64,000 nt of DNA from positions 1 to 64,000 of the forward strand of contig NZ_FOIJ01000015.1 in NCBI RefSeq assembly GCF_900111745.1, written 5' to 3'. How positions within the stretch are numbered: position 1 is the stretch's first letter; each line of letters opens with the position of its first letter. Below, one piece after another: positions 1-64,000 of the stretch. The position numbers and the translations under genes are program-made. This DNA comes from Stigmatella erecta (GTDB lineage Bacteria; Myxococcota; Myxococcia; Myxococcales; Myxococcaceae). The notes under the pieces are model-generated. The model had not been told where the DNA came from. It did no database searches and saw nothing but the letters and a program-made list of their open reading frames with translations.

Positions 1-353
1 TCCGTTGGGTTGGGGCCGGTCTTCTGCCCTCCCAGCGGCGCCTTGGTCATCGCTCCGTCCAGGCTCATCCACTTCCACTCAATGCCCCTCATCTGGTCAT
101 AGGCCACAAGCCCCAAGCGCCAGAACTCGCGGAACACTCCGGCCTCGGCCCATTCCCGGAACCTCCGGTAGGCCGATGACGGGTGGCAGATTCCGGTGGC
201 CTTGAGCGCCTGCCACTGCATCCCCGTGCGCAACACCAAGAGGATGGCCTCCATGGCCTTTCTGTCGGGCACTCGCGGATTGTGACACCCCAGCGGATGC
301 TCGGGCCGAGGCGGCAACAGGGGCTCCAGCTTGGCCCACACCTCCTCCGGCAT
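1..353 (-). CDS. IS5-family transposase, N-terminal part (3' end outside window)
   Basis: The frame opens with MPEEVWAKLEPLLPP at 353, two codons after an in-frame TGA, and stays open to the window edge (117 codons). It contains a helix-turn-helix-like N-terminal region with the segment LLVLRTGMQWQAL (about residues 40-52). Near residue 100 it has LDGAMTKAPLGGQKTGPNP, the first-aspartate motif of the DDE catalytic core in IS5/ISL2-type transposases. It would catalyse excision and insertion of the element. The sequence looks intact as far as it goes; whether the rest is complete cannot be seen. The codon bias is weaker than in the host genes. Confidence 0.85.
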   Translation of the reverse strand, partial: MPEEVWAKLEPLLPPRPEHPLGCHNPRVPDRKAMEAILLVLRTGMQWQALKATGICHPSSAYRRFREWAEAGVFREFWRLGLVAYDQMRGIEWKWMSLDGAMTKAPLGGQKTGPNPT

Positions 354-398
354 CCTTCAACCATCGTCGTGCTTGGCTACTCCCATTCCACTTTTCCC

Positions 399-426
399 TC
401 CTACCTGGATAACCCCACAGGTAGGA
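399..426. repeat. 9-bp inverted repeat inside the insertion sequence end
   Basis: TCCTACCTG (399-407) and CAGGTAGGA (418-426) pair perfectly around a 10-nt loop. The repeat sits between the IS tip and the transposase start, and it contains the TAG that now ends the truncated lipoprotein. Such a hairpin could limit read-through from outside into the transposase, but that is inference. Confidence 0.6.
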
Positions 427-1813
427 GGTTTTCTTCCCTACTGAGATAGTCTCTAAGGACCTCATTCCGCGTCAGGGCCCGTCCCGCCAGCAACTCGGCA
501 TTGCGCAAATCACGCATGACCACCTGATTCCACTCACTGGGCCATTGACGTCCCAAGCGCCAGTTGCCACCGCCATGGATCGCTTGGTGATGCGCCATTT
601 CCATCTCGACGCAGAAATGGTCGATGTTCATGTCTCCTGTGAAACCGCGCTTCTCGAACCACTCGCGGTGCTCTTTCGGAAGAACATGGTGCTGCGGCGA
701 ATCCGCCATGCCTGCCCCAGACCGGCTGGTCTCGCGCATGGCGCGAACCTCGGGGCCGTCGCCGAGCGCGTCGCGTACGCCCTGTGGCAAGTCATGGCGG
801 GATTGCGACATCATCACCGCCCCGGCCTGGAAGCGAACCCCCGCGCTGATGGCTGGAAGGGAGAGGACGCCCGCCTGGACGAGCCGGCGCATCCGCTCTA
901 CCCATTCGGCGGTGACGATGAGCTGCGAGCCCATCATCACACCGTTCGAGCCCATCACGAAGTTGGCCCCTACAAGAGTGGGAGCGGCCGGGGGGAGTCT
1001 GGGCAGAGACATCTTCATGGCCGAGACCAGGGTAAGCATCTCGACGAACTGCGCCGCCGCCATGAGCTGCCCTCCACGCTCCGTGGCGATGCGGGCGGAC
1101 TCCCGAATGGAGTGAAACTCCCGGGTGAGCTGGCCCATCAGGCCAGGCATCGCGACAATGGCCGCCTCCACCTGCCCTGACTCCCGCGACGCGAGCGCCT
1201 TCATCGAGGGTTCGATCAGCCGTTGAACGCGGTTCATGTCCGCCCAAAGCCTCTCGGTGCTGTAGAGCGGGCACTGCCGGAGGATCCCTTCCGCGAGGCT
1301 CAGGAAGTCGAGCCATGCGGCCAACAAGGTGGCTCCTGCCATCGCGGCCTGGAGCCGTGGACCACTCATGCGGAGCATGCCCAGCTCCATGTCCGGCTCC
1401 GCCGTCTCCAAGGCCGCCTCCGCCACCGTGTTCGCCCCGTCCAGCGCGCCTTGGATCCACCTCAGTTGATAGGTGCCATAGCCGATGGATCGGCCGAATA
1501 CGCCGTTGGCCCTGTGGCCAAGTCCCTCACCGTGAGCTGTGAGCTGACGCAGCGAGACGGCGATGAAGTCCGTGGAGCGCTTCACCTCGGAGAGGGTGCC
1601 GAGAAACGCTTTCCGAACTTGTGTGGCGCGCTGACGCTCTGGACCCGAAGCCGCAGAAGCCCTGGGCTTCTGGGTCAGGAATGCGTGGCCCGCGGTCCCA
1701 TCGGTCTTCTGGTATGGGCGGTCCAGCCCTGAGCCCCCGCTCCCAGCCGCGCAGCTTGTCAGCAGCGCGGCCATGCACCCCAACGCGATGGCCAGTCTCA
1801 TGAGCCCGCCCAT
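401..1813 (-). pseudogene. DUF2380/TIGR02269-type lipoprotein, 3' end replaced by an insertion sequence
   Basis: The protein has a lipoprotein signal (ALLTSC at about residues 16-21) and a long helical Ala-rich middle. The C-terminal block contains HHVLPKEHREWFEKRGF, then CVEMEMAHHQAIHGGGNW and RALTRNEVL. This block is typical of the myxobacterial paralogous lipoprotein family TIGR02269 (DUF2380); its His spacing resembles HNH-superfamily nucleases, but no activity is established. About 452 residues are host sequence. The last 18, from LSREENLL onwards, are encoded by the IS, so the family's usual tail is lost. The start could be the ATG at 1813 or MRLA four codons later. It lies 15 nt downstream of the kinase gene and may share its transcript. 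Substrate and function are unknown. Confidence 0.75.
454..456. repeat. putative 3-bp target-site duplication (TAA/TTA) of the insertion sequence
   Basis: The trinucleotide directly outside the presumed tip reads TTA on the minus strand, the TNA form expected for this IS group. The matching copy on the other side of the element lies outside the window, so this is inference. Confidence 0.45.
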
Positions 1814-1828
1814 GGCAAGGAGGCGCGG

Positions 1829-3226
1829 TCAGCCCCGGGACAGCAGCCACACCACGCCGAAGCCCGCCGCGCAGGCTCCCAGGAACAGCCCCGTGGCCAC
1901 CAGCGCCAGCCGCTTGGGCGGCGGCGAGGCCTCGAGTTCCAGCGTGTCCGGCACCCCGTCCCCGGCCTCCTCGCCCTCGATGGCGCGCACCAGCGGCAGC
2001 TTGCGCGCCTCCACCAGCCCGCCCCCCGGCTCTTCCTCCACGTCCACGCCGAAGCTGAGCCGCGCCTCGCGCGTCGCCCGCCGGCCCTGCGGCAGCGTCT
2101 TCGGCGAGGCCCCCACGTGCGAGGGCTCCTCGCCGGGCACGTAGTCCTCGGGGGCCTCCAGGCCGCTGTGCTCGAAGGCCAAGGCCGTGGGCGGCGCCAG
2201 CATCGCCGGCATCGCCTGCTCGGTGAGCGCGCGCGAGGGGTCCTGCCCCAGCAGCTCCGCCAGCACCGCGTCCTCGGCCACCTTCTCCCCGGCGAACGCC
2301 TCGCGCATCAGCCGCGCCACGTCCGCGTCCCCCACCCGGGGCGCCAGCTTCGCCTTGAGCCGCCCCAGCTCCGCCCCGAACGCCGCCGCGTCCGGGAAGC
2401 GCTGCCCCGGCTCCACCGACAGCGCCTTCAGCAGCATGGCATCCACCGCCGGCGGCACCTCCACCCGGTGGCGGCTCGCAGGGTCCCACTTCGGGTAGGC
2501 CGCCCGGCGCCAGCGCTCCAGCGGGTCGCCCCGCTGCGGCAGCGGGTGCCACGCGAACAGCTCCCACAGCACCACCGCCGCCGCGTACACGTCCGCCCGC
2601 CGGTCCACGAACTTCTTTCGCGCCTGCTCCGGGGACATGTACGTCAGGTTGCCAATCACCACCCGGGGCGCCGTCTGCTGCTCCTTCAGCGTGGACTGCG
2701 AGGCCCCGAAGTCGATGACCTTCAGCTCCCCGTCGTAGGACAGGCAGACGTTCGCCGGCGACAGGTCCCGGTGCACCAGGTGCAGCGGCTGCCCCTGGCC
2801 ATCCTTGGCGTCGTGCGCGTACGCCAGCGCCTCGCACAGCCGCTGGCCCAGGTGCAGAATGAGCCCCAGCGACATCGCCTGCCCGTGCTGGCGCACCCGG
2901 TGCGCCAGGCGGCTGAGCGTCTTGCCCTGCACGTACTCCATCGCCAGGTAGAACTGCCCCTCCACCTCGCCCATCGCGTACACCCGCGCGATGTTCGGGT
3001 GCTTCAGGTGCACCACCACCCGCGCCTCGTCCTTGAAGCGGCCGAGGAACTGCTTGTTCTCCACCAGCTTCGGCAGGACCTTCTTCACCACGCACGCCCG
3101 GCGCGGCGACTCCTCCCGCGCCAGGTACACCTCTCCCATGCCCCCCGCGCCAATGCGCCGCGCCAGGGTGTAGGGGCCAAAGCGAGTGAGCCCCGGGGGG
3201 CCCTCTTGCGCGTCAGGGCTAGGCAA
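1829..3226 (-). CDS. eukaryotic-like serine/threonine protein kinase with C-terminal membrane anchor
   Basis: The kinase domain begins near residue 17 (FGPYTLARRIG). It has the glycine loop IGAGGMGEVYLA, the ATP-binding lysine region CVVKKVL, the catalytic loop HRDLSPAN (His152, Asp154), DFGAS and a GNLTYMSPEQ activation segment. Ser replaces the usual Lys in HRDLKPxN, a variant common in myxobacterial kinases. A linker of about 150 residues follows, ending in one hydrophobic segment (LVATGLFLGACAAGFGVVWL), so the catalytic domain probably faces the cytoplasm. No ATG or GTG fits the domain start. The TTG at 3226, overlapping the end of hemL by 8 nt, is the best choice and gives 465 residues. 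Overlap with hemL implies co-transcription. Substrates are unknown. Confidence 0.88.
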   Translation of the reverse strand: MPSPDAQEGPPGLTRFGPYTLARRIGAGGMGEVYLAREESPRRACVVKKVLPKLVENKQFLGRFKDEARVVVHLKHPNIARVYAMGEVEGQFYLAMEYVQGKTLSRLAHRVRQHGQAMSLGLILHLGQRLCEALAYAHDAKDGQGQPLHLVHRDLSPANVCLSYDGELKVIDFGASQSTLKEQQTAPRVVIGNLTYMSPEQARKKFVDRRADVYAAAVVLWELFAWHPLPQRGDPLERWRRAAYPKWDPASRHRVEVPPAVDAMLLKALSVEPGQRFPDAAAFGAELGRLKAKLAPRVGDADVARLMREAFAGEKVAEDAVLAELLGQDPSRALTEQAMPAMLAPPTALAFEHSGLEAPEDYVPGEEPSHVGASPKTLPQGRRATREARLSFGVDVEEEPGGGLVEARKLPLVRAIEGEEAGDGVPDTLELEASPPPKRLALVATGLFLGACAAGFGVVWLLSRG

Positions 3227-4505
3227 GCGAGCGGAAGGCCTTTCGCGCCGCCGCGAGGATGTGCGCCACCTCCGCCTCGCCGATGGCCAGCGAGACGAAC
3301 GCCGCCTCGAACTGGCTCGGCGGCAGGTACACGCCCTCATTCAGCATGGCGTGGAAGAAGCGGCCGAAGCGCGCCGTGTCCGCCTTCTTCGCGCTCGCGT
3401 AGTCGTACACCGGCGTGTCGCAGAAGAAGAGCGTCAGCATGCTGCCCACCCGGTTGAGCGTCACCGGCACGCCCGCCGCCTGCGCCTCCGCCTTCAGCCC
3501 CTGCTCCAGCATCGCGCCCAGCTGCTCCAGCCGCGCGTAGGTGCCCGGCGCCGCCAGCGCCTTCAGGCACGCCAGGCCCGCCGCCACCGCCACCGGGTTT
3601 CCCGACAGCGTGCCCGACTGGTACACCGGCCCCTCGGGCGCAATCTTGGACATGATGTCGCGCCGGCCGCCGTACGCCCCCAGCGGCATGCCGCCGCCCA
3701 CCACCTTCGCGAAGGTGCTCAGGTCCGGCTTCAGCCCGAACAGCTCCTGCGCCCCGCCGCGCGCCAGCCGGAAGCCCGTCATCACCTCGTCCAGCACGAA
3801 GAGCACCCCGTGCTTGCGGCACAGCTCCTGGAGCCCCTGCAGGTACCCCGGCTTGGGCACCAGCACGCCCATGTTGCCCACCACCGGCTCGATGATGGCG
3901 CAGGCGATCTCCTTGCCCTTCTCCGCGAAGAGCCGCTCCACCGCCTCCAAGTCATTATAAGGGGCCGTGAGGGTGAGCTTCGCCAGCGCCGCCGGCACGC
4001 CCGGCGAGTCCGGCAGCCCCAGCGTCTCCACGCCGCTGCCCGCCTTCACCAGGAACGGGTCGCCCGCCCCGTGGAAGCAGCCCTCGAACTTGAGGATGAA
4101 GTCCCGGCCGGTGAAGCCGCGCGCCAGCCGGATGGCCGCCACCGTGGCCTCGGTGCCGCTGGAGACCAGCCGCACCTTCTCCACGCTCGGCACCGTGGCG
4201 CACAGCAGCTCCGCCAGCTCCACCTCGCCCGGCGCGGGTGCCCCGTAGGTGGTGCCCCGGCGCGCCGCCTCGATGAGGGCCTCGACGATGGGCGGGTAGG
4301 CGTGCCCGAGGATGAGCGGGCCCCAGCTTCCCACCAGGTCCACGTAGCGGTTGCCGTCCACGTCCGTCATCCACGCGCCCGTGGCCTCGCGGAAGAAGAC
4401 GGGGTCGCCGCCCACGCCCCGGAAGGCACGCACCGGCGAGTTGACGCCCCCGGGGATGCGCTCCTGGGCGCGGGCGAAGAGGGCCTTGCTGTGGGAGTGG
4501 TTCAT
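3219..4505 (-). CDS. hemL: glutamate-1-semialdehyde 2,1-aminomutase
   Basis: This cytoplasmic PLP enzyme converts glutamate-1-semialdehyde to 5-aminolevulinate, the committed step of C5 haem synthesis. The protein is about 428 residues, the normal family length. Visible features are the N-terminal RIPGGVNSPVRAF, the FVLDEVMTGFR segment with its cofactor-contacting Asp, and STFAKVVGGG carrying the Schiff-base lysine (Lys267). The ATG at 4505 has GGAG six bases upstream and is preferred over the ATG at 4517. The 3' end overlaps the following Ser/Thr kinase gene by 8 nt. The 125-bp gap to the divergent gene at 4631 should hold both promoters. Confidence 0.96.
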   Translation of the reverse strand: MNHSHSKALFARAQERIPGGVNSPVRAFRGVGGDPVFFREATGAWMTDVDGNRYVDLVGSWGPLILGHAYPPIVEALIEAARRGTTYGAPAPGEVELAELLCATVPSVEKVRLVSSGTEATVAAIRLARGFTGRDFILKFEGCFHGAGDPFLVKAGSGVETLGLPDSPGVPAALAKLTLTAPYNDLEAVERLFAEKGKEIACAIIEPVVGNMGVLVPKPGYLQGLQELCRKHGVLFVLDEVMTGFRLARGGAQELFGLKPDLSTFAKVVGGGMPLGAYGGRRDIMSKIAPEGPVYQSGTLSGNPVAVAAGLACLKALAAPGTYARLEQLGAMLEQGLKAEAQAAGVPVTLNRVGSMLTLFFCDTPVYDYASAKKADTARFGRFFHAMLNEGVYLPPSQFEAAFVSLAIGEAEVAHILAAARKAFRSLA

Positions 4506-4630
4506 GCCGCGCTCCATACCACGCGGGGCCCCCCCACAGCAGCCTGCTCGTGCCCGGCCTCCCCCGCTGTCTGTCCTCCAACGGAACGGCCTCTGGCATT
4601 GGGGCGGCGGGCCGCCGAGACTGCGCGCCC

Positions 4631-5560
4631 ATGATCCGCACCACGCAGCGCCGGACGCTCACCCTCGAAGCCCCGGACGCACCCGGGCGCGCCCCCCACG
4701 TCTCCGCCGCCAGCGGGCTCGTGGCCGTGGGCGCCTGGCTCTACGTCATCGCCGATGACTCGCTGCACCTGGCCGTCTTCCCCCGGCAGGGCGAGGCGCC
4801 GGGCCGCACGGTGCGCCTCTTCCCCGGCGAGCTGCCCCAGGAGCCGAAGGCCCGTAAGGCCGCCAAGCCCGACCTGGAGGCCCTCTGCGCCCTGCCGCCC
4901 TTCCCGGCCTGTCCGCACGGCGCGCTGCTGGCGGTGCCCTCGGGCTCCACGGCGGGGCGGAACCAGGGCGCCCTGCTGCCGCTCACGCCGGAGGGCACCC
5001 TCGCGGGCGCGGTGCACCCGCTGGACTTCACCGGGCTGTACACGCACCTCGCCCGGCACGTGGGGCCGCTCAACGTCGAGGGGGCCGCCGTGGCCGGGGG
5101 GCGCCTGCGGCTGCTCCAGCGCGGCAACGGGGAGGCGGGCGTGGATGCGCTGCTGGACCTGGACCACGAGCGGGTGGTGCACGCGCTGGAGGCCGGGCGC
5201 GCGCCCGGGGGGGATGTGCTCCGGGCGGTGCGGCGCTGGGAGCTGGGCCGCTCGGGCCCGGTGCGCCTGTCCTTCACGGATGCCGCCCCGCTGCCGGATG
5301 GGCGCATGGTGTTCACCGCCGCCGCCGAGGACTCGCGCGATGCCTACGCCGATGGCGCGGTGACGGGCTCCGCCGTGGGCCTCCTCGCCCCGGACGGCAC
5401 GCCGCTGTTCCTCGACGCGGTGGACGCGAAGGTGAAGCTGGAGGGGGTCAGCGCCCACGTGGAGGCAGGCCGCATCCACCTGCTGCTGGTGGCGGACGCG
5501 GACGCGCCCGAGGTGGCCTCGCCCCTGCTGGAGGCGGTGCTGGAGGCCGTGCCCGGCTGA
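4631..5560 (+). CDS. uncharacterised beta-propeller-like protein (DUF6929-like)
   Basis: This predicted cytoplasmic protein of about 309 residues has no clear signal peptide. It shows repeated beta-strand/turn patterns such as LYVIADDSLHLAVF, GALLAVPSGST, GGRLRLLQRGNGE and GRMVFTAAAEDS, suggesting a propeller fold. The pattern resembles the DUF6929 family, but I hold that name loosely. The ATG at 4631 (MIRTTQRRTL) starts the recognisable part; an earlier in-frame start would run into hemL's leader. It is divergent from hemL and ends six bases before a convergent TPR lipoprotein gene. No catalytic motif is evident. Confidence 0.7.
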   Translation: MIRTTQRRTLTLEAPDAPGRAPHVSAASGLVAVGAWLYVIADDSLHLAVFPRQGEAPGRTVRLFPGELPQEPKARKAAKPDLEALCALPPFPACPHGALLAVPSGSTAGRNQGALLPLTPEGTLAGAVHPLDFTGLYTHLARHVGPLNVEGAAVAGGRLRLLQRGNGEAGVDALLDLDHERVVHALEAGRAPGGDVLRAVRRWELGRSGPVRLSFTDAAPLPDGRMVFTAAAEDSRDAYADGAVTGSAVGLLAPDGTPLFLDAVDAKVKLEGVSAHVEAGRIHLLLVADADAPEVASPLLEAVLEAVPG

Positions 5561-5566
5561 GGCCCT

Positions 5567-6493
5567 TCAGTCCCCGTGGTCGCGCGAGGCCTCCTCGGCG
5601 GTGCCGCCCACGGCCTCCACCGAGGTGCGCGGGGCCCGGGCCGGCGGGCGCGGCGCGGGGCCATTGCCGAAGGCCGAGGCGCGCTCGCCAATGCCTCCGG
5701 GCGTGGTGTCGGCGATGCGGCGGCGCGCCCGGGAGATGTAGTCCTGCACCAGCGCCGGGTCCGGGTGGGACTTGAGCGCCTCCACCCACAGCTCGATGGC
5801 CTTCTCGTTCTCGCCCGCCTCGGCGCGCAGCCGGCCCATCTCCACCGTGGCGTGCGCGGCCAGCTCCGAGTCCGGGAAGCGCGCGCGCAGGTCCGCGTAC
5901 GCCTTCGAGGCCTCCTGGCGCCGGCCCTCCATCATGTGAATGGCCTGGGCCCGGAGAAACAGGGCGTCGTCCACGTAGGCGCTGGTGGCGAAGCGCTCGG
6001 CGAGCCGGCTCGCCTCCAGCTCACTCTGGGCGTAGTCCCCCAGCTCGAAGTAGAGCTTGGCCACCTGGTAGTGCAGCTCGGCGCTCTGCGGCGGGTTGCG
6101 CTGGAGCGCCGCGGTGAGCTGGTCGATGGCGCCGCGCAGGTCGCGGTAGTGCACCCGCAGCAGCTCCGCGAGGATGATGCGCGCCTCCAGCGCCTCGGGC
6201 GACTCGGGGCACTGCGCGAGCAGCTCCTTGTAGACGCTGACCGCCTCCTTCACCTTGCGCTGCTCCAGCCAGTACACGTCCGCGGCGCCCTTGAGCGCCC
6301 GGGCCCGGAGCACCAGGGACTGGGGCGTGTCGTCGCGGCGCAGCAGGTCCACCGCCTTGCGGTACTCCACGAGCGCCTCGTCCGGCCGCTTCTCGAAGAC
6401 GGCATCCCGCGCGCGCTGGAGGTGGTCCGCGGGCGTCTCGCGGCACCCGGCGAGCGTGGCGAGCAGCGCACAGGCCAGGACGAGCCGCTTCAC
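5567..6493 (-). CDS. TPR-repeat lipoprotein
   Basis: The GTG at 6493 overlaps the stop of the preceding gene in a GTGA, implying translational coupling. It starts a lipoprotein signal, VKRLVLACALLATLAGC, with the lipid-bearing Cys near residue 17. The rest is helical with several tetratricopeptide-like units (for example DVYWLEQRKVKEAVSVYKELL, then AELHYQVAKLYFELGDYAQ, then LAAHATVEMGRLRAEAGENEKAIELW, each given in part), about 250 residues in all. A Pro/Arg-rich disordered tail follows. TPR lipoproteins of this kind usually scaffold envelope or motility complexes; the partner is not evident here. The operon partner is the small Cys-rich lipoprotein. Confidence 0.82.
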   Translation of the reverse strand: MKRLVLACALLATLAGCRETPADHLQRARDAVFEKRPDEALVEYRKAVDLLRRDDTPQSLVLRARALKGAADVYWLEQRKVKEAVSVYKELLAQCPESPEALEARIILAELLRVHYRDLRGAIDQLTAALQRNPPQSAELHYQVAKLYFELGDYAQSELEASRLAERFATSAYVDDALFLRAQAIHMMEGRRQEASKAYADLRARFPDSELAAHATVEMGRLRAEAGENEKAIELWVEALKSHPDPALVQDYISRARRRIADTTPGGIGERASAFGNGPAPRPPARAPRTSVEAVGGTAEEASRDHGD

Positions 6494-6747
6494 CCGCACT
6501 TCTCCGGAATCACCTGGGTGCAGACGGTCTCCGCGCAGGTGACGCACTCCTGCTCGGAGGAGACGTCGGTGACGCAGACGGAGACGCCCGAGGAGCGGGG
6601 GCAGTCCTCGGCGGTGGTACACCGGTAGCCCCGGCCATCCGCGGACATGACCTGCTCCCGCCGCGAGCCACACACCTCGAGATCATTGCAGCCCAGCAGG
6701 CTCGCCGCGGTGATGACGGTGAGCCCCAGGCGCCCTAGGAGTCGCAC
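6490..6747 (-). CDS. small cysteine-rich lipoprotein
   Basis: An 85-residue protein read from GTG at 6747. It has a lipoprotein signal ending in SLLGC (Cys near 20). The short mature part contains about eight cysteines (CGSRR, YRCTTAEDCP, VSVCVTD, QECVTCAETVCTQ, EKCG), suggesting several disulfides. No family is recognised. It is translationally coupled to the TPR lipoprotein through a 4-nt overlap, so the two probably work together in the envelope. An upstream in-frame GTG is also possible. Confidence 0.75.
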   Translation of the reverse strand: MRLLGRLGLTVITAASLLGCNDLEVCGSRREQVMSADGRGYRCTTAEDCPRSSGVSVCVTDVSSEQECVTCAETVCTQVIPEKCG

Positions 6748-6828
6748 ACACCCGTTCTATCCGGATTCGGGGACGCCGTCACGGAACCGCCCACCCGCGG
6801 GGCCCCCCATTCTCCGGCCAGGCGGCCG

Positions 6829-7215
6829 CTAGTTGGGACCGCCCTGGGCCACTTTGCCGGAGGTGAGCACCGCGGTGTCCACCGAGGCCATGCTGCGGCG
6901 CTGCTTGAGCTGCCGCACCTTGTCCTCCTGCTTCTGCTGGTGGGCGAGGATGGCCGTGGTGTGCACGTCCGCGTGCTGGCAGTGCACCGCGGACACCTGC
7001 TTGTGGCGACGGCCCAGCTCCGTCCACAGCTGCACCTGGGCCTGGTTTCCCAGCAGGCGCTCCTCGGCGGCATCCAGGGCCTCGTCCATCTTCTGGCCCT
7101 CGGCCTCCAGCGCCGCCAGCCGCGCCTCGGCGTCCGGCGGCGGTGAGAAGCATCCTGACGCCCCAGACAGCGCCCAGGCCGCCATCCCGAGACTGATCGC
7201 CCGCTTCCCAACCAT
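6829..7215 (-). CDS. small coiled-coil lipoprotein
   Basis: A protein of about 128 residues from ATG 7215, preceded by a GAGG-like ribosome site. The signal ends at SGASGC (Cys near 22). The mature part is predicted coiled coil (EARLAALEAEGQKMDEALDAAEERL), followed by a His/Gln/Lys-rich stretch and a short disordered tail ending in GGPN. The spacing suggests an envelope spacer or Lpp-like role, but this is inference. About 80 bases separate it from the downstream Cys-rich lipoprotein gene. The 145-bp upstream gap to kdsC contains no other gene. Confidence 0.7.
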   Translation of the reverse strand: MVGKRAISLGMAAWALSGASGCFSPPPDAEARLAALEAEGQKMDEALDAAEERLLGNQAQVQLWTELGRRHKQVSAVHCQHADVHTTAILAHQQKQEDKVRQLKQRRSMASVDTAVLTSGKVAQGGPN

Positions 7216-7360
7216 CACACCCACCTCGTCGTAAGAGCTGCCTGCTCGGACGCTCAAAGTAGGGAGCCCCCCTGGGGGCCACAACCCGGCCTCGCACCGG
7301 GATGGAAAGTTTTTCAAGGAGCCGACGTTTGGTGGGTGGGAGAATGTCCGACGGTCCCCG

Positions 7361-7870
7361 TCACGGGGCCTGGCGGTGGCGGAGAATGAACTCGCACACC
7401 TCGCGGGCCGCGCCGAAGCCCGCGGCCTTCTGGGCGACATAGTGCACCTGGGCGCGCACCTCGTCCGGGGCCTCGGGCGGCGCGGCGGAGAAGCCCACCG
7501 CCTTGAGCAGCGGCAAGTCCACCACCTCATCCCCCATGTAGCCACACCGGTCCGCGGACACCTTCAAGAGCTCCAGCAGCCGCTCGAAGTGCGCCACCTT
7601 GTCCTGGCTGCCGAAGTGCACGTGCCGCAGGCCCAGCGACTGCATCCGCATCTGCGCCGAGAGGCTGTCGCCCCCGGAGATGGCCGCCACCTCGATGCCC
7701 GCCTCCTGCAGCCGCTTGATGCCCATGCCGTCGCGCACGCTGTACATCTGCGTCCAGCCGGAGTTGGGCACCCAGAAGATGCGCCCATCCGTGAGCGTCC
7801 CGTCGATGTCGAAGATCATCACCGACAGGTGCCGCACCCGGGCCTTGAGCGATTCGAGGTCCTGGTTCAT
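7361..7870 (-). CDS. kdsC: KdsC-type HAD-family phosphatase
   Basis: A 169-residue single-domain HAD phosphatase, the usual size for KdsC, which dephosphorylates KDO-8-phosphate in lipopolysaccharide synthesis. Motif I is FDIDGTLTDG (nucleophile Asp21, acid/base Asp23), motif II is AAISGGDS, the conserved lysine is in SQDKVAHFERLLE, and the metal motif is YMGDEVVDLPLL. Known KdsC enzymes usually read DVDGVLTDG, ITGRxS and GDDxxD. The changes Arg to Gly in motif II and Asp to Glu in the metal motif are worth noting and could shift substrate preference. The gene lies 12 nt after the low-complexity protein and probably shares its transcript. Confidence 0.85.
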   Translation of the reverse strand: MNQDLESLKARVRHLSVMIFDIDGTLTDGRIFWVPNSGWTQMYSVRDGMGIKRLQEAGIEVAAISGGDSLSAQMRMQSLGLRHVHFGSQDKVAHFERLLELLKVSADRCGYMGDEVVDLPLLKAVGFSAAPPEAPDEVRAQVHYVAQKAAGFGAAREVCEFILRHRQAP

Positions 7871-7882
7871 GGCGGCCGCGGG

Positions 7883-9259
7883 CTACTTCGGCACGGCCTT
7901 GAGCGTGGCCTTGCCGTCCTTGATGACGACCTTGAACTCCACGTTCTTGGCGTTGTGCTGCTTGAGCAGATCCGGCACCTGCTTGCGCAGGTTGGCGGCC
8001 ACCGACTCGAAGCTCATCTTGGAGGTGTCCTCCTGGTTGCGCTTCTTCGCCGTGACGTACGCGTCGTAGACGGCCCGGAGCTTGTCGTCCGAGAGCCCCG
8101 CGCCCCCCGAGGCCGTGGCGGGCCGGGGCACGGGCGTCGCGGGCACCCCGGGCCGGGCCGCCGTGGGCGCTCCCGGGCGGGCCGCCGCGGGCGCACCGGG
8201 CCGGGCCGCCGCGGGCGCGCCAGGCCGGGCCGCGGGCACGGCCGTCAGCGGCTCATCCGTGAGCCCCTCGAGCGCCGCGGCGATGCCTCCTCCGCCCGAG
8301 GCCGAGGACCCAAACGCGGGCACTCCCCGCGCGGGCACACCGGCCGGTGAGCCCCGGGCAGGCGCTCCTGCCGGGGCGGTGGGGGCCGCGGGACGGGCGG
8401 CGGCGCTTCCGGGCGCCGCGGCGGCCGGGGCCCTCACGGGCGCCACGGCAGGCACCACCGGGGCCACCGAGGGCATGGCCGGCACGGCGGGGGCGAGGGT
8501 GGGCGTGGCCCGGAAGGGCGTGCCCGCCGCGGGCGCCACGGAGGGAATCGTGGGCGCCACCACCGGGGCGATGGCAGGCGTGCCCCGGAAGGGCGTGCCC
8601 GCCGCGGGCGCCACGGACGGAATGGAGGGCAGCGGCGCCACGGGCGCCATGGACGGAATGGAGGGCACCGGCGCCCCGGTGGGCGTGCCCCGGAACGAGA
8701 CGCCCCCGGCGGCGGGCTCCACCGGCTGGGGCACGAAGGCGGGCTTGGCCACCTTCACGGGCAGCGGCTCGTTGGGGATGATGTCCGACACATCCTCCAG
8801 GTCCGCGTCGGACAGCTCCTCCGTCAGCTCATGCGCCTCCTTGCGGCGCTCGCCGCCCGCGGACTTCTGGGCGCGGCGCTTGGCCTTGAGCAGGTCGCGC
8901 TTGTAGGTCCCCGCCTCGATTTCCTGGAGGGTGCGCGTCCACAGCCGCTCGTAGGTGAGGAACTTGTTCTGGAGCGAGTTGAGGCGGAACTTCGCGGCGG
9001 TGTTGCGCACGTTGCTGCCCTTGAGCCGCATGAGCCGCTTCTTGAAGTCCTCATGGGCCCGGCTGGGCGGAAAGCGCTCGTTGCCGAGGAAGTATTGCTC
9101 GTAGGTGGCCCGCAGGGCCGCCAGCTCCTCCTCGAGCTCCGAGGTCTCCTGGAGGGCCAGCTCGCTGTTGGACTTCTTCTGTCCGGCCTTGTCGTCCCCC
9201 AGGAGCTTGGAGGGGGCGGACTTGGCGGCGGACGAGGATTTTCCAGGCTCCGGTGGCAT
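7883..9259 (-). CDS. low-complexity Ala/Pro-rich protein with conserved terminal domains
   Basis: The 458-residue protein has three parts. A charged helical N-terminal domain (about 35-160) contains ELALQETSELEEELAALR and HEDFKKRLMRLKGSN. A long low-complexity linker (about 185-385) is built from repeats such as SVAPAAGTPFRGTP and AARPGAPA. A C-terminal domain (about 390-458) contains LSDDKLRAVYDAYVTAKKRN and FKVVIKDGKATLKAVPK. There is no signal peptide or membrane segment, so it is probably cytoplasmic. The layout matches a conserved myxobacterial family that I recall under an MXAN-locus domain name, with no defined role. It is followed 12 nt later by kdsC, and lgt begins 42 bases beyond its end of the opposite side. 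Confidence 0.7.
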   Translation of the reverse strand: MPPEPGKSSSAAKSAPSKLLGDDKAGQKKSNSELALQETSELEEELAALRATYEQYFLGNERFPPSRAHEDFKKRLMRLKGSNVRNTAAKFRLNSLQNKFLTYERLWTRTLQEIEAGTYKRDLLKAKRRAQKSAGGERRKEAHELTEELSDADLEDVSDIIPNEPLPVKVAKPAFVPQPVEPAAGGVSFRGTPTGAPVPSIPSMAPVAPLPSIPSVAPAAGTPFRGTPAIAPVVAPTIPSVAPAAGTPFRATPTLAPAVPAMPSVAPVVPAVAPVRAPAAAAPGSAAARPAAPTAPAGAPARGSPAGVPARGVPAFGSSASGGGGIAAALEGLTDEPLTAVPAARPGAPAAARPGAPAAARPGAPTAARPGVPATPVPRPATASGGAGLSDDKLRAVYDAYVTAKKRNQEDTSKMSFESVAANLRKQVPDLLKQHNAKNVEFKVVIKDGKATLKAVPK

Positions 9260-9300
9260 TCGGCCTCAGAGTGTCCCCAAGACGCGGCCCCTTATCAACC

Positions 9301-10599
9301 TCAGGCAGGGCTGGGCGTGGGTCCGAGCCCCGCGGCCTCGCCCCCCCGCTTGCTGCGCTGGTAGAGAAGAGTTGCGCCAAAGGTGAACATGCACAGGGAG
9401 ATGAACTGGCTGGTGGACACGTTGTACCAGGCCTCCAGCGGCACCCAATGTGCGAGGGAAGGCGCATGCCCGGCCAGCAGCCCGTGCAGGGTGCCGCGCT
9501 CGGTGTCCCCGCGGAACAGCTCCACCGTGGAGCGCAGCACCGCGTAGGCCATGAGCCACAGGGCGAAAATCTGCCCGTGGAAGCGCCGGTGGCGGCGCAG
9601 GGCCAGGAGCGCCACGAAGAGCAGCGCCTGCCCCAGGGACTCGAAGAGCTGCGTGGGGTGCACCGGCAGGGTGGTGCCGTGCTGGGCCGCCCACTCGGAG
9701 ATGCGCACCGCGCCGGGGGCCGCCTGGTGCAGCACCTCGCCGGTGGCCTCCACCACATAGCGCCCGTCCTTCACCTGGGAGTGGAAGGCATTGCTGCCAT
9801 TGCCGGTCAGGTGTCCGAACAGGTCCTGCGCCACGCGCGCGCCCGGAAAGCGCACCGCCAGCGGGGCGTCCGCGCCCGCCGTGCCGCCCCAGCAGCACCC
9901 CGCGCAGAAGCAGCCCAGCCGCCCCAGCGCCTGGCCCAGGGAGACGGTGGGCAGGGCCACGTCCGCCAGCCGCAGGAAGTCCAGGCCGTGCACGCGCGCG
10001 AAGACGTAGGCCGCCCCCGCCGCGCCGATGAGGCCGCCGTAGAACACGAGCCCGCCCCCCAGGGAGAAGATGCTCGTCCAGTGGCTGGCGTAGTCCTTCC
10101 AGTTGACGAGGATGAAGAGCACGCGGCTGCCCACCAGGCCCCCCACGAGCACCCAGAGGGCCAAGTCCAACACCTGCTCGCGCCGGCGCGGCCCCTCCAC
10201 GTCCACGAAGCCCCGGCCCTCCACCCACGCCACCCGCCGCCACTCGTCCCGCGCCAGCCGGGCCGCCACGCTCACCGCGCAGGCGAAGCCCAGGGCGAGC
10301 AGCACCCCGTAGGTGTGCACCGGAATGCCGTCCCCCTTGCCACCCGGAAAGGCGCTCGCGGGCAGCGCGTACTGGAGGCCGTAGAAGGCCAGCCCCGCGC
10401 CGATGCCGCCAAAGAGGGCCGCGCGCTGCGCCCGGTCCGCGGCAGTGGGCGGAGGCCGGGGGCCGGGACCCTTCCCCGCGCCGAGCGCGCCGCGCCACCC
10501 GTTGCGGGCGATGTAGCCCACCAGCACCAGGGCCCCGGCGTACAGCAGCACCTGGGACCAGAGCGATTCGAACGAGAGGCGGAAGAGGATGGGGAGCAT
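9301..10599 (-). CDS. lgt: prolipoprotein diacylglyceryl transferase
   Basis: Lgt moves a diacylglyceryl group from phosphatidylglycerol to the lipobox cysteine of prelipoproteins in the inner membrane. Recognisable motifs are IPVHTYGVLLALG (about 92-104), GGLVFYGGLIGA, GQALGRLGCFCAGCCWG, HPTQLFES and LRSTVELFRGD. The protein is polytopic. At 432 residues it is much longer than the roughly 290-residue E. coli enzyme: about 90 extra N-terminal residues hold further hydrophobic segments, and there is an insertion between the GRLG motif and HPTQ. It lies in the same orientation downstream of two lspA genes, forming a lipoprotein-maturation group that suits a genome rich in lipoproteins. Confidence 0.93.
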   Translation of the reverse strand: MLPILFRLSFESLWSQVLLYAGALVLVGYIARNGWRGALGAGKGPGPRPPPTAADRAQRAALFGGIGAGLAFYGLQYALPASAFPGGKGDGIPVHTYGVLLALGFACAVSVAARLARDEWRRVAWVEGRGFVDVEGPRRREQVLDLALWVLVGGLVGSRVLFILVNWKDYASHWTSIFSLGGGLVFYGGLIGAAGAAYVFARVHGLDFLRLADVALPTVSLGQALGRLGCFCAGCCWGGTAGADAPLAVRFPGARVAQDLFGHLTGNGSNAFHSQVKDGRYVVEATGEVLHQAAPGAVRISEWAAQHGTTLPVHPTQLFESLGQALLFVALLALRRHRRFHGQIFALWLMAYAVLRSTVELFRGDTERGTLHGLLAGHAPSLAHWVPLEAWYNVSTSQFISLCMFTFGATLLYQRSKRGGEAAGLGPTPSPA

Positions 10600-10721
10600 G
10601 GGTCCTGCCAGGGGGGGACGGCGGCCCGGAGCCTACCGCCGGGCGAGGCCTTCGAAACGCCCCGGCCCTCCTGCCTGTTCCCGGCCGCCCCGGGAGGGGG
10701 CGGGCGGACGGCGGCAGCGCC

Positions 10722-11327
10722 TCAGGTGCGCGCGGGCTCCGCCGGGCGCTCCTTGCGCACGAAGGCGTCGATGACGAGCAGGCCCACCCCGACGCAGATG
10801 GCCATGTCCGCCACGTTGAAGGAGGGCCAGTACGCCTTGTCCATCCAGTGCGCCTGGATGAAGTCCACCACGAAGCCGCGGGCCACGCGGTCGATGTAGT
10901 TGCCCAGCGCCCCGCCCAGCACGAGGCTCAGGCCCCAGAGCGCCCACTTCTCCGCCGGGTCCGTGCCGGTCAGCTTGGTGAAGTAGTAGCCGATGAGCAG
11001 CACCGCCCCGATGCTCACCACGTGGAACAGCGGCCCGCGGGTGCTGGCCGGCAGGTTGCGGAACATGCCCCAGGCGGCGCCCGGGTTCTCCTCGTAGCGC
11101 AGGCGCAGGAAGGACTCGGACAGGTCGATGGAGCGCTTGGAGCGGAAGTGCCGCCCATCCACGCCCAGCGGCGGGGGCTCGCCATACATCGCCTTCAGGC
11201 GCTCGCCGGTGGTCTGGGCTTCGTCGAAGCGCGTGGTGAGCTCGCCCACGACGGCGTACTTCGTCCACTGGTCCAGCACGAGGAGGACCAGCGTGACGAC
11301 AAGAAGGATGAGGTATTTGCGCGGCAC
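10722..11327 (-). CDS. lspA: lipoprotein signal peptidase II, second copy of a tandem pair
   Basis: This inner-membrane aspartyl protease cleaves the signal peptide from lipid-modified prolipoproteins. Its catalytic residues are Asp146 in GNYIDRVARG and Asp174 in FNVADMAICVG; NPGAAWGMFR (about 81-90) is the family motif in the first loop. At 201 residues it is longer than the 164-residue E. coli protein because of an insertion of about 40 residues between the first membrane helix and NPGAAWG. It starts with GTG and lies 32 nt downstream of another lspA. Both retain all catalytic residues. Myxobacterial tandem lspA genes have been linked to tolerance of the LspA inhibitor myxovirescin (antibiotic TA). 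Confidence 0.95.
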   Translation of the reverse strand: MPRKYLILLVVTLVLLVLDQWTKYAVVGELTTRFDEAQTTGERLKAMYGEPPPLGVDGRHFRSKRSIDLSESFLRLRYEENPGAAWGMFRNLPASTRGPLFHVVSIGAVLLIGYYFTKLTGTDPAEKWALWGLSLVLGGALGNYIDRVARGFVVDFIQAHWMDKAYWPSFNVADMAICVGVGLLVIDAFVRKERPAEPART

Positions 11328-11359
11328 GGGGGCGGCTTACACCACAAGCCCCCCGCCCG

Positions 11360-11989
11360 TCACGGATTGGGGCTCTGGGCGAGCGGCCGGGAGGGCACTT
11401 CGGCCGGGCGGCGCAGGCGCAGCGAGTCCAGCAACATGAGCGCCACGCCCACACAGATGGCGGCATCCGCCACGTTGAAGGTCGGCCAGCGCATGCCCGG
11501 CTGGTTGCGCCAGTGCCAGTCGATGAAGTCGATGACGTAGCCGCGCACCAGCCGGTCCAGGAAGTTGCCCAGGGCGCCGCCGGCCACCAGCGCCAGCGCC
11601 AGGCGCACCAGGCGCTGCGAGGGCTCCGAGCGCGCGTACATGACGAGGATGAAGGTGAGCGCCACCAGGCTCACCACGTGGAAGAAGACGCGGCGCACCG
11701 GCTCCGGCAGGTCTCCGAACATGCCCCAGGCGGCGCCGGGGTTCTCCACGTAGCGGAAGTGCCAGTAGTCCTCGATGAAGCGGTAGGGCCGGGTGGCCCG
11801 GTAGCGGCCCCCCTCGGTGGGCGGCTGGTTGTCCAGGTTCTGCTCCGAGAGGAACCCCTGCACCCGGGACACCCCTGTGCGGCCATCCAGGGCGTCCGTC
11901 AACCGGGCGACGGCGAGGTACTTGGTGACCTGATCGGCGGCGAGCACCGCGAAGGCCACGAGGATCAGCAAGCGCAGGGAGTTCTTCAT
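11360..11989 (-). CDS. lspA: lipoprotein signal peptidase II, first copy of a tandem pair
   Basis: A paralogue of the next gene with the same layout: four hydrophobic segments, ENPGAAWGMFGDLP (about 82-95), GNFLDRLVRG (Asp145) and FNVADAAICVG (Asp175). Length is 209 residues with the same enlarged first periplasmic loop. It starts at ATG 11989 with an AGG-rich leader. The ends of the first loop (GFLSEQNLDNQPPTEGG) and the C-terminus differ most between the pair, which may reflect substrate or inhibitor selectivity; that is inference. The gene probably heads the lspA-lspA-lgt transcript. Confidence 0.95.
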   Translation of the reverse strand: MKNSLRLLILVAFAVLAADQVTKYLAVARLTDALDGRTGVSRVQGFLSEQNLDNQPPTEGGRYRATRPYRFIEDYWHFRYVENPGAAWGMFGDLPEPVRRVFFHVVSLVALTFILVMYARSEPSQRLVRLALALVAGGALGNFLDRLVRGYVIDFIDWHWRNQPGMRWPTFNVADAAICVGVALMLLDSLRLRRPAEVPSRPLAQSPNP

Positions 11990-12103
11990 CCTCCCTGACC
12001 TCTAACCTGCCCGCCCAAGTCCTGACAACCCAGGATGCCTGCCTGCTGTCCGCCAGGCCCACCCTGGGTTTCCCGGCGCCCGGGGTTCGGGCATGGTGAG
12101 GCC

Positions 12104-12463
12104 ATGTCTTCTGTTGAGCCTCCCGTGAAGCCTACCTCGACCGACACGGCCGCCCCCGCCGCCGCCCCGAAGCCCTCGCTGCTCACCCGCTTCAAGACGC
12201 TGGTGGTGGAGTACGGCCCGCTGGCCCTCCTGCTCAACTTCGCCATCTTCTTCCTGACGGTGGGAGGCTTCTTCCTGGCCTTCAAGCTCGGGTTCCGGGC
12301 GGAGAGCACGGAGGCCACCGCGGGCACCCTGGCGGCGGCGTACGCGGCTTCCCAGGTGGTGAAGCCGTTCCGCCTGGCCGCCGTCTTCGCGCTCACGCCC
12401 CTGGTGGGGCGTGTGCCCATCGTGGCGCGCTGGATTCAGCGCACCCGGCAGCCCGGCGCCTAG
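12104..12463 (+). CDS. small membrane protein, DUF1279/FAM210-like
   Basis: A protein of about 119 residues from ATG 12104, preceded by GGTGAGG. A Pro/Ala/Thr-rich N-terminal tail of about 30 residues is followed by FKTLVVEYGPLALLLNFAIF and two hydrophobic segments. The YGPLA(L)xxNF pattern and the helical hairpin resemble the DUF1279/FAM210 domain, though the match is short. It ends in a TAG that overlaps, on the opposite strand, the stop of the nuclease-fold lipoprotein: the four bases CTAG (12460-12463) serve both genes. Function unknown. Confidence 0.72.
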   Translation: MSSVEPPVKPTSTDTAAPAAAPKPSLLTRFKTLVVEYGPLALLLNFAIFFLTVGGFFLAFKLGFRAESTEATAGTLAAAYAASQVVKPFRLAAVFALTPLVGRVPIVARWIQRTRQPGA

Positions 12464-14886
12464 TTCAGCGGCACCAGGAAGTCCTTGATGACGCCCATGT
12501 GCTGCATGTTGGAGGCGGCGCTGTCACCGGCCTGCACCGGGGAGATCTCCGAGAGCGGCGTGTAGACGCGGCTGTCGAGCACCAGCCCGCTGGCGAAGCT
12601 GCTGGTGCCGATGACGGTCGCCGTCTGGTGGGCGCGCAGGTCCGCGTCCACCAGCACGTGGTCATACGGCTTGCTGCGGCCCGCGTTGGTGCCATCCTTG
12701 CCGCTCTTGTCCACCGGATGAGGACCGTCGGTCACCACCACCTGCTTGAAGGTGGTGAAGCAGGACTCCGAGCGGCTGTCGGTGTTGAAGTCTCCGCCAA
12801 CGGCCAGGTAGTCCCCCGCGGGGATGTTCGCCTTGATCTTCTCCACCAGCGAGACCGCCTCCGTGTTGCGGGTCGTCGCGCTGCGGGTGAGCAGGTGCAC
12901 GCTCACCACCCAGAGATCCTTCGGCCCCGGGATGTCGATGCGCGCCCAGGCGAAGTCCCGGTTGTCGACCTCCGGATCCTTCCACTCACCCGAGGCGATG
13001 ATGGGGTAGCGGCTGATGATGCCGTTGGGGATCTGCGCGCCGGCCTCCTGGTAGTAATAGAAGCCGGGGCCGAAGGTGGTGTTCACCAGGTCGCTGATGG
13101 AGCCCGACTTGTAGTTGAACTCCTGGATCATCACGATGTCCGGGTTCGCACCCTGCATCAGCCGGATGCCAGGAGCCTCATAGGCCTGGTAGTTGCCGCT
13201 GCTGATGTTGGCCGCCATGAGCCGGATGCGCGTGGTGCCCGCGTCCGGCGTCCCCGCGTCCATGCCCGCGTCCGGGGCGCCTGCATCCGGAGCAGGGCCT
13301 GCGTCCACGCCCGCATCCGGGGCAGGGCCCGCGTCGATGCCCGAGTCCGGGGCAGGGCCCGCGTCCACGCCCGCATCCGGGGCAGGGCCCGCGTCGATGC
13401 CCGAGTCCGGGGTCCCCGCGTCCGTGCCCGCGTCCGGCGTGCCCGTGTCCCCGCCCAGCGGCACCAGGAAGTCCTTGATGACGCCCATGTGCTGCATGTT
13501 GGAGGCGGCGCTGTCACCGGCCTGCACCGGGGAGATCTCCGAGAGCGGCGTGTAGACGCGGCTGTCGAGCACCAACCCGCTGGCGAAGCTGCTGGTGCCG
13601 ATGACGGTCGCCGTCTGGTAGGCGCGCAGGTCCGCGTCCACCAGCACGTGGTCGTACGGCTTGCTGCGGCCCGCGTTCGTATTGGAGTTGCCGTTCTTGT
13701 CCGCCGGGTAAGGGCCATCGATGTCCACCACCTGCTTGAAGGTGGTGAAGCAGGACTCAGAGCGGCTATCGGTGTTGAAGTCTCCGCCAACGGCCAGATA
13801 GTCCCCCGCGGGGATGTTCGCCTTGATCTTCTCCACCAGCGAGACCGCCTCCGTGTTGCGGGTCGTCGCGTTGCGGGTGAGCAGGTGCACGCTCACCACC
13901 CAGAGATCCTTCGGCCCGGGGATGTCGATGCGCGCCCAGGCGAAGTCCCGGTTGTCGACCTCCGGATCCTTCCACTCGCCCGAGGCGATGATGGGGTAGC
14001 GGCTGATGATGCCGTTGGGGATCTGCGCGCCGGCCTCCTGGTAGTAATAGAAGCCAGGGCCGAAGGTGGTGTTCACCAGGTCGCTGATGGAGCCCGACTT
14101 GTAGTTGAACTCCTGGATCATCACGATGTCCGGGTTCGCACCCTGCATCAGCCGGATGCCAGGAGCTTCATAGGCCTGGTAGTTGCCGCTGCTGATGTTG
14201 GCCGCCATGAGCCGGATGCGCGTGGTGCCCGCGTCCGGCGTCCCCGCGTCCGTGCCCGAGTCCGGAGTGCCCGCGTCGATGCCCGAGTCCGGCGGGCCCG
14301 CGTCGGGAGTGCCCGCGTCGATGCCCGAATCCGGCGGGCCCGCGTCCGGAGCAGAGCCCCCGTCCGTGCCCGAGTCCGGCAGGCCCGCGTCCGGAGCAGA
14401 GCCTCCGTCCGTGCCCGAATCCGGCAGGCCCGCGTCCGGCTTGCCACCGTCCGTGCCAGGGCCCGCATCCGGCTCTTCCACGGGGCCCAGGCCACCGTCC
14501 GGATTCGTCCCCGGACCGCCATCGGACGTCCCTCCATCGGAGTTCCCACCATCCGAGGGGCCCGCATCCGGCGGGGTGCACGCATCCTGGGGCAGGCAGA
14601 AGCCACCGGTGCCGCCGTCCTCGCCGTGCGGGCAGCACGCGAGGGAAGGATCCGCGCAGCCGGTGGCCGGCTCGCAGGGGTCCACGCACAACGAGCGCTC
14701 ATAGGCCTCGACGAACCGGCAGCTCTGGCCCTCGGCGCAAGCGCCCGCGTCCTGCTCGTCGCACTCGACCCACGCGCCGCCATCCGGCAGCGGCGGCGGG
14801 GGCAGGGGATCCGAGCCGCCACACCCTTGCGCCACCAGCAGGAGCGCCAGCCCCGCCCCCAGCATCCCCAGCAACGTCTTCTTCAT
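12460..14886 (-). CDS. lipoprotein with two near-identical endonuclease/exonuclease/phosphatase (EEP) domains
   Basis: Start ATG 14886 (MKKTLLGML) leads a lipoprotein signal with lipidated Cys near 22 (LVAQGC). A Cys-rich segment (about 35-95) and a linker made of Asp-Ala-Gly-Pro/Ser repeats precede EEP domain 1 (about 214-477). A second repeat linker and EEP domain 2 (about 545-807) follow. Each domain has the family motifs IVMIQEFNY, VVSVHLLTR, GGDFNTDS and KPYDHVLVDADL, that is the metal Glu, the His and Asp/Asn pairs and the final Asp-His. Such domains hydrolyse phosphodiesters (DNase, sphingomyelinase, inositol phosphatase). Here the location suggests an extracellular surface-tethered enzyme. 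The two domains differ mainly in a 20-residue patch after the conserved FKQVV. The substrate is not deducible. Confidence 0.88.
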   Translation of the reverse strand: MKKTLLGMLGAGLALLLVAQGCGGSDPLPPPPLPDGGAWVECDEQDAGACAEGQSCRFVEAYERSLCVDPCEPATGCADPSLACCPHGEDGGTGGFCLPQDACTPPDAGPSDGGNSDGGTSDGGPGTNPDGGLGPVEEPDAGPGTDGGKPDAGLPDSGTDGGSAPDAGLPDSGTDGGSAPDAGPPDSGIDAGTPDAGPPDSGIDAGTPDSGTDAGTPDAGTTRIRLMAANISSGNYQAYEAPGIRLMQGANPDIVMIQEFNYKSGSISDLVNTTFGPGFYYYQEAGAQIPNGIISRYPIIASGEWKDPEVDNRDFAWARIDIPGPKDLWVVSVHLLTRNATTRNTEAVSLVEKIKANIPAGDYLAVGGDFNTDSRSESCFTTFKQVVDIDGPYPADKNGNSNTNAGRSKPYDHVLVDADLRAYQTATVIGTSSFASGLVLDSRVYTPLSEISPVQAGDSAASNMQHMGVIKDFLVPLGGDTGTPDAGTDAGTPDSGIDAGPAPDAGVDAGPAPDSGIDAGPAPDAGVDAGPAPDAGAPDAGMDAGTPDAGTTRIRLMAANISSGNYQAYEAPGIRLMQGANPDIVMIQEFNYKSGSISDLVNTTFGPGFYYYQEAGAQIPNGIISRYPIIASGEWKDPEVDNRDFAWARIDIPGPKDLWVVSVHLLTRSATTRNTEAVSLVEKIKANIPAGDYLAVGGDFNTDSRSESCFTTFKQVVVTDGPHPVDKSGKDGTNAGRSKPYDHVLVDADLRAHQTATVIGTSSFASGLVLDSRVYTPLSEISPVQAGDSAASNMQHMGVIKDFLVPLN
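12466..13258. repeat. direct repeat, copy 1 (EEP domain 2 coding region)
   Basis: This stretch of about 793 bp recurs at 13456-14248 with a constant offset of 990 bp and no insertion or deletion that I can find. Most differences cluster around 12685-12745. The match begins and ends near the domain borders, so this looks like an in-frame internal duplication of 330 codons. Confidence 0.92.
13240..13455. repeat. short tandem repeats encoding the inter-domain Asp-Ala-Gly-Pro linker
   Basis: Units of about 30 bp alternate in two versions (GCCCGCGTCGATGCCCGAGT and GCCCGCGTCCACGCCCGCAT), giving a 60-bp period that encodes the low-complexity linker. A similar array codes the longer first linker at about 14250-14530. 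The units are contiguous with no spacers, so this is not a CRISPR array. Confidence 0.8.
13456..14248. repeat. direct repeat, copy 2 (EEP domain 1 coding region)
   Basis: This is the partner of 12466-13258 at a 990-bp offset. High identity over almost the whole length, with one divergent patch around 13675-13735, indicates recent duplication or continuing gene conversion. Confidence 0.92.
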
Positions 14887-15110
14887 AAGAACAGCCAATT
14901 CCTTGCTACCGGGGGAGAGCGGGCCGAACGCCGCGCCGGTACGCGGACACCGGACGGATTATACGGAACGAGACATTCCTCGCCAGCCACCCCGTAAAAT
15001 TCCGCTGAGAATGACTCAGTGTCCCAGATAGGCATGACACGACGTGACGCACACCCGTCCGGAAGGGCTGGCCGTTCTCAAGCCTTGAGAGGCAGGGAGA
15101 GCCGGCGGCG

Positions 15111-15872
15111 ATGATGCCAAAGCAGGTGACGGTGCGCCTCTACGGGGCGTTGAACGACTTCCTCCCGCCCGAGCGGCGAGGAGCCGAGTTCACGCACGCG
15201 TTCACGGGGAGCCCGTCGGTCAAAGACCTGCTCGAGTCGCTGGGGCCACCGCACCCGGAGGTGGACCTCATTCTGGTGGACGGCCAGGCGGTGGACTTCG
15301 CGCACCGCGTCGAGCCGGGCACGCGGGTGGTGGCTTATCCCGCCTTTCATGCCCTGGACGTGACGGCGATGGAACGGGTGGGGGTGCCCCTGCCCTCCGA
15401 ATGGCGCTTCGTGCTCGACGTGGGGCTGGGGCGGCTCGCGGGCTTCCTGCGGATGCTCGGCTTCGACACGCTCTGGAGCAACGGCGCCGGGGACCCGGAA
15501 CTCGCCCGGGTGTCTCAGGCGGAGGAGCGCATCTTGCTCACCCGGGACCTGGGACTGCTCAAGCGCACCGAGGTCCGGCACGGCTACTTCCCCCGCCACG
15601 CGGACCCGGGGCACCAGTTGGTGGAGGTGGTGCGCCGGTTTCAGCTCGCCCCCCGGATGCAGCCGTTCACCCGCTGCATGGCGTGCAATGGCTTGCTCAC
15701 GGCGGCCCGCCGGGACGAGGTGCTGGAACGCATTCCGCCCGGCGTGGCCGCAAGGCACACGGACTTCCAGCAGTGCCCTTCGTGTCAGCGTGTCTACTGG
15801 GCTGGGACCCACCACCAGCGAATGCAGGCCTTGGTCGAGAAGCTCCGTGGCCTGAATCCAGACATGCCCTGA
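15111..15872 (+). CDS. Mut7-C ubiquitin-fold / Mut7-C RNase-domain protein
   Basis: The 253-residue protein has two parts. An N-terminal ubiquitin/ThiS-like fold (about 1-85) contains VTVRLYGALNDFLPPERRG and DLILVDGQAVDFAHRV. It is joined to a Mut7-C domain (about 95-245) containing FVLDVGLGRLAGFLRMLGFDT, ILLTRDLGLLKR and two CxxC pairs (CMACNG, CPSCQR) that should bind zinc. Mut7-C is a PIN-fold domain predicted to be an RNase, with Asp residues at DVGLG and TRDLGLL likely binding metal. The enzyme has been little studied. Two adjacent ATGs (15111, 15114) could serve as start. It is divergent from the EEP lipoprotein across about 220 bp, with CTGAG-N5-CTCAG in the gap. Confidence 0.88.
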   Translation: MMPKQVTVRLYGALNDFLPPERRGAEFTHAFTGSPSVKDLLESLGPPHPEVDLILVDGQAVDFAHRVEPGTRVVAYPAFHALDVTAMERVGVPLPSEWRFVLDVGLGRLAGFLRMLGFDTLWSNGAGDPELARVSQAEERILLTRDLGLLKRTEVRHGYFPRHADPGHQLVEVVRRFQLAPRMQPFTRCMACNGLLTAARRDEVLERIPPGVAARHTDFQQCPSCQRVYWAGTHHQRMQALVEKLRGLNPDMP

Positions 15873-15971
15873 GTCTGGCAGCGCTTCGCGGATCACTGTT
15901 GGCGCTCATGGCCCCGTCCCGTATTCTCCCTGCCATTCAAGTAAATCCAGCTTATCCAGCGAGGCCCTCGA

Positions 15972-17651
15972 ATGCTCTCTCCTCCCCGTCCCGCCCCTTC
16001 GCGCTCACGCCCCCCGCTGCCGATGCTGCTCGCCCTGCTGGCCCTGGGCCCCGCCTGTGGCGAGGCCCTTCCGGGAGAATCCTCCGAGGAGGCCCTCCGG
16101 CCCCGCCCTGGCATCGCCGCGCTCGCCAGCGCCAACCTGTACGACTCCTTCACCCGCGCCAACAGCACCACCACCCTCGGCAGCCTGGAGACGGGCAGCC
16201 AGGGCTGGAGCGTCACGCCCTCCACCGCGACGTGGGGCATCCTCTCCAACCGGGCGTATCTCGCCACGGATGACGGCACCTGGAACGACCACTACGCCAC
16301 CGTCCAGGGCACCGCCAACGGCCGCGTGCGCGTCACCCTCGCGGTGCTGGGCCAGTACTCGGGCCTCACCTTCCGCTTCATCGACCGGAGCAACTGCTGG
16401 AAGCTCGCCACGGACACCAGCGCGGGAAAGTACTTCCTGACGAAGTTCGTGGGCGGCACCCAGACCTTCCCGCTCCAGATTGCCCAGGCCCCCGCCGCCG
16501 GAGACGTGCTGGAAGTGCGCCTCTCCGGCACCCGCATCGACGTGTTCATCAACGGCGTGCTGAAGGGCGGCGTCGACGACGCGAGCCACCAGAGCGCCAC
16601 CCGCGTGGGCCTGCTCGGCAGCCAGGACAACCTCGCCCGGTATGACGAGTTCACCGTCTACACGGCCGGCACCCGCGACGCCACGCTCCAGCCCTTCGTG
16701 TCGAGCTCCGTGTGGAACCTGCCCATCGGCACCGGCGCCACGTACGCGGACACCACGGACCCCGCCACGAAGGACTTCATCGCCACCAGCATCAACGGCA
16801 TGACCCTCCACACCTGGGCCAACTGGGATGTCTACTCCCACCCCATCTCCCTCGCCGCGTCCAGCGACCCCTGGGCCACGGTGACGGACACCAATGACTC
16901 CTCGCGCAGCGGGGCCTACTTCCTGCCCGCCACCGCCCCCATCGCCAACGGCAGCGACAAGCACATGCACGTCATCAACCCGGCGCGCACGGTGATTGAT
17001 GAGGCCTGGTCCGTCACCCGGGTGTCCCCCACCGCGTACAAGGCAGGGCGCCACCACGCGATTGATCTCTTCGGCCACGGCATCGGGCCGCAGAACGGCG
17101 TGCGCGCGTATGGCGGCTCGGCGGTGGGCGGGCTCATCCGCGCCTGGGAGACCACGCCCACGCACCCGAAGTACACGGGCAAGATTCAGCACGCGCTCGC
17201 GGTCGCGGTCGACCGCGTGCAGCTCTACTACCAGTGCTGCGGCAAGAGCGGCTACGACGCGAACGGCTACGGCACCGCGAAGGGCTACGTCTGGCCCGCC
17301 ACCGAGCAGGACTGGGGCAGCGAGACCACCTACAAGGGCAACGTCCCCATGGGCGCCTACTTCGCCATTCCGCCCTCCGTGGACCTCGGCACGCTGGGCC
17401 TCACGGCGGAGGGCAAGATGGTCGCCCAGGCCCTCCAGGACTACGGGGCCTACGTCACGGACGCCACGGGCGCCACCGTCGCCTTCTATGTGGAGCCCAC
17501 CGCCCCGTCCTCGTTCGTGAGCAACCTGCGCCGCGATCTGCCGCTCATCCGCTCGAAGATGCGGCGGGTGACGAACAACAGCGCCGCCACGCCGAACGGC
17601 CCGGGCACCCGGCGCGTGCCCCTGCTGCCGGAGCTCGCCCCCGCGCCCTAA
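15972..17651 (+). CDS. secreted LamG-like protein of unknown function
   Basis: The 559-residue protein has a hydrophobic export signal (MLLALLALGPACGEA), possibly a lipoprotein signal with Cys near 29, although Pro at -2 is unusual. Residues about 55-235 look like a concanavalin/LamG beta-sandwich (YDSFTRANSTTTLGSLETGS, LGQYSGLTFRF, FINGVLKGGV). The following 320 residues form a domain with HHAIDLFGHGIGPQNGVRAYG, VQLYYQCCGKSG and MGAYFAIPPSVDLGTLGL. I have seen the second domain type in secreted actinobacterial proteins without a known activity, so no reaction is assigned. The stop TAA shares bases with the convergent synthetase-like gene (CTAA, 17648-17651). Confidence 0.75.
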   Translation: MLSPPRPAPSRSRPPLPMLLALLALGPACGEALPGESSEEALRPRPGIAALASANLYDSFTRANSTTTLGSLETGSQGWSVTPSTATWGILSNRAYLATDDGTWNDHYATVQGTANGRVRVTLAVLGQYSGLTFRFIDRSNCWKLATDTSAGKYFLTKFVGGTQTFPLQIAQAPAAGDVLEVRLSGTRIDVFINGVLKGGVDDASHQSATRVGLLGSQDNLARYDEFTVYTAGTRDATLQPFVSSSVWNLPIGTGATYADTTDPATKDFIATSINGMTLHTWANWDVYSHPISLAASSDPWATVTDTNDSSRSGAYFLPATAPIANGSDKHMHVINPARTVIDEAWSVTRVSPTAYKAGRHHAIDLFGHGIGPQNGVRAYGGSAVGGLIRAWETTPTHPKYTGKIQHALAVAVDRVQLYYQCCGKSGYDANGYGTAKGYVWPATEQDWGSETTYKGNVPMGAYFAIPPSVDLGTLGLTAEGKMVAQALQDYGAYVTDATGATVAFYVEPTAPSSFVSNLRRDLPLIRSKMRRVTNNSAATPNGPGTRRVPLLPELAPAP

Positions 17652-20044
17652 GCGGACGGGGAGGACTCCGGAGCCCCGGTGGGCTCCGGAAAGCCCGCGA
17701 GGAAGACGCTCTCCGCGCGCGGGCCGGGCAGCGCCTGCCACACCGCTTCCGCCGTGAAGCTCAGCACCGGGGCCAGCAGCCGCACCAGCGTGGACACCAC
17801 CTCGTACAGCACGGCCTGGGCGCCGTGCCGGACCGGGCCCTCCTGGGACAGGGGCTCCCGGAGGGCCTCGAAGGACGCGGCGGACAGGGTGTCCTCACAG
17901 AACGCCGCCACCGTCTCGATGACGAGGTGGAACGCGCCCTGCGCGTAGGCCTGGCGGATCTGCGTCACCCCTTCCGCCAGCCACTCGCGGATCCGCGCCT
18001 CCTGCGGCAACACGGCGCCGGGGGCCCCTCCGGGCTCGAAGCCCTCCAGGTGGCTCACGGCGCGGTGCAGCGCCTCGCGCACCTTCGCGGCGTCCTGCCG
18101 CAACCCTTCGAGGAGGCGCTCCGAGAGGGGCACTTCGGGGTGGTAGCTGTGGGTGGCAGCCCACAGCCGCAGGGGCTCCGCGCCGTAGACCTCGAGGGCG
18201 CGCTCCACCGGCAGCGTGCCGTCCGTGGCGCGGACGGCGCCGTGCGTGAAGCAGGCCCGTGAGGGCACCTCGCCCCGCGTCCCCACCCACACCAGCCAGG
18301 AGCGGCGGAACGGCTCGCCCCGGGAATCGCTTCGCGCCACGCAGAGATCCGCGGGCCCCCGCGGATGGCGGGCCAGCACCGCCGGCAGCATGCACGCCGC
18401 GTCGAAGCCCGCGTCCAGGAGCTCCGTCTCCCGCCGGAACGTGCTCCCGCCGCACCCCGCGCACCGGACGCCCGCGCCCAGGAAGGCCTCCACCGGCGTG
18501 CGGAACCAGACGTCCACGCCCTCCCTCTCCACGGCCGAGGCCACCCGCTCCATCACCTCGGGCGAGGCGATGGCCTCTCCGCACCCCTCGCAGAAGGCCA
18601 CGGGCAGGGGAACGCCCCAGCGCCGCTGCTGGCCGAGGCTCCAGTCCGTCTGCCCTTCCAGCCCGCGCCGCAGGCGCCCGAGCCCCTCCTCCGGCATCCA
18701 CTGCACCCGGCTCACCGCCTCCAGCGCCTGCTCGCGGAGCGCCGGGGGCCCCTCCGGCGCCCGGTCCATCGGAAGCACCCACTGGGGCAGCGCCACGAGG
18801 AAGGCCGGCTGGAGGCAGGAGCGGCACCGGGGCGCCGGGTGCTCCACCGTGTCCGTCCTCGCGTTGAGCAGCGCGCCCCGCGCCTCCAGCAGGTCCAGGA
18901 TGCGCGCGTCCGCCTCGAACACCCTCTGTCCCTGGAGCGCCGCGCCCACCGAGCCGTCGTAGCGCCCCTCCAAGCCCACGGGGCTGGGGCGCCCCTCGCC
19001 GTCCTCACCGGCCACGGGCGCGGTGGGCACCAGCCCCGTGCCCGCCGCGTCCGTCACGTGCGGGCTCAGCACCACGCGGCCCGGCCGCTCCAGCCAGGGG
19101 TGCTGATACGTGAGGTGCTGCAAGTCCTCGCCGCTCGCGTAGGCGAGGATGCGCCGGAAGTCCTCGAAGCCCACCGTCTCCACATCCCCGCCGCGCAGGT
19201 GCGCCGTCTTCTTCACCAGCTCGTCGCCCTTCACCTCGGCGAGCACCTTCGCCAGCAGCGGCCGGGCGGCGCAGATGACCCGCTCGCCGAGCTGGTAGAA
19301 GACGTACTCGAAGTCCGCGTGCGCCGAGAGCGTCTCGTTGACCGGCAGCGTCCACGGCGCGGCCGTCCAGCCGAGGAAGAAGACCTCCCGCCCCTCCAGC
19401 ATCGGCATCCGCGTGGCCAGCTCCGGCCCCACGCGGAAGGCCACATATAAGGAGGGGCTCTGGCGGGGCACTTCCTCCACCTCGTCCTCGGCCAGCACCG
19501 TCTGGCAGTGCGCGCAGCCGTACGCCCACCGGCGGCGCCGGGACAGCAGCCCCCGGCGCGTGAGCGTGGCCAGCTCCCGCATCACCTGGGCCGCGGCGGC
19601 CGGATCCATCGTCCGGCAGGAGGCCTCCCAGTCCGCGAACACCCCCATCCGCTGGTACGCCGCCGTCTGGAGGCGGAGGCCCTCCAGCGCCTGCGCGCGG
19701 CACCGCGCCTGGAAGTCCTCGCGGGACAGGGCCCTCGGGTCCACCCCTTCCGCCTGGAGCCGCTGCGCCACCGCCTGCTCGAGTGCCCGCCCGTGCGGGC
19801 TCCAGCCAGGCACCACGCCGCACGGGCGCCCGGAGAGGTTTTGGAACTTGCCGGCGATGTCGGTGAGAAGCCGGCCGAGCGCGGCGTCCCACGAGAGGGG
19901 GCCTGTCCCCTCCGAAGGCCCGTCCACCAGCACGAAGGGCTCGGCCCCGGCGTTCCGCTCCAGGAGCCGGGCCCCGATGCCGCGCCCGGCCCATTCACGG
20001 GCCATCCGCGCTTCGGTCTCCAGCGGGTTCGGGGAGTCGCTCAT
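17648..20044 (-). CDS. isoleucyl-tRNA synthetase paralogue lacking HIGH and KMSKS (probable pseudo-synthetase)
   Basis: Start ATG 20044 (MSDSPNPLETEARM) gives 798 residues. The fold of a class Ia synthetase is clear: FVLVDGPSEGTGPLSWDAAL (37-56) aligns with the FxLHDGPPYANGxIHIGHAL block, but HIGH reads SWDA (51-54). VPGWSPHG matches VPGWDxHG. CP1 editing-domain pieces survive in altered form (GWTAAPWTLPVN for WTTTPWTLPxN; GTGLVPTAPVAGED for GTGxVHTAPGHGxDD). DWSLGQQRRWGVPLP matches the DWCISRQRYWG block. THGAVRATDGTLPVERALEVYGAEPLRLW covers the region that should hold KMSKS, which is absent. An anticodon-binding-like helical domain is present. Both ATP-site signatures are gone, so aminoacylation is unlikely. 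The frame is intact and codon use is typical of the genome, so it is probably maintained. Role unknown: regulatory, tRNA-binding or editing are possibilities. Confidence 0.88.
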   Translation of the reverse strand: MSDSPNPLETEARMAREWAGRGIGARLLERNAGAEPFVLVDGPSEGTGPLSWDAALGRLLTDIAGKFQNLSGRPCGVVPGWSPHGRALEQAVAQRLQAEGVDPRALSREDFQARCRAQALEGLRLQTAAYQRMGVFADWEASCRTMDPAAAAQVMRELATLTRRGLLSRRRRWAYGCAHCQTVLAEDEVEEVPRQSPSLYVAFRVGPELATRMPMLEGREVFFLGWTAAPWTLPVNETLSAHADFEYVFYQLGERVICAARPLLAKVLAEVKGDELVKKTAHLRGGDVETVGFEDFRRILAYASGEDLQHLTYQHPWLERPGRVVLSPHVTDAAGTGLVPTAPVAGEDGEGRPSPVGLEGRYDGSVGAALQGQRVFEADARILDLLEARGALLNARTDTVEHPAPRCRSCLQPAFLVALPQWVLPMDRAPEGPPALREQALEAVSRVQWMPEEGLGRLRRGLEGQTDWSLGQQRRWGVPLPVAFCEGCGEAIASPEVMERVASAVEREGVDVWFRTPVEAFLGAGVRCAGCGGSTFRRETELLDAGFDAACMLPAVLARHPRGPADLCVARSDSRGEPFRRSWLVWVGTRGEVPSRACFTHGAVRATDGTLPVERALEVYGAEPLRLWAATHSYHPEVPLSERLLEGLRQDAAKVREALHRAVSHLEGFEPGGAPGAVLPQEARIREWLAEGVTQIRQAYAQGAFHLVIETVAAFCEDTLSAASFEALREPLSQEGPVRHGAQAVLYEVVSTLVRLLAPVLSFTAEAVWQALPGPRAESVFLAGFPEPTGAPESSPSA

Positions 20045-20086
20045 GGGCCCGGGGCCGTAACACGCCCCCCGGGAGCCCCGCAACGC

Positions 20087-21517
<1,431 letters not shown>

Positions 21518-21595
21518 CCGGAGCGGAGGATACCAAACAGCGCCGTCAGAGCTGCTCGGTCCCTCCCTTGCCCGTGCTAGGCTCCCGCGCCCTGC

Positions 21596-22615
21596 ATGCC
21601 CCCCTCCAAGGCGAAGAAGAAAAAGGTGCGAGCCCCGGCCCGCGCCGAGGCATCTCCCCGTGCCCCGGTGCCCGCGGCCCGCTCCCCGCGGCGCCCGGCG
21701 AAGAAGACGGTGGTGCTCCTGTCGCGCAAGCGCTCGCTGTACTCCACCGGCCGGCTGGTGGAGGCCATCAAGAAGCGGGGGCACCGGCCGCTGGTGCTCG
21801 ACACCCTGCGCTGCACCATGCTCCTGGCGAAGGACCAGCCGCGGATGATGTACCGGGGCGTGGAGATCCGCGGCGTGGACGTGGTGATTCCGCGCATCGG
21901 CGCCTCCATCACGGCCTACGGGCTGGCGGTGGTGACGCACTTCGAGATGATGCAGGTGCCGGTGGTAAACGAGGCCGGCGCCATCCTGCGCAGCCGCGAC
22001 AAGCTGCGCTGCCTGCAGCACCTGTCGCGCGCGGGGCTGGACATCCCCCGCACGGTGATGGCGCATGACCGCAGCAACGTGCGCAAGCTGGTGGAGGAGG
22101 TGGGCGGCATGCCCCTCATCATCAAGCTCATCCGGGGCACGCAAGGGGTGGGCGTGATGATCGCCCACACGCTCCAGGAGGTGCAGAGCATCGTGGACAC
22201 CTTCTGGGACCTGGGGCAGGAAATCGTCCTCCAGGAGTTCGTCGCCGAGAGCAAGGGCAAGGACGTGCGCGCCCTGGTGGTGGGCAACCGGGTGGTGGGG
22301 GCGATGCGGCGCCAGGCGAAGAAGGGCGAGTTCCGCTCCAACATCCACCGGGGAGGCGAGGGCCAGCCCATCGAGCTGCCCCCTGCCTACGTGGAGGCCG
22401 CCGTCACCGCGGCGCGCATCACCGGGCTGGGCATCGCCGGGGTGGACATGCTGGAGGGTTACGCGGGACCCCGGCTGATGGAGATCAACTCGAGCCCAGG
22501 CTTCGAGGGGCTGGAGTCCGCCACGGGCCAGGACATCGCCGGGGCGATGGTGGAGTACGCCCTGCAATTCGCGGAGACCAGGCAGGGGGGCGAGCGCGTC
22601 CGGCAGCCGCTGTGA
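21596..22615 (+). CDS. RimK-like ATP-grasp ligase
   Basis: The 339-residue protein has a Lys/Arg/Ala-rich N-terminal extension of about 35 residues. It is followed by the RimK-type fold: KTVVLLSRKRSLYSTGRLVEAI, VDVVIPRIGASITAYG, SRDKLRCLQHLSRAGLDIPRT, the ATP-grasp lysine in PLIIKLIRGTQGVGVMI, VLQEFVAESKGKDVRALVVG and the metal site RLMEINSSPGFEGLE. RimK-family enzymes attach glutamate (or other amino acids) to a protein or peptide C-terminus, and ribosomal S6 is the classical target. The substrate here is unknown. The basic extension may bind nucleic acid or ribosome. It is divergent from the FHA-sigma54 activator and precedes a DsbA/FrnE-type gene in the same direction. Confidence 0.9.
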   Translation: MPPSKAKKKKVRAPARAEASPRAPVPAARSPRRPAKKTVVLLSRKRSLYSTGRLVEAIKKRGHRPLVLDTLRCTMLLAKDQPRMMYRGVEIRGVDVVIPRIGASITAYGLAVVTHFEMMQVPVVNEAGAILRSRDKLRCLQHLSRAGLDIPRTVMAHDRSNVRKLVEEVGGMPLIIKLIRGTQGVGVMIAHTLQEVQSIVDTFWDLGQEIVLQEFVAESKGKDVRALVVGNRVVGAMRRQAKKGEFRSNIHRGGEGQPIELPPAYVEAAVTAARITGLGIAGVDMLEGYAGPRLMEINSSPGFEGLESATGQDIAGAMVEYALQFAETRQGGERVRQPL

Positions 22616-22734
22616 ACAGAGGTGCCGGGCATCCAAGCCCTCCACTTCGTGCGTCCTGCGGGAATGAGCGTCTGTGCCGCATGTCAGGAGGGGATTGGCA
22701 GTTGAAGGGCTCCCCTCTAATCTGGGCGCCCTTG

Positions 22735-23412
22735 ATGAAAACCCTGCTGCCCAAGACGCTGCAGATTACTGTGTACCAGGATGTGCTGTGCGCCTGGTGC
22801 TACATCGCCGACATGCGGTTGGAGACGCTGCGCCACGAGTTTGGCGACGCCGTCCGCTGGCGCGTGAGGCCCTACCCGCTGCGCGTCCAGGACACGCGCC
22901 CCACGGAGCGCGAGCTCCGAGGCCTGTCCGAGGAGGTGAAGCGCGCCAGCAACGAGCCGGAGCCCGTGGCGCGGCTGCTCACCACGGACCTGTGGCTGGG
23001 AGGAGACCCTCCCCGCTCCAGCCTGCCGGGACTGGCGGCGCTGGAGGCCGCGCGGCTCCAGGGGCCCCAGGCGCGCGCGTTCATGGCCAAGGCCATGCAG
23101 CGCGCGGCGCTGGAGCAGGGCGTGAACGTGTCGCGCACGGACGTGGTGTTCGAGCTGGCCAGCCGCGTGGGCCTGGCGATGAACGACTTCTCCGCGGCGT
23201 TCCACTCGGAGGAGACGCAAAAGCTCATCCTCGACGAGCACCGGCTGGCCGCCAGCCGCGGCGTGCGCGGCGTGCCCACCGTCATCATCGGCGGGCGGTG
23301 GATGATCTGCGGCCTGCGCGAGGTGGCCGAGTACCGCGAGCACATCCTCGCGTGCATGGGCAAGATCGCCACGCCCCGTCCGGGCAGCACGATCGAGCGG
23401 CTGGTGCACTGA
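22735..23412 (+). CDS. DsbA/FrnE-family thiol oxidoreductase
   Basis: A thioredoxin-fold protein with an inserted helical domain, about 225 residues from ATG 22735. The redox motif is QDVLCAWCYIADMRL (CxxC near residues 17-20). The helical insertion runs about 75-165, and the cis-proline loop is GVRGVPTVIIGGRW (about 185-198). FrnE-like proteins act as cytoplasmic isomerases/oxidoreductases, and the absence of a signal peptide agrees. An ATG at 22681 would add 18 residues with no obvious match. A strong hairpin (23430-23452) follows the stop and separates it from the convergent membrane-protein gene. Confidence 0.88.
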   Translation: MKTLLPKTLQITVYQDVLCAWCYIADMRLETLRHEFGDAVRWRVRPYPLRVQDTRPTERELRGLSEEVKRASNEPEPVARLLTTDLWLGGDPPRSSLPGLAALEAARLQGPQARAFMAKAMQRAALEQGVNVSRTDVVFELASRVGLAMNDFSAAFHSEETQKLILDEHRLAASRGVRGVPTVIIGGRWMICGLREVAEYREHILACMGKIATPRPGSTIERLVH

Positions 23413-23429
23413 AGGCCGCCGCGCGGCGA

Positions 23430-23452
23430 GGGCTCCCCTTGCCGGGGAGCCC
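23430..23452. terminator. hairpin between convergent genes, probable bidirectional terminator
   Basis: GGGCTCCCC (23430-23438) pairs perfectly with GGGGAGCCC (23444-23452) around a five-base loop, in the 49-bp gap between two convergent stops. There is no strong T-tract on either side, which is normal in this GC-rich sequence. Confidence 0.6.
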
Positions 23453-23461
23453 CTGGCGCGC

Positions 23462-24421
23462 TCAGCCCCGTGGGGCGTCCCCGGAGCGCAGGGACAGGTA
23501 GAGCGCCGCGAGCAGCAGGTAGCTCATCCCCAGCGCGGGGAAGAAGCCCACGCAGCACGCGAGCAGTCCCACGAGCAGCAGGACCATGTTCATGAGCCCG
23601 AAGCCCACGGCGGCCAGCCGCTGGCCGCGCATATAGGCGTAGCAGTTGCGCAGGGCCTGCATCGCCGAGGGGTGCTCCTCGTAGGCCAGCTCGGGCTGGA
23701 GCAGGTAGAGCGGCAGGGTGAAGTAGACCAGCACCGGCACGGACAGCGCGCCCACGCACACCGCGGCGACGAGGCGCGTCGAGTCCCAGGCCACCTCGTC
23801 GAAGGAAGACGGGAACGTGCCCAGGGGCACGGCGATGACGAACAGGATCCCCGCCAGGATGCCGAAGAGGACGAAGATTCCCACGAAGAGAATCAGCAGC
23901 GTGACGAAGTAGACGCCGAGCTTGTGGAACTGGCTGAACAGCCGGCCGATGTCCGCGCGCTGCCCGTGGAGCACATCGAGCAGCATGCGCATGAGGCCCA
24001 GCCCCAGCAGACCCTGCACCACGTTCTGCACCAGGAAGGAGAGCACGGTCAGGCCCACCGTGAGCACCATGCTGTCCAGCGCCTGGCCCATCATCGGCAG
24101 CACGTTGCCCACGAGCTGCGCGATGAGGGTGCAGCCCAGCACCACGAGCACCGAGACGGAGATCATCACCCACTCGCGCTTGAAGATCTCGAAGCAGTAG
24201 TCCCACAGCCCGCTGAGGCTCCAGGTGTCGCGGGTGAAGGGGAACTCCCGGCCGCCCGTGCGCGCCCGGCAGGTGGGGCAGCTCGACTGGCGGCCGCCCT
24301 CCATGCACGTGGCGCACATGAAGTTGCCGCACCGCGTGCAGGTGCCCTGGGCCGGCGCCTCCGGATGCAGGGCGCAATGCGCGCCTGTCTGGTGACCCCC
24401 ACCCCAATCCATCTCCGGCAT
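23462..24421 (-). CDS. B-box-type zinc-finger integral membrane protein
   Basis: The 319-residue protein starts with a short cytoplasmic zinc-binding region (about 15-55) with HCALHPEAPAQGTC, CGNFMCATCMEG and CPTCRA; this Cys/His spacing is the B-box/double-zinc pattern found on bacterial membrane proteins. About six membrane helices follow (for example VSVLVVLGCTLIAQLVGNVL and LVAAVCVGALSVPVLVYF), with YEEHPSAMQALRNCYAYMRG between helices. This resembles DUF975/GlpM-like glycerophosphoryl-type membrane regions. The molecular role is unknown; it might sense or stabilise membrane components. Confidence 0.75.
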   Translation of the reverse strand: MPEMDWGGGHQTGAHCALHPEAPAQGTCTRCGNFMCATCMEGGRQSSCPTCRARTGGREFPFTRDTWSLSGLWDYCFEIFKREWVMISVSVLVVLGCTLIAQLVGNVLPMMGQALDSMVLTVGLTVLSFLVQNVVQGLLGLGLMRMLLDVLHGQRADIGRLFSQFHKLGVYFVTLLILFVGIFVLFGILAGILFVIAVPLGTFPSSFDEVAWDSTRLVAAVCVGALSVPVLVYFTLPLYLLQPELAYEEHPSAMQALRNCYAYMRGQRLAAVGFGLMNMVLLLVGLLACCVGFFPALGMSYLLLAALYLSLRSGDAPRG

Positions 24422-24624
24422 CGGCTCTCCCTCGCGGCCGGAAAGGGACCGTCCCCCCGGTAGCCCGCGCGCAAGTCCCCTATATCCCAGGGGTTGGCGG
24501 CCCCTCCAGGGGTTGGAGGCCCCGGGGCCAGGGCGGACTGAATTTCCGGCCCCCCCGTGCGTCTTTCCGGGTGCCGTCGTAAGACAGAAGCGGACCTTAG
24601 AGCCTGGTCCGGGAGACTCCTCAC

Positions 24625-25791
24625 ATGCGTCGCCTCCTTGCCCTCGTCGTCCCGTTGGCCCTGCTGGCAGGCACCGGCTGCGTCGTCACGCCCTACCACA
24701 GCCACCGGAGCGCCTACCGCGCCGTGAGCGTGGTGGAGTACCGGTACGGCGGCGTGCACCCCATCCCGCACGCGGGCGGCTGGTGCAACGAATCCGCCTA
24801 CCACGTGCACGATTACGAGCCGGAGCCCGAGTACTACGCCTACACGAACAACGTGTACACGTACCGGGGCCCCACGCTCGTGTGGTACCTGGATCTGCAC
24901 CCCATCCCGAGCGGTGGGTACTGCCACCTGAGCGGGCGGCACCACCACGACTACCACGCGCGGCAGTACGACGGCTGGTCCCACTCGTGGGACCGCAAGC
25001 GCGAAGTCTACGTGTACAACTCGCCCCGCGGCTCACACGGCGCCTCGCCCGCCCCGGGCTACCGGGCGCCAAGCCCCGTGCAGCATGCCCGCCCAACGCC
25101 TCCGCCGAGCAACGGCGACCGGTGGGGCCGCAACCCTCCGCCGGGCGGCGTGGGCCATGGCGGCTCGACGCCTCCGGGCGGCGGCTGGGGCACCCCGCGT
25201 CCTCCCTCGAACGGTGGCAACTACCCGCCCCCGTCCTCGCCTCCGCCCACGGGCGGCGGTAACGGCGGCGGCGGCTACGGCAACGGCGGTGGCAACAACG
25301 GCGGCGGCCATGGCCACGGCAACGGCGGCAACCACGGCGGCGGCTACGGCAACGGTGGCGGCAACAGCGGCGGCGGCAACGGCGGCGGCGGCTACGGCAA
25401 CGGTGGCGGCAACAGCGGCGGCGGCAACAGCGGCGGCGGCTACGGCGGCGGCGGTGGCAACAGCGGCGGCGGCAACAGCGGCGGTGGCTACGGCAACGGC
25501 GGCGGCAACAGCGGCGGCGGCAACAGCGGCGGCGGCAACAGCGGCGGTGGGTGGGGCCGTCCCGGCAGCGGCGGTGGTGGCAACGACAACGGGGGCTATC
25601 AGCGCCCCGGAAACAGCCAGGGCCGTGGCGGGGAAGGCCGAGGCAGCAGCAGCGGCGGCAGCTGGGGCAGTGGCGGCGGCAGCAGCGGGGGCAGCTCGCG
25701 CGGCAGCAGCTCCTCGCCTCCGCCAGGCCGTAGCTCCCAGGGCTCCGGCTCGGGCCGCGGCTCCTCCGGGGGCAGCAACGCCCGCTGGTAG
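24625..25791 (+). CDS. Gly/Asn/Ser-repeat lipoprotein
   Basis: The 388-residue lipoprotein has signal MRRLLALVVPLALLAGTGC (Cys19). Its first mature part (about 25-135) is rich in Tyr and His and contains two related blocks, GGVHPIPHAGGWCNESAYH and DLHPIPSGGYCHLSGRHHH, which suggest metal or disulfide chemistry. A Pro/Gly linker follows. Residues about 209-315 are almost pure Gly with Asn, Ser and Tyr, in units like GGGNSGGGYGNGGG. The tail is Ser/Gly/Arg rich. It is likely surface exposed and structurally flexible, perhaps an adhesive or matrix component, but that is inference. The 203-bp upstream gap contains two copies of CCAGGGGTTGG (24487-24497, 24506-24516). Confidence 0.78.
   Translation: MRRLLALVVPLALLAGTGCVVTPYHSHRSAYRAVSVVEYRYGGVHPIPHAGGWCNESAYHVHDYEPEPEYYAYTNNVYTYRGPTLVWYLDLHPIPSGGYCHLSGRHHHDYHARQYDGWSHSWDRKREVYVYNSPRGSHGASPAPGYRAPSPVQHARPTPPPSNGDRWGRNPPPGGVGHGGSTPPGGGWGTPRPPSNGGNYPPPSSPPPTGGGNGGGGYGNGGGNNGGGHGHGNGGNHGGGYGNGGGNSGGGNGGGGYGNGGGNSGGGNSGGGYGGGGGNSGGGNSGGGYGNGGGNSGGGNSGGGNSGGGWGRPGSGGGGNDNGGYQRPGNSQGRGGEGRGSSSGGSWGSGGGSSGGSSRGSSSSPPPGRSSQGSGSGRGSSGGSNARW
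25252..25555. repeat. tandem GGC-rich coding repeats (GGN/GGS units)
   Basis: Imperfect units of 9, 12 and 15 bp such as GGCGGCGGCAACAGC repeat about twenty times and encode the poly-Gly/Asn/Ser tract. They are frame-preserving, so expansion or contraction would change protein length without a frameshift. Confidence 0.85.
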
Positions 25792-25870
25792 CCCATTCGT
25801 CCGCCAGGGGACGATTGGCGCAGGGGTGGATTGCCACCCCTCCGCCCCGTGAAAATCTTGGCAAGCAGTC

Positions 25871-26728
25871 ATGAAGCGTCCTTGTCTGCTTGCTCTCTGT
25901 TCTCTGCTGGGGTGGGGCCTTTCGGCCTGCGGTGACGGCACCCGCCCAGACCCTGGCCTGCTCACCGAAGATGCCCAGCCGGTGGATTTGGATCGGCTCC
26001 GCGTCACCGTGCGCGGCCAGGTAGCGCTCTTCCCCGAGGCGGCCCAGCACCTGGCCGCCCAGGGTGAGCCCCTGCCCTCCCTGGAGGGCCTCTCCGTGGA
26101 CATCGACGAGCCGCTGCGCGTGGCGGTCCATGATCCGGTGGCCTCCTTCGGCACGGGCCTCACCACGGGGGACGGCGCGTTCGACATCTCCGGCGTCCCG
26201 GTGAAGGACATTCACACGAGCCTCGCCGCGAGCCTGGAGGAGCCGGGCCTGGTGCCCACCTCCACCATCGTCTTCGACACGGCCTTCACCGGCTCCCGGC
26301 CGCGCACGGACATCACCGGGGCGCACGCCTGGGCCCTGCCCGTGTCCTTCCAGGACGCCCTCACCCAGGCGGTGGGCCCGGGGGCCATCGGCACGCACAC
26401 CCAGGGCCTGGCCCAGACCCTGTGGGACGCGGGCTTCATCCTGGGCCGCGTGGTGGATGCCCAGGGCCAGCCGGTCGCCGGCGCCCGCATCCAGCCGGAG
26501 CCCGGCGAGCTGGCCGATCGCCTCTACTACCCGTCCGAGGACTTCACCCGCGCGGGCCAGGACGGCACGGGCAGCCACGGCCTGTTCGTGTACGTGCACT
26601 CGGGCCTGGGCGCCGAGGCGTTCCGGCTCACCGTGCACGGCACCGAGGCCTACCCGTGGCGCAACGCGGGGGCCATGCCCGGCCGGGCCCTGGTGCTCAC
26701 CCTGCATCCGGGTGGCCGCGCGCCCTGA
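25871..26728 (+). CDS. lipoprotein with carboxypeptidase-regulatory-like (beta-sandwich) region
   Basis: The 285-residue lipoprotein has signal MKRPCLLALCSLLGWGLSAC (lipidated Cys near 20). The mature part has two beta-rich stretches: LDRLRVTVRGQVALFPEA with GDGAFDISGVPVKDIHTSLAA, and FILGRVVDAQGQPVAGARIQPEPGE. The latter matches the start of CarboxypepD_reg-like repeats, extracellular folds that often bind or present ligands. No catalytic residues are seen. The gene lies 79 bp after the Gly-rich lipoprotein and ends before a hairpin at 26776-26800. Function unknown. Confidence 0.72.
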   Translation: MKRPCLLALCSLLGWGLSACGDGTRPDPGLLTEDAQPVDLDRLRVTVRGQVALFPEAAQHLAAQGEPLPSLEGLSVDIDEPLRVAVHDPVASFGTGLTTGDGAFDISGVPVKDIHTSLAASLEEPGLVPTSTIVFDTAFTGSRPRTDITGAHAWALPVSFQDALTQAVGPGAIGTHTQGLAQTLWDAGFILGRVVDAQGQPVAGARIQPEPGELADRLYYPSEDFTRAGQDGTGSHGLFVYVHSGLGAEAFRLTVHGTEAYPWRNAGAMPGRALVLTLHPGGRAP

Positions 26729-26775
26729 GCCGCGGGCCATCCCCCTCCCAACGTTTCCCGGAAAGAACGGTTTTG

Positions 26776-26800
26776 GCCCTTGACGCTCTCCGTCAAGGGC
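26776..26800. terminator. 10-bp inverted repeat, candidate terminator
   Basis: GCCCTTGACG and CGTCAAGGGC pair perfectly around a CTCTC loop, about 50 bp after the lipoprotein stop and 50 bp before the kinase start. It is probably the terminator of the lipoprotein gene. A regulatory palindrome for the kinase is the alternative. Confidence 0.5.
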
Positions 26801-26850
26801 GCGATCGTTTCCTCTCTTAGAGGGCGCTGCATTCCTGGGGGGGATGCGCC

Positions 26851-28821
26851 ATGTCCGCCGAGTCCGGTTCTCGCGACGTCCGCATCATCCAGAGCTTCGT
26901 GTGGGCCGCGTCCCTGGGCGCGGCGCTGGTGGGGGTCCCCGTGCTGCTCGGACACCCCGGCGTCCTGGCGCCCCACCTGGGCATCCCGGAAGTCCACACC
27001 GCGCTGGGCCTGCTCTGCGGCGGCCTGGCGCTGGGCCTGCTCCACCCCACCGCCCCGGGCCGGCTCCGCTGGCGGCTGGGCATGGGCTGCGCGGGCATCC
27101 TGTTCCTCCTCGGCGCCGCCACCCTCCTGCACCACTTCAGCGGCCTGGAGCCCCACGCGCTGCGCCTCCTTCCGTGGGAGCACGAGACCCCGGCGCGCGT
27201 GCCCGATGCGTCCGCGGCGGGCACCGCCTTCTGCTTCCTGCTGATCGGCGGCGCGCTGCTGCTGCTGGGGCAGGGCATGGAAGGGGCCGCGCGGTGGACG
27301 GACCTCTTCGTCCTCCCGGCGCTCATCACCACGCTGCTGGCCTTCAACGGCTACTTCCACGACGCGCTGCTGCTGCTGCCCCCGCACTTCCTGCAGCAGA
27401 CGGGCATGGGGCTGCCCGCCTCGGCCGCGCTGGTGCTCTTGTGCCTGGGGCTGCTGTGCGCCCGGCCGGACCAGGGGCTGATGGTCCACATCACCCAGGA
27501 CACCCTCGGCGGGTTCCTGGCCCGCAGGCTCGTGCCGGTGACGCTCCTGGGGCCGCCGCTGTTCGGCGCGCTGCTCAAGGTGCTCGTCTCGTACGGGCAC
27601 CTGGATGCCTCGATGAAGATTCCGCTCTTCGCCACCATGGCGAGCGTGAGCGGCGTGGGGCTCGTGCTGCTGTCCACCACGGCCCTGGACCGCATCGACA
27701 CCGAGCGCCGCCTCGCCAGCGCCCGCGCCGACCGCGAGCGCAACCTGCTGCGCACCGTCGTGGACAACGCCCCGGTGGGCATCCTCTTCGTGGATGCCGA
27801 GACCCAGGAGGTGCAGGCCAACTCCGCCTTCCAGTCCCTCGTGGGCCACCCGCTGCGGCCCGGCGGAGGCCAGCGGCAGTTTCTCGGCCACCTGCGCCAC
27901 CCGGACGGGCGCCCCGTGGCCCCCGAGGAGTTCCCCACCTGCCGGGGGCTCCGCGGCCAGACGGTCTCCCCCGAGGAGTACGTCATCGTCCAGCCGGACC
28001 GGCAGCTGCCCGTGCTGACCTCGGCCGCGCCCGTGCACGAATCCTCCGGCCCCGTGCGCGGCGTCATCGTCACCCTGCAGGACATCACCGCCCGGCGCGA
28101 GCTGGAGCGCCTGCGCGAGGAGTACGTGGGGCTCGTCTCGCACGACCTGCGCAACCCCCTGCAGCTCATCACCCTGCGCGCGGGCCTGCTGCAGCGCAAG
28201 CTCCAGGAGAAGGCGCTGCCCTCCGAGGCGGCCCTGGCCGAGGCCCTGCTGCAGAACACCCAGCAGATGAGCGGCATGGTGGAGGAGCTGCTGGAGAGCT
28301 GCCGGCTGGAGGCCCACCAGGTGGAGCTGCACCGGGAGCCCACGGACATCCGCCACTTCCTGGAGGCGGTGCTCGACCGGGACATCGCCCCGGATGCCCG
28401 CGAGCGCCTGCGCCTGGAGACGGCCGCCCCCGTCTCGCACATCCTCATGGACGTGCACCGCATGGAGCGGGTGATGGTGAACCTGCTGACCAACGCGCTC
28501 AAGTACAGTCGGCCCGCCACCCCCGTGGTGGTGCACCTGGAGCAGACGGGCCCCTGGGTGGAGGTCTCCGTCACGGACCAGGGCGTGGGCCTGTCCGCCG
28601 AGAGCGTCACCCACCTCTTCGAGAAGTACTACCGCACCCGCGAGGGCCGCAGCTCGGACGGCATGGGGCTGGGGCTGGGGCTCTACATCAGCAAGCTCAT
28701 CGTCGAGGCGCACGGCGGCGCCATCCGCGTGGAGAGCACCCCGGGCCAGGGCACCACCTTCACCTTCACCCTGCCCCGGCTCGTGGGCGGCGCGGAGCCC
28801 GCACAGCGCCCGGCCCACTGA
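26851..28821 (+). CDS. membrane sensor histidine kinase with PAS domain
   Basis: The 656-residue protein has about eight N-terminal hydrophobic helices (1-290), a PAS-like domain (about 300-410; VVDNAPVGILFVDAETQEVQ) and a HisKA domain with phospho-accepting His431 in GLVSHDLRNPLQLI. The ATPase domain (about 530-640) has VMVNLLTNALKYS (N box), VTDQGVGLS (G1), HLFEKYYRT and GMGLGLGLYISK (G2). It would autophosphorylate and pass the phosphate to a response regulator. No receiver or regulator gene is adjacent, so it is an orphan. The signal is unknown; the membrane region has no recognised sensor name. Confidence 0.92.
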   Translation: MSAESGSRDVRIIQSFVWAASLGAALVGVPVLLGHPGVLAPHLGIPEVHTALGLLCGGLALGLLHPTAPGRLRWRLGMGCAGILFLLGAATLLHHFSGLEPHALRLLPWEHETPARVPDASAAGTAFCFLLIGGALLLLGQGMEGAARWTDLFVLPALITTLLAFNGYFHDALLLLPPHFLQQTGMGLPASAALVLLCLGLLCARPDQGLMVHITQDTLGGFLARRLVPVTLLGPPLFGALLKVLVSYGHLDASMKIPLFATMASVSGVGLVLLSTTALDRIDTERRLASARADRERNLLRTVVDNAPVGILFVDAETQEVQANSAFQSLVGHPLRPGGGQRQFLGHLRHPDGRPVAPEEFPTCRGLRGQTVSPEEYVIVQPDRQLPVLTSAAPVHESSGPVRGVIVTLQDITARRELERLREEYVGLVSHDLRNPLQLITLRAGLLQRKLQEKALPSEAALAEALLQNTQQMSGMVEELLESCRLEAHQVELHREPTDIRHFLEAVLDRDIAPDARERLRLETAAPVSHILMDVHRMERVMVNLLTNALKYSRPATPVVVHLEQTGPWVEVSVTDQGVGLSAESVTHLFEKYYRTREGRSSDGMGLGLGLYISKLIVEAHGGAIRVESTPGQGTTFTFTLPRLVGGAEPAQRPAH

Positions 28822-28828
28822 GGCGCGC

Positions 28829-29932
28829 TCAGCGCGGCACGAACCAGCGCGGCAGCCAGTCGGCCCCCTTCGCCGTGGTCAGCCGCGTCTGCCCGCTGCC
28901 ATCGGCGCGCATCAGCCACAGGTCCACGTCCCCCTGCCGCTCCGCGACGAACACCAGGTGCTTGCCGTCCGGGCTCCACGCGGGCGCATCGTCCCGGCTC
29001 TGGCCGTCCGTGAGCGCCACCGGCGCGCCGCCCTCCACCCGGGCCACCCACAGGCGGCTCTTCGCCTCCGGCAGCCGCTCCACGAAGGCCACCTGGGTGC
29101 TGTCCGGGCTCCACGCCAGCTCGCGCTCGTCGAGCGTCGTGGCCTCGCCGGACACCGCGCGCAGGGCCGTGCCGTCCGGGCGCACCACGTAGTAGCGCTC
29201 CCGGCCCTCGCGGTTGCTGATGAACGAGAGCCACTTGCCGTCCGGGCTCCAGCGCGGCTCCCGGTCCTCCTTGTGGAAGACGGTAATGCGGCGCTCGTCC
29301 GTGCCGTCCGCCTTCATCACGTAGATTTCCGGATCTCCCTCGCGGCTGCAGACGAACGCCACCTCCGTGCCGTCCGGAGAGACGGCCGGCTCGAAGCAGC
29401 CCTCCTTCACCTGCGTCAGGGGCCGCTCCTCCGTGTCCGCCTTGGGCTCCAGGCGCACCAGGTCACTGAAGCTGCGCGCGTCCGACTCGGCCACCAGCCA
29501 GCGGCCATCCGGCGACCAGCTCGGGTTGCGCGCCCGGGCGCGGGGCGCATGCAGCGGCACCGGCGCCCCGCCGTCCAGCGGCTGCACGCGCAGCTGCTCC
29601 AGGTGGAACCCGTTCACCATGCGCGTGGCGATGGCGAGCAGCGCCTTGCCGTCCGGCGTGGGGGCCGCGGGGAAGTCATCCTCCTCCGGGCTCTTCGTGA
29701 GCTGCGTCTCCTCGCCGGAGGGCTTCACCAGCCAGATGTCCTTCTGGCCCGCCCGCTCGGAGATGAAGGCGATGGTGCCCGGAAGGGCCCGCCGCTCCTC
29801 CCCGGAGAGCGGACCCGGGCCGGACGCCGCGCGGCCACAGGTGCCCGCGCGGCACCCCAGGCCCACCAGGGCGAGCACGGCGGCCCGCCGCGCCCACCCC
29901 CTCCTGCCGCGTGTGCCCGGGTGCATGCCCAT
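28829..29932 (-). CDS. TolB-like beta-propeller lipoprotein (PD40/WD40-like)
   Basis: The 367-residue protein has an Arg-rich start and a lipoprotein-type signal ending in LVGLGC (Cys near 27). Six or more repeats follow with the PD40 signature, such as DGRWLVAESDAR, SPDGTEVAFVCSREGDPEIYV, SPDGKWLSFISNREGR and SPDSTQVAFVERLPE, with the usual W/SPDGxxLxF strands. This is the propeller fold of TolB and related envelope proteins, which bind partner peptides. It starts 3 nt after the amidase-fusion stop, so the two are very probably co-transcribed. The specific partner is unknown. Confidence 0.85.
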   Translation of the reverse strand: MGMHPGTRGRRGWARRAAVLALVGLGCRAGTCGRAASGPGPLSGEERRALPGTIAFISERAGQKDIWLVKPSGEETQLTKSPEEDDFPAAPTPDGKALLAIATRMVNGFHLEQLRVQPLDGGAPVPLHAPRARARNPSWSPDGRWLVAESDARSFSDLVRLEPKADTEERPLTQVKEGCFEPAVSPDGTEVAFVCSREGDPEIYVMKADGTDERRITVFHKEDREPRWSPDGKWLSFISNREGRERYYVVRPDGTALRAVSGEATTLDERELAWSPDSTQVAFVERLPEAKSRLWVARVEGGAPVALTDGQSRDDAPAWSPDGKHLVFVAERQGDVDLWLMRADGSGQTRLTTAKGADWLPRWFVPR

Positions 29933-29935
29933 GGC

Positions 29936-31540
29936 CTAGCGCACGCGGATGGCGTCGGCGATGACCACCGAGGGACTGGCCGTCCAGCGGCTGACCTTCA
30001 CCGTGTTCCACCCGGCCGGGAAGCTCCACGCGCCCAGCGTGTTCCACTGGCCGCCCCCCGTCTGCTGGTTCACGTTCACCGTGGCCAGCTGCGTGCCGCT
30101 GGCGTTGGTGATGACGAAGGGCGTGGAGGCCGAGCGGTTGGTGCCCGCGGTCCACCACGCGCTGATGCTCTTCGTGGCCGCGGCCGGCAGGTAGAAGGAG
30201 AACTCCGCCGCGTCGGAGACGTTCTGGATCGAAGCGTAGGCGTAGTTGCCGCCGTAGGAGCCCGACGTGGAGGAGGTGACCGTCCAGTTCGCGGACGCGG
30301 TGAACTTCGCCGCCGAGGCGTTGTTGTTGGCGTTGTTGGAGTCCACGATGATGTCGGTGGCGCACAGGTCCTGGACGCGCTTCAGGTACGCGTCCCACGG
30401 CCAGTTCTTGCCCGGATCCGTGCGGGTGGCCGGCTGGAGCTTGCCGTGCGCCACGATGTGGTAGCTGTCCCGCAGGATGCCCTGGTCGCGGGAGATGTCG
30501 CACGAGAGCTTCGCCGAGGCTTCAATCTGTCCCGCGGGGAAGCTCGTCTGGCTGGCGCTGCCGCCGTGCTCGATGCCCACCGAGAAGTGGTTCACCGAGA
30601 CGGTGTTCAGGTTGCAATCCTGGCTGCTGTTGAGCGTGCAGTCATAGGAGGCGCCGATGTGCCAGCCGCGCTTCGCCTCGGCCACCAGCTGGGAGATCTC
30701 CGAGCCGTCCTCCTTCACCACGTAGTGCGCGCTCACCCCCGAGTCCTTGTTCGTCAGCCAGCTCCAGCAGCTCGTGTAGCTGCTCTCGCACGTGTGGATG
30801 ATGATCATCGAGATGTCCGTGCCCGCGGGGCGCTCGCCGAAGTTGCCCGACGGGCGCCACACGGCCGGGGCGTAGTCCGGCCCCGCCTCCAGGGCACGCA
30901 GCGCGGGCAGGGCGAACTTCGCCTGCACCTCGGTGGGCATGACGGAGGCCAGCACCGTGCCGTCCGCGGCCTCGGCCACCACGCCCCTGCGCAGCGTGGC
31001 GAACACGTCGTTGTGCACGTACTCGGCCTGCCCGTCCGTGCGGGAGATGCCGCTGAAGCGCGCCACCGCCGGCGCCCAGTCCCCCAGGTCCGCCCGGTCC
31101 ACCTTCAGCGCCTCGGCGTCGGCCGACAGGAGCGCCGCGCCCGCGCGGATGTTCGCCCGCGCCTGCGTGCGCGCCTGCTCCACGGACACGCCCGCCAGGG
31201 CCGCGCCGCGCTCCAGCCGCTCGCCGCGCAGCGCCATCACCCCGTAGGCCGGCGCCAGCCCCTCGAACTCGCTCAGCCCCTCCCACATCTGCCAGCGCGT
31301 CTCCGAGAAGGAGATGGCCTTGAGCAGGTTCGCCGGGACGTTGAACTCGCGCGCGGCCTGCTCGAACAGCGGCTCCAGCCCCCCCGGCGTGCCCCGCCCG
31401 GCGGCCTCACGCGCCGCGTCAACAACGGCGCTGCTGGAAGGGGGCTGCGCCGTCTCGGGGCTCTCGGGCGTCTGGGGGCCACAGGCCGCCAGGGCCAGGG
31501 CCGCGGCGGCGGCCGCGAACGGGTTGCGCATCGGGTTCAT
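29936..31540 (-). CDS. N-acetylmuramoyl-L-alanine amidase lipoprotein with SLT-like and golvesin-like domains
   Basis: From ATG 31540 (MNPMRNPFAA) the 534-residue lipoprotein (ALAAC, Cys near 20) has three parts. A lysozyme/SLT-like helical domain (about 50-215) contains LEPLFEQAAREFNVPANLLKAI and SETRW. A zinc amidase_2 domain (about 225-395) contains IIIHTCESS, SAHYVVKEDGS, FSVGIEHGG, YHIVAHGKL and TDPGKNWPW, the zinc His and catalytic Glu/Lys-type residues. A C-terminal beta-sandwich (about 400-534) contains YGGNYAYAS, AWWTAGTNRSAS and WNTLGAWSFPAGWNTVKVS, the golvesin C-terminal-type pattern. It should cut the peptide-glycan bond of peptidoglycan, its own or prey's. The TolB-like gene follows after 3 nt. 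Confidence 0.9.
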   Translation of the reverse strand: MNPMRNPFAAAAAALALAACGPQTPESPETAQPPSSSAVVDAAREAAGRGTPGGLEPLFEQAAREFNVPANLLKAISFSETRWQMWEGLSEFEGLAPAYGVMALRGERLERGAALAGVSVEQARTQARANIRAGAALLSADAEALKVDRADLGDWAPAVARFSGISRTDGQAEYVHNDVFATLRRGVVAEAADGTVLASVMPTEVQAKFALPALRALEAGPDYAPAVWRPSGNFGERPAGTDISMIIIHTCESSYTSCWSWLTNKDSGVSAHYVVKEDGSEISQLVAEAKRGWHIGASYDCTLNSSQDCNLNTVSVNHFSVGIEHGGSASQTSFPAGQIEASAKLSCDISRDQGILRDSYHIVAHGKLQPATRTDPGKNWPWDAYLKRVQDLCATDIIVDSNNANNNASAAKFTASANWTVTSSTSGSYGGNYAYASIQNVSDAAEFSFYLPAAATKSISAWWTAGTNRSASTPFVITNASGTQLATVNVNQQTGGGQWNTLGAWSFPAGWNTVKVSRWTASPSVVIADAIRVR

Positions 31541-31670
31541 GAACACTCCGGGGGGATACGGTGGGAGAGACTCGCTACCCCAGTACGGCCCTGAGACGCC
31601 TTCGGCCTTCGCCCAGAAGCCCTGGATGTCACAACTGTACTGTTTCGATACAAGGGTGCGGTAAACAGAT

Positions 31671-31701
31671 TTCAACTTCTCCCCCCGCGTGTCAATGCCG
31701 C
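31671..31701 (-). promoter_or_regulatory. possible promoter region of the amidase gene
   Basis: On the minus strand, TTGACA (31690-31695) and TTGAAA (31671-31676) both lie in the 192-bp divergent gap upstream of the amidase. A clear -10 is not seen; TTGTAT lies 16 bases after TTGAAA. The support is weak. Confidence 0.25.
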
Positions 31702-31732
31702 CCGGAGGCGGGGGGCTTGGTATGAGGGGGCC

Positions 31733-32470
31733 ATGCGTCTCTTCGCCATCGGCGACACCCACCTGCCCTCCACCCGGAACAAGGACATGCACCGCTTCGG
31801 GTGGGCGGAGCACCCCCTGCCCCTGCAGCGCGCGTGGGACGAGAAGGTGCGCCCCGAGGACATCGTCATCGTCGCGGGGGACATCTCCTGGGCCACGCGG
31901 CCCCCGGAGGTGCTGGAGGACCTGAAGTGGCTGAACGAGCGGCCGGGGCGCAAGGTGCTGGTGCGCGGCAACCACGACTACTGGTGGGGGGACTCGGCCT
32001 CGAAGCTGCGCAAGCTGCTGGAGCCCTTCGCCACGCTGGAGGCCTTCCTGCAGAACTGCGCGGTGGTGATGGGGCCGTGGCTCATCGCCGGCACGCGCCT
32101 GTGGACGGCGCCCGAGGCCCCGCCCATGCCCGGCGGGGAGATGGGGGACGAGGCCGCGGACCTGAGCTACGTGGAGCGCGAGACGCGCCGGCTGAACACC
32201 TCCATTGAAGACGCGCTGAAGAAGGAGAAGCAGAGCCCCACGCCGCTGCGGCGCGTGGTGGCGGTGCACTTCCCGCCCGTCTACGCCAACGAGCGGCCCA
32301 CCGCCTTCAGCGGCCCCATCGAGGCCTTCCAGCCCAAGGTGTGCGTCTACGGCCACCTGCACGCGGCGGGCATCGCCGCGGGCTTCACCGGCGAGCGCGC
32401 CGGGGTGCGCTACGTGCTGGCCTCGTGCGACGCGGCGGGCTTCTCCCCGGTGCTGCTCGACGAGGTGTGA
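31733..32470 (+). CDS. calcineurin-like metallophosphoesterase
   Basis: The 245-residue protein carries the full metal-site set: FAIGDTHLP (residues 4-12), IVAGDISWA, VLVRGNHDYWWG, VAVHFPP and VYGHLHAAG. It would use two divalent metals to hydrolyse a phosphoester; the substrate cannot be read from the sequence. There is no signal peptide, so it is cytoplasmic. Proteins of this subgroup are widespread and mostly uncharacterised. It is divergent from the amidase gene and ends 12 nt before the convergent hybrid kinase. Confidence 0.9.
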   Translation: MRLFAIGDTHLPSTRNKDMHRFGWAEHPLPLQRAWDEKVRPEDIVIVAGDISWATRPPEVLEDLKWLNERPGRKVLVRGNHDYWWGDSASKLRKLLEPFATLEAFLQNCAVVMGPWLIAGTRLWTAPEAPPMPGGEMGDEAADLSYVERETRRLNTSIEDALKKEKQSPTPLRRVVAVHFPPVYANERPTAFSGPIEAFQPKVCVYGHLHAAGIAAGFTGERAGVRYVLASCDAAGFSPVLLDEV

Positions 32471-32482
32471 GCCCCGCCCGCC

Positions 32483-35467
32483 TCACCCCTTGCCCGGCGG
32501 CTTGAGCGCCGGCGCATCCAGGGGCAGCTCCACCGTGAACGTGGCGCCGCCGCCGGGCGTGTCCGTCACGGTGATGGCGCCGCCATGGGCCTCCACCACC
32601 TGCCGGGAGACCCACAGCCCCAGGCCCAGCCCGCCATAGTGGCGCACGGGCACCGCGCGCTCGAAGCGGTTGAAGATGCGGGCGCGGTTCTCGGAGGCCA
32701 CGCCGAGGCCGTGGTCCACCACCTCCAGGCGCGCGCAGGGGCCCACCTGCTTGAGCCGCACCTCCACGGGCTTGCCCGCGCCGTACTTGATGGCGTTGGA
32801 CAGCAGGTTCTGCACGAGCTGCCCCATGCGCATCGCGTCCAGCCGCCCGGGCAGGCTCGCCGCCGACTCGAGCGTGAGCGAGCACCCCTGCCGCGCCATC
32901 TCCTCGCGCTGCTGGGCGACGCCGTCCGCCACGAGCGCGGCCAGATCCAAGGGCTCGGGCTTGAGCTGCAGCCGGCCCGTGGCCACCAGGGAGATGTCCA
33001 GCATCGTCTCGATGAGGCCCGCCAGCCGCTGCGTCTGCCGGCGCACCGCGAAGAAGCGCTCGCCCACCTGGGCGCGGACCTCTGCGGGCAGGGTGCGCTC
33101 CAGCGCCTCGGTCTGCAGCCGCAGGGCCGCCAGGGGCGTCTTCAGCTCATGGCTCGCCACGGACAGGAAGTCGTCCCGGGCGTGCACCGCCTCCTGGAGG
33201 CTCAGCGCGCTGGCCTCGCGCACGGCGGCCTCCCGGCGCAGGTGGGCCATCTCCAGGTTGGAGCGCACCCGCGCCAGCAGCTCCCGGGCGCTGAAGGGCT
33301 TCACCAGGTAGTCATCCGCCCCCGCCTCCAGCCCCTCCACGGAGGACTCCTCCCCCGCCCGGGCCGACAGCATGATGAAGGGCACCGCCTTCCACTCGGC
33401 CCGGGCCCGGACCTCGCGCAGCAGGCCAAAGCCGCCCAGCCGCGGCAACATCACATCCGAGAGGATGAGCTCCGGCGGCCGCGCCCGGAGCGCCTCCAGC
33501 GCCTCCATGCCGTCCGCCACGGCCTCCACCTCGAAGGCGGGCTGGAGCAGCCCGGTGATGTAGGCGCGCATGTCCGCGTTGTCGTCCACCACCAGCACCC
33601 GCGCGGCCGGAGCCGCCTCGGGGGGGGCCGCGGGCAACGGGGCCGGAAGGGGGGCGGGCTCCTTCAACCAGCCCAGGGCTTCCTCCAGGTAGGGGACCGC
33701 CAGCTCCGGGGAGGCCGGCCCGGAGCCCTCGGTGCGCAGGTGCTCCCGGGGCAGGTGCTCCTTGCCGAACGGCACGCGGACCGTGAAGGTGCTGCCCTGG
33801 CCCAGCACGCTGTCCACGGCGATGTGGCCCCCGTGCAGCGTGACGAGCTCCTGCACCAGCGACAGGCCAATGCCGCTGCCCTCGTGGCTGCGCGCGCGCG
33901 CGCCCTCCACCCGGAGGAAGCGCTCGAACAGGTGGGGCAGCACCTCCTGGGGAATGCCCGTGCCGGAGTCCCGGACGGAGAGGACGGCCTCGGGGCCTTC
34001 GGCGCGCAGGGTCACGCAGATGCCGCCCTCGAAGGTGTACTTGAGCGCGTTGGACAGGAGGTTGAAGACGACCTTCTCCCAGGCCTCCCGGTCCACCCAG
34101 ACGGGGCCGGGCAGGGCCGGCAGCTCCACCGAGAGCTTGAGCCCGGCGCGCCGGATGGCCGACTCGAAGTGGCTCACCAGCTCGGCGGTGAAGTGCGGCA
34201 GATCCGTGGCCTGGTACACCGCCTTGGCCCGGCCCGCCTCCAGCCGCGAGAAGTCGAGCAGCGTGTTGACGAGCTTGAGCAGCCGCCCCCCGCTGCGGTG
34301 CACCAGCGAAATCCGCTCGCGGTGGCGCGGCGGCAGGGCCTCCTGCCCGTCGGCCAGCGCGTCCTCCAGCGGGCCCAGCATGAGCGTCAGGGGCGTGCGC
34401 AGCTCGTGGCTGATGTTGCTGAAGAAGGCCGTCTTCGCCTCATCCAACGTCTGCAATTGCTCCGCGCGCTGCTTCGCCTCCTCGTAGGCGCGCACCCGGG
34501 CCACCTCCGCGGCCACCTGGCGCGCGAGCAGCTGGAGGAACTCCCGGTAGTCCTCGTCCAGCGCGAGCCGGGGGCTCAGCCCCGCCACGAGCACCGCGGT
34601 GGTCTCCCCGCTGCTTTCCCAGGAGAGGGGCATCGCCAGCGCGCGGGCGACGGGCTCCGGCCAGGGCCCCACCTCCAGCGCGCCGAAGCGCGTGCCCAGG
34701 TCCTCCAGCAGCACCGGCTGGCCCGAGCGCACCACCTCCTGCACGGGCCAGACCGGACCGTCCGCGAGGTTCAGCCGCGCCGGCGCGGGCGCGCTGCCCT
34801 GCTCCAGCCCCGTGCAGGAGACGAGCCGGGCATGCGGGCCCCCGCGGGACTCCACCGCGTAGAGCAGCGAGAAGGGCAGATCCGCGCGGGGCTGCGCCAG
34901 CAGGGACTGCACGGCCTGGAAGACGCCCTCCACGCTCTTCTCCAGCGCGGTGCGGATGGACAGCTCGCGGATGGCCCGCATGCGCCGCTCGGCCAGCGTC
35001 TGCCGCGTCGTCTCGCTCGCGAGGATGAAGATGCCCGCGAAGTGGCCCGCCTCGTCCTGGGTCGGAATGTAGGACCAGGAGACGAAGCACTCCTCGGGGA
35101 ACCCCCGCCGCTCCAGGAAGAGGATCTGCTCCTGGGTGTACGAGGCCTGCCGCGAGGTCCGGACCTGCTCGAGCATGGGGCCGAGGACGCCCCACGACTC
35201 GCTCAGCGCCTGCTCCACGGGCACCCCCAGGGCCGCGGGGTGCTTGGTGCCGAACACGGGGCGGAACGCATCGTTGTAGAGCAGCACGTACGCCTCGCCC
35301 CAGAACAGGGCCGCGGGGTAGGGCGAGGCGAGCATGGTGCTCACCGAGGTGCGCAGCGCGGGGGGCCAGCCGGCCACGGGCCCCAGCGGCGTCTGGCTCC
35401 AGTCGAAGGCGCGCATGAGCGCCCCCATCTCTCCGCCGCCCGCGAGGACGTGCGCCGTGCCGCTCAT
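32483..35467 (-). CDS. hybrid histidine kinase PAS-GAF-HK-REC-HK (downstream paralogue)
   Basis: A soluble 994-residue protein. It opens with the myxobacterial MGALMRAFDWSQTPLGPVAGW block and a PAS-like domain (to about 150). A GAF-like domain (about 165-320) and a first HisKA/HATPase (His354 in NISHELRTPL; ATPase to about 585) follow. A receiver (about 625-745) has phospho-acceptor Asp671 in LILSDVMLPRLGG and Lys in YLVKPFSARELL. A second HisKA/HATPase (His773 in VASHELKTPLAAL) ends the protein. Two kinase cores flank one receiver. The ATG overlaps the stop of the upstream paralogue (ATGA, 35464-35467), so translation is coupled. No membrane segment is evident. Output partner unknown. Confidence 0.93.
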   Translation of the reverse strand: MSGTAHVLAGGGEMGALMRAFDWSQTPLGPVAGWPPALRTSVSTMLASPYPAALFWGEAYVLLYNDAFRPVFGTKHPAALGVPVEQALSESWGVLGPMLEQVRTSRQASYTQEQILFLERRGFPEECFVSWSYIPTQDEAGHFAGIFILASETTRQTLAERRMRAIRELSIRTALEKSVEGVFQAVQSLLAQPRADLPFSLLYAVESRGGPHARLVSCTGLEQGSAPAPARLNLADGPVWPVQEVVRSGQPVLLEDLGTRFGALEVGPWPEPVARALAMPLSWESSGETTAVLVAGLSPRLALDEDYREFLQLLARQVAAEVARVRAYEEAKQRAEQLQTLDEAKTAFFSNISHELRTPLTLMLGPLEDALADGQEALPPRHRERISLVHRSGGRLLKLVNTLLDFSRLEAGRAKAVYQATDLPHFTAELVSHFESAIRRAGLKLSVELPALPGPVWVDREAWEKVVFNLLSNALKYTFEGGICVTLRAEGPEAVLSVRDSGTGIPQEVLPHLFERFLRVEGARARSHEGSGIGLSLVQELVTLHGGHIAVDSVLGQGSTFTVRVPFGKEHLPREHLRTEGSGPASPELAVPYLEEALGWLKEPAPLPAPLPAAPPEAAPAARVLVVDDNADMRAYITGLLQPAFEVEAVADGMEALEALRARPPELILSDVMLPRLGGFGLLREVRARAEWKAVPFIMLSARAGEESSVEGLEAGADDYLVKPFSARELLARVRSNLEMAHLRREAAVREASALSLQEAVHARDDFLSVASHELKTPLAALRLQTEALERTLPAEVRAQVGERFFAVRRQTQRLAGLIETMLDISLVATGRLQLKPEPLDLAALVADGVAQQREEMARQGCSLTLESAASLPGRLDAMRMGQLVQNLLSNAIKYGAGKPVEVRLKQVGPCARLEVVDHGLGVASENRARIFNRFERAVPVRHYGGLGLGLWVSRQVVEAHGGAITVTDTPGGGATFTVELPLDAPALKPPGKG

Positions 35468-38451
35468 GGGGGGCCTCCCGCGCCCCGCGCGGCCACCGTG
35501 AGGGGCAGGCGCACCGTGAACCGCGTCCCCTCCCCTGCCACCGACTTCACCTCCACGCGGCCGCCATGGGCCTTCACGATGTGGTCCACGATGTAGAGCC
35601 CCAGCCCCACGCTGCGTCCCACGGTGTTCCGGTCCTTGTCCCCGCGCTGCATGGGCTGGAACAGCCGCGGCACCAGCTCCGCCGGAATCGGCGCCCCCTC
35701 GTTGTGGACCTCCAGCACCCCCTCCGCGCCCTCCTCGTACGCCCGCACGCGCACGGGCGTGCCGTGGGGGCTGTAGTGCAGGGCGTTGCTGATGAGGTTG
35801 GTGAGCACCTGCGCCGTCCGGTCCCCATCCCAGAAGGCCTGCCCCGCCCCGCCCCGCTCCAGCTCGATGACCCGCTCGGGGTGCGCCACCTGGAGCTCGT
35901 CCACCACCTGCTGGCTCAGGGCATGGAAGTCGAGCGCCTGCGGGTGCAGGGGGAGCCCCCCGCCCAGCCGGGCCTGCGTGAAGTCGAGCAGGTCGCGGAT
36001 CATCCGGTTGGCGCGCTCCGCGGAGGCGAAGATGCGCCCGATGGGCCGGCGCTGGCGCTCCTCCAGGTCCGTGCGGCGCAACAGCGTCGCGGCCGACATG
36101 GTGATGGCGGCCAGGGGGTTGCGCAGATCATGGCTGACGATGCCGATGAGGTGCTGCTCGAAGTCGGCGCGCTCGCGCGCCAGGCGCTCCCGCTCGGCGC
36201 GCTCGCGTGCCAGGCGCAGGGCCCCCTCCACCCGGGCCAGCAGTTCCCGGGCGCTGAAGGGCTTCACCAGGTAGTCATCGGCGCCCGCCTGGAGCCCGCC
36301 CACCGTGGCCTCCTCGCCCGCGCGCGCGGACAGGAGGATGAAGGGCACGGCCGCGGTCCTCGGGTTGGCGCGGAACTCGCGCAGGAGCCCAAACCCATCC
36401 AGCCCCGGCATCATCACGTCCGAGAGCACCAGGTCCGGCACGCGGGCCTCGGCCGCCGCGAGCGCCGCCCGGCCTTCCGCCACCGCCTCGACGGTGAAGC
36501 GCGACTCCAGGAGCCGCCGCACGTAGTCGCGCATGTCCGCGTTGTCGTCGGCGAGCAGGATGTGGCCCTGGGGCGCCTGGCTCCGGGGCAGGGGGACCTC
36601 GGGGGGCGGCACCGGGGCCGTCTCCGGCTCTGGCCGCGTGCTGCCCAGCCACCCGGAGGCCTCGTTGAGGAAGGGAGCCACCCGCACGCTGGCGGGGGCC
36701 GCGGCGCGCGAGGCGGCGAGCCGCTCCCGCGGCAGGTGGGCGGAGCCGGCCGGCAGGGACACGGTGAAGGTGCTGCCCTGGCCCAGGGTGCTCTCGGCCC
36801 GGACGGTGCCGCCGTGCAGCTTCACCAGCTCCTGCACCAGGGACAGGCCAATGCCGCTGCCCTCGTGGCTGCGGCCCTTGGCGCCGTGGACGCGGTGGAA
36901 GCGCTCGAAGACGCGCGGCAGCTCCTCGGGGGGAATGCCCGTGCCGGTGTCGCGCACGGACAGCTCCACGTGGTCCACCCGCCACCGCAGCGCGACGCCA
37001 ATCTCTCCCTCGAAGGTGAACTTGAGCGCGTTGGAGACGAGGTTGAGGACAACCTTCTCCCACATCTCCGGATCCACCCACACGGGGGCGGGCAGCGGGG
37101 GGCAGTCCACCCCGAGGCGCAGCCCGGCCTTGGCCACGGCGGAGTCGAACGCGCTGGCCAGGCCCACGGTGAGGGCGGCAAGGTCCGTGGGCTGGTAGCT
37201 GGCCTGCATGCGGCCTGCTTCCAGGCGGCTGAAGTCCAGCAGCGTGTTGACGAGCTTGAAGAGGCGCAGGCCGTTGCGGTGGACGCGCTCCAGCGCCTCG
37301 CGCTCCTCGCGCTCCAGCCGGTCCGAGGCGAGCACGTCCTCCACGGGGCCGAGCATGAGCGTGAGCGGCGTGCGGAACTCGTGGCTCACGTTGCTGAAGA
37401 AGACGGTCTTGGAGCGGTCCAGCTCGGCGAGCGTCTCCGCGCGGCGCTTCTCCTCCTCGTAGGCGCGCGCGTTGGCGATGGCCGTGGAGATGTGGCCGGC
37501 GACGAGCCCCATGAAGCCCCGGTACTGGGCGTCATACGCGAGGCGGATGCTCAGGCCCGCGATGAGAAAACCCGGCGAGCCGCCCTCGGCCCCGCCCTCC
37601 AGGGGGAGCACCACCGCCTGGGTAGCGGCGCGCGGCGCCACGGGCTGGAGCACCATGCCCAGATGATGGGACAGGGCCTCGATCGCGAGGGGCTCGCGCG
37701 ACAGGAGCCGCCCGGCCAGGGGGCCACCCTCCTTGAACAGCTCCAGGCCGAGCCGCCCGGGCGGGGGGACATGCCCGGCGGGGAGCCCCGTGGCGGCGGC
37801 GAGGGAGAGCTGCTTGCCGTCCGCCTCGCACAGGTAGAGGAGCACGAAGGGCAAGTCATTGGGGTTGTCGCCGAGCGCCCGGGCCGCGCGCAGGGCGGCG
37901 TCATCGACCCGCTTGGCCTGGAAGGAGCTGGCGGAGACCTGCTGGAGGGTGTGCAGGCGCCGCTCCCCGAGCACCTGGCTGGTGGTCTCCTGGGCGGTGA
38001 CGAGCACGCCACCATAGCGCCCGGAGCCCTCGGGGATGGGGCTGTACGAGAAGGTGAAGTAGGTCTCCTCGCTGAAGCCCTTGCGGTGCATGGGGAGGAA
38101 GAAGTGCTCGGCCCACTCGGACGTGCCGTGGCGGAGGACCTTCTCGTGCAGGGGGCCGAGAACGTTCCAGATCTCCGGCCAGGCCTGGGAAGCGGGGGCG
38201 CCCAGGGACGCGGGGTGCTTGTCGCCCAGGATGGGGCGGTAGGCGTCGTTGTAGAACTGGAGCAGGCGCTCGCCCCAGCGGATCGCCATGGGAAAGCGGT
38301 TGCTGAGCACCACACCCACCATGGTGCGCAGGGAAAGCGGCCAGGACTCCACGGGGCCAAGCTCCGTCTTTGCCCAGTCGAAGGAGCGCATGAGGGCACC
38401 CATCTCGCCCCCCTCCGCGAAGACGTCCTCGGCTGTGCTACCGGAACTCAT
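35464..38451 (-). CDS. hybrid histidine kinase PAS-GAF-HK-REC-HK (upstream paralogue)
   Basis: From ATG 38451 (MSSGSTAEDVF) the 995-residue protein has the same domain order as the next gene: MGALMRSFDWAKTELGPVESW opening, PAS, GAF, HisKA/HATPase (His357, NVSHEFRTPL), receiver (Asp678, LVLSDVMMPGLDG; YLVKPFSARELL) and a second HisKA/HATPase (His774, GIVSHDLRNPLAAI). The H boxes of the last kinase differ between the two (SHDLRNP against SHELKTP), placing them in different kinase subclasses despite otherwise parallel sequence. An ancient tandem duplication is likely. The pair forms one operon, divergent from the ptuAB-like genes across 233 bp. Confidence 0.93.
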   Translation of the reverse strand: MSSGSTAEDVFAEGGEMGALMRSFDWAKTELGPVESWPLSLRTMVGVVLSNRFPMAIRWGERLLQFYNDAYRPILGDKHPASLGAPASQAWPEIWNVLGPLHEKVLRHGTSEWAEHFFLPMHRKGFSEETYFTFSYSPIPEGSGRYGGVLVTAQETTSQVLGERRLHTLQQVSASSFQAKRVDDAALRAARALGDNPNDLPFVLLYLCEADGKQLSLAAATGLPAGHVPPPGRLGLELFKEGGPLAGRLLSREPLAIEALSHHLGMVLQPVAPRAATQAVVLPLEGGAEGGSPGFLIAGLSIRLAYDAQYRGFMGLVAGHISTAIANARAYEEEKRRAETLAELDRSKTVFFSNVSHEFRTPLTLMLGPVEDVLASDRLEREEREALERVHRNGLRLFKLVNTLLDFSRLEAGRMQASYQPTDLAALTVGLASAFDSAVAKAGLRLGVDCPPLPAPVWVDPEMWEKVVLNLVSNALKFTFEGEIGVALRWRVDHVELSVRDTGTGIPPEELPRVFERFHRVHGAKGRSHEGSGIGLSLVQELVKLHGGTVRAESTLGQGSTFTVSLPAGSAHLPRERLAASRAAAPASVRVAPFLNEASGWLGSTRPEPETAPVPPPEVPLPRSQAPQGHILLADDNADMRDYVRRLLESRFTVEAVAEGRAALAAAEARVPDLVLSDVMMPGLDGFGLLREFRANPRTAAVPFILLSARAGEEATVGGLQAGADDYLVKPFSARELLARVEGALRLARERAERERLARERADFEQHLIGIVSHDLRNPLAAITMSAATLLRRTDLEERQRRPIGRIFASAERANRMIRDLLDFTQARLGGGLPLHPQALDFHALSQQVVDELQVAHPERVIELERGGAGQAFWDGDRTAQVLTNLISNALHYSPHGTPVRVRAYEEGAEGVLEVHNEGAPIPAELVPRLFQPMQRGDKDRNTVGRSVGLGLYIVDHIVKAHGGRVEVKSVAGEGTRFTVRLPLTVAARGAGGPP

Positions 38452-38684
38452 GCCTCCATCCTTCCGAGCTGGGCCGCGCGGGCATGCACGCACCGGCATA
38501 CCAGGGCCCCCCTCCGGGGGGACTGAAAACTTGGGGCGCCCTCCGCCATCCGCACTGTTCCGAACGGCTCATCCCCCGAAGAGCCCCCAGGCCGCGTGCT
38601 CGATGGTTGGTCAGGGTGTGACGCGCGGAAATTTGACGAGCCCGTAGAGGCCGAGGTCTTCTGCCCTGCGGGAGCCACTGTACA
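38452..38684. other. divergent intergenic region between hybrid kinases and the Septu-like genes
   Basis: The gap contains a C6-TCC-G6 hairpin (38507-38521) on the kinase side and no open frame of note. A TACAAT at 38681-38686 overlaps the ptuA-like ATG, so it cannot be its -10 box. I see no retron-like RNA or reverse transcriptase. Confidence 0.5.
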
Positions 38685-39953
38685 ATGCGAGCGCTAGAAC
38701 TCACCATCCGAGGATTTCGGGGAATTCCTTATTTACATCTTCCCCTGAGGCCCTCCCTGACGGTTCTCGTCGGAGTGAATGGCTCGGGCAAGACGACGAT
38801 CCTGGATGCGCTCGCCGTGTTGATGATGGCGCTTCAAAGCCGGATCCTGCGCGGAAAGAGGAAGGGAGACCGTTCACTCCATGTCTCCGACGTCAACACA
38901 CGGCTGAAGGAGACGCACCTCTCCATCCAAGCGGAGGTTGGCGGCGAGAAGCTTTCCTGGGAGGTGAATGGGCGTTTGTTTTTCGCTCGGCTTCAAGTCG
39001 AGGAAAGCGATACGGACCTCCGCCGGTTCGCGAATGAATTGGCGGAACGCCAGTCGAAGAACGCGGACGTCAGCATTCCCCTGGCGGTCTACTTCCCTAC
39101 CAACCGGGCCGTGCTGGACATTCCCCAGCGGATTCGAACGACGCATGTGTTCGATCAACTCGCGGCCTATGACAACAGTCTCGATGACAACTGGAGCAAT
39201 TTCCGGCTCTTTTTCGAGTGGTTCCGGGACCGGGAAGATCTTGAAAACGAGGCGCGGCGGGACAACCCGGACGCACGGGATGTGCAACTGGAGGCAGTCC
39301 GCCAAGCGGTGAGCTCGCTACTGCCTGGCTTCACGGATTTGCGTATCCGGCGGCAACCGGCTCTGGCCATGACGGTCGAGAAGGACAACGAACTCCTGGC
39401 GGTGGACCAGCTCTCGGATGGAGAGAAGTGCGTCCTGGCGCTCGCGGGAGATCTGGCGCGAAGGCTGTCCCTGGCACATCCCCAGGAGCACCAGCCCCTG
39501 GCGGCCCCAGCCTTGGTGCTCATCGACGAGATCGAATTGCACCTCCACCCGGGCTGGCAGCGGGGCATCATCGCTGCCTTGAAGCGCACGTTCACGGGCT
39601 GCCAATTCGTGATCACCACGCACTCACCCCAGGTCCTGAGCGAAGTCCATCCCGACGACATCCTCTTGTTGAGCCATCGGGCGGGGGCCTTCGAGGTTCA
39701 CAGCGCGGAGAATTCATTTGGACGTGATTCGAACTGGATCCTCCAGACCATCATGGGCGTTGACGCACGTCCGCCTCGGGTGGGGGAGCGCTTGCGGAGT
39801 TGCTTCCAGCTCATCGACGAGGGACGGCTCAAGGAGGCCCGGGAAGAGAAGAACGCCCTTGCAAGAGAGATTGGGGATGACGATCCCGAGCTGCTTCGGG
39901 CCGAATTGATCCTGCGGCGCAAGGAGTTGCTGACGCGTGCGCCCCATTCTTAA
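38685..39953 (+). CDS. ptuA: AAA/ABC-type ATPase, PtuA-like component of a Septu defence system
   Basis: The 422-residue protein is a RecF/SMC-like ATPase in one chain. It has Walker A GVNGSGKTT (30-38), a helical middle with VYFPTNRAVLDIPQRIR, the ABC signature-like DQLSDGEKCVLALAGDLARR (about 245-264), Walker B LVLIDEIELHLHP (about 278-290) and the H-loop ITTHSPQVLSEV (about 308-319). In Septu systems PtuA binds and hydrolyses ATP and holds the PtuB nuclease until phage infection. The HNH gene overlaps its 3' end by 17 nt, matching ptuAB order. Codon third positions are less GC-biased than in flanking genes, consistent with horizontal acquisition. OLD-family ATPases are the alternative, but they carry a Toprim domain that is absent here. 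Confidence 0.85.
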   Translation: MRALELTIRGFRGIPYLHLPLRPSLTVLVGVNGSGKTTILDALAVLMMALQSRILRGKRKGDRSLHVSDVNTRLKETHLSIQAEVGGEKLSWEVNGRLFFARLQVEESDTDLRRFANELAERQSKNADVSIPLAVYFPTNRAVLDIPQRIRTTHVFDQLAAYDNSLDDNWSNFRLFFEWFRDREDLENEARRDNPDARDVQLEAVRQAVSSLLPGFTDLRIRRQPALAMTVEKDNELLAVDQLSDGEKCVLALAGDLARRLSLAHPQEHQPLAAPALVLIDEIELHLHPGWQRGIIAALKRTFTGCQFVITTHSPQVLSEVHPDDILLLSHRAGAFEVHSAENSFGRDSNWILQTIMGVDARPPRVGERLRSCFQLIDEGRLKEAREEKNALAREIGDDDPELLRAELILRRKELLTRAPHS

Positions 39954-40599
39954 GAGACCAGAGCCTGCCACCTTCACGGCTTGGAAGGGCGGCCTCGCCT
40001 CCGTACCCGGCTGGAACCATTTCACGCAGACGTTTCCGCTCATCAAGCGCGACTTGAAGGCGGCGCTGCTCCAAGAACAGTTTCAGGTGTGCTGCTACTG
40101 TGAGCGTGACATCGCAGGTGGAGCGCACATCGAGCACCTGGTACCGAAATCCTTGGACCCCGGCAGGACGTACGACTACTCGAACCTGCTGGCCTCGTGC
40201 GAGGGTGAACGGGCGAAAGGGCGCCCGCCGGAGACCTGCGGGCACCTCAAGGACAATGCTCCCCTCTCCGTCCATCCGTTGATGCCGGATTGCAGCAGCT
40301 ATTTTGTTTTCAGCAGTTCGGGCAATGTCAGCCCCTCCCCGGATGCGGCCAAGCAGCAACCTGCTCAGGACTCCATCACGACGCTGGGGCTCGACAGTGC
40401 TCGACTCGTCGCGCTGCGGCGAGTCGCCCTCGAGGACGCGGACTCCCGGCTCCCCTCCCCGGGGAACACACCCGAGGACCGCGCCCTCTTCCGTGCAGAA
40501 GTCACGAAGCTGATCGCGGAGTATTCGGCGCCCGATGCGCAAGGACGGCTCACGCCCTTCTCGACCGCCTTGGTGCAGTACCTTGAGCGTTATCTCTAA
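39937..40599 (+). CDS. ptuB: HNH endonuclease, PtuB-like component of a Septu defence system
   Basis: Start GTG 39937 lies inside the ATPase gene (17-nt overlap). The 220-residue protein has the TIGR02646-type HNH core: VCCYCERDIAGGAHIEHLVPKS (51-72, quoted in two parts in the family: CxYC then IEHxxPK), YDYSNLLASCEGE with the HNH Asn83 and Cys88, and a further CGHLKDN. The cysteines should bind a structural zinc and His67 is the metal/catalytic His. PtuB nucleases degrade nucleic acid when released by PtuA. The tail (about 150-220) is helical. With the ATPase this makes a complete two-gene Septu cassette, with no integrase or reverse transcriptase nearby. Confidence 0.85.
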   Translation: MRPILKRPEPATFTAWKGGLASVPGWNHFTQTFPLIKRDLKAALLQEQFQVCCYCERDIAGGAHIEHLVPKSLDPGRTYDYSNLLASCEGERAKGRPPETCGHLKDNAPLSVHPLMPDCSSYFVFSSSGNVSPSPDAAKQQPAQDSITTLGLDSARLVALRRVALEDADSRLPSPGNTPEDRALFRAEVTKLIAEYSAPDAQGRLTPFSTALVQYLERYL

Positions 40600-40667
40600 C
40601 CACCGGGAAGTCCTGGCCGCAGGCTCAGCGCGAGCAGGCACCGCCCCCCGGCAGGCACCGCTCGCCG

Positions 40668-42590
40668 CTACAGCTCCACCTGTGTGCCCAGCTCCACCAC
40701 GCGGTTGGGCGGAATGCGGAAGTAGGACGTGGCGCTGCGCGCGTTGCGGCTCATCCACGCGAAGAGCGCCTCGCGCCAGATCGCCATCCCCGGCTTCTTC
40801 GAGGGAATCAATGTCTCGCGCCCCAGGAAGAACGACGTGCTCATCAGCTGGAACTGCAGCCCCTGCTCCCGTCCCCGCTTGAGGATGTCCGGAATGCTCG
40901 GGTTCTCCATGAAGCCGTAGCGCGCGATCACCCGCACGAAGCCCTGCTCCAGCGGCTCCACCTCCACCCGCTCGGAGGCGGGCACGTGCGGCACCTCTTC
41001 CGACAGGATGGTCAACAGCACCACCTGCTCGTGCAGCACCTTGTTGTGCTTCAGGTTGTGCAACAGCGCCGGCGGCGTGCCCTCGGGGTTGCCCGTCATG
41101 AACACCGCCGTGCCCTGCACCCGGTGCGGCGAGTGGTCCCCGCTCAGGCTGTCCAGGAGCCCCTTCAGCTCCATGCTCGCCTCGCGCAGCTTGGCCGCCA
41201 GGATCTCCCGCCCGCGCTTCCACGTCGTCAGCAGCGTGAAGAGCAGCGCCGCCAGGATCAGCGGGAACCAGCCCCCATCCGGAATCTTCACCGCATTGGC
41301 GCAGAAGAACGACACATCCACCGCCAGGAACAGCCCCACCAGCGGCAGCGCCACCCGGCGCTTCCAGCCCCACCGCTCCCGGGCCACCACGTACGCCAGC
41401 ACCGTGGTGATGGTCGCCGTGCCCGCCACCGCGATGCCATACGCCGCCGCCAGCGCGCTGGAGGAACGGAAGCCCAGCACCAGGAACACCACCCCGCCCA
41501 GCAGCAGGAAGTTCAGCCCCGGCAGGTAAATCTGTCCCATCTCCTCCGCCGAGGTGTGCACCACCTCCATGCGCGGGCAGTACCCCAGCTGCATCGCCTG
41601 CCGCGTCAGCGAGAAGACGCCCGAGATGAGCGCCTGCGAGGCGATCACCGCCGCCATCATCGCCAGCCCCACCAGCGGGTAGAGCGCCCACGAGGGCGCC
41701 AGCAGGTAGAACGGGTTGCGCGCCGCCTCCGGCGCCCTGAGGAGCAGCGCCCCCTGCCCCAGGTAGTTGAGCATCAGCGCCGGCAGCACCAGCGTGAACC
41801 ACGCCAGGCGAATGGGCTTGCGGCCGAAGTGGCCCATGTCCGCGTAGAGCGCCTCGCCGCCCGTCACCACCAAGAACACCGAGCCCAGCACCAGGAAGCC
41901 GTGCGCCCCGTTGTGCAGGAAGAAGCGCACCCCGTGCACCGGCGACAGCGCCTCCAGCACCACCAGGTTGTGCAGCAGCTCCTTCACGCCCAGCACCGCC
42001 AGCGTGACGAACCACAGCGTCATCACCGGCCCGAACAGCGCGCCGATGTCCGCCGTGCCCTTGCGCTGCAACACGAAGAGCCCCAGCAGGATGATGAGGC
42101 TGATGGGCAGCAGGTACGGCTGGAACAGCGGCGTGGCCACGCTCAGGCCCTCCACCGCGCTCAGCACCGACATGGCCGGGGTGATGATGCCGTCCCCATA
42201 CAGCAGCGCCGCGCCGAACAGCCCCAGCCCCACCAGCACCGGCCGCGCCGGGTGCGGCGAGCGCACGCCCCGGGGCCGCTGCAGCACCAGCGCCATCAAC
42301 GCCAGGATGCCGCCCTCGCCCCGGTTGTCCGCCCGCATCACGAACAGCAGGTACTTCATCGAGATGAGCAGGAACAACGACCAGAAGATCAGCGACAGCA
42401 CCCCCATCACGTTCTCGGGCGTCGGGGTGATGCTGTGCGGCCCGCTGAAGCACTCTCGCAACGCGTACAGCGGACTCGTGCCGATGTCCCCGTAGACGAT
42501 GCCCAGGGCTCCCAGGGCCAGCGTCGCCGTGCGTTTGAAGGTGTCCGGTGCCTCGGGAAGGGGCTCCGGCGCTGCCGTGGTCGCGTTCAC
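40668..42590 (-). CDS. kup: Kup-type low-affinity potassium uptake transporter
   Basis: Kup is an inner-membrane K+/H+ symporter. The 640-residue protein has the family opening LALGALGIVYGDIGTSPLYAL, MRADNRGEGGILALMAL, GDGIITPAMSVLSAVEGL and about twelve membrane helices. A cytoplasmic C-terminal domain of some 180 residues contains VFMTGNPEGTPPALLHNLKHNKVLHEQVV and ends in YFRIPPNRVVELGTQVEL. GTG 42590, preceded by a GGGGCGG-type ribosome site, is the most likely start. An ATG at 42650 would add 20 unconserved residues. It is convergent with the ptuB-like gene. No riboswitch or KdpD-type regulator is visible nearby. Confidence 0.95.
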   Translation of the reverse strand: MNATTAAPEPLPEAPDTFKRTATLALGALGIVYGDIGTSPLYALRECFSGPHSITPTPENVMGVLSLIFWSLFLLISMKYLLFVMRADNRGEGGILALMALVLQRPRGVRSPHPARPVLVGLGLFGAALLYGDGIITPAMSVLSAVEGLSVATPLFQPYLLPISLIILLGLFVLQRKGTADIGALFGPVMTLWFVTLAVLGVKELLHNLVVLEALSPVHGVRFFLHNGAHGFLVLGSVFLVVTGGEALYADMGHFGRKPIRLAWFTLVLPALMLNYLGQGALLLRAPEAARNPFYLLAPSWALYPLVGLAMMAAVIASQALISGVFSLTRQAMQLGYCPRMEVVHTSAEEMGQIYLPGLNFLLLGGVVFLVLGFRSSSALAAAYGIAVAGTATITTVLAYVVARERWGWKRRVALPLVGLFLAVDVSFFCANAVKIPDGGWFPLILAALLFTLLTTWKRGREILAAKLREASMELKGLLDSLSGDHSPHRVQGTAVFMTGNPEGTPPALLHNLKHNKVLHEQVVLLTILSEEVPHVPASERVEVEPLEQGFVRVIARYGFMENPSIPDILKRGREQGLQFQLMSTSFFLGRETLIPSKKPGMAIWREALFAWMSRNARSATSYFRIPPNRVVELGTQVEL

Positions 42591-42752
42591 CCGCCCCGCT
42601 TTAGCTGAACCCACGCCCGGAGCAACCGGCAGACAGGCCCAAGCCCGCACATTCCAGCTTCAGCGGAATCTCAACCCCGTCTGTCCGTGAAATGGGGGAC
42701 CTCTGGGGCCTCCGCGCCCCCGGGGCCCCCCGAAAAAGCCCCGGGGCGGACC
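42591..42752. other. intergenic region between truncated haemoglobin and kup
   Basis: It contains two copies of CCCCGGGG (about 42718-42725 and 42739-42746) separated by a short A-rich loop. They can pair as a hairpin and may terminate the haemoglobin transcript on the minus strand. No gene is seen. Confidence 0.4.
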
Positions 42753-43196
42753 TCAGCCCTCGGTGTTGCGCAGGAAGTCGCCCGTGTGCTGGAAGCGCTC
42801 CTCCAGGAAGCGCCGCAGGCCCCCCGTCACGCCGCGCGCGTCCATCGCCTTGCGCATGCAGCGCAGCCACGCATCCCGCATGGCGGTGTCCACCGGCACG
42901 TGGCCATGGCGCATGCGCAGGCGCGGGTGGCCATGGCGCTCCACGTAGTGCTGGGGGCCGCCCAGCCAGCCCACCAGGAACAGGCCGAAGCGCTCCCGCG
43001 TGCCCGCGTTCACCCGGCCGTTCGCATCGAGCGCGTGCAGCTGGGCGAGCGCGGGCTCGTCCGCGTCCATGGCGTCATAGAAGGCGCCCGCCAGCGCCAT
43101 GACCTCCGCCTCGCCCCCGATGCGTTGGAAGGGGGTGTCCTCCAGCGAGGGAATCCAGTCGTCTTCGGTGGGGAGCGTCTTGAGCTGAGGAAGCAT
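42753..43196 (-). CDS. group II truncated haemoglobin
   Basis: A 147-residue haem protein of the 2/2 globin type. Marks of group II are FYDAMDADEPALAQLH, FGLFLVGWLGGPQHYVERHGHP, RMRHGHVPV with the proximal His of the F helix, and RDAWLRCMRKAM carrying the conserved Trp at G8. These globins bind O2 or NO and often assist redox stress defence; the exact ligand is not deducible. Start ATG 43196 (MLPQLKTL); an upstream start would add a Pro-rich leader. The gene follows the FEN-type nuclease gene on the same strand, 37 bp downstream. Confidence 0.9.
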   Translation of the reverse strand: MLPQLKTLPTEDDWIPSLEDTPFQRIGGEAEVMALAGAFYDAMDADEPALAQLHALDANGRVNAGTRERFGLFLVGWLGGPQHYVERHGHPRLRMRHGHVPVDTAMRDAWLRCMRKAMDARGVTGGLRRFLEERFQHTGDFLRNTEG

Positions 43197-43233
43197 GGAT
43201 GGTGTCAACCCGGCAGGAGGCGGGCGCATTCTC

Positions 43234-44124
43234 TCAGATGCCGCCCGCCTCCGCCCACCGTTTGGGACGGGCCTTGAGGGTGGTGAGCCCCAGCCGGTCG
43301 CACATCGCCTCGAAGGGGGCCCGGGGCACCCCCTTCCACGCGAGCGCCCCCAGGGACTCCTTCAGGGGCGCGTCCGTCACCAGCGTGGCGAGCCTCCGGT
43401 AGAGCAGCGCCTCCTCGCGGTGCTCCCGGAGCGTGGCCGCCAGCCGGTCCGCGCCGCGCGGGCGCACCGACCAGTCCGCCGCCTCCGCCGGGATGGCCTC
43501 CAGGTGGCCGTAGGCCGTGAGCAGCGCGGCGGCCCCCTTCCCCCCGAAGCCCGGCAGCCCGGGGATGCCGTCCGCGTCGTCCCCCACCAGCGCCAGCAGA
43601 TCCGGCACGCTCGCCGGGGGCACGCCGAGCTTCGCGCGCACCCCTTCCGCGTCCAGTTCCTTCTCCTGGCGCCGGTCCACCTGCACCACGCGCTGGCCCC
43701 GCACGCACTGGCCCAGGTCCTTGTCCGGGGTGAGCAGCCGCACCTGCTCCACCTGATCCGCCCAGCGCGCCGCCGCGGTGGCCAGCGCATCGTCCGCCTC
43801 GTGGTCCTTCATGGACCAGGCAGTGACGCCCAGCGCGCGCACGGCCTCCTCGGCCAGGTCGAACTGCGCGAGCAGCTCCGGGGGCACGCCCTCCTCGGAC
43901 TTGTAGCCCGCGAACAGCGCGTTGCGGAACGAGCGGATGGGGTTATCGAAGGCCACCGCCAGGTGCGTCACCGCCTCGGCCTTGTCGTGCAAGAGCGCGA
44001 GCAGCGAGGACATCAACCCCACGGTGGCCTTCACGTCCTGCCCATCCGGCGCCTCGTGCCCCGGCCGGGGCGAGAAGTGCGCGCGAAACAGCTCATACGT
44101 TCCGTCAACCAGGTGCAGACGCAT
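43234..44124 (-). CDS. 5'-3' exonuclease / FEN-family nuclease (PolA N-domain-like)
   Basis: A stand-alone 296-residue flap endonuclease-type protein like the N-terminal domain of DNA polymerase I. Metal-binding acids lie in HLVDGTYELFRAHF, KDHEADDALATAAA, RLLTPDKDLGQCV and LALVGDDADGIPGLPGFGGKGAA; the last part is the helix-hairpin-helix/H3TH region that tracks DNA. It would remove 5' flaps or RNA primers. A loop after GYKSEEGVPPEL forms the helical arch. It is probably an accessory to PolA in Okazaki fragment processing or repair. A Pro/Arg C-terminus is short. It is divergent from the lipoprotein pair at 44263. Confidence 0.9.
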   Translation of the reverse strand: MRLHLVDGTYELFRAHFSPRPGHEAPDGQDVKATVGLMSSLLALLHDKAEAVTHLAVAFDNPIRSFRNALFAGYKSEEGVPPELLAQFDLAEEAVRALGVTAWSMKDHEADDALATAAARWADQVEQVRLLTPDKDLGQCVRGQRVVQVDRRQEKELDAEGVRAKLGVPPASVPDLLALVGDDADGIPGLPGFGGKGAAALLTAYGHLEAIPAEAADWSVRPRGADRLAATLREHREEALLYRRLATLVTDAPLKESLGALAWKGVPRAPFEAMCDRLGLTTLKARPKRWAEAGGI

Positions 44125-44262
44125 GGGGGAGACCTTGGCAACCGGGCTGGCTGGAGAGCAAGCGTCCTCGCGCGAGGCGGGTTGCTGGCCTGTCCTTCCG
44201 TCCCCACCTCATGGGCCATGGGGTGGCCCGGCATCCCGGGCGTTTTGCCCGGAGGGAAGACC

Positions 44263-44625
44263 ATGCGCAACACGCTTCTGGCCGCGGTCCTGGCACTGGG
44301 CGCTTCGGCGTGTGCCACGGCCCAGGTGAAGTCCGAGGCCCCCACGGCCCGGCTGGCCGAGTCCACCGCGACGGTGCGCGCCGCGCGGGAGGCCGGGGCG
44401 GCCGTGGTGCCCGAGGCCGCCACCTACCTGGGGTTTGCCCAGCAGCAGGTGCTCCAGGCCGAGGCGCTGATGGCCCGGGGCGAGCACGAGGCGGCGGACC
44501 TTCAGTTGCGGCAGGCGGTGGCGGATGCGCGGCTGGCGTTCGCGCTGGCCCAGGCGGTGCCATTGGAAAACGAGGCGCGGCAACTGGCCGAGCAGGCCGA
44601 GCGCCTGCGGCGCGGACTGCGCTGA
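44263..44625 (+). CDS. small DUF4398-like lipoprotein
   Basis: A 120-residue lipoprotein from ATG 44263, preceded by GGAGGGAAGA. Its signal ends in GASAC (Cys near 17). The mature part is two or three amphipathic helices (LAESTATVRAAREAGAAVVPEA; YLGFAQQQVLQAEALMARGE; LQLRQAVADARLAFALAQA, quoted in parts) of the DUF4398 kind, which often accompany OmpA-like proteins. It precedes the OmpA-domain lipoprotein by 20 nt in the same direction, so they are likely one operon acting at the outer membrane/peptidoglycan interface. Confidence 0.8.
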   Translation: MRNTLLAAVLALGASACATAQVKSEAPTARLAESTATVRAAREAGAAVVPEAATYLGFAQQQVLQAEALMARGEHEAADLQLRQAVADARLAFALAQAVPLENEARQLAEQAERLRRGLR

Positions 44626-44645
44626 AGCCTAAGGGGAGTTACGGC

Positions 44646-45770
44646 ATGCGACGGTGGAAACGATGGGTGTGGGGCTGTGCGGGGGCCGCCGGGCTGATGT
44701 CGGGGTGCATGGCGCACGGCCCGCCGCCGCGGGAACTCGTGGATGCCCGGACGGCCTACCAGCGCGTCTCGGTGAACCCCACCGTGCGCCAGCAGAGCGC
44801 GGAGCCGCTGACGGAGGCGTACCACGCGCTGCTCGCGGCCGAGCGCGAGTACGACCGCTCCAAGGACTCGGCGAAGACGCGCTCGCTTGCGTACGTGGCG
44901 CTGCGCAAGGCGCAGCTCGCGGAGACCCAGGCCAGCATCGCCGTGGCCCAGCACCAGCGGTCCGTGGCCGCCCAGGCGCTGCGGCAGACGCAGGAAGCGC
45001 AGCGCCGGCAGTCCCAGGCCCAGCTCGACGCGGCCCAGCAGCAGCTCCTGGAGGCCCGGCGGCTCCGGGATGAGGCGGCGCAGCTCGCCGAGGCGCGGCG
45101 CCTCCAGTCGCAGACCGCCCAGCTCCAGCAGGAGGCCCAGCGCCGCCAGGAGGAGATGGACCGGCTCGCCCAGGCCCAGCGCCAGCAGACCGAGGCGGGC
45201 GCCCAGGCCCAGCGCCTGGCCCAGGTGGAGCAGGAGCTGGAAGCGGAGCGGCGCGCGCGCGCCGAGGCCGAGGCCCGCGCCAACCAGGAGCGCGAGGCCC
45301 GCGCCCAGGCCGAGGCCCAGGCCGCCACGGCCCTGGAGGGGCTCGCGCGCCAGGGCCAGGTGAAGGTGAGCGAGGACGCGCGCGGCACGGTGCTGACGCT
45401 CTCGGGCAGCGTGCTGTTCGCCTCGGGGGCCACGGACCTGCTGCCCTCCGCGCGCGACCGGCTCGTCGAGGTGGCCGAGGCCCTGAAGCCCACCGGCAAC
45501 ACCCTCACCATCGAGGGCCACACGGATGCCCAGGGCTCGGATTCTACCAACGAGATGCTGTCCCTGCGCCGCGCGGAGCGCGTCCGGGACTTCCTGGTGA
45601 CCCAGGGCGTGCCCGCCGGGCGCGTCGAGGTGCGCGGCATGGGCGAGTACCGCCCGGTGGCCAGCAACGGCACCGCCGAGGGACGCGCCAACAACCGCCG
45701 CGTGGAGATCATCCTCCAGCGCAACGAGCCCACCGGCATCGGCGGCAGCGGACGGGGGAGCCCGCGCTGA
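44646..45770 (+). CDS. OmpA-family lipoprotein with long coiled coil
   Basis: A 374-residue lipoprotein (GLMSGC, Cys near 21). A DUF4398-like N-terminal part (about 30-105; ARTAYQRVSVNP, EYDRSKDSAKTRSLAYVALRKAQ) is followed by an Ala/Gln/Arg-rich coiled coil (about 105-240). The C-terminal OmpA peptidoglycan-binding domain (about 250-370) contains LTLSGSVLFASGATDLLPSA, IEGHTDAQGSDSTNEMLSLRRA, VEVRGMGEYRP and RANNRRVEI. The Asp and Arg that bind diaminopimelate are present. It should tether the outer membrane to peptidoglycan. The operon partner is the small DUF4398 lipoprotein. Confidence 0.92.
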   Translation: MRRWKRWVWGCAGAAGLMSGCMAHGPPPRELVDARTAYQRVSVNPTVRQQSAEPLTEAYHALLAAEREYDRSKDSAKTRSLAYVALRKAQLAETQASIAVAQHQRSVAAQALRQTQEAQRRQSQAQLDAAQQQLLEARRLRDEAAQLAEARRLQSQTAQLQQEAQRRQEEMDRLAQAQRQQTEAGAQAQRLAQVEQELEAERRARAEAEARANQEREARAQAEAQAATALEGLARQGQVKVSEDARGTVLTLSGSVLFASGATDLLPSARDRLVEVAEALKPTGNTLTIEGHTDAQGSDSTNEMLSLRRAERVRDFLVTQGVPAGRVEVRGMGEYRPVASNGTAEGRANNRRVEIILQRNEPTGIGGSGRGSPR

Positions 45771-45840
45771 CCCCCACTTTCCGACATAAGCGGAAAATCA
45801 CGCTATCTCTCGAATTCTCTTTTCAGTTAGCCTCCGGGGC

Positions 45841-46485
45841 ATGGGTACGAATCGTCTCGTCCTGGAGGGGCCCCGGGGCTTCTCCCGCTCCGGCCCGGCC
45901 CATGAGTTCGGCCCGGTGGTGCTGGACACCGAGCGGCTGCGGCTCGTGATGTTGCCGCCGGACGCCGCCGGACGTGTGTTGGCCTATCACCAGGTGAACG
46001 AGAAGCACCTGGGCCCCGTCTCGCCGGCGCGCCCGCCCACGTTCTTCACGCTGATGTACTGGCGGACGCGGCTGGCGCAGGACCGGGAGGACTTCCGCAA
46101 CGACCTGGCGCTGCGGCTCTACCTGCTGCCCAAGGACGCGCCGGAGTCCAGCGCCCCGGTGGTGGGCACGGTGAGCTTCACGAGCATCCGCCGCGGCCCC
46201 CTGCAGAACTGCGAGCTGGGGTACGGGCTGGACTTCCGGTACGAGGGCAAGGGGCTGATGACCGAGGCGCTCCGGGCCGCGTGCGCCTACGCCTTCGCGG
46301 GCCTGGGGCTGCACCGCATCCAGGCCACCCACCTGCCCGAGAACCTGCGCAGCGCGGCGGTGCTGCGCAGGCTGGGGTTCGCGGTGGACGGCTACGCGCG
46401 GGACTACCTGCTCATCAACGGGCGCTGGAGAGACCACATCCTCACCTCGCTCGTGGCCCCGCCCCCCACGTCCCCGGAGCCCTGA
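45841..46485 (+). CDS. RimJ/RimL-type GNAT N-acetyltransferase
   Basis: A 214-residue acetyl-CoA-dependent N-acetyltransferase. VLDTERLRLVMLPPDAAG is the typical RimJ/L opening. The acetyl-CoA loop region is YGLDFRYEGKGLMTEALRAAC (about 122-142), followed by LGLHRIQATHLPENLRSAAVLRRLGF and YARDYLLINGRWRDH. The substrate could be a ribosomal protein N-terminus or an amino acid; it cannot be told. Length is slightly above the usual 170-190 residues because of an insertion at 65-95. It is convergent with the DUF1338 gene, 3 nt away. Confidence 0.88.
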   Translation: MGTNRLVLEGPRGFSRSGPAHEFGPVVLDTERLRLVMLPPDAAGRVLAYHQVNEKHLGPVSPARPPTFFTLMYWRTRLAQDREDFRNDLALRLYLLPKDAPESSAPVVGTVSFTSIRRGPLQNCELGYGLDFRYEGKGLMTEALRAACAYAFAGLGLHRIQATHLPENLRSAAVLRRLGFAVDGYARDYLLINGRWRDHILTSLVAPPPTSPEP

Positions 46486-46488
46486 GCC

Positions 46489-47241
46489 TCAGCGGGCGCG
46501 CTGGGTCATCTCGAAGAGCGCGCGCGCCTGCGGCCCCAGGAAGCCGTCGAACCCGGCCGCGCGCTGGGCGATCTCGAAATAGGCATAGGGCCAGGCGCGC
46601 ACGCCGCCCTCCTCGAGGGCCACGTCCAGCGGTGCCGCGTGGGTGGCGGTCTGCCGCAGCACCCCGCCCCGCTCCCCCTCGATGTCCGCCTTCATCGGCA
46701 CGCCCGCCTCGCGCATGCGCTGCTGCCACGCCTCCACGTCATCCACCGAGCCGGTGAAGTGGTTCACCTTGCGGCCGAACGCCAGCAGCCAGGCGCCGTA
46801 CTGGGACTCCTTCTCCAGCTCCAGCAGCGCGGCCTCCCGGGGCGGCGGCGGCGCCCCGAACCACCCGGCCAGCGCCTCCACGTCCGTGGGCGGCGGCGGA
46901 TCCTCGGGCAGCGTGGCGAGCAGCTCCCGCGCGCGGGGCGACAGCTCCTCTGCCTTCAGCTCGGAGAGGAACACCCGGGGCAGCCCCTCCGGGTGGGCCA
47001 TGTAGAGGGCGGCGAGGTGCGTCTCCGGGAAGGTGTACTCCCCGGCGCGCTTCCAGCCCAGGCGCGCGAAAACCGCCTCGAGGCGGGCAATGCCTCCGCC
47101 GGGCCGGGCCAGGGAGCGGAACGCCACATGGTCATTGCGGAAGCTGCCGCCCGACAGCGTCACGAAGGTCCGCGCGAAGGGCACTTCGGCGGCGTAGCGG
47201 TTCCACAACAACTCCAGCAGGCGCGAGGCGTCAGGGCTCAT
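46489..47241 (-). CDS. DUF1338-family protein (2-oxoadipate dioxygenase/decarboxylase-like)
   Basis: A 250-residue protein from ATG 47241. Metal ligands expected for the DUF1338/HglS fold are visible as NDHVAFRSLARPGGG (His), KVNHFTGSVDDVEAW (His) and YAYFEIAQRAAGFDG (Glu), with the substrate loop FVTLSGGSFRNDH ahead. Members such as HglS convert 2-oxoadipate to 2-hydroxyglutarate in lysine breakdown using Fe(II) and O2. This copy is the short version (250 against about 460 residues), so its substrate may differ. The ATG overlaps the stop of the macro-domain remnant (ATGA), hinting at former translational coupling. Confidence 0.82.
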   Translation of the reverse strand: MSPDASRLLELLWNRYAAEVPFARTFVTLSGGSFRNDHVAFRSLARPGGGIARLEAVFARLGWKRAGEYTFPETHLAALYMAHPEGLPRVFLSELKAEELSPRARELLATLPEDPPPPTDVEALAGWFGAPPPPREAALLELEKESQYGAWLLAFGRKVNHFTGSVDDVEAWQQRMREAGVPMKADIEGERGGVLRQTATHAAPLDVALEEGGVRAWPYAYFEIAQRAAGFDGFLGPQARALFEMTQRAR

Positions 47242-47402
47242 GGGACGTGCGTCATAGCGGGCCGCCCGCCGCCCGGCGAGCCCCCGGCGCTCAGCGCGGC
47301 CGGTAGCCCGAAGCCCCCTCCAGCGCCGCGCACAGACGCGTTGACGATGGCCTCCACGCGCTGCTCCAGCAGATCTCCCTCGACAATGCGAATCATTCCC
47401 AT
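47238..47402 (-). pseudogene. macro-domain protein remnant
   Basis: From ATG 47402 the frame reads MGMIRIVEGDLLEQRVEAIVNA, the exact opening of a macro domain (first strand, GDL and the ADP-ribose-binding AIVNA motif). After about 22 residues the sequence departs into Gly/Ala/Pro-rich text and stops at 54 residues, so roughly 120 residues of the domain are missing. It is probably a decayed or internally deleted gene that once preceded the DUF1338 gene in an operon. A short functional peptide cannot be excluded, but no domain could fold from this. Confidence 0.65.
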
Positions 47403-47597
47403 GCCTCCCGGCCCGCTGCGTCCGTCGTCCTCCGCGGCACGTTGGGACCGCAAAGACTGTCACGGCCTCAACGCCCTTCTGCCCTCCCCTTCAGACAGTG
47501 AGCCTCTCACCTACACAGGGGTCCAGGGGGGGGGAGGGGGGGGGCCTTGCGCGGCGGAGCCAATTGCTGGCTTATTCCGCTCTCGGTGAGGGACCGG
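47242..47597. other. long non-coding gap containing the macro remnant and a G9-A-G9 tract
   Basis: Apart from the macro-domain remnant (47238-47402), the gap holds no supported gene. The most distinct element is a poly-G run at 47526-47544. It separates the minus-strand DUF1338 unit from the plus-strand TPR gene and must hold the promoters of both. Confidence 0.5.
47526..47544 (+). repeat. G9-A-G9 homopolymer tract
   Basis: Nine G, one A, nine G lie 53 bases before the TPR gene's ATG and 3 bases before an alternative TTG. It could form a G-quadruplex or vary in length by slippage. It may also be error-prone in assembly. Confidence 0.8.
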
Positions 47598-47888
47598 ATG
47601 CGCGGCCGACAGCGACGCACTTTAGATGATCTGTTGCGCGAAGCAGACCTTCGCGAGAACGATGGAATCTTCCTCAGGGCCACGGCCCTCTGGAAGTGGG
47701 CCCTGTGGCTCGAACCCAAGCGGACGGAGCTCCACGAGCGTTTGGCCAGCACCTACGAGCGCATGGACCTGCGCATCGAGGCGCGGGAGCACCTGCGCAA
47801 GGCCGCCTCGCACTACACCATCCTGGGCGACGTGGACCGGCTGGTGCGCACCATGGAGCGCCTCCAGGTGCTCTCCCCGGGCAAGTAA
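47598..47888 (+). CDS. small TPR-repeat protein
   Basis: A 96-residue protein from ATG 47598 with GTGAGGGA just upstream. It has two to three tetratricopeptide-like helical pairs: LDDLLREADLRENDGIFLRATALWKWALWLEP (quoted in part), ELHERLASTYERMDLRIEAREHLRKAA and HYTILGDVDRLVRTMERL. There is no signal peptide. An in-frame TTG 17 codons earlier, right after the poly-G tract, would add a hydrophobic leader. The TPR fold implies protein binding; the partner is unknown. The aibR promoter region begins about 100 bp downstream. Confidence 0.75.
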   Translation: MRGRQRRTLDDLLREADLRENDGIFLRATALWKWALWLEPKRTELHERLASTYERMDLRIEAREHLRKAASHYTILGDVDRLVRTMERLQVLSPGK

Positions 47889-47986
47889 CCCGCCCCCCGG
47901 CCGCCTGCCCCACCGCGGGCGGCTGATCCCCGGTTTCTCCCCCCCGAGCCCTGCGTTGTCCCCTGGGCCGCTGCGCGCCTGTGGAG

Positions 47987-48015
47987 TTGACCTCGCGCGT
48001 CAGCGTGTGTTACCG
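47987..48015 (+). promoter_or_regulatory. probable aibR-operon promoter
   Basis: TTGACC (47987-47992) is a good -35. A -10-like GTTACC or TTACCG lies 16-17 bases later (48009-48015) and overlaps the 16-bp palindrome, so a bound repressor would cover the RNA polymerase site. Confidence 0.55.
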
Positions 48016-48026
48016 ACCGGTCGGTA
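48011..48026. promoter_or_regulatory. TetR-type operator, perfect 16-bp palindrome
   Basis: TACCGACCGGTCGGTA is its own reverse complement and sits 40 bp before the TetR-family regulator gene. Its form (ACCGACCGGTCGGT) is typical of TetR-family operators. AibR is described as a repressor of the aib operon released by isovaleryl-CoA; this is the natural candidate site. Confidence 0.85.
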
Positions 48027-48065
48027 GGTCAATTCCGGCCGGGCCGCTCAGGTGGAGGACAATTC

Positions 48066-48725
48066 ATGACACCCGTGGGACGCAAACCGGATGACGGGGA
48101 GCGGTACCGGTTCATCCTGGAGACGGCCGCGCGGCTCATCTGCGAGCGCAGCTACGAGGGCACCTCCATGCAGGAGATCGCCGCGGCGTGCCGGATGACG
48201 AAGGCGGGGCTCTACCACCACATCCAGAACAAGGAGCAGCTGCTCTTCGCCATCATGAACTACGGCATGGACCTGTTCGAGGAGCAGGTCCTGGCGAAGG
48301 TGCGCGACATCGCGGACCCGGTGGAGCGGCTGCGCTCGTGCATGCGGCGCAACATCGAGCTGGTGACGCAAGGGGTGAGCAAGGAGGTCATCATCATCCT
48401 GCACGAGCACGCCACGCTCACGGGCGAGGCGCGCGAGTACATCGACGGGCGCAAGAAGCGCTACGTGCGCTTCATCGAGGACGCGTTCGCCGAGGCGGTG
48501 AAGGCCGGGCGCTTCCGGCCCATGGACCCCACCATCGTGGCCTTCTCGTTCCTGGGCATGGTGCTGTGGGTCTACAAGTGGTTCAAGCCGGACGGCCGGA
48601 TGACCGAGCAGCAGATCTCCGACGGCATGGTGGACCTGTTCTTCGCGGGGCTGGCGCCCGCGGGCGCGGCGGCCCCGGGCCTGTCGCTGGTCCCCCCCTC
48701 CGCTCCGAAAGAGGAGGCATCATGA
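48066..48725 (+). CDS. aibR: TetR-family regulator AibR of the isovaleryl-CoA operon
   Basis: The 219-residue protein has an N-terminal TetR helix-turn-helix (about 14-60; FILETAARLICERSYEGTSM, AAACRMTKAGLYHHIQNKEQLL) and an all-helical ligand domain with YIDGRKKRYVRFIEDAF. Gene order (TetR, two CoA-transferase-like subunits, zinc reductase, HMG-CoA synthase) matches the Myxococcus aib locus, in which AibR senses isovaleryl-CoA. A GGAGG site precedes the ATG. Its stop overlaps aibA (ATGA, 48722-48725). The palindrome at 48011-48026 is the likely operator, so the gene is probably autoregulated. Confidence 0.93.
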   Translation: MTPVGRKPDDGERYRFILETAARLICERSYEGTSMQEIAAACRMTKAGLYHHIQNKEQLLFAIMNYGMDLFEEQVLAKVRDIADPVERLRSCMRRNIELVTQGVSKEVIIILHEHATLTGEAREYIDGRKKRYVRFIEDAFAEAVKAGRFRPMDPTIVAFSFLGMVLWVYKWFKPDGRMTEQQISDGMVDLFFAGLAPAGAAAPGLSLVPPSAPKEEAS

Positions 48726-49522
48726 AATCCCACGGCTGGCGGCCCCTGGCCGAGGCGGTTGCATCCATTCCGGACGGCGCGTGGCTGGCCCCCGGCGGCT
48801 TCATGCTCGGCCGGGCGCCCATGGCGCTGGTGCTGGAGCTGATCGCCCAGAAGCGCCGGGGCCTGCGCGTCCTGTCGCTGCCCAACCCCCTGCCCGCCGA
48901 GTTCCTCGTGGCCGGCGGGTGCCTGGCCCACGTGGAGCTGCCCTTCGGCGCGCTCAACCTGGAGGGCCGGGTGCGCCCCATGCCCTGCCTCAAGCGCGCC
49001 ATCGAGCAGAACCGCCTGTCCTGGCGCGAGCACGACGGGTACCGCGTGGTGCAGCGGCTGCGCGCCGCCGCCATGGGGCTGCCGTTCCTGCCCGCCCCGG
49101 ACACGGATGTGTCGGCGCTGGCCTCGGCCGAGCCCCCGCGCCTGGTGGTGGACCCGTTCACCGGCCAGAGCCTCCCCGTCGAGCAGGCCTTCTACCCGGA
49201 CGTGGCGCTGGTGCACGCGCAGGCCGCCGACGAGCGCGGCAACCTCTTCATCGAGGACCCCACCACGGACCTGCTCGTGGCGGGCGCCGCGCGCCGGGTC
49301 ATCGCCACCGCCGAGACGCGCGTGCCCAAGCTGTCGCGCGTCACCGTGCCCGGCTTCCAGGTGGAGAGCGTGTCGCTCGCCCCGCGCGGCGCGCTGCCCA
49401 CCGGGTGCCTGGGCCTGTACCCGCATGATGACGCCGCGCTCGCGCGCTACCTGGAGCTGGCGGAGGCCGGCCGCGAAGCCGAGTTCCTCGATGGCCTGCT
49501 GGCCGCCCGGAGGGCCGCATGA
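48722..49522 (+). CDS. aibA: 3-methylglutaconyl-CoA decarboxylase subunit A (CoA-transferase fold)
   Basis: A 266-residue protein with the class I CoA-transferase alpha fold: WLAPGGFMLGRAPMALVLELI (about 20-40), LPNPLPAEFLVAGGCLAHVEL, EHDGYRVVQRLRAAAMGLPFLPA and DVALVHAQAADERGNLF. In myxobacteria AibA/AibB form a decarboxylase, not a transferase, that turns 3-methylglutaconyl-CoA into 3,3-dimethylacrylyl-CoA. It starts in an ATGA overlap with aibR and ends in an ATGA overlap with aibB, so subunit stoichiometry is set by coupling. Assignment rests on operon context as much as on the fold. Confidence 0.92.
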   Translation: MKSHGWRPLAEAVASIPDGAWLAPGGFMLGRAPMALVLELIAQKRRGLRVLSLPNPLPAEFLVAGGCLAHVELPFGALNLEGRVRPMPCLKRAIEQNRLSWREHDGYRVVQRLRAAAMGLPFLPAPDTDVSALASAEPPRLVVDPFTGQSLPVEQAFYPDVALVHAQAADERGNLFIEDPTTDLLVAGAARRVIATAETRVPKLSRVTVPGFQVESVSLAPRGALPTGCLGLYPHDDAALARYLELAEAGREAEFLDGLLAARRAA

Positions 49523-50259
49523 GCACCCCTGTGGAAGCCACCCCCGCGGAGACCGTCGTCGCCCTGCTGGCGCGCGAAATCGAGGATGGCGCCGTCGTCG
49601 CCACCGGCGTCGCCTCGCCCCTGGCCATCCTGGCCATCGCCGTGGCGCGCGCCACCCACGCGCCCCGCCTCACGTACCTGGCGTGCGTGGGCTCGCTGGA
49701 CCCGGACCTGCCCACGCTGCTGCCCTCCTCGGAGGACCTGGGCTACCTGCTCGGGCGCTCGGCGGAGGTCACCATCGCGGACCTCTTCGACCACTCCCGG
49801 CGCGGCCGGGTGGACACCGTCTTCTTCGGCGCGGCCGAGGTGGATGCCCGGGGCCGCACCAACATGACGGCCGCGGGCAGCCTGGAGCGCCCCCGGGTGA
49901 AGTTCCCCGGCGTGGCCGGCGCCGCCACGCTCCGGCAGTGGGTGCGCAGGCCCGTCTTGATTGTCCCCAGGCAGTCGCGCCGCAACCTCGTGCCCGAGGT
50001 GCAGGTGGCCACCACGCAGGATCCGCGCCGCCCCGTGCGCCTCATCTCGGACCTGGGCGTCTTCGAGCTGGGCGCGGAAGGCGCGCGCCTGCACGCCCGC
50101 CACGCCTGGGCCACGCCCGCGGGCATCTCCGAGCGCACCGGCTTCAGCTTCTCGGTGGCCTCCCCGCTGCCCGTCACCCCTCCGCCGGATGCGCGCACGC
50201 TGGAGGCCATCCGCACCATCGATTCTCACGGCTTCCGCGACCAGCTCGTCGGGGCCTGA
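49519..50259 (+). CDS. aibB: 3-methylglutaconyl-CoA decarboxylase subunit B (CoA-transferase fold)
   Basis: A 246-residue partner of aibA with the beta-subunit fold: LAREIEDGAVVATGVASPLAI, DHSRRGRVDTVFFGAAEVDARG and VSDLG-like segments (RLISDLGVFELG). Cys56, in TYLACVGSLD, stands where true class I CoA-transferases have the catalytic Glu. A cysteine at this position is the described hallmark of the AibA/AibB decarboxylase. This supports decarboxylase rather than transferase activity. The ATG lies in a 4-nt overlap with aibA; aibC follows 31 bp later. Confidence 0.92.
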   Translation: MSTPVEATPAETVVALLAREIEDGAVVATGVASPLAILAIAVARATHAPRLTYLACVGSLDPDLPTLLPSSEDLGYLLGRSAEVTIADLFDHSRRGRVDTVFFGAAEVDARGRTNMTAAGSLERPRVKFPGVAGAATLRQWVRRPVLIVPRQSRRNLVPEVQVATTQDPRRPVRLISDLGVFELGAEGARLHARHAWATPAGISERTGFSFSVASPLPVTPPPDARTLEAIRTIDSHGFRDQLVGA

Positions 50260-50290
50260 CACCGCACCCCAACCCAGGGAGTCATCAGGA

Positions 50291-51331
50291 ATGAAGGCTG
50301 TCGTTCTTCGAGAGTTTGGCGCCGCGAGCAACCTGCGGATGGAGAGCGTTCCCATGCCCCGTCCGGGCCGGGGCGAGCTGCTCGTCCGGGTGCGCGCCTG
50401 CGGGGTGTGCTACCACGACGTCATCAACCGCCGGGGCAACCTGCCGCGCACGCACGTGCCCGCCATCCTCGGCCACGAGGCGGCCGGCGAGGTGGTGGAA
50501 GTGGGCCCCGACACCCCGGGCTGGAAGGTGGGCGACCGGGTGGCCACGCTCCAGCGCATGTCCTGCGGGGACTGCGCCCTGTGCCGCACCGGCCGCAACA
50601 GCCTGTGCCGCAAGGACAACCGCTTCTTCGGCGAGGAGCTGCCCGGCGGCTACGCGCAGTACCTCGTGGCCCCCGTGCTCGGCGTGGGCCGGGTGCCGGA
50701 GAACATGCCCTGGGAGGTGGCCGCCACCGCGTGCTGCACCACCGGCACCGCAGTGCACACCGTGCGCACCCGCGGCCGGGTGCAGCCCGGCGAGACGGTG
50801 CTCATCACCGGCGCCAGCGGCGGCGTGGGGCTGTCCGCGGTGCAGCTGTGCAAGGCGGACGGCGCGCGCGTCATCGCCGTCACCTCCGGCGAGGCCAAGG
50901 CCCAGGCGCTGCACGAGGCCGGCGCCGCCGAGGTCATCATCTCCCGCGGGCTCGACTTCGCCGCCGAGGTGCGCAAGCGCACCGGGGGCGAGGGCGTGAA
51001 CATGGCCGTGGAAATCGTCGGCAGCGCCACCTTCGACCAGACGCTCAAGTCGCTGGCCCCCGGCGGCCGCCTGGTGGTGGTGGGCAACCTCGAGTCCGGC
51101 GTGGTGAACCTCAACCCCGGCCTCGTCATCGTGAAGGAGCTGGAAATCATCGGCGCCTACGCCACCACGAGCGCCGAGCTGGATGACGCGCTGAAGCTCA
51201 CCGCCGCCGGCACCGTGCGCCCCTTCGTCTCCGAGGCCGTGCCCCTGGCCGACGCCGGCCGCGCTCACTTCCGCCTGGAAAACAGGGAAATCGCGGGACG
51301 CCTGGTTCTGATCCCCCCCGATTTACAGTGA
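50291..51331 (+). CDS. aibC: zinc-dependent MDR reductase AibC (dimethylacrylyl-CoA to isovaleryl-CoA)
   Basis: A 346-residue medium-chain dehydrogenase/reductase. The catalytic zinc site is ACGVCYHDV and GHEAAGEVVEVG (Cys about 37, His-Glu about 60). The structural zinc loop is SCGDCALCRTGRNSLC (four Cys, about 95-110). The NAD(P)H fold has LITGASGGVGLSAVQL (about 173-188). In the aib pathway it reduces 3,3-dimethylacrylyl-CoA to isovaleryl-CoA, a starter for iso-branched fatty acids and secondary metabolites. The gene starts at ATG 50291 after AGGA and lies between aibB and mvaS in one transcript. Confidence 0.93.
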   Translation: MKAVVLREFGAASNLRMESVPMPRPGRGELLVRVRACGVCYHDVINRRGNLPRTHVPAILGHEAAGEVVEVGPDTPGWKVGDRVATLQRMSCGDCALCRTGRNSLCRKDNRFFGEELPGGYAQYLVAPVLGVGRVPENMPWEVAATACCTTGTAVHTVRTRGRVQPGETVLITGASGGVGLSAVQLCKADGARVIAVTSGEAKAQALHEAGAAEVIISRGLDFAAEVRKRTGGEGVNMAVEIVGSATFDQTLKSLAPGGRLVVVGNLESGVVNLNPGLVIVKELEIIGAYATTSAELDDALKLTAAGTVRPFVSEAVPLADAGRAHFRLENREIAGRLVLIPPDLQ

Positions 51332-51384
51332 AGTCAGATTAGATTACTATGGCTGGACAGTATCCGCCAGGAAGAGAACAGACG

Positions 51385-52644
51385 ATGAAGAAACAGGTTG
51401 GAATCGAAGCGTTGGCCATCGCCGTCCCCCGCCGCTACGTGGACATCGAGGAGCTGGCGCGCGCCCGAGGGGTGGATCCTGCCAAGTACACCGCGGGGCT
51501 GGGCGCCAAGGAGATGGCGGTCGCGGACCCGGGCGAGGATGCGGTGGCGCTGGCGGCGTCGGCCGCCGCTCGGCTGATGCGCACCCACGCGGTGGACCCG
51601 GCCAAGCTGGGCATGCTGGTGGTGGGCACCGAGACGGGCGTGGACCACTCCAAGCCGGTGGCCTCCCACGTGCAGGGCCTCCTGAAGCTGCCCAGCAGCA
51701 TGCGCGTGTATGACTCGCAGCACGCCTGCTACGGCGGCACCGCGGGCCTGATGGCGGCGGTGGAGTGGATCGCCTCGGGAGCGGCCGCCGGCCGCTCCGC
51801 GATGGTCATCTGCTCGGACATCGCCCGGTACGGGCTCAACACGCCCGGCGAGCCCACGCAGGGTGGCGGCGCGGTGGCGCTGCTCGTCTCCGAGCAGCCG
51901 GACCTGCTCGCCGTGGACGTGGGGCTCAACGGCGCGTGCAGCATGGACGTGTATGACTTCTGGCGCCCCATCGGCCGCCGCGAGGCGGTGGTGGACGGGC
52001 ACTACTCCATCAAGTGCTACACGGACGCGCTCTCGGGGGCGTACCGCAACTGGCGCGAGCGGGCGCTGGCGCACGAGGTGGTGCGCTGGGGCGCGACGAT
52101 GCCCGGCGAGCAGCTGGCGCGCATCCTCTACCACGTGCCGTTCTGCAAGATGGCGCGCAAGGCGCACACCCAGCTGCGGCTGTGTGACATCGAGGACGCG
52201 CCCAACGCCCCGGCCTCCACGCCCGAGGGGCGCGAGGAGCTGGCCAAGTCGAGCGCGAGCTACAACGCCCAGGTGGCCAGCTCGCTGGACCTGAACGCGC
52301 GCGTGGGCAACGTGTACACCGCCTCGCTGTACCTGGCGCTCGCGGGCCTGCTGAACACGGAAGGCGCGGCGCTCGCGGGCCAGCGCGTGGGCCTGCTGTC
52401 CTACGGCAGCGGCTGCGCCTCGGAGTTCTACTCCGGCGTGGTGGGCGACAAGGCGGCGAAGCGCATGGCGACGACCAACGTGGAGGCGGTCATGGCCAAG
52501 CGCGAGCGCGTCTCGGTGGCGGAGTACGAGCGCATCATGAACCTGTCCTACGAGAACCCCGAGCCCCTGCCGCCCCAGGCGGGCGAGTTCCGGCTCTCGG
52601 AGATCCGCGACCACAAGCGCCTCTACACCCAGGGCCCGGCCTAA
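51385..52644 (+). CDS. mvaS: 3-hydroxy-3-methylglutaryl-CoA synthase of the aib operon
   Basis: A 419-residue thiolase-fold enzyme that condenses acetyl-CoA and acetoacetyl-CoA to HMG-CoA, the entry step of alternative isovaleryl-CoA synthesis. Catalytic Cys115 is in DSQHACYGGTAGL. The active-site Glu region is GLGAKEMAVADPGED, the His region is YHVPFCKMARKAH, and GSGCASEFYSG is the C-terminal motif. ATG 51385, with GGAAGAGA upstream, is preferred over an ATG at 51349 that lies outside the conserved start KKQVGIEALAIAVP. It is the last gene of the operon; a 10-bp-stem hairpin follows at 52659-52689. Confidence 0.94.
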   Translation: MKKQVGIEALAIAVPRRYVDIEELARARGVDPAKYTAGLGAKEMAVADPGEDAVALAASAAARLMRTHAVDPAKLGMLVVGTETGVDHSKPVASHVQGLLKLPSSMRVYDSQHACYGGTAGLMAAVEWIASGAAAGRSAMVICSDIARYGLNTPGEPTQGGGAVALLVSEQPDLLAVDVGLNGACSMDVYDFWRPIGRREAVVDGHYSIKCYTDALSGAYRNWRERALAHEVVRWGATMPGEQLARILYHVPFCKMARKAHTQLRLCDIEDAPNAPASTPEGREELAKSSASYNAQVASSLDLNARVGNVYTASLYLALAGLLNTEGAALAGQRVGLLSYGSGCASEFYSGVVGDKAAKRMATTNVEAVMAKRERVSVAEYERIMNLSYENPEPLPPQAGEFRLSEIRDHKRLYTQGPA

Positions 52645-52658
52645 CGGTTTCCCCCCGG

Positions 52659-52689
52659 GGCCCAGAGGAGCAGCTTTCGCCTCTGGGCC
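52659..52689. terminator. hairpin terminating the aib operon (bidirectional)
   Basis: GGCCCAGAGG (52659-52668) and CCTCTGGGCC (52680-52689) pair perfectly around an 11-nt loop in the 60-bp gap between the convergent mvaS and lipoprotein genes. It probably serves both directions. Confidence 0.7.
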
Positions 52690-52704
52690 GTGGGTTCGCA
52701 GGGC

Positions 52705-54519
52705 CTACTTCTGCGGCGAAACGCCCTGGGTGCACTGGCGCAGGAGCTGCTCGGCGCCGAGCCGGTTGATGAGGTTGGAGAGGTTCTCCAGCGAAGCCCG
52801 GTCCACCTGCTCGTCGGCCTTCGGCACGTCCAGCACGAGCCGCCGCTCCCGGGGCGCCACGCCCCCCTCCACCACCGGGAAGTCCAGGCGGGCCAGCAGC
52901 TCGCAGGGCTCCGTCACGAGTCCCCCCGCCGGCGGCCTCACCGTCTGCGTGGAGCGCAGGGACAGCGTGTACTGCTGCGTCACCTCGTCCCGGCTGACGC
53001 GGGCCTCCACGGGCACATCGCGCCCGCCGGGGCACTTCAGCACGTCGGCCTGCACCGCCATCTCCCGCTGCCGGTCGATGGGGTTGCCCACGTCGTTGAG
53101 ATCAAACGGCACCTCCCACTTCCAGCGCACCAGCGCCCCCGAGGGCTCGGGCGTGGGCACGAGCGAGGCGAACCGGGGCGTCCACTGCGGATTCGGGTTC
53201 GACTGGAACTGGAGGTTCTCCGGGGTGAAGGACAGCGCCACGCGCTCCCCGCCCACGGTGATGGCCAGGTCGCTCGTGAGGGTGTAGCGGATGGCGGGCG
53301 GGCCGGAGGCGACGATGAAGCTGTTCTTCGGCATGCCCCGGACGACGAAGGTGCACTGCGGCACGCCCTGGGTGGTGTTCACCGAGGGCAGCCCCAGCAC
53401 CGAGGGCAGGCCCTCGTAGAGCGCCGGGGTGACGCCGCTCACCTCCCAGCGCGCCAGACACATGGTCGAGGGAATCCCCGCCAGGGTGAAGCGGTGCTCG
53501 TGCACCTTGCCGCTGGTGAGCCGCTCGGGAGGCTCCAGCCCCGTGGGCGTGTAGAGGGTGCGGAACGCGGCCTGAATGGCCTTGGGGTCCTCCAGGGGCC
53601 GGAACGCGCTCTCGTTCAGGGAAGGGATGAGCGTCTTGAAGCTCTCCTCGCTGTACTCGCTGCTGCCCTCGTAGCGCGAGGCCGAGGAGAGGCGGCCCGA
53701 GATCACCCCCGTGCCCCCGCCCATGCTCGCGTCGATGCTGAGCTTCGTACCGGTGGTCTGCGCCGCCGCGCCGAGCAGCACCGCCCCCTTGAAGGCCTTG
53801 AGCACGTAGGCGGGGCCCTGCAGCAGCTCCGGCGAGCGCCGGTAGCGCTCCCACAGGAGCATCCGCGCGTACACGGAGCGCGCGCCGCCGCCGTCCAGCA
53901 TGTCCGCGAAGGGGGACTCGAAGAAGCCGGTGGCGAGGCTCGCGCGGCCGCCCGCGCTGAGCTGGGCATCGAGCGCGGACTGCACCGAGGCGAGCGGCAG
54001 GGAGACGCCGCCGCCTGAGTTGGCGCTCACGTAGGTGGCACACGACTGCCGGTACAGGATGGCGTCGATGCCGGGCGTGCTGCGCGGAAGGATGTCGAAG
54101 GCCAGCTCCTCGGTGACGACGTCCTGCTCGGTGAGCAGGTGCTGCTCGTTGAGCGCGGGCACGGCGGTGCTGGGCGCGGAGGCGTGGGACATGTACGCCT
54201 GCTTCTCGTCCTCGGTGAACGGGTAGAGGAACAGGAGCGAGGAGTGCCAGGACTGGGTGATGGGAATCACGTCCAGTTCCTGCTGGGTCATCGCGAAGTT
54301 GTTGGGCAGGAAGTTCCGGCCCTCGTAGTCGCCGGGCTTCACCTTCTCGCTCGCGGGCACGACGCGGCACTGCTGAACCAACGTCTTGAAGCGGTGATTC
54401 AGGTGGTCACCCATGGAGCCCTGCACGTAGGTGACCTTCCGGAAGTGCTTGTCCATGAACCCACAGCCGCTGGCGCTCAGCGCACCCAGCAGGCCTACAG
54501 CCGCGACGTAGCCTCTCAA
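52705..54519 (-). CDS. large lipoprotein of unknown function
   Basis: The start is a TTG at 54519 with a strong GGAGG five bases upstream, directly before the signal LRGYVAAVGLLGALSASGC (Cys near 20). Any longer start lacks support. The 604-residue mature protein has no family I recognise. It contains PNNFAMTQQELDVIPITQSWH, a Ser/Gly-rich stretch (LSIDASMGGGTGVISGRLSSAS), TMCLARWEVSGVTPALYEGL and a beta-rich C-terminal third (VEARVSRDEVTQQYTLSLRS). It is likely periplasmic or outer-membrane. It is convergent with the aib operon and divergent from the hydrolase/sulfatase/ATP-grasp operon. Confidence 0.75.
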   Translation of the reverse strand: MRGYVAAVGLLGALSASGCGFMDKHFRKVTYVQGSMGDHLNHRFKTLVQQCRVVPASEKVKPGDYEGRNFLPNNFAMTQQELDVIPITQSWHSSLLFLYPFTEDEKQAYMSHASAPSTAVPALNEQHLLTEQDVVTEELAFDILPRSTPGIDAILYRQSCATYVSANSGGGVSLPLASVQSALDAQLSAGGRASLATGFFESPFADMLDGGGARSVYARMLLWERYRRSPELLQGPAYVLKAFKGAVLLGAAAQTTGTKLSIDASMGGGTGVISGRLSSASRYEGSSEYSEESFKTLIPSLNESAFRPLEDPKAIQAAFRTLYTPTGLEPPERLTSGKVHEHRFTLAGIPSTMCLARWEVSGVTPALYEGLPSVLGLPSVNTTQGVPQCTFVVRGMPKNSFIVASGPPAIRYTLTSDLAITVGGERVALSFTPENLQFQSNPNPQWTPRFASLVPTPEPSGALVRWKWEVPFDLNDVGNPIDRQREMAVQADVLKCPGGRDVPVEARVSRDEVTQQYTLSLRSTQTVRPPAGGLVTEPCELLARLDFPVVEGGVAPRERRLVLDVPKADEQVDRASLENLSNLINRLGAEQLLRQCTQGVSPQK

Positions 54520-54647
54520 GGGGACCTCCGATCGAGATGTTCCTCGCGTCTCACTGAAACACACCCCCCTCGTTTCCCCCAAGGCTGACACTCCGGGGCG
54601 GCGCGCTGCTGGGTTGTGCCTTGGACGTTCCCGCATACACTGCCGCC

Positions 54648-55211
54648 GTGCAGACCCCCGGCCATGCGGTCCTCAACCTCGCGCTCCTGAGCGGCGGGGC
54701 CTCCTCCGCGCTCGTGCTGCCCATCGTCGCGGGCGCCGTGGCGCCGGACGTGCCCATCGTGGTGCTCTACCTGCGCGAGAAGTACCTCCGGGGCCTGCCC
54801 GACGAGCGCATCTGGAGCGAGAGCTACCAGCGCCCCTTCTGGCTCAACCTGATCCACGGCGCCCACTCCATTCCCCTCACCCTCCTGGGCGCGCTCGCCT
54901 GCTGGGCGCTGGGCGTTCCCGCGCTGGCCGCCTTCTTCGCCAGCGCGCTGCTGCACGCGCTGGGCGACTTGCCCGTCCATGCCCAGGATGCGCACCGCCA
55001 CTTCCTTCCCTTCAGCCACTACCGCTTCATCAGCCCGCTGTCCTACTGGGATGTGCGCCACCACGCCCGCATCGTGGCCCTCGTCGAGGCGCTCCTGGTC
55101 ATCGGGGCCGCCGCGGTGCTGGGGGCCAGGGCCTCGGGGGTGAGCCGGGGGGTGCTCGCCGCCGTGGCGGTCTGGTACCTGGTCACCTATTGGAAGAACT
55201 TCCTGAGATGA
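54648..55211 (+). CDS. membrane protein, YdjM/LexA-regulated-hydrolase-like
   Basis: A protein of about 187 residues from GTG 54648 (VQTPGHAVLNLA); a TTG at 54621 is an alternative start and neither has a strong ribosome site. About four hydrophobic helices carry His/Asp clusters at GHAVLNLALLSGG, NLIHGAHSIPLTL, LLHALGDLPVHAQDAHRHFLPF and SYWDVRHHARIV. These clusters match the metal-dependent membrane-hydrolase family PF04307 (YdjM-like), whose reaction is poorly known. Its stop overlaps the sulfatase-like ATG (ATGA, 55208-55211), so it is the first gene of a tightly coupled operon. Confidence 0.72.
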   Translation: MQTPGHAVLNLALLSGGASSALVLPIVAGAVAPDVPIVVLYLREKYLRGLPDERIWSESYQRPFWLNLIHGAHSIPLTLLGALACWALGVPALAAFFASALLHALGDLPVHAQDAHRHFLPFSHYRFISPLSYWDVRHHARIVALVEALLVIGAAAVLGARASGVSRGVLAAVAVWYLVTYWKNFLR

Positions 55212-57070
55212 CGCCGCTTCTGGCCACCTTCGCCGGGCGCTGGGTGGAGCTGGCCGCGGCGGGCGCCGCCCTGGCCGTGCTGGTGAAGGCGGTGAAGTAC
55301 CGGGACTTCACCGGCACCGCCGCGCTGGGACGCGATGACCTGGGCTGGGTGGCGCTGCTGGGCTTGGGGCTCTCGGGGCTGGCGCTGCTCGGCCCGGTGG
55401 GGCTCGTGCTCGGGGCACTGGCCGGCACGCTGCTGCTCGCCGCGCTCTGGCTGGATGCGGTGCTCTTCCGCATCTTCACCATCGAGCTGGGGCCGGGCGG
55501 GGTCGACAGCGTCATCCTCTCGGTGCTCTACCGGGAGCTGGCCGAGCTGGCCTTCGCCCGCCGGTTCTTCGCCGCGCACCGGCTCTTCGCCCTGCTGCCC
55601 GGAGCCGCGCTGGTGCTCCTGGGGGCGGTGCTGCTCACGCCCCCCGGCGCCGTCCGGCTGGCTGCCGGGGCCCTGCCCACCGCCTGGCTGGTGCTGTGCG
55701 CCGCCTTCAGCGTGCCCCCGCGGGCGCGGCGGCAGGTCTTCGCCGCCACGGCCGTCCTCCTGGCCTCCGCCGGGGTGGAATGGCTGTTTCCCCACGCGGC
55801 CTGGGCGCTGGCCGCCGTGCCGCTGGGCGCGATGGGCTGGGCGTGGCTTCCTCCGTCCCGCCGCGCCGCACCGGATGCCCTGCGTCACTTCGTCATCGAG
55901 CGGGCCTGGCCCGATCCCCCGGACTTCCAGCCCCGGCCGGAGCATGCACCGCTCCTCACCCAGGCGCCCCACGCCCCCCGCGTGAGCCCGGAGCACGGCC
56001 TGCTCCGGGGCTGTGACGTGGTGCTCTTCACCTTCGAGTCCGTGGGCCGGGCGCACCTCTCCGCCCTCACCCCGGGAGGAGCACCGGCGGCCTTCTTCGA
56101 GCGGCTGCTGCCGGGAGCGCTCCATTCCCGCCACCACGCGTGCGTGTCTCCCACCACCAACAACGCCCACGCCGCGCTCTACACCAGTGGTTACGGCGCC
56201 GGGGCCTCGGCCTGCCTGGACGCGCTGCGGAAAGAGGGATACCGCACGGCCTACCTCTCCACGGCCCACACAGGGGACTACGGCCTGCGGCCCATCCTGG
56301 ACGCGGCGGGCTTCGAGCACGTCATCGACCGTGAGGCGCTGGCCCCGCCGGGAGGCCCCACGCCGCCGGATCAGCTCCTGCTCTCCGCGGGGATGGACCG
56401 GATGCAAGAGGCGCTGGGCGGCCACCGGCCCTTCTTCCTGCACGTGCATGCCACCCACACCCACGTGCCCTACCGGGTGGCCGAGCCCGAACGCTTCCAC
56501 CGCTTCAACATGAGCGAGGACCGGGGGAGGTTCTTCAACGGCATCGAGGAGAGCGATTGGCTCTTCGGCGCCCTGCTGGAGGAACTGCGGCGGCGAGGGC
56601 TCACCGACGAGCCCCTGGTGGTGGTGAGCAGCGACCACGGGCAGGCCTTCGGAGGGCTGGGCTACCAGTCCCATGGCAGCGCGGTGACGCGGGAGGAGCT
56701 GGACGTCCCCTTGCTGTTCCACCACGGACGGCTGCCCGCGCGCGAGGCCGCCTTCTCCTCGCACTTCGACGTGCTGCCCACCGTGCTGGATTTGGTGGGA
56801 GTTCAAACCGAAACGCCCCTTTTCGGGGACTCTCTGCTGTTGGAGGACAAACGGCCCGAGCTGCTGGTGTGGGCGGGGCACCCGTCGCGCCGGACCACGT
56901 CCCACGCGGGCTTGCTGCTGGCGGAAGACAAGTGGATGGTGGACCTGGCGCTGGACCGCTGCCTGCGCATGGACTGGCGGGACGAGCACGTGGAAGAGCT
57001 GAGCGGCGCCGAGAAGGACTACGTGCAGGCCCTGGTCTTCCGGCTGATGCGCTTGCGAGGTGTCACGTGA
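55208..57070 (+). CDS. membrane sulfatase-like / alkaline-phosphatase-superfamily enzyme
   Basis: A 620-residue protein with about seven N-terminal membrane helices (1-215) and a periplasmic catalytic domain (about 265-560). Metal-site residues are Glu277 in FTFESVGRAH, the probable nucleophile Thr316 or Thr317 in CVSPTTNN, and Asp476-His477 in VVSSDHGQAFGG; PFFLHVHATHTHVPY also fits. The layout resembles LTA-synthase and phosphoethanolamine-transferase type enzymes, which move phosphoglycol groups from lipids, but no specific substrate follows. The first and last genes of the operon overlap it by 4 nt each (ATGA at 55208, GTGA at 57067). Confidence 0.87.
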   Translation: MTPLLATFAGRWVELAAAGAALAVLVKAVKYRDFTGTAALGRDDLGWVALLGLGLSGLALLGPVGLVLGALAGTLLLAALWLDAVLFRIFTIELGPGGVDSVILSVLYRELAELAFARRFFAAHRLFALLPGAALVLLGAVLLTPPGAVRLAAGALPTAWLVLCAAFSVPPRARRQVFAATAVLLASAGVEWLFPHAAWALAAVPLGAMGWAWLPPSRRAAPDALRHFVIERAWPDPPDFQPRPEHAPLLTQAPHAPRVSPEHGLLRGCDVVLFTFESVGRAHLSALTPGGAPAAFFERLLPGALHSRHHACVSPTTNNAHAALYTSGYGAGASACLDALRKEGYRTAYLSTAHTGDYGLRPILDAAGFEHVIDREALAPPGGPTPPDQLLLSAGMDRMQEALGGHRPFFLHVHATHTHVPYRVAEPERFHRFNMSEDRGRFFNGIEESDWLFGALLEELRRRGLTDEPLVVVSSDHGQAFGGLGYQSHGSAVTREELDVPLLFHHGRLPAREAAFSSHFDVLPTVLDLVGVQTETPLFGDSLLLEDKRPELLVWAGHPSRRTTSHAGLLLAEDKWMVDLALDRCLRMDWRDEHVEELSGAEKDYVQALVFRLMRLRGVT

Positions 57071-58362
57071 CCGCTGTCTCCCCGCTGTCTCCCGCGAGGC
57101 CCCGGGTGCTCGTGCTCTGCCCAGGGCCGTGGGACAAGCAAGCCCTGGGGGCGCGCTTCGACACCCGCTACGAGCTGCTCTACGCCGGCGAGGAACTCAT
57201 TGAGACGCCCTCGCTGTGGGACGGCGTGCGCTTCAACGTCTTCCGCTGGGTGGATCAGACGGTGAAGGCCTGGCGGGGCCAGGGGCTCGCGGGGGTGGTG
57301 GGGACCGGGGACTACCCGGGCTGCATGCTGGCGTCGCTGGTGGGAGAGCAGCTGGGGTTGCCGGTGCCGCCGCCCGCGGCCGTGGTGCAGCTGAGCCACA
57401 AGTACTACAGCCGTTGCATCCAGCAGAAGCTGGTGCCGGAGGCCACACCCGGCTTCGAGCCGTTGGATCCGTTCGGAGGCCCGCCGAAGCTCCAGCGGCT
57501 CGGGTATCCGCTGTTCATCAAGCCCGTGAAGGGCACCATGTCCATCCGGGCCCAGCGGGTCCACAGCGCGGGAGAGTTCCGCCAGGCGGTACACTTCTCG
57601 TGGCGCGAGCGGCTGGCGAAGCACCTGCTGCTGCGCCCCTTCCAGCACCTGCTGGAGCGGTACACGGATGGCAAGGTCCCCGCCTGGCACTTCATCGGCG
57701 AGGCGCTGCTGGAGGGGACGCAGGTGACGGTGGACGGCTTCGTCGAGCGGGGCCGGGCGGTGGTGATGGGCATCGTGGACTCGGTGATGTACCCGGGGAC
57801 CATCAGCTTCCAGCGCTTCGAGTCTCCCTCGGGACTGCCGGGCCCGGTGCAGGAGCGCATGCGCCAGGTGGCGGTGCGCTTGATGGAGGGCAGCGGCTTC
57901 AACCACGCGTGCTTCAACATCGAGATGTTCTACGACCCGGCACAGGACCGGGTGTCCGTCATCGAGGTGAACCCGCGGATGTCCTACCAGTTCGCGGACC
58001 TCTACGAGCGCCTGGCGGGCATGAACACCTACGAGGCGCAGCTCGCGCTGGCGGTGGGGCAGCCCGTGCCGTGGCGCGCGGCCTCGGGCCAGGCGGGGGC
58101 GGCGGCGAGCTTCGTCCTCCGGCGCTTCAGCGATGCGCGCGTGGATCAGGTGCCTTCGGCGGAGGAGATCGCCCAGGTGAAGGAGCGCTTTCCCGGCACC
58201 ATCATCCAGGTGCTGTGCGCTCCGGGGGAGCGGCTCTCGGACCACGACCAGGACGTGGGCAGCTACCGCTACGGCATCATCAACCTGGGAGCGCCCAGCC
58301 GCGACGAGCTCTTCGAGCGCTACCAGCAGGTGGAGCGAATGCTCCCCTTCCGCTTCAGCTGA
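57067..58362 (+). CDS. ATP-grasp ligase of unknown substrate
   Basis: GTG 57067 overlaps the sulfatase-like stop in GTGA. The 431-residue protein has a Rossmann-like N-terminal part (RVLVLCPGPWDKQALGARF) and an ATP-grasp core: LSHKYYSRCIQQKL, YPLFIKPVKGTMSIRAQRV (ATP-binding Lys), GTQVTVDGFVERGRAVVMG and the metal site SVIEVNPRMSYQFADLYERL. About 90 C-terminal residues follow. It should form an amide or related bond by carboxyl phosphate activation; the partners are unknown. It is cytoplasmic, while its operon partners are membrane-bound, so it may make a head group that the sulfatase-like enzyme transfers; that is inference. Confidence 0.85.
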   Translation: MTAVSPLSPARPRVLVLCPGPWDKQALGARFDTRYELLYAGEELIETPSLWDGVRFNVFRWVDQTVKAWRGQGLAGVVGTGDYPGCMLASLVGEQLGLPVPPPAAVVQLSHKYYSRCIQQKLVPEATPGFEPLDPFGGPPKLQRLGYPLFIKPVKGTMSIRAQRVHSAGEFRQAVHFSWRERLAKHLLLRPFQHLLERYTDGKVPAWHFIGEALLEGTQVTVDGFVERGRAVVMGIVDSVMYPGTISFQRFESPSGLPGPVQERMRQVAVRLMEGSGFNHACFNIEMFYDPAQDRVSVIEVNPRMSYQFADLYERLAGMNTYEAQLALAVGQPVPWRAASGQAGAAASFVLRRFSDARVDQVPSAEEIAQVKERFPGTIIQVLCAPGERLSDHDQDVGSYRYGIINLGAPSRDELFERYQQVERMLPFRFS

Positions 58363-58373
58363 AGCACCGCGGT

Positions 58374-59285
58374 TTACGGCACGAGCACCACGCGCCCTCG
58401 CACCGCCCGCTCCTCGATGAGCGCATGGGCACGCGCCGCCTCGGCGAGCGGGAGCACCCGCGTGGGCGGCGGCGGGAGCCGCAGGCGGATCAGCTCCTGC
58501 GTGGCCCTGCGCAGCACGGTCCCATCGAGCGTCTCGGTCGAGTAGCCGGTGAGGGCGCGCCCATCGAGCAGGCTCCAGACGTCGAAGGCCACGTCGCCCC
58601 CGGCCGCCGCGCCGACGATGCAGTACCGGCCTTCCGGGCGCAGCGCGGAGACCAACGTGGGAAAGAGCGGCCCCGCGACGCTGTCCAGCACCGCGTCGGC
58701 GCTCCCGGGCTGCGGCGCCGGGGAGTTGCGCTCCAAGGCGATCACCTCCGCGCCCAGCGCGCGGCCAAGCCCGGCCGCCACGGCGCCAACGCCGCCCGTC
58801 GCACCGGAGATGACGAGCGTCTTGCCACCCAGCGGGCCCAGCCTGCGCATGCCCTCGATGGCCGTCACCCCGGCAAGCCCGATGGCGGCGAACGCCACGG
58901 CGTCCACACCGGCCGGCAACGGCGCGAGCACGCTGGCCGGGACGGTGAAGAATTCGGCGTAACCACCGTCACGCTCGGCCCGCACACCGCCGAAGCCCTG
59001 CATCGCCGTCCAGGCCCGGTCCCCCACGGCGAACTCACTCACGCCGTCCGCCACCTCGACCACCTCGCCGACGGCCTCCAGCCCGGGCACGTAGGGAAAG
59101 CGCGGCTCCCTCAGGATCGGCCAGTGGCCGGCACGGATCTGAAGATCCGAGTGATTGACGGCCGAGGCGAGCGTGCGCAGCCGCACCTCGCCACGGACGA
59201 GCGGCGCGAGCGCGAGCTCTTCAATCCCGAGGACTTCCGGCGGACCGTTCCGCCGCATCACGACCGCACGCGATTTCGTGGCCAT
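58374..59285 (-). CDS. MDR-family quinone oxidoreductase / alcohol dehydrogenase-like protein
   Basis: A 303-residue protein from ATG 59285 (MATKSRAVVMRR). It shows VPGLEAVGEVVEVADG (about 65-80), the coenzyme motif VISGATGGVGAVAAGLGRALG (about 155-175) and ALRPEGRYCIVGAAAGGDV. The zinc-ligating cysteines of alcohol dehydrogenases are missing, so it belongs with the zinc-independent quinone oxidoreductases, which reduce enones or quinones with NADPH. It is slightly shorter than the usual 320-330 residues because the mid-region is compact. The codon bias is a little softer than in neighbours. It follows the acetyltransferase gene by 28 bp on the same strand. Confidence 0.87.
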   Translation of the reverse strand: MATKSRAVVMRRNGPPEVLGIEELALAPLVRGEVRLRTLASAVNHSDLQIRAGHWPILREPRFPYVPGLEAVGEVVEVADGVSEFAVGDRAWTAMQGFGGVRAERDGGYAEFFTVPASVLAPLPAGVDAVAFAAIGLAGVTAIEGMRRLGPLGGKTLVISGATGGVGAVAAGLGRALGAEVIALERNSPAPQPGSADAVLDSVAGPLFPTLVSALRPEGRYCIVGAAAGGDVAFDVWSLLDGRALTGYSTETLDGTVLRRATQELIRLRLPPPPTRVLPLAEAARAHALIEERAVRGRVVLVP

Positions 59286-59312
59286 GGGGCTCAACCTCTC
59301 CCAGGGGCTGGC

Positions 59313-60116
59313 TCAGCGTCCAGGACTTCGAGGGGAATAGAGCCCGAAGCGCGTCACCTCCCGATAGCCCAGGCGCTGGTAGACCGGGAACCCCGCCAAC
59401 GTGGCATGCAGCGCCGTGCGCTCCAGCCCCCACAGGCGCTTCGCGTCCTGGAGCGCCAGGCGGATGAGCGCCTCCGCGTAGCCCTTGCCCTGGAAGTCCG
59501 GCCGCGTGGCCACGTAGCCGATATAGGCCACGTTCCCCAGCCGCAGCACCGCGGTCGAGGCCACGTACTGCCCCTTCTCGTAGCCCAGGTACCCCCGGCT
59601 CTCGCCCTGGAAGAGGGCGGGAATGGCGAGGGACTGCCGGGCCGTGTCCAGGGGCGCGCCGTAGGCCGCCGCGTGAATGTCGGCGATGTGCTGGGCCTCC
59701 TTCGCATCGGTGACGAACCGGAGGTCCAGCGCGGGCAGGGGCCGGACGGGGGGCGCGAGCCGCTCGGCCACCATGCCCACGGACTCCATGGCCAGCGCCA
59801 GTCCGCGCCCGGCGCACAGCTCGGCGGCCCGGGAGCGCACGGGCGGCGGCAGCCAGTCCCACGCGAGCGCGAACATCCACGCGAGCCCGCGCGGCGTGAA
59901 GTAGCCCGCCGCCGCATCCAGCGCCCCCGTGAGCCCTGCTTCCGTGCCCTCCGGCGCGGGCTGGAAGGCGATGTTCATGATGGACCAGGGCACATGGCAC
60001 GCGGCGATGAGCACCCCGGGCGGCTGGACGATCTCCCCCTTCGGACAGGCGCGTGCGTAGAACTTCCAGGCTTCGTGGAAGAGGGTGTTGGATTCGAGGA
60101 CATCGGCGGTGGACAT
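59313..60116 (-). CDS. GNAT-family acetyltransferase with N-terminal helical domain
   Basis: A 267-residue protein from ATG 60116 (MSTADVLESN). The first 135 residues are helical with no recognised motif (FHEAWKFYARACPKGEIVQ, ALAWDWLPPPVRSRAAEL). The C-terminal GNAT domain has LRFVTDAKEAQHIADIHAA, AYIGYVATRPDFQGKGYAEALIR (acetyl-CoA loop, about residues 205-227) and FPVYQRLGYREVTRFGLYSP. The double-domain layout is often seen in acetyltransferases acting on small molecules. Substrate unknown. It lies 67 bp downstream of the family 3 glycosidase on the same strand and just before the oxidoreductase. Confidence 0.85.
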   Translation of the reverse strand: MSTADVLESNTLFHEAWKFYARACPKGEIVQPPGVLIAACHVPWSIMNIAFQPAPEGTEAGLTGALDAAAGYFTPRGLAWMFALAWDWLPPPVRSRAAELCAGRGLALAMESVGMVAERLAPPVRPLPALDLRFVTDAKEAQHIADIHAAAYGAPLDTARQSLAIPALFQGESRGYLGYEKGQYVASTAVLRLGNVAYIGYVATRPDFQGKGYAEALIRLALQDAKRLWGLERTALHATLAGFPVYQRLGYREVTRFGLYSPRSPGR

Positions 60117-60182
60117 GGCTCGCTCCGGTCGGACCTCCCGAGCGAACCCCACCCGTCCATGCCGGCGAAATGCCCCGGGGGC

Positions 60183-62510
60183 TCACTCCATCATGAAGTC
60201 GACATGTGCGCGGGCCTCGGAGCTGTCGCCCACCCACACATCATAGTGGGTGCCCGGCTCCACGACGCGCTCCGAGCGGGCATTGACGAAGGAGAGCTCC
60301 TCGAAGCCCAGCGGGAAGACCACCTCCCGGGCCTCCCCGGGCGCCAGGTGCACCCGCGCGAAGCCCGCGAGCTGGCGCACGGGCTGCGCGGTGCTCGCGC
60401 CCCTCACCCGGAGGTAGAGCTGCGCCACCACCGTGCCCTCCACCGCGCCCGTGTTGCGCACCTGGGCCTTCACCTGGAGCGCCGCGCCCTGCCGGGGCAC
60501 CGCCGCCGCCTTCAGCCCCTGGGCGCTCAGCGCGGGCGCCGAGAACGCGAAGTCCGTGTACGAGAGGCCATACCCGAACGGGTAGAGCGGCGCGTTCTGC
60601 TCATCGATGTAGCGGGAGATGTACTTGTTCTCCGAGGCCGTGGGCGGGCGCGTCAGGTCCACGGCCCCCGGCGGACGCCCGGTGCTGAGCTGGTTGTAAT
60701 AGAGCGGCACCTGGCCCACGCCGCGCGGCAGCGTCACCGGCAACCGGCCGCTGAAGTTGACCTCTCCCGACAGGAGGTTGACCAGGGCATTGCCCGTCTC
60801 GATGCCCGGGTACCACGCCTCCACGATGGCCCGGGCATGCGCCTGGAGCCCGGTGAGGACGAGCGGGTGGCCGTTGAACAGCACCAGGATGACCGGCTTG
60901 CCCGTGGCCGCCAGCGCCGCGAGCAGCTGCTCCTGGTTGCCGGGCAGGCCCAGCGACGTCCGGGAGGCGGCCTCCCCCGTCATGGACCGCGCCTCCTCGC
61001 CCAGGGCGGCGATCACCGCGTCCGCGGAGGCGGCCGCCTTCACCGCCTCCTGGAAGCCCTCCGTGCCCGGCGAGAGGACGTCCGTTCCCTTCGCGTACAC
61101 CACCCGGCCCTTCCACCGGCGCTCCAGCGCGTCCCGCAGGGTGACGTGCTCCCGGGCATCGCCCCGGGCCGGCCAGCAGCCCATCATGTTGATCCGCGAG
61201 TCCGCCAGCGGGCCCACGACGGCAATGCGCTGGACCGCGTCCCCCAGCGGCAACACACGGCCCTCGTTCTTCAAGAGGACGATGGACGCCTCGGCCATGC
61301 GCCGGGCCTGCTCACGCGACTCCGGGGTGGGCGCGGGGGGCCCGGCCGTCTCGTCCGCATAGGGCCGCTCGAACAGGCCCAGCGCGAACTTCACGCGCAG
61401 CACGCGGCGCACCGCCTCGTCCACCACCGCCTCGGGGACCTGGCCCGAGCGCACCAGCCGGGGCAGCTCGGGGGCGTAGAGGTTGCCCTCCATGTCCATC
61501 TCCACGCCAGCTGTGAGCGCCTGGCGGGCCGCCGCCGCGCCCTCCAGCGCGGTGCCGTGGTTCACCAGCTCCTGGATGGAGTTCCAGTCGCTGACCACGA
61601 AGCCGTTGAAGCCCCACTCCTGCCGCAGGATGCCGGTGAGCAGGTACGGGTTGCCCGTGGCGGGCACGCCGTTGAGCGTGTTGAAGGAGGACATCAGGGT
61701 CGCCGCGCCCGCCTCCACCGCGGCCTGGTAGGGCCGCAGGTACACCTGCCGCAGGCTCACGTCCGACAGGTCCACCGTGTGGTAGTCCCGCCCGGCCTCC
61801 GCCGCCCCGTAGGCGGCGAAGTGCTTCACCGAGGCGGCCACCGACGTGGGCGCGGCCAGCGACGCGCCCTGGTAGCCCCGGACGTAGGCCCGCGCCAGGG
61901 CGGCGCCCAGGTAGGGGTCCTCTCCCGAGCCCTCCACGATGCGGCCCCAGCGCGCATCCCGCGCGATGTCGGTCATCGGGGAGAACACCCAGCGGATGCC
62001 ATCGGCGGCGGCCTCCGTGGCGGCCCGGCGCATGGCCTGCTCCACCTGCGCCGGATCGAAGCTCGAGGCCAGGCCCAGCGGCACCGGGAACAGGGTGCGG
62101 TGGCCGTGAATCACGTCGAAGCCAAACAGCAGGGGAATCTTCAGGCGGCTGTGCTCCACCGCCAGGCGCTGCAGCCGGTTGGTCTCCTTCGCCCCCACGA
62201 GGTTCAGGAACGCGCCCACCGCGCCCGCGCGCACCATCTGCTCATGGTCCGCCCGGCCCGTGCCCGGCCCCGTGGGCACGCCCTGGGAGTACTGGGCCAG
62301 CTGCCCCACCTTCTCCTCCAGGGTCATCTGGCGCAGCAGCGCCTCCACCCGCGCGTTCAGCTCCGCCCCGGCCAGCTCCGCGTTGGACGGGGCCCGCACC
62401 GGCGCCTCCCGCGGCGGGGGCGCCTTGCCCGCACACGCGCCCAGGGCCACGGCCAGCATCAGGCCCACCCCCCGCTTCCATCCCCCGTGCCCTCGGCGTT
62501 GCTCCTTCAT
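60183..62510 (-). CDS. bglX: family 3 glycoside hydrolase (beta-glucosidase BglX-like) lipoprotein
   Basis: The 775-residue protein has a lipoprotein signal (ALGAC, Cys near 26), so it is probably anchored in the periplasm or outer membrane. The TIM-barrel domain (about 55-400) contains LLRQMTLEEKVGQLAQYS, FGFDVIHGHRTLFPVPLG, SPMTDIARDARWGRIVEGSGEDP, VKHFAAYGAAEAGRDYHT and the nucleophile Asp308 in GFVVSDWNSIQE. The second domain has MTGEAASRTSLGLPGNQEQLL, which supplies the acid/base region. A C-terminal fibronectin-like domain ends in GDSSEARAHVDFMME. It would remove terminal beta-glucosyl units from oligosaccharides. It is divergent from the M28 peptidase across 319 bp. Confidence 0.94.
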   Translation of the reverse strand: MKEQRRGHGGWKRGVGLMLAVALGACAGKAPPPREAPVRAPSNAELAGAELNARVEALLRQMTLEEKVGQLAQYSQGVPTGPGTGRADHEQMVRAGAVGAFLNLVGAKETNRLQRLAVEHSRLKIPLLFGFDVIHGHRTLFPVPLGLASSFDPAQVEQAMRRAATEAAADGIRWVFSPMTDIARDARWGRIVEGSGEDPYLGAALARAYVRGYQGASLAAPTSVAASVKHFAAYGAAEAGRDYHTVDLSDVSLRQVYLRPYQAAVEAGAATLMSSFNTLNGVPATGNPYLLTGILRQEWGFNGFVVSDWNSIQELVNHGTALEGAAAARQALTAGVEMDMEGNLYAPELPRLVRSGQVPEAVVDEAVRRVLRVKFALGLFERPYADETAGPPAPTPESREQARRMAEASIVLLKNEGRVLPLGDAVQRIAVVGPLADSRINMMGCWPARGDAREHVTLRDALERRWKGRVVYAKGTDVLSPGTEGFQEAVKAAASADAVIAALGEEARSMTGEAASRTSLGLPGNQEQLLAALAATGKPVILVLFNGHPLVLTGLQAHARAIVEAWYPGIETGNALVNLLSGEVNFSGRLPVTLPRGVGQVPLYYNQLSTGRPPGAVDLTRPPTASENKYISRYIDEQNAPLYPFGYGLSYTDFAFSAPALSAQGLKAAAVPRQGAALQVKAQVRNTGAVEGTVVAQLYLRVRGASTAQPVRQLAGFARVHLAPGEAREVVFPLGFEELSFVNARSERVVEPGTHYDVWVGDSSEARAHVDFMME

Positions 62511-62829
62511 GTCGGACGGCTCCCTCGGTGCTTCAGGTCATGGGGGACTCAAGCTTCCCCAGGAAATTCCGTTCCAGCGGACAAACAATCCGTTTTAACG
62601 GATTGACTCCCTGCCGGTTCCCCCCGACGATTGAACCTCGAACACTTCTCCCCGGCGAGGAACCGTTCTCCGCCTTCCGGACATCTTCCAGGGCGTCTTG
62701 CCTCATTTCGCCTCCGTCCTCCGTGAGACTTCACTCCGGAGGCGGATGACTCTTCGCGCAGCCACGTTACAGTCTGCCTGGACCTCTGGCCTGCCGCTGG
62801 AGAGGTCTTCACCGGTTGGAGGTATATCC
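62511..62829. other. divergent regulatory region between bglX-like and M28 peptidase genes
   Basis: A 319-bp non-coding gap. It contains a perfect 8-bp-arm palindrome at 62587-62604, a second inverted repeat (CGCCTCCG 62709-62716 with CGGAGGCG 62737-62744) and a clear GGAGG ribosome site (62818-62822) seven bases before the peptidase ATG. No small gene is supported. Confidence 0.6.
62587..62604. promoter_or_regulatory. palindrome AATCCGTT-TT-AACGGATT, candidate operator
   Basis: Perfect 8-bp arms with a 2-bp spacer lie about 80 bp before the glycosidase start and 225 bp before the peptidase start. The AT-rich symmetric form fits a dimeric regulator (LacI/GntR-type half-sites); no cognate regulator gene is in the window. 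Confidence 0.6.
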
Positions 62830-64000
62830 ATGAAGCTCAAAGGTCTTGCCCCGGCAGCGCTGCTGCTGTGGGGCGCAGCTCCCGCATTCGCGCACGGCAC
62901 CGCCGTGGCCCGTCCCATCCAGCAGCCCGCCGAGGACCGGGAGCTGTGGATCACCCTGGCCACGGACTCGCTCGATGAGGTGCAGGCCACGCTGCGCGCC
63001 TCGGGCATGGCGCCCTCCACGTTGCCGCGCACGCAGAACAGCGTGTCGATGATGAAGGTGCGCGAGTCGGCGCTCTTCCGCATCTCCGAGCTGATGCACG
63101 AGCGCTACAAGCGCTGCGCGGGCTTCCTGGCCCACGAGACGGAGGCGGAGGCCACCGAGGCGATGAAGCGGGCCGGAGCCCCGGAGCTGCCCTACCTGAC
63201 CGCCGTGGACTACACGCTGGACAACGCGGACACGGTGAACGCGCTCATCGCGGACCTGCACGAGCCGAACGTGCTGGCCACCATCAGCACCCTGTCCAGC
63301 TTCCCGACGCGCTACTACAAGTCGGCCACGGGCGCGGAAGCGGCCCTGAAGCTGAAGCAGATCTGGTCGGACTACGCCGCGTCCCGGCCGGATGTCACGG
63401 TCGAGGAGTTCGTCCACACGAACTACAACCAGCGCTCCATCATCCTGACCATCCCGGGCACCACCAAGGCCAGCGAGGTGGTGGTGCTGGGCGGGCACCT
63501 GGACTCGACGGTGAGCTCCAGCGGCTCCAACCCGAACGCGGCGTCGCCCGGCGCGGACGACGATGCCTCGGGCATCGCGTCGCTCACCGAGGTGATCCGC
63601 ACCGCGCTGGCGCAGAACTACCGGCCCGAGCGCACGGTGAAGTTCATCGGCTACGCGGCGGAGGAGGCGGGCCTGCTGGGCTCGCAGGACATCGCCAAGA
63701 AGCACAAGAGCCAGGGCATCAACGTGGTGGGCGTGCTGCAACTGGACATGACCAACTTCCAGGGAACGGCCAACGTCGACGTCGGCCTCATCACCGACTA
63801 CACGAACGTGGCGCAGAACACGTTCCTGCGCAACATCATCGGCACGTACACCGGCCTCGTCATCAGGGACACCAAGTGCAACTACGGGTGCTCGGATCAC
63901 GCCTCGTGGCACGGCCAGGGCTTCCCGGCGTCCTTCCCCTTCGAGGCCACCTTCGCCGACAGCAATGACTACATCCACACGGCGAGCGACACGCTGGCGC
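62830..64000 (+). CDS. secreted M28-family metallopeptidase (leucyl-aminopeptidase-like), 3' end outside window
   Basis: ATG 62830 with GGAGG seven bases upstream begins a signal peptide (MKLKGLAPAALLLWGAAPAFA, cleavage after AFA). An N-terminal prodomain covers about 25-175. The M28 catalytic domain has the two-zinc ligand set: His223 and Asp225 in GGHLDST, Asp243 or its neighbour in PGADDDASG, Glu278/279 in AAEEAGLLGS, Asp306 in QLDMTNF and His357 in GCSDHASWH. About 390 residues are in the window and the frame is still open at the edge. A C-terminal secretion or binding domain may follow. It would release N-terminal residues from peptides outside the cell, fitting a predatory proteolytic lifestyle. 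Confidence 0.93.
   Translation, partial: MKLKGLAPAALLLWGAAPAFAHGTAVARPIQQPAEDRELWITLATDSLDEVQATLRASGMAPSTLPRTQNSVSMMKVRESALFRISELMHERYKRCAGFLAHETEAEATEAMKRAGAPELPYLTAVDYTLDNADTVNALIADLHEPNVLATISTLSSFPTRYYKSATGAEAALKLKQIWSDYAASRPDVTVEEFVHTNYNQRSIILTIPGTTKASEVVVLGGHLDSTVSSSGSNPNAASPGADDDASGIASLTEVIRTALAQNYRPERTVKFIGYAAEEAGLLGSQDIAKKHKSQGINVVGVLQLDMTNFQGTANVDVGLITDYTNVAQNTFLRNIIGTYTGLVIRDTKCNYGCSDHASWHGQGFPASFPFEATFADSNDYIHTASDTLA

Follow-up and report, generated by a model that had tools for sequence, protein, structure and literature searches.

The locus raises the question of whether two overlapping genes, found between a histidine kinase gene and kup in Stigmatella erecta, form a complete anti-phage system, and of how they came to lie there. 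We analysed a window of 64,000 nucleotides (contig NZ_FOIJ01000015.1, positions 1 to 64,000), where an initial annotation had proposed a Septu cassette in which an SMC-like ATPase overlaps by 17 nt with a TIGR02646-type HNH nuclease. Both the coordinates and the overlap of this proposal were exact, and the features of the locus are the following:

35464-38499, minus strand: left neighbour, an open reading frame for a hybrid histidine kinase, divergent from ptuAB
38614-38684, plus strand: non-coding leader of ptuA, which holds its ribosome-binding site; around 70 bp conserved with the G017 pair (DNA alignment)
38685-39953, plus strand: ptuA, by homology a PtuA-type ABC/SMC ATPase of Septu (PtuA1), 422 aa, start ATG
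39937-39953, plus strand: ptuA/ptuB overlap of 17 nt, GTGCGCCCCATTCTTAA, read directly
39937-40599, plus strand: ptuB, by homology an HNH nuclease of TIGR02646 (PtuB1), 220 aa, start GTG
40668-42650, minus strand: right neighbour, kup (PF02705)

Each start is preceded by a Shine-Dalgarno-like stretch, GGGAG at 38670-38674 for ptuA and AAGGAG at 39921-39926 for ptuB, and homology marks both genes as coding, far beyond chance. Long open reading frames antisense to ptuA and ptuB were regarded as high-GC artefacts.

Regarding the family of the pair, the PADLOC search that had been suggested as a check scored both proteins: PtuA matched the PtuA1 model PDLC00271 over residues 2-417 (E 1.1e-140) and PtuB the PtuB1 model PDLC00332 (E 1.7e-48). 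TIGR02646 (NCBIfam) gave 97.1 bits on PtuB, above its cut-off of 52.15, and the Pfam matches of the pair were AAA_21, AAA_15, SMC_N and HNH. When compared with the PDB, PtuA aligned with the stand-alone PtuA 8ee4 in a single stretch (residues 2-416, E 4.9e-36) and with the retron Ec83 PtuA in two pieces flanking an extension and an insertion (E 1.1e-52), while the best of all solved chains for PtuB was the 8ee7 PtuB (E 4.6e-14). The pair is a Septu pair, as had been proposed: the PtuA1 and PtuB1 models and the solved Septu chains match, and the gene order, the overlap and the motifs fit. The ABC/SMC core is common to this ATPase and to RecF, RecN and Rad50, which would leave room for a housekeeping SMC/RecF-like ATPase working with an HNH partner in DNA repair and not in defence. 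However, the PtuA scores beat the repair-ATPase scores by hundreds of bits, and the homology search gives PtuA and not an unrelated non-defence family; the foreign composition and the patchy, non-syntenic distribution described below also speak against it. Model scores and distribution together rule against a housekeeping identity, and the repair role is largely refuted by the lack of conservation of the pair among relatives, so we give it a practically negligible chance.

The motifs expected of both proteins are in place; those of PtuA were read from the sequence and compared with its homologues, and that of PtuB was taken from the alignment:

38772-38795, plus strand: Walker A, GVNGSGKT, residues 30-37; K36 is invariant in 34 homologues
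39408-39428, plus strand: ABC signature, QLSDGEK, residues 242-248; Q242, L243, S244, G246 and E247 are invariant in the alignment
39513-39530, plus strand: Walker B, ending in D281 E282, both invariant (34 PtuA sequences)
39615-39632, plus strand: H-loop, TTHSPQ, residues 311-316; T312, H313 and S314 are invariant in the alignment
40090-40200, plus strand: HNH core of PtuB, with C52, C55, H67, N83 and C88

H67 is found in all 68 sequences of the PtuB alignment and N83 in 67 of them. The cysteines C52, C55, C88 and C101 are conserved as well, and the four of them plausibly make up a zinc site. In the Septu system EcB88, immunity is lost when K43 or D316 of Walker A/B, or H75 or N91 of the HNH part, is substituted (PMC13096335). 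All these immunity-essential residues have counterparts here, namely K36 and D281 in PtuA and H67 and N83 in PtuB.

A reverse transcriptase preceding the pair is what defines Septu type II (PMC8565338). No reverse transcriptase was found near ptuAB: the 9.2 Mb genome has a single PF00078 match, which is on contig 10, and ptuAB is on contig 15. In the search for a retron non-coding RNA, no Rfam family reached its gathering score in 34500-45000, although Rfam does not cover all retron RNAs. Furthermore, the retron Ec78 equivalogs NF041760 and NF041761 (NCBIfam) scored 278.6 and 94.1 bits, below their cut-offs of 500 and 150 bits respectively. The three results agree with the earlier statement that no reverse transcriptase or retron RNA is near and that the pair is hence not the retron form, and the retron-linked form (group I-A, Septu type II) was rejected.

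As to the origin of the pair, GC3 was 74.4% in ptuA and 77.3% in ptuB, while the flanking kinases and kup have 94-97%. Of the 39 called genes, for which the window median is 93.5%, these two have the lowest values, and the weaker third-position bias described previously is thus confirmed. The comparison of related genomes, which had also been proposed, gave a clear pattern of presence and absence. In the sister species G003 the whole region is present with 97% DNA identity, whereas the pair is missing at the kup site in G002, G005, G006 and G020. In three of these, G002, G006 and G020, kup lies directly against a gene that is ATP-grasp-like to judge by its sequence, with nothing between them, and the congener G005 delimits the insert:

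38593-40665, no strand: rough limits of the insert; G005 carries unrelated DNA instead, and its alignment with the window breaks off at 38592 and picks up again at 40666

The two insert-junction stretches compared for terminal repeats had no 9-mer in common, either direct or inverted. The left histidine kinase is common to G003 and G005, and no match to it was seen next to kup in the remaining relatives of the comparison. Therefore the view that the pair arrived horizontally as a bare two-gene insert between core genes has to be corrected in one point: the insert stands and kup is a conserved neighbour, but the histidine kinase is not conserved beside kup.

Outside the sister species, the nearest pair was found in another genus (G017), 73%/65% identical and in a genomic setting without connection to kup. 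We observed a patchy distribution, and not the synteny across all myxobacteria that would have counted against the initial proposal. A quick tree joins our pair firmly with that of G017, and only weakly with cyanobacterial and other myxobacterial pairs. Among the 83 homologous loci examined, which come from archaea, Bacillota, Cyanobacteria, Pseudomonadota and others, an adjacent ptuB is kept in 79 and overlaps ptuA in 68. Distant PtuA relatives are also present in plasmid records and in a few phage records. The G017 pair itself lies between two small, mutually similar genes without Pfam matches (L065:6455-7018 and L065:9199-9660), a position that looks as if the pair had been inserted into a tandem paralogue array.

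The leader holds the 18-mer GCGGAAATTTGACGAGCC (38625-38642), which is identical in the G017 pair. A regulon search found a single copy of it in the source genome, and among 20 relatives it was exact only in G000 and G003, with four 2-mismatch matches elsewhere, about as many as in the reversed-pattern control. No sigma-70 promoter came out of a scan of the locus, and the terminator scan gave a single terminator-like site, which lies within ptuA and is below the level expected by chance.

Between S. erecta and G003 the ptuA genes differ by 11 synonymous and 1 non-synonymous nucleotide differences (dN 0.001, dS 0.036), and this comparison indicates that PtuA is evolving under purifying selection between the sister species. 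For PtuB we counted 2 non-synonymous differences and 1 synonymous difference, numbers too small to show selection. These data bear on the idea that ptuAB is a decaying remnant without present defence activity, an idea that the turbulence of the site might suggest, as G001 carries the wreck of another Septu beside kup. Nevertheless, both frames are intact with all their catalytic residues, PtuA appears to be constrained, and the leader is conserved with G017; consequently we find a remnant very unlikely.

Regarding that wreck, the gene beside kup in G001 is a 220-aa frame (L060:5598-6260, minus strand) in which a PtuA-like N-terminus is fused to the nuclease part of a PtuB. Around 41 N-terminal residues resemble PtuA (PDLC00269, E 2.5e-10) and the nuclease part belongs to a different PtuB subfamily (PDLC00317, E 8.8e-61), so that the frame is apparently what a deletion left of another Septu at this site. 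In addition, an undescribed gene of 465 aa occupies the kup 3' flank in G005 (L059:5021-6418, minus strand) and in G004 (L058:4822-6219, minus strand); PADLOC gave no match for it, and Pfam nothing beyond an IQ motif under the threshold. The 3' flank of kup seems to have been used more than once. One could go further and propose that defence cargo docks there recurrently in the genus, that two unrelated Septu lineages and the 465-aa gene, which may itself be a defence gene, each took the site independently, and that the leader of around 70 bp conserved with G017 is a dedicated regulator of this Septu lineage. We put this forward tentatively and consider it rather doubtful.

Some other observations were made in these regions. 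In G004 a 111-bp copy of the kup 3'-end, 91% identical (L058:4681-4790), is found beyond the 465-aa gene, as if an insertion had duplicated a piece of kup or carried it along. Further along the same flank, a DUF3223 protein (L058:1142-1807, plus strand) matches Hachiman HamC models (E 1.7e-45), and the flank also holds two Imm11-like genes. In our own window, an 852-aa protein (20087-22645, minus strand) matches the AAA-HTH part of PADLOC RtcR/PspF-like models (E 8e-107), and it is probably an ordinary sigma-54 activator.

With the genes, the family, the intact catalytic residues, the conserved pairing, the foreign composition, the patchy distribution and the purifying selection on PtuA taken from ptuAB itself, we are highly confident in reading ptuAB as a complete anti-phage system of the stand-alone Septu type I, horizontally acquired as a bare two-gene unit of around 2 kb beside the 3' end of kup. 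Characterised relatives are the source for the expected complex formation, ATP control, nuclease activity and defence, and even the nearest relative pair is only 73%/65% identical, the characterised Septu systems being more distant still. In such relatives PtuA and PtuB are reported to form a large oligomer (Li et al. 2024, a reference of PMC13096335). Inhibition of the complex by ATP is regarded as a property of Septu type I. By analogy, PtuA would assemble into an ATP-bound oligomer that keeps PtuB inactive, and phage infection would alter the ATP state or provide a trigger that releases the HNH nuclease. The released PtuB would then cut nucleic acid, with phage DNA and host tRNA (for instance tRNA-Tyr) as the candidate targets, and phage production would be blocked, perhaps with the loss of the infected cell.

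What this nuclease cuts concerns the substrate and not the identity of the system. The closeness of PtuB to 8ee7, which we take to be the Septu of E. coli ATCC 25922, leans slightly towards the DNA route, and that Septu is cited in PMC11555353 as targeting nicked DNA. For tRNA-Tyr as the substrate, EcB88 cuts tRNA-Tyr (PMC13096335), the PtuAB of retron-Eco7 depletes it (PMC11555353), and PtuA here scores well also against the retron PtuA chains. On the other hand, tRNA is probably not the target of the PtuAB of retron-Eco4 (PMC11555353), and therefore the substrate varies among members. Together with the resemblance of PtuB to 8ee7, this leads us to rate tRNA-Tyr a serious candidate whose chance falls somewhat below even.

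Septu-type pairs are known in thousands and therefore ptuAB, as a stand-alone Septu type I system, is real but ordinary, and the understanding of Septu is unchanged by it. It adds one more, well-supported myxobacterial data point on defence gene flow, with a foreign composition and relatives that lack the pair at the same site. Looking forward, it offers a divergent PtuAB for asking whether the general substrate of Septu is DNA or tRNA-Tyr.

Finally, ptuAB can be set against three known systems. The group I-A retrons (Ec78/Eco7 and Ec83/Eco4, equivalent to Septu type II) have PtuA and PtuB effectors homologous to those found here; however, the retron PtuA has an N-terminal extension and an internal insertion in the alignment, and PtuA here is without both. 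The PtuAB of E. coli (PDB 8ee4/8ee7, Septu type I) shares both genes and their order and likewise lacks a reverse transcriptase, and its PtuA is collinear with ours over residues 2-416; it has 465 residues against 422 here and the sequence identity is low, with no other notable difference. EcB88, also from E. coli (PMC13096335), is a stand-alone ptuA-ptuB pair like this one. The cleavage of tRNA-Tyr has been demonstrated there, whereas for the pair here it is a candidate activity, and the spacing between H75 and N91 of EcB88 is 16, the same as that between H67 and N83 in PtuB.

Follow-up and report, generated by a model that had tools for sequence, protein, structure and literature searches.

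In Stigmatella erecta three consecutive genes, here called A, B, and C, are joined by overlapping start and stop codons and encode a polytopic membrane protein, a membrane-anchored member of the sulfatase superfamily and an ATP-grasp enzyme. Which common function could hold such a set together? The original prediction, made from the letters of the window (the whole stretch of 64,000 nucleotides analyzed), was that a small molecule is built by ligation and then linked to an envelope polymer or lipid, or removed from one. That proposal fits the three enzyme classes as they are assigned below. No named pathway with this set was known when it was made, and none that combines A, B, and C was found in the open-licence literature either.

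Co-Occurrence and Operon Architecture

When A, B, and C were searched for separately in a sample of 195 Myxococcota genomes, full-length C was found in six (G000, G003, G001, G006, G034, and G129), and intact A and intact B were each found in the identical six, always adjacent and in unchanged order. The co-occurrence in other genomes on which the original prediction had been made to depend is therefore what the searches recovered. Naively, the chance of two genes falling in the same six genomes is 1 in 7e10, a figure not to be taken literally as the six span only two genera and hence are not independent draws. A seventh operon is present in an uncultured Myxococcales MAG (L017), with identities of 54% for A, 40% for B, and 53% for C.

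The coordinates, gene order and ATGA and GTGA overlaps given originally all hold (Table 1). Gene A is taken to start at the GTG at position 54648 because the M-x-TPGH beginning that follows from it is conserved in all seven orthologues. An overlap of the ATGA type between A and B, and one of GTGA or ATGA between B and C, is found in 7/7 orthologous operons (that of G129 being read as locus L041), and as the distant MAG is among them the overlaps are not a matter of chance. For all pairs tested dN/dS was 0.10–0.39 for A, B, and C, i.e., all three genes are under purifying selection.

Table 1. Positions in the window of the three genes, their overlaps and the neighboring features.
Feature	Position	Strand	Remarks
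Gene A	54648..55211	+	GTG start; 187 aa
Gene B	55208..57070	+	ATG start; 620 aa
Gene C	57067..58362	+	GTG start; 431 aa
A/B start/stop overlap, ATGA	55208..55211	+	
B/C start/stop overlap, GTGA	57067..57070	+	
Zinc-type alcohol dehydrogenase/quinone oxidoreductase-like gene	58374..59294	-	Convergent to C
Block of A, B, C and the oxidoreductase gene, present or absent	54564..59309		Absent at the matching site in G004 and G005

Loss of the Operon and Its Neighborhoods

Two genomes from the genus of the window, G004 and G005, lack the operon. In both, the sequences that match window positions 52721–54563 and those that match from about 59309/59310 onward abut with 1–2 bases between them, and this clean empty site indicates that the 4.75-kb block is present or absent as one. 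The oxidoreductase gene within the block is not found beside A, B, and C in the other operons and is therefore probably not part of the pathway. Relics were found in two genomes of one other genus, where only residues 327–430 of C remain in G103 (L042:8910-9221) and only residues 1–136 of A in G033 (L099:9349-9756). The operon was therefore formerly more widespread in that genus and has since decayed, and the two relics are examples of its decay in pieces.

The three genes thus behave as a single unit that is kept or lost together. That three unrelated genes have become coupled by chance is very improbable; in its favor one can say only that no joint function is known, while the genes occupy the same six of 195 genomes, are present or absent as a block, and keep both their order and their overlaps down to 40% identity in B.

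The location of the operon differs between genomes. In G034 it adjoins, at C, a 5′-3′ exonuclease gene, a homologue of which is located at 43252–44148 in the window, about 11 kb from the operon, and this points to a shared old location followed by losses. The operons of G001 and G006 have a second location in common, near a DUF3516 helicase gene. We take these locations to reflect an old operon, inherited vertically, that was rearranged and repeatedly lost. Horizontal gain as the sole account of the patchy distribution is not favored given the exonuclease homologue near the window operon, but horizontal transfer may still have contributed to the history of the operon.

Several differences were seen in the immediate surroundings. 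Among the neighbors of the operon in the genomes that bear it, no gene for a glycosyltransferase, flippase, or lipid carrier is conserved. In the near-identical sister genome G003 a B12-binding radical SAM gene (L018:9962-11326), which is absent from the window, follows directly after C, between C and the oxidoreductase gene. In G006 an ABC-2 transporter permease/ATPase pair (L020:12410-14133) is located directly upstream of A, where G001 has an unrelated gene in divergent orientation. Further upstream in the window is an HMG-CoA synthase gene (51349–52644) that is 99% identical in G003 and 91–93% identical in G004 and G005. It adjoins a gene for a 643-aa lipoprotein-like protein (52705–54636, minus strand) with no Pfam match, and at L110 and L109 these two genes are separated by about 2.3–2.9 kb that has no counterpart in the window (52635–52721).

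The Products of the Three Genes

The original prediction described A as YdjM-like and metal-dependent, and the likeness to YdjM stands as a remote relationship. A, a polytopic membrane protein of 187 aa, gave no match in a Pfam search up to E 1 and did not reach the cut-off of PF04307 (YdjM); a PF04307 search of its own genome returned two true YdjM members elsewhere and not A. Compared by hhalign with an alignment built from PF04307 matches, however, A was related to YdjM with a probability of 94% (E 9e-8), and H6, P33-D34, H73, H103, and D107 were aligned, the YdjM motif PDxD reading PDxP in A. Across the myxobacterial and alphaproteobacterial relatives H6, P33-D34, H73, H103, D107, H111, D114, R117, and S129-P-x-S-Y-W134 are invariant, and the histidines and aspartates up to D114, together with P33, look like a putative metal site. 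Judged by its sequence, A is thus distantly related to YdjM, and its score does not place it within PF04307. Its structural prediction (pLDDT 53) was too poor to be of use.

B belongs to the sulfatase superfamily (PF00884, 1.9e-23), and its best PDB match by profile is the Listeria LTA primase LtaP (4uop, 9.9e-15). Residues E277, T317, D476, H477, and H419 of B align with Glu-263, Thr-307, Asp-481, His-482, and His-422 of the LtaS active site (PMC4192460) and are invariant in 7/7 orthologues. By this alignment E277, D476, and H477 would be metal ligands, T317 the nucleophile and H419 a phosphate ligand. The hydrophobic helices are confined to residues 1–200, ahead of the catalytic domain. Of the two names offered originally, LTA-synthase-like transferase and sulfatase, only the first is retained, because the sulfatase active site is absent: there is no C/S-x-P-x-R at the nucleophile, where the sequence reads CVSPTTNN or CLAPLTNA, and the one SVPPR present, in the membrane part, lacks conservation. 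On its sequence B is best called an LTA-synthase-type phosphotransferase. Membership of the STM4013/SEN3800 cluster was considered and rejected, as the NF038075 cut-off is 250 bits and B scored 22.4. In NCBIfam both B and C had sub-cut-off matches only.

It is conceivable that B hydrolyses rather than transfers, i.e., that it strips a phospho-group from an extracellular compound, that A aids release or uptake, and that C re-ligates or detoxifies the product. The active site of the superfamily serves hydrolases and transferases alike, and the sub-cut-off NCBIfam matches of B include choline-sulfatase and PehA-type ester hydrolases. Salvage of this kind nevertheless appears unlikely, as LtaP, the best structural match, is a transferase, B is anchored in the membrane and not a secreted catabolic enzyme, and no uptake gene is conserved nearby. 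We infer that B transfers.

C was predicted to be a cytoplasmic ATP-grasp ligase. In agreement with this it matches PF13535 (ATP-grasp_4, 5.5e-11, above the cut-off), has no transmembrane segment and is soluble, and the assignment can be refined as its nearest relatives by fold are L-amino-acid ligases. Ranks 1–5 of a Foldseek search with the AlphaFold model were all L-amino-acid ligases, the best folds being 3vot, 3vmm, and 3wnz, and VIA-align gave Z 25.3 to 3vot and 23.1–23.6 to BacD/YwfE. The model is middling (pLDDT 63), with pLDDT under 50 near residues 308–316 and 338–355. K112, K152, E286, and E300-x-N302-x-R304 are invariant in 9/9 sequences, including the proteobacterial relatives. 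As modeled, C has an intact ATP-grasp site and an L-amino-acid-ligase fold, and is likely an amide-forming ligase; this falls short of proof because the model is middling and biotin carboxylase domains (Z 20–22) follow only 1.5–4 Z lower.

Dipeptide antibiotics are products of L-amino-acid ligases such as BacD. The operon could accordingly be a minimal natural-product cluster, in which C makes a dipeptide-like compound while A and B modify or protect the envelope of the producer against it. The precedent of the BacD-type ligases, the patchy distribution with loss as a block, which suits an accessory metabolite, and the ABC-2 transporter of G006 would agree with this. On the other hand the other genomes have no conserved adjoining transporter or regulator, and there is no common tailoring enzyme, the upstream genes varying between operons. 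Such a cluster must be considered quite unlikely.

Relatives in Copper Islands

Relatives of C were not found in the viral contigs searched. Outside the Myxococcota the relatives of A and C dealt with here are plasmid loci. For C they are found in Paraburkholderia fungorum (43% identity) and Sphingobium yanoikuyae (39%), while Sphingomonas koreensis has a broken copy and Microvirga a remnant; for A they are found in Tabrizicola, Neotabrizicola, and Gemmobacter (about 33%). All these loci have copper ATPases, CueR-type or heavy-metal regulators, copper-binding proteins, RND metal efflux or multicopper oxidase genes within 12 kb, and several adjoin genes for DsbA, VKOR, or FAD-disulfide oxidoreductases. 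The annotation of these loci includes no B-like gene, and as relatives of A and of C occur there without B, A and C do not depend on B everywhere. On five plasmids (L069, L070, L072, L075, and L076) the recurring gene of the proteobacterial copper-resistance island encodes either an ATP-grasp protein or an A-like membrane protein with the mistaken annotation CobQ, and VKOR, DsbA, L,D-transpeptidase, or FAD-oxidoreductase genes are found nearby. For these CobQ-labeled relatives of YdjM no role was found in the open-licence literature.

These surroundings suggest a different function, namely that C makes a small amide-linked metal-binding or protective compound while A and B adapt the cell envelope to copper or thiol stress; the operon of the myxobacteria would then be a recruited version that contains B. 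The nearest plasmid relatives of both C and A are all in copper islands, several of them beside thiol-redox genes, and a small control of five plasmid loci, chosen by unrelated or remote matches, contained no copper genes. Two of these five do, however, carry Co/Ni/Cd genes, and the islands amount to only about four independent types, while plasmids, which bear all of them, commonly carry metal genes. Moreover, the myxobacterial operons had no copper gene next to them, and a more distant Streptomyces relative of C lies outside any metal island. The association with copper islands is therefore a lead and not proof, and a function in metal or redox stress seems improbable.

A Possible Envelope Modification Pathway

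The explanation tentatively preferred here is that the operon is translationally coupled and serves a small pathway of cell-envelope modification; with its mechanism included it is a possibility that we would put somewhat below even chances. In the cytoplasm, C would couple a carboxylate, probably that of an amino acid, to an amine at the expense of ATP and so yield an amide-linked small molecule or head group. At the outer face of the inner membrane B would take a phospho-head group from a phospholipid donor, forming a covalent intermediate on T317, and would pass it to an acceptor, either the lipid-carried product of C or a glycan. A, located in the membrane, may be a metal-dependent enzyme that releases, trims, or flips the same lipid-linked substrate. 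The resulting decoration of the surface would be optional, in keeping with the patchy presence and the repeated loss of the operon. The substrates of C and of B and A, and the order of the reactions, we infer from the enzyme classes.

Strict co-occurrence, conserved overlaps, purifying selection, intact active sites and the fold classes speak for such a pathway; the poor and middling models of A and C, the possibility that B is a hydrolase, the copper-island relatives of A and C that have no B nearby, and the failure to find a conserved neighboring gene for a glycosyltransferase, flippase, or lipid carrier speak against it. It is tempting to combine it with the copper islands, so that an LTA-synthase-type enzyme and a YdjM-type membrane metalloenzyme together place the product of an ATP-grasp amino-acid ligase on a lipid or a glycan of the surface, in connection with copper or redox stress, but this more specific version is rather doubtful.

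To our knowledge no reaction is known for the YdjM superfamily, widespread as it is. A compact operon in which a YdjM-type protein is combined with a phosphotransferase and a ligase of the amino-acid type offers a testable setting for YdjM function, and if the proposed pathway is correct it would be the first pathway context for the superfamily. It would also show an LTA-synthase-type enzyme at work in a Gram-negative predator, and could help to explain the ATP-grasp genes of the proteobacterial copper islands.

Comparison with Known Systems

Each of the three proteins resembles known families. A and the members of YdjM (PF04307) are both polytopic membrane proteins, and an H near the N terminus, PD, HxS, and HxxxD with the Pro that follows align between them, whereas A has no Pfam match, has PDxP for PDxD, and carries H111, D114, R117, and the SPxSYW motif in addition. 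The alphaproteobacterial membrane protein labeled “cobalamin biosynthesis protein CobQ” on Tabrizicola and Gemmobacter plasmids is 28–34% identical to A and has nearly all of its candidate metal residues, but its gene has DsbA and L,D-transpeptidase genes as neighbors in a copper island, and neither B nor C is there.

B shares with LtaP/LtaS of Firmicutes (PDB 4uop, 4uoo) a putatively membrane-anchored catalytic domain with the Glu, Thr, and Asp-His metal/nucleophile set and the additional His. However, the alignment covers only about 290 residues of the catalytic domain, the host of B is Gram-negative and has no LTA, and the LTA pathway has no partners like A and C. The STM4013/SEN3800 cluster (NCBIfam NF038075) likewise includes a hydrolase of the alkaline phosphatase superfamily, to which B also belongs, but B is far under its cut-off and no common partner families were found. 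The L-amino-acid ligases BL00235, BacD/YwfE, and RizA are the closest folds to the model of C (Z 20–25), and their ATP-grasp Lys and Mg ligands are found in C. They are only 11–16% identical to C, in which the pocket is poorly modeled, and differ from it in that C is coupled to two membrane proteins.
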